A DNA stretch of 11,296 nucleotides from contig NMQN01000790.1 of assembly GCA_003575245.1 (NCBI GenBank), forward strand, positions 1-11,296, given 5' to 3'. Positions 1 to 11,296 of the stretch are shown here, piece by piece. Below the pieces are notes generated by a model, which had not been told where the DNA came from, ran no database searches, and worked only from the letters and a program-made list of their open reading frames with translations. The stretch's first letter is position 1, and every line of letters starts with the position of its first letter. The stretch comes from Candidatus Atribacteria bacterium 1244-E10-H5-B2 (GTDB lineage Bacteria; Atribacterota; JS1; SB-45; 34-128). The translations under genes and the position numbers were made by a program.

Positions 1-2
1 TA

Positions 3-122
3 TCTCATGAAGAAACAGGAAGAATTAAAATGATTGATGCTAATAGGAACAAAGAAGATATACATAATGAGATAATTAAAATTGTTAAAAGAAAATTAAC
101 CGTATCTCGTAAATTGAAGTAG
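3..122 (+). CDS. tmk: Thymidylate kinase, C-terminal fragment (5' end outside window)
   Basis: An open frame enters from the left edge and stops at TAG 120-122, giving 39 residues. It contains GRIKMIDANR followed by an amphipathic helix ending IVKRKL. This resembles the end of bacterial thymidylate kinases, where an R-I-x-x-IDA segment precedes the final helix. The enzyme phosphorylates dTMP to dTDP in the cytoplasm; its P-loop and catalytic parts are not in the window. The next gene is holB, the common bacterial tmk-holB order, which supports the call. The last residues (TVSRKLK) are encoded by bases 100-122, which belong to the repeat array filling the following spacer, so the C-terminus seems to have been extended or replaced by repeat DNA. 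The call rests on a short fragment plus synteny. Confidence 0.62.
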   Translation, partial: SHEETGRIKMIDANRNKEDIHNEIIKIVKRKLTVSRKLK

Positions 123-455
123 AATTCAGGAGCCAGAATCCAGAATCCAGAATAAAATCGTATTGTGTATATCACGTATTGAGTATCGTATAGAATAAAA
201 TAACAAAAATAAAAAAGTTCGCTGACGCCAGGAAAAAGAATACAGTATTCGGAGTTATCTTAAATTATAAGACTATATTTTTTATTAAATTATTTTATAT
301 TCTTCTGACTTCTGTCTACTGGCTCCTGAATTCTAAAATAATGATTATGATTTTTCGCTTTTAGCTTTAAATTTTTAGCTTAAGTAGAGTAGGGTGCAAT
401 TTATCGAATCCATAAAAAATCAAAAATAGAAATACAGGAGCAATCAAAATAAGTT
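123..455. repeat. Spacer tmk-holB: heptad-phased repeats with inverted arms
   Basis: No gene is seen here. From 100 to 155 the sequence runs in 7-bp units (AGAATTC at 121, AGGAGCC at 128, AGAATCC at 135 and 142). GTAT-centred units follow at about 158-192. The right half holds the same words inverted: 300-334 reads as AGAA/AGGAGCC heptads on the minus strand. Bases 121-136 and 319-334 are perfect 16-bp reverse complements. A T-rich heptad block at 352-379 (TTTTAGC at 359 and 373) matches one at 2593-2620. Bases 388-410 look like a decayed half of the palindrome at 7644-7713. The only expression signal identified is the AGGAG before holB; I saw no clear promoter or terminator. Confidence 0.8.
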
Positions 456-1463
456 ATGTCTTTTAAAGATATAGTTGGACAAGAAAGCGCAATAAAAATA
501 CTGACAAAATCTCAAAAAGAGAATAAAATCTCCTCGTCTTATATTTTTGTCGGGAGCGAAGGGATTGGGAAAAAGCTTACGGCTATAGAATTTACCAAGG
601 CGGTAAATTGTTTGAACCTTAATAAAAATTTAGGAGCTTGTGATAATTGCCATTCGTGTAATGAGATTAATAAGCGGTATTGTCCAGATTTAAAAATAGT
701 TGAAACAACCAAGGGTTTGATAAAAATTGAACAAATAAGAGAAATACGGAAAGAGATAGAACTGAAACCCTTTAGAAGCAAAAAAAAAGTTTACATAATA
801 GACAATGCAGAAAAGATGACCCTCGAGGCATCAAACTGTTTACTAAAAACTATTGAAGAACCTCCTTATTACGCAATAATAATTCTGATTTGTTCTAAGA
901 TAGATACAATTTTACCTACTATAGTCTCACGTTGCCAGATAGTAAATTTTGGATTGGTAACTTCCCTTAAGATAAAAGAGATATTATTAAATAAAATAGA
1001 TAATTTGGAAAAAGACAAAGCCGAAATAATTTCAAAATTAGCTCAAGGAAGCATCGGGAAAGCTTTTAAATTATCCATAGACAAGGAATATTTTATTAGA
1101 AGAGAAGAAGTATTAGACTACTTATCAGCCATATCTCCCGGAAAATACGGTGACGATATTTTTGCAAAAGTTGAAAAGATGATATCAGAAATAGATAGAA
1201 TAGAAGAAATTTTAGAAATAATAAAATTGTGGTATCGTGATATTTTAATTATTAAAAATACAGGAAATCAAAAATATATTATCAATTGCGATAAATTAGA
1301 AATATTTGGTAAGAAATCTCAAATATATTCTCAAAAAATGCTGATTGATATTTTAGATTATTTAGAACAGGTAGAAGAGTATTTGATGAAAAATGTAAAT
1401 AAGCGTCTCATTTTAGAAAGATTATTTATAAAGATGGTAGGTGTTGAGTATTGCCTAAAGTAA
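456..1463 (+). CDS. holB: DNA polymerase III subunit delta' (clamp loader)
   Basis: This is the AAA+ clamp-loader subunit that helps open the beta sliding clamp during replication. At 335 residues it has normal family length. The N-terminus MSFKDIVGQESAI is typical of HolB/DnaX proteins. The P-loop (GSEGIGKK, residues 33-40) lacks the usual Thr/Ser after the GK lysine, as expected for a delta' that need not hydrolyse ATP. A zinc module is visible as C52, C62, C65 and C68. The degenerate Walker B is IIDNAEKM (114-121), and the SRC sensor motif is at 158-160. The start is fixed by an in-frame TAA at 450-452. AGGAG at 436-440 is the likely ribosome site, but its spacing of 15 nt is long. The 3' end overlaps the next gene by 13 nt, implying co-translation with the ricT-like gene. 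Confidence 0.93.
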   Translation: MSFKDIVGQESAIKILTKSQKENKISSSYIFVGSEGIGKKLTAIEFTKAVNCLNLNKNLGACDNCHSCNEINKRYCPDLKIVETTKGLIKIEQIREIRKEIELKPFRSKKKVYIIDNAEKMTLEASNCLLKTIEEPPYYAIIILICSKIDTILPTIVSRCQIVNFGLVTSLKIKEILLNKIDNLEKDKAEIISKLAQGSIGKAFKLSIDKEYFIRREEVLDYLSAISPGKYGDDIFAKVEKMISEIDRIEEILEIIKLWYRDILIIKNTGNQKYIINCDKLEIFGKKSQIYSQKMLIDILDYLEQVEEYLMKNVNKRLILERLFIKMVGVEYCLK

Positions 1464-2302
1464 CTGGTTTAAAATTTGCCAAAACAAATTATATCTATTA
1501 TTTTAAAATTAATAGTAGGATTAGATTAAAGAAAGGGGATGTTTGTTTAGTGAAAACAGCTATTGGTTTAGACCTGGGCACAGTAGTGATCCCTTACAAA
1601 TATATAAAAACTGATGAAATAGATACCCCTCTTAAAAGTGTACTTAGAAAAGCGAATGATGAGGATTTTAAGAAACTTGAAATAATAAAGCGAGAGGAAA
1701 TTGATGCATTAAATATCTGTAAAGAGAAGATAAAAAAATTTAATTTACCAATGAAATTAGTTTACGTTAAGTATTTATTTGATAAAAGTCGGATAATATT
1801 TTATTTTGTTTCTACTCAACGAATAGATTTTAGAGAACTGGTTAAAGATTTAGCTGGAGTCTTTAAAACTAAAATCGAGTTAAGACAGATTGGAGTAAGA
1901 GATGGAACAAAATTAATAGGTGGAATAGGAATTTGTGGAAGAGAAGTATGCTGTGCTTCTTTTATTAAAAAGTTTACTCCAATTCATATTAATATGGCTA
2001 AAATGCAAAAAATTGCCCTGAATCAATCTAAAGTATCAGGTCTTTGTGGTAGATTAATGTGCTGTCTATCTTACGAATCTGAGTTCTATAAAGAGTGCTT
2101 AAAAAAGTATCCAAGACTGAAAGATAATATTGAAACAGAGAAAGGTACGGGAAAAGTTATAGAAATAAACGTGTTAAAAAAATATGTTGTAGCTGAATTA
2201 GAGACTGATGGTGATATTAAAAAGAGAATTAAAATACCCGAGGAAGAATTGGAAAAACTCAGAATAAAAAATAAAAGTGCAAAAAATGATGATAATAAAT
2301 GA
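1451..2302 (+). CDS. ricT: PSP1 domain protein, RicT/YaaT family
   Basis: The protein has 283 residues, close to Bacillus YaaT/RicT. Its PSP1 core includes the paired cysteine motifs that mark the family: ICGREVCC (C162, C167, C168) and LCGRLMCC (C199, C204, C205). In Bacillus, RicT joins RicA and RicF in an iron-sulfur complex that tunes RNase Y-dependent mRNA maturation and development. Whether that holds here is inference, since no ricA or ricF is in the window. Translation appears to start at TTG 1451, inside the end of holB, with AGGTG at 1438-1442 as ribosome site 8 nt upstream. The holB-ricT neighbourhood is conserved in Firmicutes, where yabA usually comes next; yabA is absent here. 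The C-terminal tail of about 25 residues is charged and probably disordered. Confidence 0.9.
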   Translation: MPKVTGLKFAKTNYIYYFKINSRIRLKKGDVCLVKTAIGLDLGTVVIPYKYIKTDEIDTPLKSVLRKANDEDFKKLEIIKREEIDALNICKEKIKKFNLPMKLVYVKYLFDKSRIIFYFVSTQRIDFRELVKDLAGVFKTKIELRQIGVRDGTKLIGGIGICGREVCCASFIKKFTPIHINMAKMQKIALNQSKVSGLCGRLMCCLSYESEFYKECLKKYPRLKDNIETEKGTGKVIEINVLKKYVVAELETDGDIKKRIKIPEEELEKLRIKNKSAKNDDNK

Positions 2303-2667
2303 TTTGCTATATTGTATCGCGTAAAAAGATAGAAGTTAGTATTCAGAAACCAGGAGCCAGAATATTCCATAACGAATAGAGAATAGCGTATAGTGTATTT
2401 CGCGAAAAACGAAAAGTGCAAAGCGCAAAACCATAGCTCAAAACTTAAAATTAAAGTATAGTATTTAGTATATAGTAAAGAAAGAAGAAAAAGAACTTAA
2501 GATTAAGAAAACAAAATCACAAAAATTTTGCGAACACCATGTATTCTAGTATCATCAAACAATACGGAAAAATTTTGAATTTTGAATTATGGTTTTTAGT
2601 TTTTCGTTTTAAATTTTTAGCTTTATATAATGTAGCAGACAAACAATATAGTGAATAATATAAAAAT
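2303..2667. repeat. Spacer ricT-trmN: long heptad-phased mosaic array and inverted partner
   Basis: No gene is seen. From just after the stop codon to 2479 the DNA reads in continuous 7-bp phase while the word changes: GTA-type units near 2310-2323, AGAA-type units at 2331-2365 (AGGAGCC at 2352), ATAG units at 2369-2396, CGAAAAG at 2410, CGCAAAA at 2424, then TAGTATT and TAGTATA at 2459-2472. A second block at 2572-2627 runs in heptads (ATTTTGA twice, then TTTTTAG and TTTTTCG units) and is the approximate reverse complement of 2403-2451. The whole spacer could therefore fold into a long imperfect hairpin. No convincing terminator with a U-run was found. Confidence 0.82.
2626..2631 (+). promoter_or_regulatory. 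Possible -10 box for the trmN-rsmI-metG block
   Basis: A perfect TATAAT lies 37 nt before the trmN start, at the right edge of a heptad block. No good -35 box is seen at 16-18 nt upstream; that stretch is T-rich (around TTCGTT). In DNA this AT-rich a chance match is quite possible. Confidence 0.3.
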
Positions 2668-3378
2668 ATGATTACACTAAATAATAATGAAAAAATCGAA
2701 GATTTAGGAGATAAAAGACTTAAAATTATCCAAGCAAACGATTCATATCGTTTTTCGATGGATTCTATTTTACTGCTTAATTTTATTAGACTTAAAAACT
2801 ATGAAAAAATTATTGACTTGGGTACTGGCTCTGGAATAATTCCTCTGCTTTTATTTGGTAAAAGAAAAGGATTATCTATCTATGGAGTTGAGATACAAAA
2901 AGATTTAGCAGATATGGCCAGAAGAAGTGTAGAATTAAATAAATTACAAAATGGTATAAATATAATTCAAGAGGATTTCAGAAACCTAAAAAATATTTTT
3001 AAAAACCAGCAATTCGATGTAGTAGTAAGTAATCCTCCTTATATTTCTCTGGTGCAGGGGAAGCTTAATCCTTTGAGCAGTAGAGCTATTGCCAGGCACG
3101 AAATAAAAGGTGATTTAGAAGACGTAATTTCCGTAAGTAATTATTTGCTAAAAAATAAAGGAAGAATTTATTTAATCTATAGAAGTACTAAATTAATGAA
3201 ATTAATACTTACCTTACAAAAATATGGTATTGAACCAAAGGTTATTAAATTTATTCATCCCCGGCCAGGAGAAAATGCGAATCTCGTATTGTTTGAAGGA
3301 ATAAAAAGTGGGAAAGAAGAATTAAAGATCGAAGACCCCATATTCCTTAATTTTAACGAAAAAAATGGAGACAAATAG
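2668..3378 (+). CDS. tRNA1(Val) adenine-37 N6-methyltransferase-like (YabB/TrmN6 family)
   Basis: This is a 236-residue class I SAM-dependent methyltransferase. Motif I is IIDLGTGSGIIPLLL (48-62), an acidic residue in VEIQ (E75) suits ribose binding, and the catalytic NPPY is at 122-125, the signature of N-methylation of adenine or glutamine amide. The lead-in QANDSYRFSMDSILL matches the F-x-x-D-S/A-x-L-L pattern of YabB/TrmN6 proteins, which modify A37 of tRNA-Val. Its place before rsmI, as yabB stands in Firmicutes, supports this; the exact substrate remains inference. ATG 2668 is the first start after an in-frame TAA at 2656-2658, but no clear ribosome site precedes it. The yazA-like GIY-YIG gene often found between yabB and rsmI is missing. 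The charged tail after about residue 212 is not part of the fold. Confidence 0.85.
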   Translation: MITLNNNEKIEDLGDKRLKIIQANDSYRFSMDSILLLNFIRLKNYEKIIDLGTGSGIIPLLLFGKRKGLSIYGVEIQKDLADMARRSVELNKLQNGINIIQEDFRNLKNIFKNQQFDVVVSNPPYISLVQGKLNPLSSRAIARHEIKGDLEDVISVSNYLLKNKGRIYLIYRSTKLMKLILTLQKYGIEPKVIKFIHPRPGENANLVLFEGIKSGKEELKIEDPIFLNFNEKNGDK

Positions 3379-3383
3379 GTAAT

Positions 3384-4250
3384 TTGAATAAAAATAAAGA
3401 TGGTGGTATTTTATATATTTGCGGAACACCTATAGGGAATTTAGAAGATATTACCTTAAGAGCCTTAAAGATTTTAAAAGAGGTAAAATTAATTGCGGCT
3501 GAAGATTCCAGACATACAAAAAAATTATTAAATCATTACCAGATCAACACAAAAGTTACAAGTTACTATGAATATAATAAATTTAAAAAATCTACCTATC
3601 TGGTAGAAATATTAAAAAATGGTCAGGATATCGCTCTGGTTTCTGATGCAGGTATGCCAGGAATTTCCGATCCAGGGTATGTATTGGTAAATTTAGCTTT
3701 AAAAAATAATATAAAAATAATTCCTATACCCGGTGTTTCAGCATTAATAACTGCTTTAGTTGTATCAGGATTACCCACTGCTAAATTTATTTTTGAGGGG
3801 TTTTTACCTCGTAAAATTAAAGAGAGGAAAAGATATTTTAAGAGTATAGAAAATGAAGAGCGAACCGTTATTTTCTATGAAACCCCCCACAGATTGAAAA
3901 AAGCTCTTAAAGATATGTTGGAAATATGGGGAGATAGAAAAATAGTTGTAGCTCGTGAGTTGACCAAAAAGTACGAAGAGATAATTAGAGGAAAACTAAG
4001 TCGAGTTCTAAGTGAAATTAATGCAAAAGATATAAAGGGTGAAATTACCCTGGTTGTTCAAGGGGGGATTAAGAAAAAAGGAAACGATACAATAGATTTT
4101 TTGAAAAATGAATGTATAATAGAAGAATATTTAAAAAAACTAAAAAACCAGGGTTATTCAAATAAAGATATAATAAAAATTGCTCAGGAAAAATTAGATA
4201 TTCCAAAGAATCTGATATACAAAAAGTTATTGGAAATGAAGAAAGGATGA
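3384..4250 (+). CDS. rsmI: 16S rRNA (cytidine-1402-2'-O)-methyltransferase RsmI
   Basis: RsmI uses SAM to 2'-O-methylate C1402 in the decoding centre of 16S rRNA. At 288 residues it has family length. All main motifs of the tetrapyrrole-methylase-like fold are present: GTPIGNL (14-20), AEDSRHT (39-45), SDAGMPGISDPG (87-98), PGVSA near 116-120, FYETPHR (164-170) and RELTKKYEE (191-199). The C-terminal 50 residues form the usual small helical domain. Translation most likely starts at TTG 3384, five bases after the previous stop. The N-terminal lead before GTPIGNL is of normal length, and no ATG or GTG fits. GGAG at 3367-3370 is 13 nt away, so coupling to trmN translation is likely. It is probably co-transcribed with metG, which begins 6 nt downstream. 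Confidence 0.96.
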   Translation: MNKNKDGGILYICGTPIGNLEDITLRALKILKEVKLIAAEDSRHTKKLLNHYQINTKVTSYYEYNKFKKSTYLVEILKNGQDIALVSDAGMPGISDPGYVLVNLALKNNIKIIPIPGVSALITALVVSGLPTAKFIFEGFLPRKIKERKRYFKSIENEERTVIFYETPHRLKKALKDMLEIWGDRKIVVARELTKKYEEIIRGKLSRVLSEINAKDIKGEITLVVQGGIKKKGNDTIDFLKNECIIEEYLKKLKNQGYSNKDIIKIAQEKLDIPKNLIYKKLLEMKKG

Positions 4251-4256
4251 TGATCA

Positions 4257-6176
4257 ATGGAAGAGAAAAGTCAATCTAAAAAAACATTTTATATAACTAC
4301 TCCTATCTATTATGTTAATGATGTACCACATATCGGGCATGCTTATACTACTATAGCTGCAGATGTTTTGGCCCGATATAAAAAACTATCCGGATATGAT
4401 GTTCTTTTTTCTACCGGAACAGATGAACATGGTCAAAAGATCGTTCGTTCAGCAGAAAAAGTAAATTTAACTCCTTTGGAGCTGGCAGATAAGGTGGTAT
4501 TAAAGTTTAAAAATCTCTGGCCCTTATTAAATATAAAATATGATGATTTTATACGCACTACTGAACCAAGACATATTAAAGTAGTGCAAGAAATATTTAG
4601 TAAGTTATTTGAAAAGGGTGATATTTATAAAGGTGAATATGAGGGCTGGTATTGCGTACCCTGCGAAACCTTTTGGACTGAAACTCAGTTGACGGATAAA
4701 ACATGTCCTACTTGTGGTAAAAAAATAGAGAAAATAAAAGAAGAAAGTTATTTCTTTAAAATGTCAAAATACCAAGATCGGATATTATCATACTTTGAAA
4801 AACATCCACAATGTATTCAACCGGAAACAAGAAGAAATGAAATTATAAGTTTTATAAAAAGCGGTCTTAAAGACCAAAGTATAACCAGAACAAAAAGAAG
4901 CCTAAAGTGGGGCATAGATGTCCCTTTTGATAATAATCATGTAATTTATGTCTGGTATGATGCTTTATTAAATTACATTACAGTGGCAGGATATAATATA
5001 GATAATGAAAAATTTGAAAAATACTGGCCGGCTGATGTTCATCTTGTTGGAAAGGATATATTAAGATTCCATACCGTTATCTGGTTTACTATGTTAATGG
5101 CGGCCGGAATTGAACCTCCCCAGATGGTCTTTGCTCATGGTTGGTGGACTATAGAGGGAGAAAAAATGTCAAAATCTAAAGGCAATGTAGTAGACCCCTA
5201 TGAAATGTCAGAAGAATTTGGTGCTGATGCCTTTAGATATTTTTTAATGAGAGAGGTTTCCTTTGGGCAGGATGGTAATTTTTCTAAAGATTTATTGATT
5301 AAAAGAATAAATTATGATTTAGCTAATGATTTAGGAAATTTAGTAAGCAGAACTGTAGCAATGATTGCTCAGTATTTTAACAAAGAAATTCCCCAATCAG
5401 GGATAGAAAAAGAAGAATATGATGTGAAGTTAGAGAATTTTGCTTTAAAGACTGTAAAAAAGTATTATACTCAAATGAATAATTTATCGCTTAACACCGC
5501 TTTGGAAACTATCTGGCAATTTATAAGAAGAACTAATAAATATATTGATCAAACAGAGCCCTGGATATTGGGGCGCGATAGTTCACAAAAGGAAAGATTA
5601 TCTACTATTCTCTATAATTTAGCGGAGTCTATTCGCTTATCCACTATTTTAATTTATCCCTTTATGCCGGTAAAAGCAAAAGAAATTTGGGAACAGTTGG
5701 GATTAGAAAGCGATTTAGAAAAAATAAGATTGGACGAAGATGCTTCTTGGGGAAAATTAAAACCAGGAATTATGGTTAAGCCGGGAAAAATAATATTTCC
5801 CAGGATTGATACTAAAAAGAAAGAGCAAAAAGAGGCAAAAGAAGATAAAATCAATTTCATATCTTACGATGAATTTAAGAAAATTGATTTGAGAGTAGGA
5901 AAGGTTATTTCTGCCGAAGAAGTAAGCGGAACAGACAAATTACTCAAATTGGAAATAAGTTTAGGAGAAGAAAAAAGAACCATTGTAGCCGGAGTAAAAA
6001 AGCATTACTCTGCTGAAGAAATATTAGGGAAAAGGATAATAGTAGTATGTAATTTGCAGCCTGTAAAGCTTAGAGGAATAGAATCTCAGGGAATGCTTTT
6101 AGCTGCGGTTGATAATAATGATGTAGTTTTATTGACCGTGGATAAAGAAATTAGGGAAGGCGGTAAGGTGCAATAA
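4257..6176 (+). CDS. metG: Methionyl-tRNA synthetase with C-terminal tRNA-binding domain
   Basis: This class I synthetase charges tRNA-Met with methionine. The catalytic Rossmann domain shows HIGH at 26-29, GTDEHG at 54-59 and KMSKS at 303-307. The connective domain has one zinc knuckle (C133, C136, C150, C153). The anticodon-binding helical domain spans roughly 355-510. A lysine/glutamate-rich linker (519-531) leads to an EMAPII/Trbp111-type tRNA-binding domain (535-639) with the characteristic KLRGIESQGMLLAA, which normally promotes dimerisation. The total of 639 residues is standard for this architecture. AAAGGA at 4242-4247 sits 9 nt before ATG 4257, a good ribosome site inside the end of rsmI. 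In Firmicutes metG is usually followed by a tatD nuclease gene; here a lytic transglycosylase follows. Confidence 0.98.
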   Translation: MEEKSQSKKTFYITTPIYYVNDVPHIGHAYTTIAADVLARYKKLSGYDVLFSTGTDEHGQKIVRSAEKVNLTPLELADKVVLKFKNLWPLLNIKYDDFIRTTEPRHIKVVQEIFSKLFEKGDIYKGEYEGWYCVPCETFWTETQLTDKTCPTCGKKIEKIKEESYFFKMSKYQDRILSYFEKHPQCIQPETRRNEIISFIKSGLKDQSITRTKRSLKWGIDVPFDNNHVIYVWYDALLNYITVAGYNIDNEKFEKYWPADVHLVGKDILRFHTVIWFTMLMAAGIEPPQMVFAHGWWTIEGEKMSKSKGNVVDPYEMSEEFGADAFRYFLMREVSFGQDGNFSKDLLIKRINYDLANDLGNLVSRTVAMIAQYFNKEIPQSGIEKEEYDVKLENFALKTVKKYYTQMNNLSLNTALETIWQFIRRTNKYIDQTEPWILGRDSSQKERLSTILYNLAESIRLSTILIYPFMPVKAKEIWEQLGLESDLEKIRLDEDASWGKLKPGIMVKPGKIIFPRIDTKKKEQKEAKEDKINFISYDEFKKIDLRVGKVISAEEVSGTDKLLKLEISLGEEKRTIVAGVKKHYSAEEILGKRIIVVCNLQPVKLRGIESQGMLLAAVDNNDVVLLTVDKEIREGGKVQ

Positions 6177-6226
6177 AAAAATGTAAAAAATAACCTTATC
6201 TAATATTTTATAAAATTGGAGGAGGA

Positions 6227-7093
6227 ATGATAACACGTATGTCAGAAACAAAAGACAAAAATAGAAAATCAGGCGTATTAAGATTTATTAGAAAAGCGAT
6301 TAATAAAAATAGCGAAATCATATTATCAATATTTTTAATTTTTATGATCGTTATAGTTACTACAATCGAGATAAGAATTGATCGATTAAATTTACAATTG
6401 GAAAAATATACTGAAGAATATGCAAAAAATAATAAGGAAATGGTGAATAATCTTGAAGATTTAGTAAAAGAATTAGAGAAATATCAAAAAGTGAAAATTG
6501 GCAGAGAGGACTTTACAGAAATTTATATGCAATTACAAGAATTAACTGGAATGATTTCAAACGAAGTTAAAAGAGAATTTTATATTACAAAAGCGGTAGG
6601 TATCATTTCCAAAAATAATTCTACCATAGACAGTAAATCTATATATGAGATATCTAAAACTATTTATGAGGAAGCCATAAGATATAATTTTAATCCTTTA
6701 TTAATAACTGCCATAATAAAAATAGAAAGTAATTTCGATCCCAAAGCCGTTTCAGATTCGTATGCTTATGGATTATTTCAGGTAAGAAGGTTTATTGCTC
6801 CGGAGTTGGCAGAAAATATTGGTATTAAATGGGAAGGGGCGGAAAAGACATTGTTTGATCCCATTAAAAACATTAAAATCGGAGTATATTATTTATCTAT
6901 GTTAAATAGAGATTTCAATGATTTAAAAACTGCTATCATAGCTTACAACCAAGGACCTTATGCTGTACAAGAACGATTAACTAACAACCAGGAATTAACT
7001 GATAATTATGTGAACAAGGTATTAGCCTACTATGCTAGTTTAAGAGGATTTAGTCTGGAAGAAGTGCAAAACGAGATTAAAGCTACTGATTAA
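6227..7093 (+). CDS. Membrane-anchored lytic transglycosylase (SLT domain)
   Basis: The protein has 288 residues. A basic N-terminus (about 1-28) and one hydrophobic helix (30-47) look like an uncleaved signal anchor that leaves the rest outside the membrane. Residues 50-90 are charged and heptad-like, probably coiled coil. The soluble lytic transglycosylase domain covers about 140-275: the catalytic glutamate is E167 in IKIESNFDPKAVS, followed by YGLFQV (181-186) and AYNQGP (239-244). Such enzymes cleave the MurNAc-GlcNAc bond of peptidoglycan to give 1,6-anhydro ends, in wall turnover or in making holes for envelope machines. GGAGGAGGA (6218-6226) runs right up to ATG 6227; ATG 6239 is an alternative start at longer spacing. 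It lies 50 bp after metG with no terminator seen, so it may be read from the same transcript. Confidence 0.9.
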   Translation: MITRMSETKDKNRKSGVLRFIRKAINKNSEIILSIFLIFMIVIVTTIEIRIDRLNLQLEKYTEEYAKNNKEMVNNLEDLVKELEKYQKVKIGREDFTEIYMQLQELTGMISNEVKREFYITKAVGIISKNNSTIDSKSIYEISKTIYEEAIRYNFNPLLITAIIKIESNFDPKAVSDSYAYGLFQVRRFIAPELAENIGIKWEGAEKTLFDPIKNIKIGVYYLSMLNRDFNDLKTAIIAYNQGPYAVQERLTNNQELTDNYVNKVLAYYASLRGFSLEEVQNEIKATD

Positions 7094-7276
7094 ATTAGCC
7101 GTTAGTGTACTAGTCGTTGGTGAATAGTCGTTAGTCGTTAGTTTTAAATACAAGATGCAAGTTTTCAGTTATCAATTTATAGTTTTAAGATAAAGAGATA
7201 AAAAAAATCGGCTTCTGGATTCTATTTTCTTTACGAGATACGATTCACGAGATACGAGATACGAATTGATTTGCTT
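7094..7276. repeat. Spacer after lytic transglycosylase: heptad arrays
   Basis: No gene is seen. A continuous heptad phase starts at the stop codon. TCGTTAG-type units occupy 7100-7141 (exact AGTCGTT at 7112, 7126 and 7133), and ATACAAG, ATGCAAG and related words run to about 7196. A second block at 7210-7230 (GGCTTCT, GGATTCT, ATTTTCT) is the inverted form of the AGAA/AGGAGCC family. It passes into ACGAGAT units at 7233-7267, the inverted form of the CGTATCT words at 100-111 and 11123-11136. Bases 7233-7263 match 8601-8631 at 30 of 31 positions. The array ends just before the promoter of the riboswitch transcript. Confidence 0.8.
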
Positions 7277-7277
7277 A

Positions 7278-7306
7278 TTGTAAAGAGTGTAAAAAAGTGA
7301 TATAAT
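7278..7306 (+). promoter_or_regulatory. Sigma-70-type promoter for the FMN riboswitch/ribU transcript
   Basis: TTGTAA (7278-7283) and a perfect TATAAT (7301-7306) are separated by exactly 17 bp. A TG at 7298-7299 gives an extended -10. The expected transcription start is near 7312-7314, about 20 nt before the riboswitch P1 helix. This is the most convincing promoter in the window, and it fits an independently transcribed, riboswitch-controlled gene. Confidence 0.78.
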
Positions 7307-7333
7307 CACTAAAAATAAAATATCGAAGATTAA

Positions 7334-7532
7334 ACTTTTTCGGGGCAGGGTGAGGTTAAACTAAAAGATAACCAATTCCCGACCGGTGGTAAATTCTTTC
7401 TGTTGTTTTATATCAATGATTGAATAAGCCCACAAGCTTAGCACTAACATATATTGATAATAATTTATTGGGTGCTTGGCAGATCTGGTGAAAAACCAGA
7501 GCCGACAGTAAAGTCTGGAAGGGAGAAGAAGT
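7334..7532 (+). ncRNA. FMN riboswitch (RFN element)
   Basis: The conserved blocks of the RFN aptamer appear in order: CGGGGCAGGGTGA (7341-7353), TTCCCGACCGGTGGTAAA (7376-7393), AAGCCCACAAGC (7426-7437), the P5 hairpin TCTGGT/ACCAGA (7484-7489 with 7495-7500), and GCCGACAGTAAAGTCTGG (7501-7518). P1 pairs 7334-7341 with 7525-7532 (eight pairs, one G-U). It is longer than minimal RFN elements. P2 carries an extra GGTTA/TAACC stem (7354-7358 with 7369-7373), the P3 region has about 32 added AT-rich bases, and P4 has a long AT-rich extension closed by GCAC/GTGC (7441-7444 with 7472-7475). FMN binding should stabilise P1 and turn off the downstream gene, which encodes a riboflavin transporter; that direction of control is inferred from family behaviour. 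Confidence 0.95.
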
Positions 7533-7547
7533 GAATTGTATTGAATA

Positions 7548-7589
7548 AAAAATATCCCCGAAGAACAAAATGTCTTCGGGGATATTTTT
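7548..7589 (+). terminator. Intrinsic terminator of the FMN riboswitch
   Basis: A perfect 17-bp stem (7548-7564 with 7573-7589) encloses an 8-nt loop and ends in a five-base T-run. The G+C core is CCCCGAAGA/TCTTCGGGG. The 5' arm (7556-7565) can instead pair with 7336-7345, the 5' strand of P1 plus the conserved CGGGG, over 10 pairs with one G-U wobble. When FMN locks that strand into the aptamer the terminator is free to form; without FMN the alternative helix acts as antiterminator. Confidence 0.93.
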
Positions 7590-7643
7590 ATTGATAGAAA
7601 ATATTTTTAAATTTAAATTAATCGTATAGGAATTTAATTTTTC

Positions 7644-7713
7644 CGTAGGGGTTCGATTTATCAAACCCGAAGGTAATTTCCAATTCACGGGTCGGATGAA
7701 TCCGACCCCTACG
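7644..7713. repeat. Palindromic intergenic element with CGTAGGGGT/ACCCCTACG ends
   Basis: This 70-bp unit is bounded by 9-bp inverted ends (7644-7652 and 7705-7713) and contains two sub-hairpins. The left stem is 7649-7656 with 7661-7668 (one mismatch) and the right stem is 7689-7696 with 7701-7708 (perfect). The layout resembles small non-autonomous palindromic repeats with GTAGGGG ends seen in many genomes. It has no coding capacity. It lies between the riboswitch terminator and ribU, so it would be present in the ribU leader RNA. A partial copy is visible at about 388-410. Confidence 0.7.
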
Positions 7714-7739
7714 TTACAAGCGATACTTAATACGAAAAA

Positions 7740-7781
7740 AGTTTTGAGTTTTGAGCTAATGACTATTCAATATTGACTAAT
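7740..7781. repeat. Short heptad array upstream of ribU
   Basis: Six 7-bp units in phase: AGTTTTG at 7740 and 7747, then AGCTAAT, GACTATT, CAATATT and GACTAAT. The AGTTTTG words are the inverted form of TCAAAAC at 2438. The array ends about 20 bp before the ribU ribosome site. Nothing else is recognised in 7714-7800. Confidence 0.65.
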
Positions 7782-7814
7782 TTATAAATAAAATTAAATA
7801 GAAGGAGAATTTGT

Positions 7815-8345
7815 ATGAAAAGTATAAAAATTACCAGTATTTCTATATTAGTAGCCTTGTCCATAGTAGCAGGGTATTTTATTCATTTTCCCATTTTACC
7901 CCAAGCACCATTTTTATTATATGATCCGGGGAGTGTATTTCTCCTGATTGGATCTTTTAAATTAGGTCCGAAAATTGGCGTTCTAATGACTTTAATTACA
8001 GCAGTACTTTTTGCGCTTATTACCGGACAGGGCGGTCCCTATGGCGCTTTGATGAATTTTTTAGCAACGGGAACTTTCGTATTTGTATCATCCCAAATCT
8101 ATTTCTTACATCATGACAAGAAGGGAGCAATTATAGGATTAATCTTGGGGACATTATCAATGACCTTAATAATGGTTCCAGCTAACTTAATAATCACTCC
8201 CCTCTACTTAGGGGTTGAAAGGGAAATCGTAGTTAAAATGCTAATTCCAGCTATTATTCCCTTTAATCTTTTAAAAGGGATTATTAGTGGTGTCTTAACT
8301 TTCATTTTATATAAAAGGCTGTACCCTTTAATAATTAGCAAATAA
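7815..8345 (+). CDS. ribU: ECF transporter S component, probable riboflavin transporter RibU
   Basis: The product is a very hydrophobic 176-residue protein with about six membrane segments (approximately 6-24, 37-51, 53-71, 76-98, 104-128 and 144-168). This is the normal size and topology of the substrate-binding S subunit of energy-coupling-factor transporters. LLYDPGSVFLL near 34-44 and PFNLLKG at 149-155 recall RibU proteins, where a hydrophobic-YDP segment follows helix 1. The upstream FMN riboswitch makes riboflavin the most likely substrate. RibU needs a shared EcfT membrane partner and EcfA ATPases to work; none is encoded here. AGGAG (7803-7807) lies 7 nt before ATG 7815. The gene is monocistronic as far as can be seen, with repeats following its stop and no terminator identified. 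Confidence 0.9.
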   Translation: MKSIKITSISILVALSIVAGYFIHFPILPQAPFLLYDPGSVFLLIGSFKLGPKIGVLMTLITAVLFALITGQGGPYGALMNFLATGTFVFVSSQIYFLHHDKKGAIIGLILGTLSMTLIMVPANLIITPLYLGVEREIVVKMLIPAIIPFNLLKGIISGVLTFILYKRLYPLIISK

Positions 8346-8741
8346 ACCTAAATTAATTATTTTTGATAAATTGTAGAAATGAATATATAATAAGTTAAAT
8401 CAAAAACTTAAAGCGAAAAGCGCAAAACCATATTGGTTAGTTAGTTACTTAGTTACTTGGTTAGCTGGTTTAATACTAATTCATTTATTGACTAACTAAT
8501 TTTATATGATGTATGCTATTTAAAATTCTTGCTCCTGGTTTCCTTCTTATATTTTCTTAACTATCTAACCGGGTAACTAGCTAACCAACTAACTAAATAT
8601 ACGAGATACAATTCACGAGATACGAGATACGGTTTCATTCTGACTTATAGATCTGGCTTCTTTTCTTAACGTAATACGATTTTGTTCTGGTTTCGGTATT
8701 TTCTTTACTTTACTATATACTAAATACTATATACTGTTTAA
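8346..8741. repeat. Spacer ribU-manC: heptad words plus TTAG-tetrad inverted repeat
   Basis: No gene is seen. After about 50 ordinary AT-rich bases, a heptad block at 8400-8434 repeats the word order found at 2410-2437 (CGAAAAG, CGCAAAA, CCATA). Then 8433-8472 is built from TTAG/TTAC/TTGG tetranucleotides, and 8558-8599 is its approximate reverse complement. Inverted AGGAGCC-type words lie between the two arms (about 8528-8547). ACGAGAT heptads follow at 8601-8631 and TACTATA/TACTAAA heptads at 8711-8738, the latter inverted relative to TAGTATA at 2466 and 11065. The manC promoter must lie here, perhaps within the TACTATA units, but no box pair is convincing. Confidence 0.78.
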
Positions 8742-8759
8742 ATGGGAAGGATAGTTTAT

Positions 8760-9845
8760 ATGAAAAATGTTGCAGTACTGATGGCTGGTGGCCGGGGGCA
8801 AAGATTCTGGCCACATAGTCGATTTGATACACCTAAACAATTGTTATCTATTACTGGTGGAAATAGCATGATTAGAGAGACCGTTAATCGTGTGTCTCCG
8901 CTAATTGATTTATCAGATGTGTTTATTTCTACAACGGAAGATCTCTTTGATAGCATAAAAGATGCTCTTCCTGAAATAGATTATCTAAATTATATACTCG
9001 AACCAGTTGGTAGAGATACTGCTGCCTGCATCGGTTTAGCTGCAGTAGTTATTGAACAAAGATATAAAGATCCTGACACCACTATGATTACACTTCCCAT
9101 AGATCATATAATAAAAGATAGCGAAAAATTTTTAGGAGCAATTAAAGAAGCTTGTGTCCTTGCTCGCGAAACGGGTAATTTAATTACAATAGGTATTAAA
9201 CCATCGCGGCCAGAAACAGGATATGGTTATATTTGTGTAGGTGAAGAAGTAGAAAAGACCGATAACATTACCGCTTGTGTAGTGAAAAATTTTACAGAAA
9301 AACCAGATTTAGAAACTGCAAGAAAATTTATAGGTGAGGAAAACTATCTTTGGAATAGTGGTATATTTGTTTGGACTTGCAGAGATATTTTAAAAGCTAT
9401 AAAAAAAGAAGCCCCAAAACTTTACAATGGATTAATGAGAATTAAAGATAGTTTAGGGACGTTGCACAAAAAAGAAGTTGTGAAAGAAGTATTTTATGGA
9501 TTGGATAAAATATCTATAGATTATGCAATTATGGAAAAAGTTACTAATAGATTGGTGGTAAAAGGTGGTTTTAGCTGGGATGATATTGGTTCATGGACTT
9601 CGATGGAGAGAATTTTTACTCAAGATAAAGATGGAAATGTAATTCAAGGTGGATATGAGGGAGTAGATACCAGGAGGTGTGTTATTATAAACGATGAAGG
9701 TTTAATAGTTACTATTGGCCTATCTGATTTAGTTGTAATATCAAGTGGAGATATAAAATTAATTTACCCCAAAAAACGAGAAGGTGATTTGAAAAAGATT
9801 ATTAAAAGAATGGCTAACAACGAAAAATATAAAAAATATTTATAG
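8760..9845 (+). CDS. manC: Mannose-1-phosphate guanylyltransferase
   Basis: This enzyme joins mannose-1-phosphate and GTP to give GDP-mannose, the precursor of mannose- and fucose-type sugars in capsule, lipopolysaccharide or glycans. Motifs in this 361-residue form are GGRGQRFWP (10-18), PKQLL (25-29), EPVGRDTAA (81-89), PIDH (113-116, usually PADH), RPETGYGYI (150-158), EKPD (180-183), WNSGIFVW (198-205), SIDYAIMEK (252-260) and DIGSW (275-279). It is the single-domain type without a fused mannose-6-phosphate isomerase. I start it at ATG 8760, not the in-frame ATG 8742: GGGAAGGA (8744-8751) is 8 nt before 8760, while 8742 has no ribosome site and lies against the repeat array. It is 25 nt upstream of the likely metK start and probably co-transcribed with it. 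Confidence 0.93.
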   Translation: MKNVAVLMAGGRGQRFWPHSRFDTPKQLLSITGGNSMIRETVNRVSPLIDLSDVFISTTEDLFDSIKDALPEIDYLNYILEPVGRDTAACIGLAAVVIEQRYKDPDTTMITLPIDHIIKDSEKFLGAIKEACVLARETGNLITIGIKPSRPETGYGYICVGEEVEKTDNITACVVKNFTEKPDLETARKFIGEENYLWNSGIFVWTCRDILKAIKKEAPKLYNGLMRIKDSLGTLHKKEVVKEVFYGLDKISIDYAIMEKVTNRLVVKGGFSWDDIGSWTSMERIFTQDKDGNVIQGGYEGVDTRRCVIINDEGLIVTIGLSDLVVISSGDIKLIYPKKREGDLKKIIKRMANNEKYKKYL

Positions 9846-9870
9846 TTAAAAAACAAAGGAGATGTTAGAT

Positions 9871-11067
9871 TTGAAGAACAAATATTTATTTACTTCCGAA
9901 TCAGTTACTGAGGGACATCCGGATAAGATTGCTGATCAAATATCTGATGCTATTTTGGATGCCATCTATAAAGAAGATCCCTACGGAAGAGTAGCAGTAG
10001 AAACTTTAGTAGCTACCGGATTAGTTATGGTAGCCGGGCAGATTACTACTTCTTGCTATGTTGATATTCCTAAAATAGTACGTCAAACCATTCGAGATAT
10101 AGGTTACACCAGGGCTAAATATGGATTTGATGGTGATACTTGTGCGGTATTAACCTCTATTGATGAACAATCCAAGGATATAGATCGGGGGGTGAGTAAA
10201 TCTTGGGAAGTAAAAGAAGCAGAAAAAGAAAAAAATGACATAGAAACTACCGGGGCAGGTGATCAAGGAATGATGTTCGGATATGCTTGCAGAGAAACTC
10301 CCGAACTGATGCCCCTTCCTATAATATTGGCTCATAAATTAACTTATCGCCTGGCAGAAGCAAGAAAAAAGAAGATAATTCCTTATCTCAGACCTGATGG
10401 GAAATCTCAGGTTACAGTTGAATATGAGAATGGGGACCCAAAAAGAGTAGAGGCGGTAGTAATTGCTGCTCAACATCATCCCGATATTCTTTATGAAATT
10501 ATTCAAAAAGATATCAAAGAAAAAGTTATTAATCATGTTATACCCCAAAAATATCTTGATGAAAATACTAAATATTTTATTAATGCTACCGGAAGATTTG
10601 CCATTGGCGGCCCCCAAGCAGATACCGGGGTTACCGGTAGAAAAATAATTGTTGATGCCTATGGAGGAGTAGGAAGTCATGGAGGTGGATGTTTCTCCGG
10701 GAAAGACCCCACTAAAGTGGACAGGTCAGGTAGTTATATGGCAAGGTATATAGCTAAAAACATTGTAGCTGCCGGATTGGCTGACAAATGTGAGATACAA
10801 ATTGCCTATGCAATTGGGGTAGCTCATCCCATATCTATTATGTTAGATTTTTTTGGAACAGAAAAAATTCCTCAACCGAAAATATTGGAATTAATTAAAA
10901 AGAATTTTGATTTACGTCCGGAAGCAATAATAAGACACTTGAAGCTTAGAAGACCAATATATAAGAAGACTGCTTCCTACGGTCATTTTGGAAGGGAAGA
11001 TGAAGATTTTACCTGGGAAAAGACTGATAAAGCGGAGATACTAAAAGAACAAGCAGGACTAAAATAG
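9871..11067 (+). CDS. metK: S-adenosylmethionine synthetase
   Basis: MetK makes SAM from methionine and ATP in the cytoplasm. The 398-residue form has family length and strong signatures: [13 protein letters not shown] (7-19), [12 protein letters not shown] (128-139), [16 protein letters not shown] (271-286; Cys where Ala is more usual) and the C-terminal YGHFGRED. I choose TTG 9871 as the start because AAGGAG (9856-9861) lies 9 nt before it. The in-frame ATG 9862 directly abuts that site with no spacing and would add only three residues. No SAM riboswitch or other leader precedes it, since the gap from manC is 25 nt, so it depends on upstream transcription. Its TAG stop (11065-11067) is also the first three bases of a heptad repeat array. 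Confidence 0.97.
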
Positions 11068-11296
11068 TATATAGTATATCGTATGTCGTATATCGTGAAG
11101 AAAGAAAGAGCCAGGAGCCTAATTCGTATCTCGTATAAAATACAGTAACAAGTAATATGTAATGAGTAATAAGATTAAATTTCCCAAATTATAAAAACAA
11201 GCACTTATTACAATTTACAGATTACATCGCTTATTGGTTAGTTAGTTTCCTGGTTAGCTGGTTAAGAAAATTGAGAAGATAGATGCCAGGAGCCAG
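11065..11296. repeat. Downstream spacer: heptad array, inverted heptad arm and TTAG repeat
   Basis: Starting at the metK stop codon, 7-bp phase holds without slippage to 11176, sixteen units. TAGTATA occurs at 11065 and 11072, TCGTATG and TCGTATA at 11079-11092, AGAGCCA and GGAGCCT at 11107-11120, ATCTCGT at 11128, and AGTAA-type units at 11142-11176. ATTAC-type heptads (ACAATTT, ACAGATT) at 11203-11230 are the inverted counterpart of the last group, and 11207-11209 continues them. Bases 11233-11264 repeat the TTAG tetrad element of 8432-8470 with a short internal deletion. The window ends in another AGGAGCCAG word. No gene, terminator or promoter is identified. Confidence 0.8.

What the first reader, a model, noticed from the sequence alone, without database searches (positions are those of the whole stretch)
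2303..2479. Intergenic DNA tiled by 7-bp units that keep phase while the word changes
Direct reading shows an unbroken 7-bp register from the ricT stop to 2479, about 25 units. The consensus changes stepwise through GTA-type, AGAA/AGGAGCC, ATAG-xGT, CGAAAAG, CGCAAAA, TCAAAAC and TAGTATA units. A simple tandem repeat that decayed should show one word with scattered mutations and slips; here distinct words share one phase. The same happens in five other spacers. Seven is not a multiple of three, so coding is not the cause; three units span 21 bp, close to two helical turns. Cyanobacterial heptanucleotide STRR repeats are the nearest analogue I know, but those repeat a single word. Possible explanations are a templated or slippage-based expansion process, a phased protein-binding array, or a mosaic repeat family spread by recombination.
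Basis: partly seen in the sequence, partly recalled or inferred. Interest (0 to 1): 0.8.

Follow-up and report, generated by a model that had tools for sequence, protein, structure and literature searches.

The report
Worn ends of small mobile elements
The seven-letter rhythm between these genes is most likely made of the worn ends of small mobile elements that carry, or once carried, a gene for a four-helix protein, which would give a common origin to puzzling seven-letter repeats seen in several groups of bacteria.

Summary
The lag-7 signal is real: 0.57 base identity at 2303-2479 (z +8.5), absent from nine coding stretches, strong in four other spacers and weak in a fifth. The window is Atribacterota-like. 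The ricT|methyltransferase junction is empty in three relatives; rsmI|metG, empty here, is filled in six. Complete fillers carry a PF05635/TIGR02436 gene ("23S rRNA intervening sequence protein", IVP) between heptamer arrays that are mostly reverse complements of each other, in Atribacterota, cyanobacterial plasmids and viral contigs. Eighteen of 21 window segments match such arms better than all 40 of their shuffles. Different words share one grammar, NNNNN(A/C)G read inward from either end, so words change while phase stays. Anchor runs peak at five; both solved relatives have five chains per entry. Best explanation: the spacer is a pile of gene-less or decayed ends of IVP elements, and IVP reads the heptamers. 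Element origin is well supported; recognition and movement are inferred. No paper found in the held open-licence library makes the link, though one reports heptamers before the S23p gene of a 23S rRNA IVS.

The parts
2303..2667 (.). insert between ricT and the methyltransferase gene, made of heptamer blocks
   Evidence: junction empty in L001, L003, L004; filled in window, L002, L005
2299..2304 (+). ATGATT at the ricT end, possible target duplication (left copy)
   Evidence: read; target duplication not proven
2668..2673 (+). ATGATT at the methyltransferase start, possible target duplication (right copy)
   Evidence: read; target duplication not proven
2326..2360 (+). array of five NNNNNAG units (AAGATAG AAGTTAG TATTCAG AAACCAG GAGCCAG)
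   Evidence: part of it matches an arm of L126
2368..2403 (+). array of AATAGCG/TATAGTG-type units
2402..2455 (+). 5' arm of a gene-less element
   Evidence: best match to the 5' arm of the IVP element in L002, score 42 against a shuffle maximum of 21; near-identical in the same spacer of L002
2455..2479 (+). TAGTATT/TAGTATA units inside that element
   Evidence: matches the arm of L008; absent from the same spacer of L002
2571..2628 (-). 3' arm, inverted relative to 2402-2455
120..158 (+). 5' arm of a second gene-less element, five anchors at 116-150
   Evidence: 39 nt, 82% complementary to 297-335; best match is an arm of L126 from a Nostoc plasmid
297..335 (-). 3' arm of that element, five anchors on the minus strand at 305-339
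7094..7145 (+). TAGTCGT-type array, no partner found in the spacer
   Evidence: matches the arm of L061; no partner
7229..7268 (-). TATCTCG-type array, five anchors
   Evidence: matches the arm of an IVP element in L003
8402..8432 (+). fragment of an arm of the 2402-2455 type
   Evidence: L002
8433..8470 (+). 5' arm with 4/8-bp units (TTAGTTAG type)
   Evidence: 38 nt, 79% complementary to 8559-8596
8559..8596 (-). 3' arm with 4/8-bp units
   Evidence: this segment did not beat its shuffles
8597..8633 (-). TATCTCG-type array
   Evidence: L003
8701..8740 (-). TATATAG-type array before the next gene, four anchors
   Evidence: (L016)
11061..11095 (+). TATATCG/TATGTCG array starting at the metK stop codon, five anchors
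   Evidence: (L062)
11139..11173 (+). TAATGAG-type array; 11152-11173 pairs with 11204-11225
   Evidence: (L012)

Best explanation
The heptamer-tiled spacer is an accumulation of ends (arms) and gene-less copies of a family of small mobile elements. A complete element is a few hundred base pairs: a 5' arm of typically four to six heptamers NNNNN(A/C)G, one gene for a four-helix-bundle protein (IVP, PF05635/TIGR02436), and a 3' arm that is the reverse complement of the 5' arm. Lineages of elements use different words but keep the (A/C)G anchor every 7 bp, so piled-up arms look like changing words in one rhythm. Shown: periodicity, inverted arms around IVP genes, shared grammar, filled and empty junctions, gene-less copies. 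Inferred: the pentameric IVP reads the anchors, about one heptamer per subunit, at both ends, more likely in DNA than as an RNA stem; copies insert between genes, often at stop or start codons, then lose the gene or an arm and gain or lose units by slippage. How strands are cut and joined is unknown.
For: Filled and empty orthologous junctions in Atribacterota and in named Nostoc plasmids, with one gene-less copy with GGGAAC-type arms. Arms around IVP genes are reverse complements: Atribacterota median score 21 in 38 loci against 10 in 191 control genes, 25 of 38 above the controls' 95th percentile; plasmids 23.5 in 24 loci against 9 in 311 controls, 15 of 24 above; viral contigs 25 of 30 above the 95th percentile of mismatched pairs. 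Lag-7 arrays flank at least one side of 11 of 12 IVP genes and both sides of 5; both sides of 8 of 249 other genes. Eighteen of 21 window segments match such arms above all 40 shuffles, 0 of 4 coding controls do. Shared grammar in 40 words, score 3.16 against shuffles 2.78 (sd 0.04, largest 2.87), repeated in 23 words from viral contigs, 2.99 against 2.80 (largest 2.92). Words stay similar at 60-80% protein identity while fourfold sites are near background at 60-70%. Anchors peak at five and both solved relatives have five chains per entry.
Against: The window itself holds no IVP gene and 103 of 159 arrays in the sample are solo with no IVP gene nearby. G006 has arrays at its locus but no PF05635 match. 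Thirteen of 38, 9 of 24 and 5 of 30 IVP loci show no clear inverted arms, and in L086 and L094 the two flanking arrays read in the same direction. 48 of 124 arms and 15 of 60 had no clean array and were left out of the grammar fits. Target duplications are short and not consistent. No cutting enzyme is known in the element. Five anchors is a mode, not a rule. Word and protein similarity are unrelated below 50% identity and between groups. The shuffles lack period 7, so part of that excess is periodicity alone.
Confidence: 0.7

Rival explanations
1. RNA-level intervening sequence: the arms exist to form an RNA stem that RNase III cuts out of the operon transcript, as in 23S rRNA, so the insert is tolerated; the heptamers are only a slippable stem.
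For: The window insert folds better than shuffles (z -2.9, 0 of 100 as good). IVP genes run with both neighbours in 47 of 56 cases against 371 of 540 controls (p 0.02 pooled, not significant in either group alone). The 23S rRNA IVS is cut by RNase III and has a terminal stem (PMC4990558 passages).
Against: Mismatches between arms show no G-U preference (74 wobble against 89 not, p 0.27; 75 against 88). Both arms keep the same anchors.
Confidence: 0.15
2. Simple slippage-made tandem repeats (as usually proposed for heptamer repeats) that expand in spacers, with no mobile element.
For: Unit numbers differ between orthologous arms and reach 15 and 19; PMC4679880 cites a proposal that polymerase contact length favours 7-nt units (passage); 103 of 159 arrays are solo.
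Against: Inverted pairs around one gene family, filled and empty sites, left-AG and right-CT polarity of arrays in co-directional spacers (73 to 33, and 28 to 8), and a shared grammar.
Confidence: 0.08
3. IVP genes insert into older heptamer arrays, which serve as targets, so arms are not part of the element.
For: Arrays are common in spacers of the sample whether or not IVP is near.
Against: An insert into one array would leave flanks reading in the same direction; they mostly read in opposite directions. Empty sites in Nostoc plasmids lack the arrays.
Confidence: 0.05
4. Assembly artefact.
For: The Atribacterota loci are MAG contigs and no whole genome is held for the window.
Against: The same architecture in plasmid records described as complete.
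Confidence: 0.01

Closest known systems
Intervening sequences (IVS) of bacterial 23S rRNA with an S23p/IVP gene
   Same: Same protein family; complementary ends; one described IVS has tandem GACAGAT units just before the S23p gene, two or three by strain (PMC4990558 passage), which read as ATGACAG fits NNNNNAG
   Different: Here the elements lie between protein genes, not in rRNA; both arms are heptamer arrays; most copies in the window have no gene; no RNase III evidence
Cyanobacterial short tandemly repeated repetitive (STRR) heptanucleotides and other intergenic heptamers such as TAACTGA of Beggiatoaceae
   Same: Seven-bp units in spacers; cyanobacterial plasmids have the same arrays at the ends of IVP elements; TAACTGA repeats are described from spacers (PMC4679880 passages)
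   Different: Described as one repeated word and without link to an element or to S23 ('S23' occurs 0 times in PMC4679880); STRR itself is recalled, not read
Miniature inverted-repeat elements (MITEs)
   Same: Inverted ends without a gene, with fuller relatives that carry one
   Different: Ends are iterated heptamers; no transposase is known; target duplication unsettled
Avd accessory protein of diversity-generating retroelements
   Same: Related four-helix fold: PMC10053308 notes the resemblance of PF05635 to Avd (passage); weak matches here
   Different: Below the curated cut-offs; reverse transcriptase found in only 2 of 7 genomes
TRAP RNA-binding ring (recalled)
   Same: A ring protein that reads evenly spaced AG-containing units is the model for the proposed reading of anchors
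   Different: TRAP is an 11-membered ring with shorter spacing (recalled); IVP is a helical pentamer and its binding is untested

Membership tests
23S rRNA intervening sequence (IVS) elements | carries an S23p/IVP gene | tested here: not met
   no IVP in the window (hmmsearch lists none for it); met by the elements in L002, L003 and others
23S rRNA intervening sequence (IVS) elements | lies in an rRNA gene | tested here: not met
   between protein genes; Rfam finds no rRNA in the window nor in 18 IVP loci scanned of the 97 or more held
23S rRNA intervening sequence (IVS) elements | complementary ends | tested here: met
23S rRNA intervening sequence (IVS) elements | excised from RNA by RNase III | not testable with these tools
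MITE-like derivative of IVP elements | inverted ends, no gene | tested here: met
   120-158/297-335, 2402-2455/2571-2628, 8433-8470/8559-8596
MITE-like derivative of IVP elements | ends match a gene-carrying relative | tested here: met
   2402-2455 against L002, score 42
MITE-like derivative of IVP elements | constant target-site duplication | tested here: inconclusive
   CTA or TTCTA, ATG, and none clear, at three Nostoc junctions; ATGATT twice in the window
STRR heptanucleotide repeats | 7-bp direct repeats in spacers | tested here: met
   several words with a shared anchor
Diversity-generating retroelement Avd | Avd-level score to the Avd model | tested here: not met
   DivGenRetAVD 25-33 bits in 4 of 5 proteins against a cut-off of 80; bAvd 33-34 bits in 2 of 5 against 40
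Diversity-generating retroelement Avd | reverse transcriptase partner | tested here: inconclusive
   RVT_1 in 2 of 7 genomes; MAGs may be incomplete

The most novel reading that the evidence does not exclude
A widespread class of mobile elements, of which rRNA IVS are one branch, has ends made of about five NNNNN(A/C)G heptamers, each read by one subunit of a pentameric four-helix-bundle ring that is the element's own mobility protein; heptanucleotide repeats of cyanobacteria and other bacteria are its fossils. The residues invariant in 14 aligned proteins (Q42 R45 S49 N53 I54 E56 S76 E79) would hold a new nucleic-acid binding or active site.
Probability: 0.35. Interest if true: 0.93.

Novelty: new variant of a known kind. 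Interest (0 to 1): 0.82.

Why it matters
Intergenic heptamer repeats have long been noted without an agreed origin (recalled), and the function and movement of IVS and their S23 protein are described as unclear in PMC4990558 (passages). The link ties the two together, gives a one-line grammar that can be searched in any genome, and predicts what the pentameric protein binds. It also explains much of the spacer turnover seen between these Atribacterota relatives.

Tried and rejected
RNA-stem selection: no wobble preference. Reverse transcriptase in trans: RVT_1 in 2 of 7 genomes. Strict count of five: among 143 arms with at least three anchors, 59 have five, 36 four, 17 six, 17 three, 14 more than six; weighted by protein cluster about 12 of 31; 41 of 184 arms had fewer than three and were left out. 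Word-protein co-divergence: Mantel r 0.46 over all pairs, weak below 60% identity (67 of 2000 permutations reach it), none below 50% or between groups. Element orientation: pooled p 0.02, not significant in either group. Anchor phase in other spacers: 41, 21 and 163 of 1000 shuffles reach the observed value in A, C and F, so F is not significant. Lower mismatch at anchors (0.10 and 0.11 against 0.13-0.21) is partly built in, because phase is set by anchors in one arm. Indels in multiples of 7 between orthologous spacers: four alignments showed mostly replacement, so unit gain and loss was seen only between close Nostoc copies. Rfam in the window: only an FMN riboswitch, nothing in the heptamer DNA. 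tblastn of a Nostoc IVP against phage records: no match. In one search, 10 of 21 loci rank first for their own partner; the rest rank 2 to 5, mostly behind loci with like words. In one search the own-pair score is 25 or more in 8 of 16 loci, 15-17 in 3 and 12 or less in 5; in L092 the called gene runs into the arm.

Rows dropped: one search used 21 of 24 loci (3 with N); one search kept 38 of 61 Atribacterota hits (14 duplicates, 6 at edges or open, 3 with N) and 24 of 41 plasmid hits (17 duplicates), as counted; one search used 30 of 35 loci (5 identical genes dropped; some of the 30 are still near-identical); searches left out L003. Papers: passages only of PMC4679880, PMC4990558, PMC4476775, PMC8700078, PMC11270868, PMC10053308 and PMC10910872; all others only as search listings. 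Absence from print rests in an open-licence library; listings were capped, and subscription papers may hold the link.

Full report
Observation. The 7-bp periodicity at 2303-2479 is real: lag-7 identity 0.57, z +8.5 against dinucleotide shuffles, with echoes at lags 14 and 21. Four other spacers show it strongly and one weakly; none of nine coding stretches does. In 382 kb of the window and Atribacterota-like relatives, noncoding DNA has the lag-7 excess and coding DNA does not; lag-7 arrays far outnumber arrays of the other periods from 4 to 12, with lag 8 second. The window's own genome is not held. A ricT scan found seven loci at 73-90% identity, L001-L007; six record titles name Atribacter(ot)a and one says only 'bacterium'.

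The spacer is an insert. ricT and the methyltransferase gene abut or overlap in L001, L003 and L004 and are nearly adjacent in L007. The window, L002 and L005 have roughly 250-365 bp there, and L006 holds another, palindromic repeat. Conversely rsmI|metG is empty in the window and holds inserts in L001-L006, with different heptamer words. The window insert lies between two copies of ATGATT (2299-2304 and 2668-2673). L002 shares the arms 2402-2455 and 2571-2667 almost exactly, but not the DNA to the left of or between them.

Complete elements. [quoted passage not shown] PF05635 occurs in 6 of 7 of these genomes, in 22 of 50 genomes of the phylum, and in 0 of 14 control genomes. In Atribacterota most of these genes sit between two heptamer arrays that are reverse complements, and elements differ in their word. 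The arm-pair score has median 21 in 38 loci against 10 in 191 control genes, with 25 of 38 above the controls' 95th percentile and 15 above the 99th. In cyanobacterial and Azospirillum plasmids it is 23.5 in 24 loci against 9 in 311 controls, with 15 of 24 above the 95th percentile. Thirty distinct loci from viral contigs give 25 of 30 above the 95th percentile of mismatched pairs. Of the 40 plasmid records listed among 44 matched, 34 are cyanobacterial by name. In some the gene lies between genes of one operon: cas10 and a Cmr3-family gene, cas6 and cas4. Exceptions are real: in L086 and L094 both flanking arrays read in the same direction.

Presence and absence in named plasmids. At hyp441|hyp288, L083, L101 and L102 are empty and L092, L099 and L100 are filled, with CTA or TTCTA at both ends (one copy reads TTCTG). 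At hyp288|hyp1542, L083 is filled and L092, L100, L101 and L102 are empty, with ATG at both ends. At TraM|hyp417, L080 and L081 carry the full element, L097 has GGGAAC-type arms without the gene, and L096 and L098 have other sequence there, with no clear duplication. Elements come and go, and gene-less copies exist; the length of the target duplication is not settled.

The window's blocks are arms. Eighteen of 21 tested window segments match an arm of an extant IVP element better than all 40 of their shuffles; 0 of 4 coding controls do. Segments 7738-7757, 8555-8597 and 11233-11268 fail. The shuffles lack period 7, so part of the excess is periodicity itself, but the matches are word-specific, up to score 42 for 2402-2455. 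Inverted pairs lie at 120-158/297-335, 8433-8470/8559-8596 and 11152-11173/11204-11225, and 2402-2455 folds against 2571-2628. Many arrays are solo: of 159 in the sample, 26 lie beside an IVP gene, 19 more have an inverted partner, 103 are solo and 11 lie at edges. Arrays at the left edge of co-directional spacers tend to read AG and at the right edge CT (73 to 33 in Atribacterota, 28 to 8 in plasmids, ties left out), as expected of leftover 5' and 3' arms.

Why words change but phase stays. A circular fit over 40 distinct words (from 76 of 124 arms that had a clean array) gives a shared pattern: position 7 is G in 92%, position 6 is A in 72% or C in 17%; the score is 3.16 against 2.78 (sd 0.04, largest 2.87) for column-shuffled words. 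Twenty-three words from viral contigs (45 of 60 arms) repeat it: G 85%, score 2.99 against a largest shuffle of 2.92. In the window 2326-2360 reads AAGATAG AAGTTAG TATTCAG AAACCAG GAGCCAG. The constant is the anchor, not the word.

Mechanism. Arm mismatches are fewest at the two anchor positions (partly built in) and show no G-U preference, which points to each arm being read by a protein rather than kept as an RNA stem. Words stay similar (0.69 and 0.82 on a scale where unrelated pairs give about 0.41) when proteins are 60-70% and 70-80% identical, although fourfold sites are near background at 60-70%; this suggests constraint, though homogenisation within arms could add to it. Runs of anchors peak at five (59 of 143 arms; about 12 of 31 cluster-weighted); the window has five such places with exactly five (116-150, 305-339, 2326-2360, 7229-7268, 11061-11095). 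The two solved relatives have five chains per entry, and PMC4990558 says that the Xanthomonas protein is a homopentamer toroid (passage). One heptamer per subunit is a natural but untested proposal. Fourteen aligned proteins keep Q42 R45 S49 N53 I54 E56 S76 E79. What cuts and joins DNA is unknown; reverse transcriptases were found in only 2 of 7 genomes.

Known relatives. One 23S rRNA IVS has tandem GACAGAT units just before its S23p gene, with a number that varies by strain (PMC4990558 passage); read as ATGACAG this fits the grammar. PMC4679880 describes intergenic TAACTGA repeats and has no mention of S23. PMC10053308 notes that PF05635 resembles Avd (passage). PMC11270868 reports IVP genes in rRNA insertions of CPR bacteria and calls the domain functionally uncharacterised (passage). 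Nine searches of the held library showed no paper that links intergenic heptamers to IVP genes (listings capped).

Verdict. The spacer is most likely a pile of ends and gene-less copies of IVP-type mobile elements (about 0.8). Reading of NNNNN(A/C)G by a pentamer is the most likely mechanism but unproven (about 0.4). The figure of 0.7 in the best explanation weighs the two.

Noticed in passing
window 7332-7534: FMN riboswitch (RF00050, 89.9 bits, gathering score 66.2) upstream of a small membrane protein gene at 7815-8345 that looks like a riboflavin transporter subunit (name recalled).
   Followed up: no
window 7644-7713; L003:18000, L006:10753, L044:10488, L051:5208, L055:1382: A second dispersed repeat: a palindrome of the type GTAGGGGTCGGATTnATCCGACC. 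The window copy is an imperfect inverted repeat (81%); exact core matches lie in 5 of 183 loci (L003 and L044 overlap), and one copy sits in the ricT|methyltransferase junction of L006.
   Followed up: partly
window 8433-8596 and 11233-11268; L026: A sister type with 4/8-bp units (TTAGTTAG) instead of 7; lag 8 is the second most common array period (28 arrays in 72 kb noncoding) and L026 has such arms around an IVP gene.
   Followed up: partly
L085, L086, L091: In cyanobacterial plasmids IVP genes sit inside CRISPR gene clusters: between cas6 and cas4 (two cases) and between cas10 and a Cmr3-family gene.
   Followed up: no
L099:684-1265: In a Nostoc plasmid the IVP gene is in two pieces with further heptamer arms between them, as if a second element had landed in the first.
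   Followed up: no
L105 (L086), L106 (L085): Very long runs of 15 and 19 anchored units in one arm with 3 and 6 in the other: local expansion, probably by slippage.
   Followed up: no
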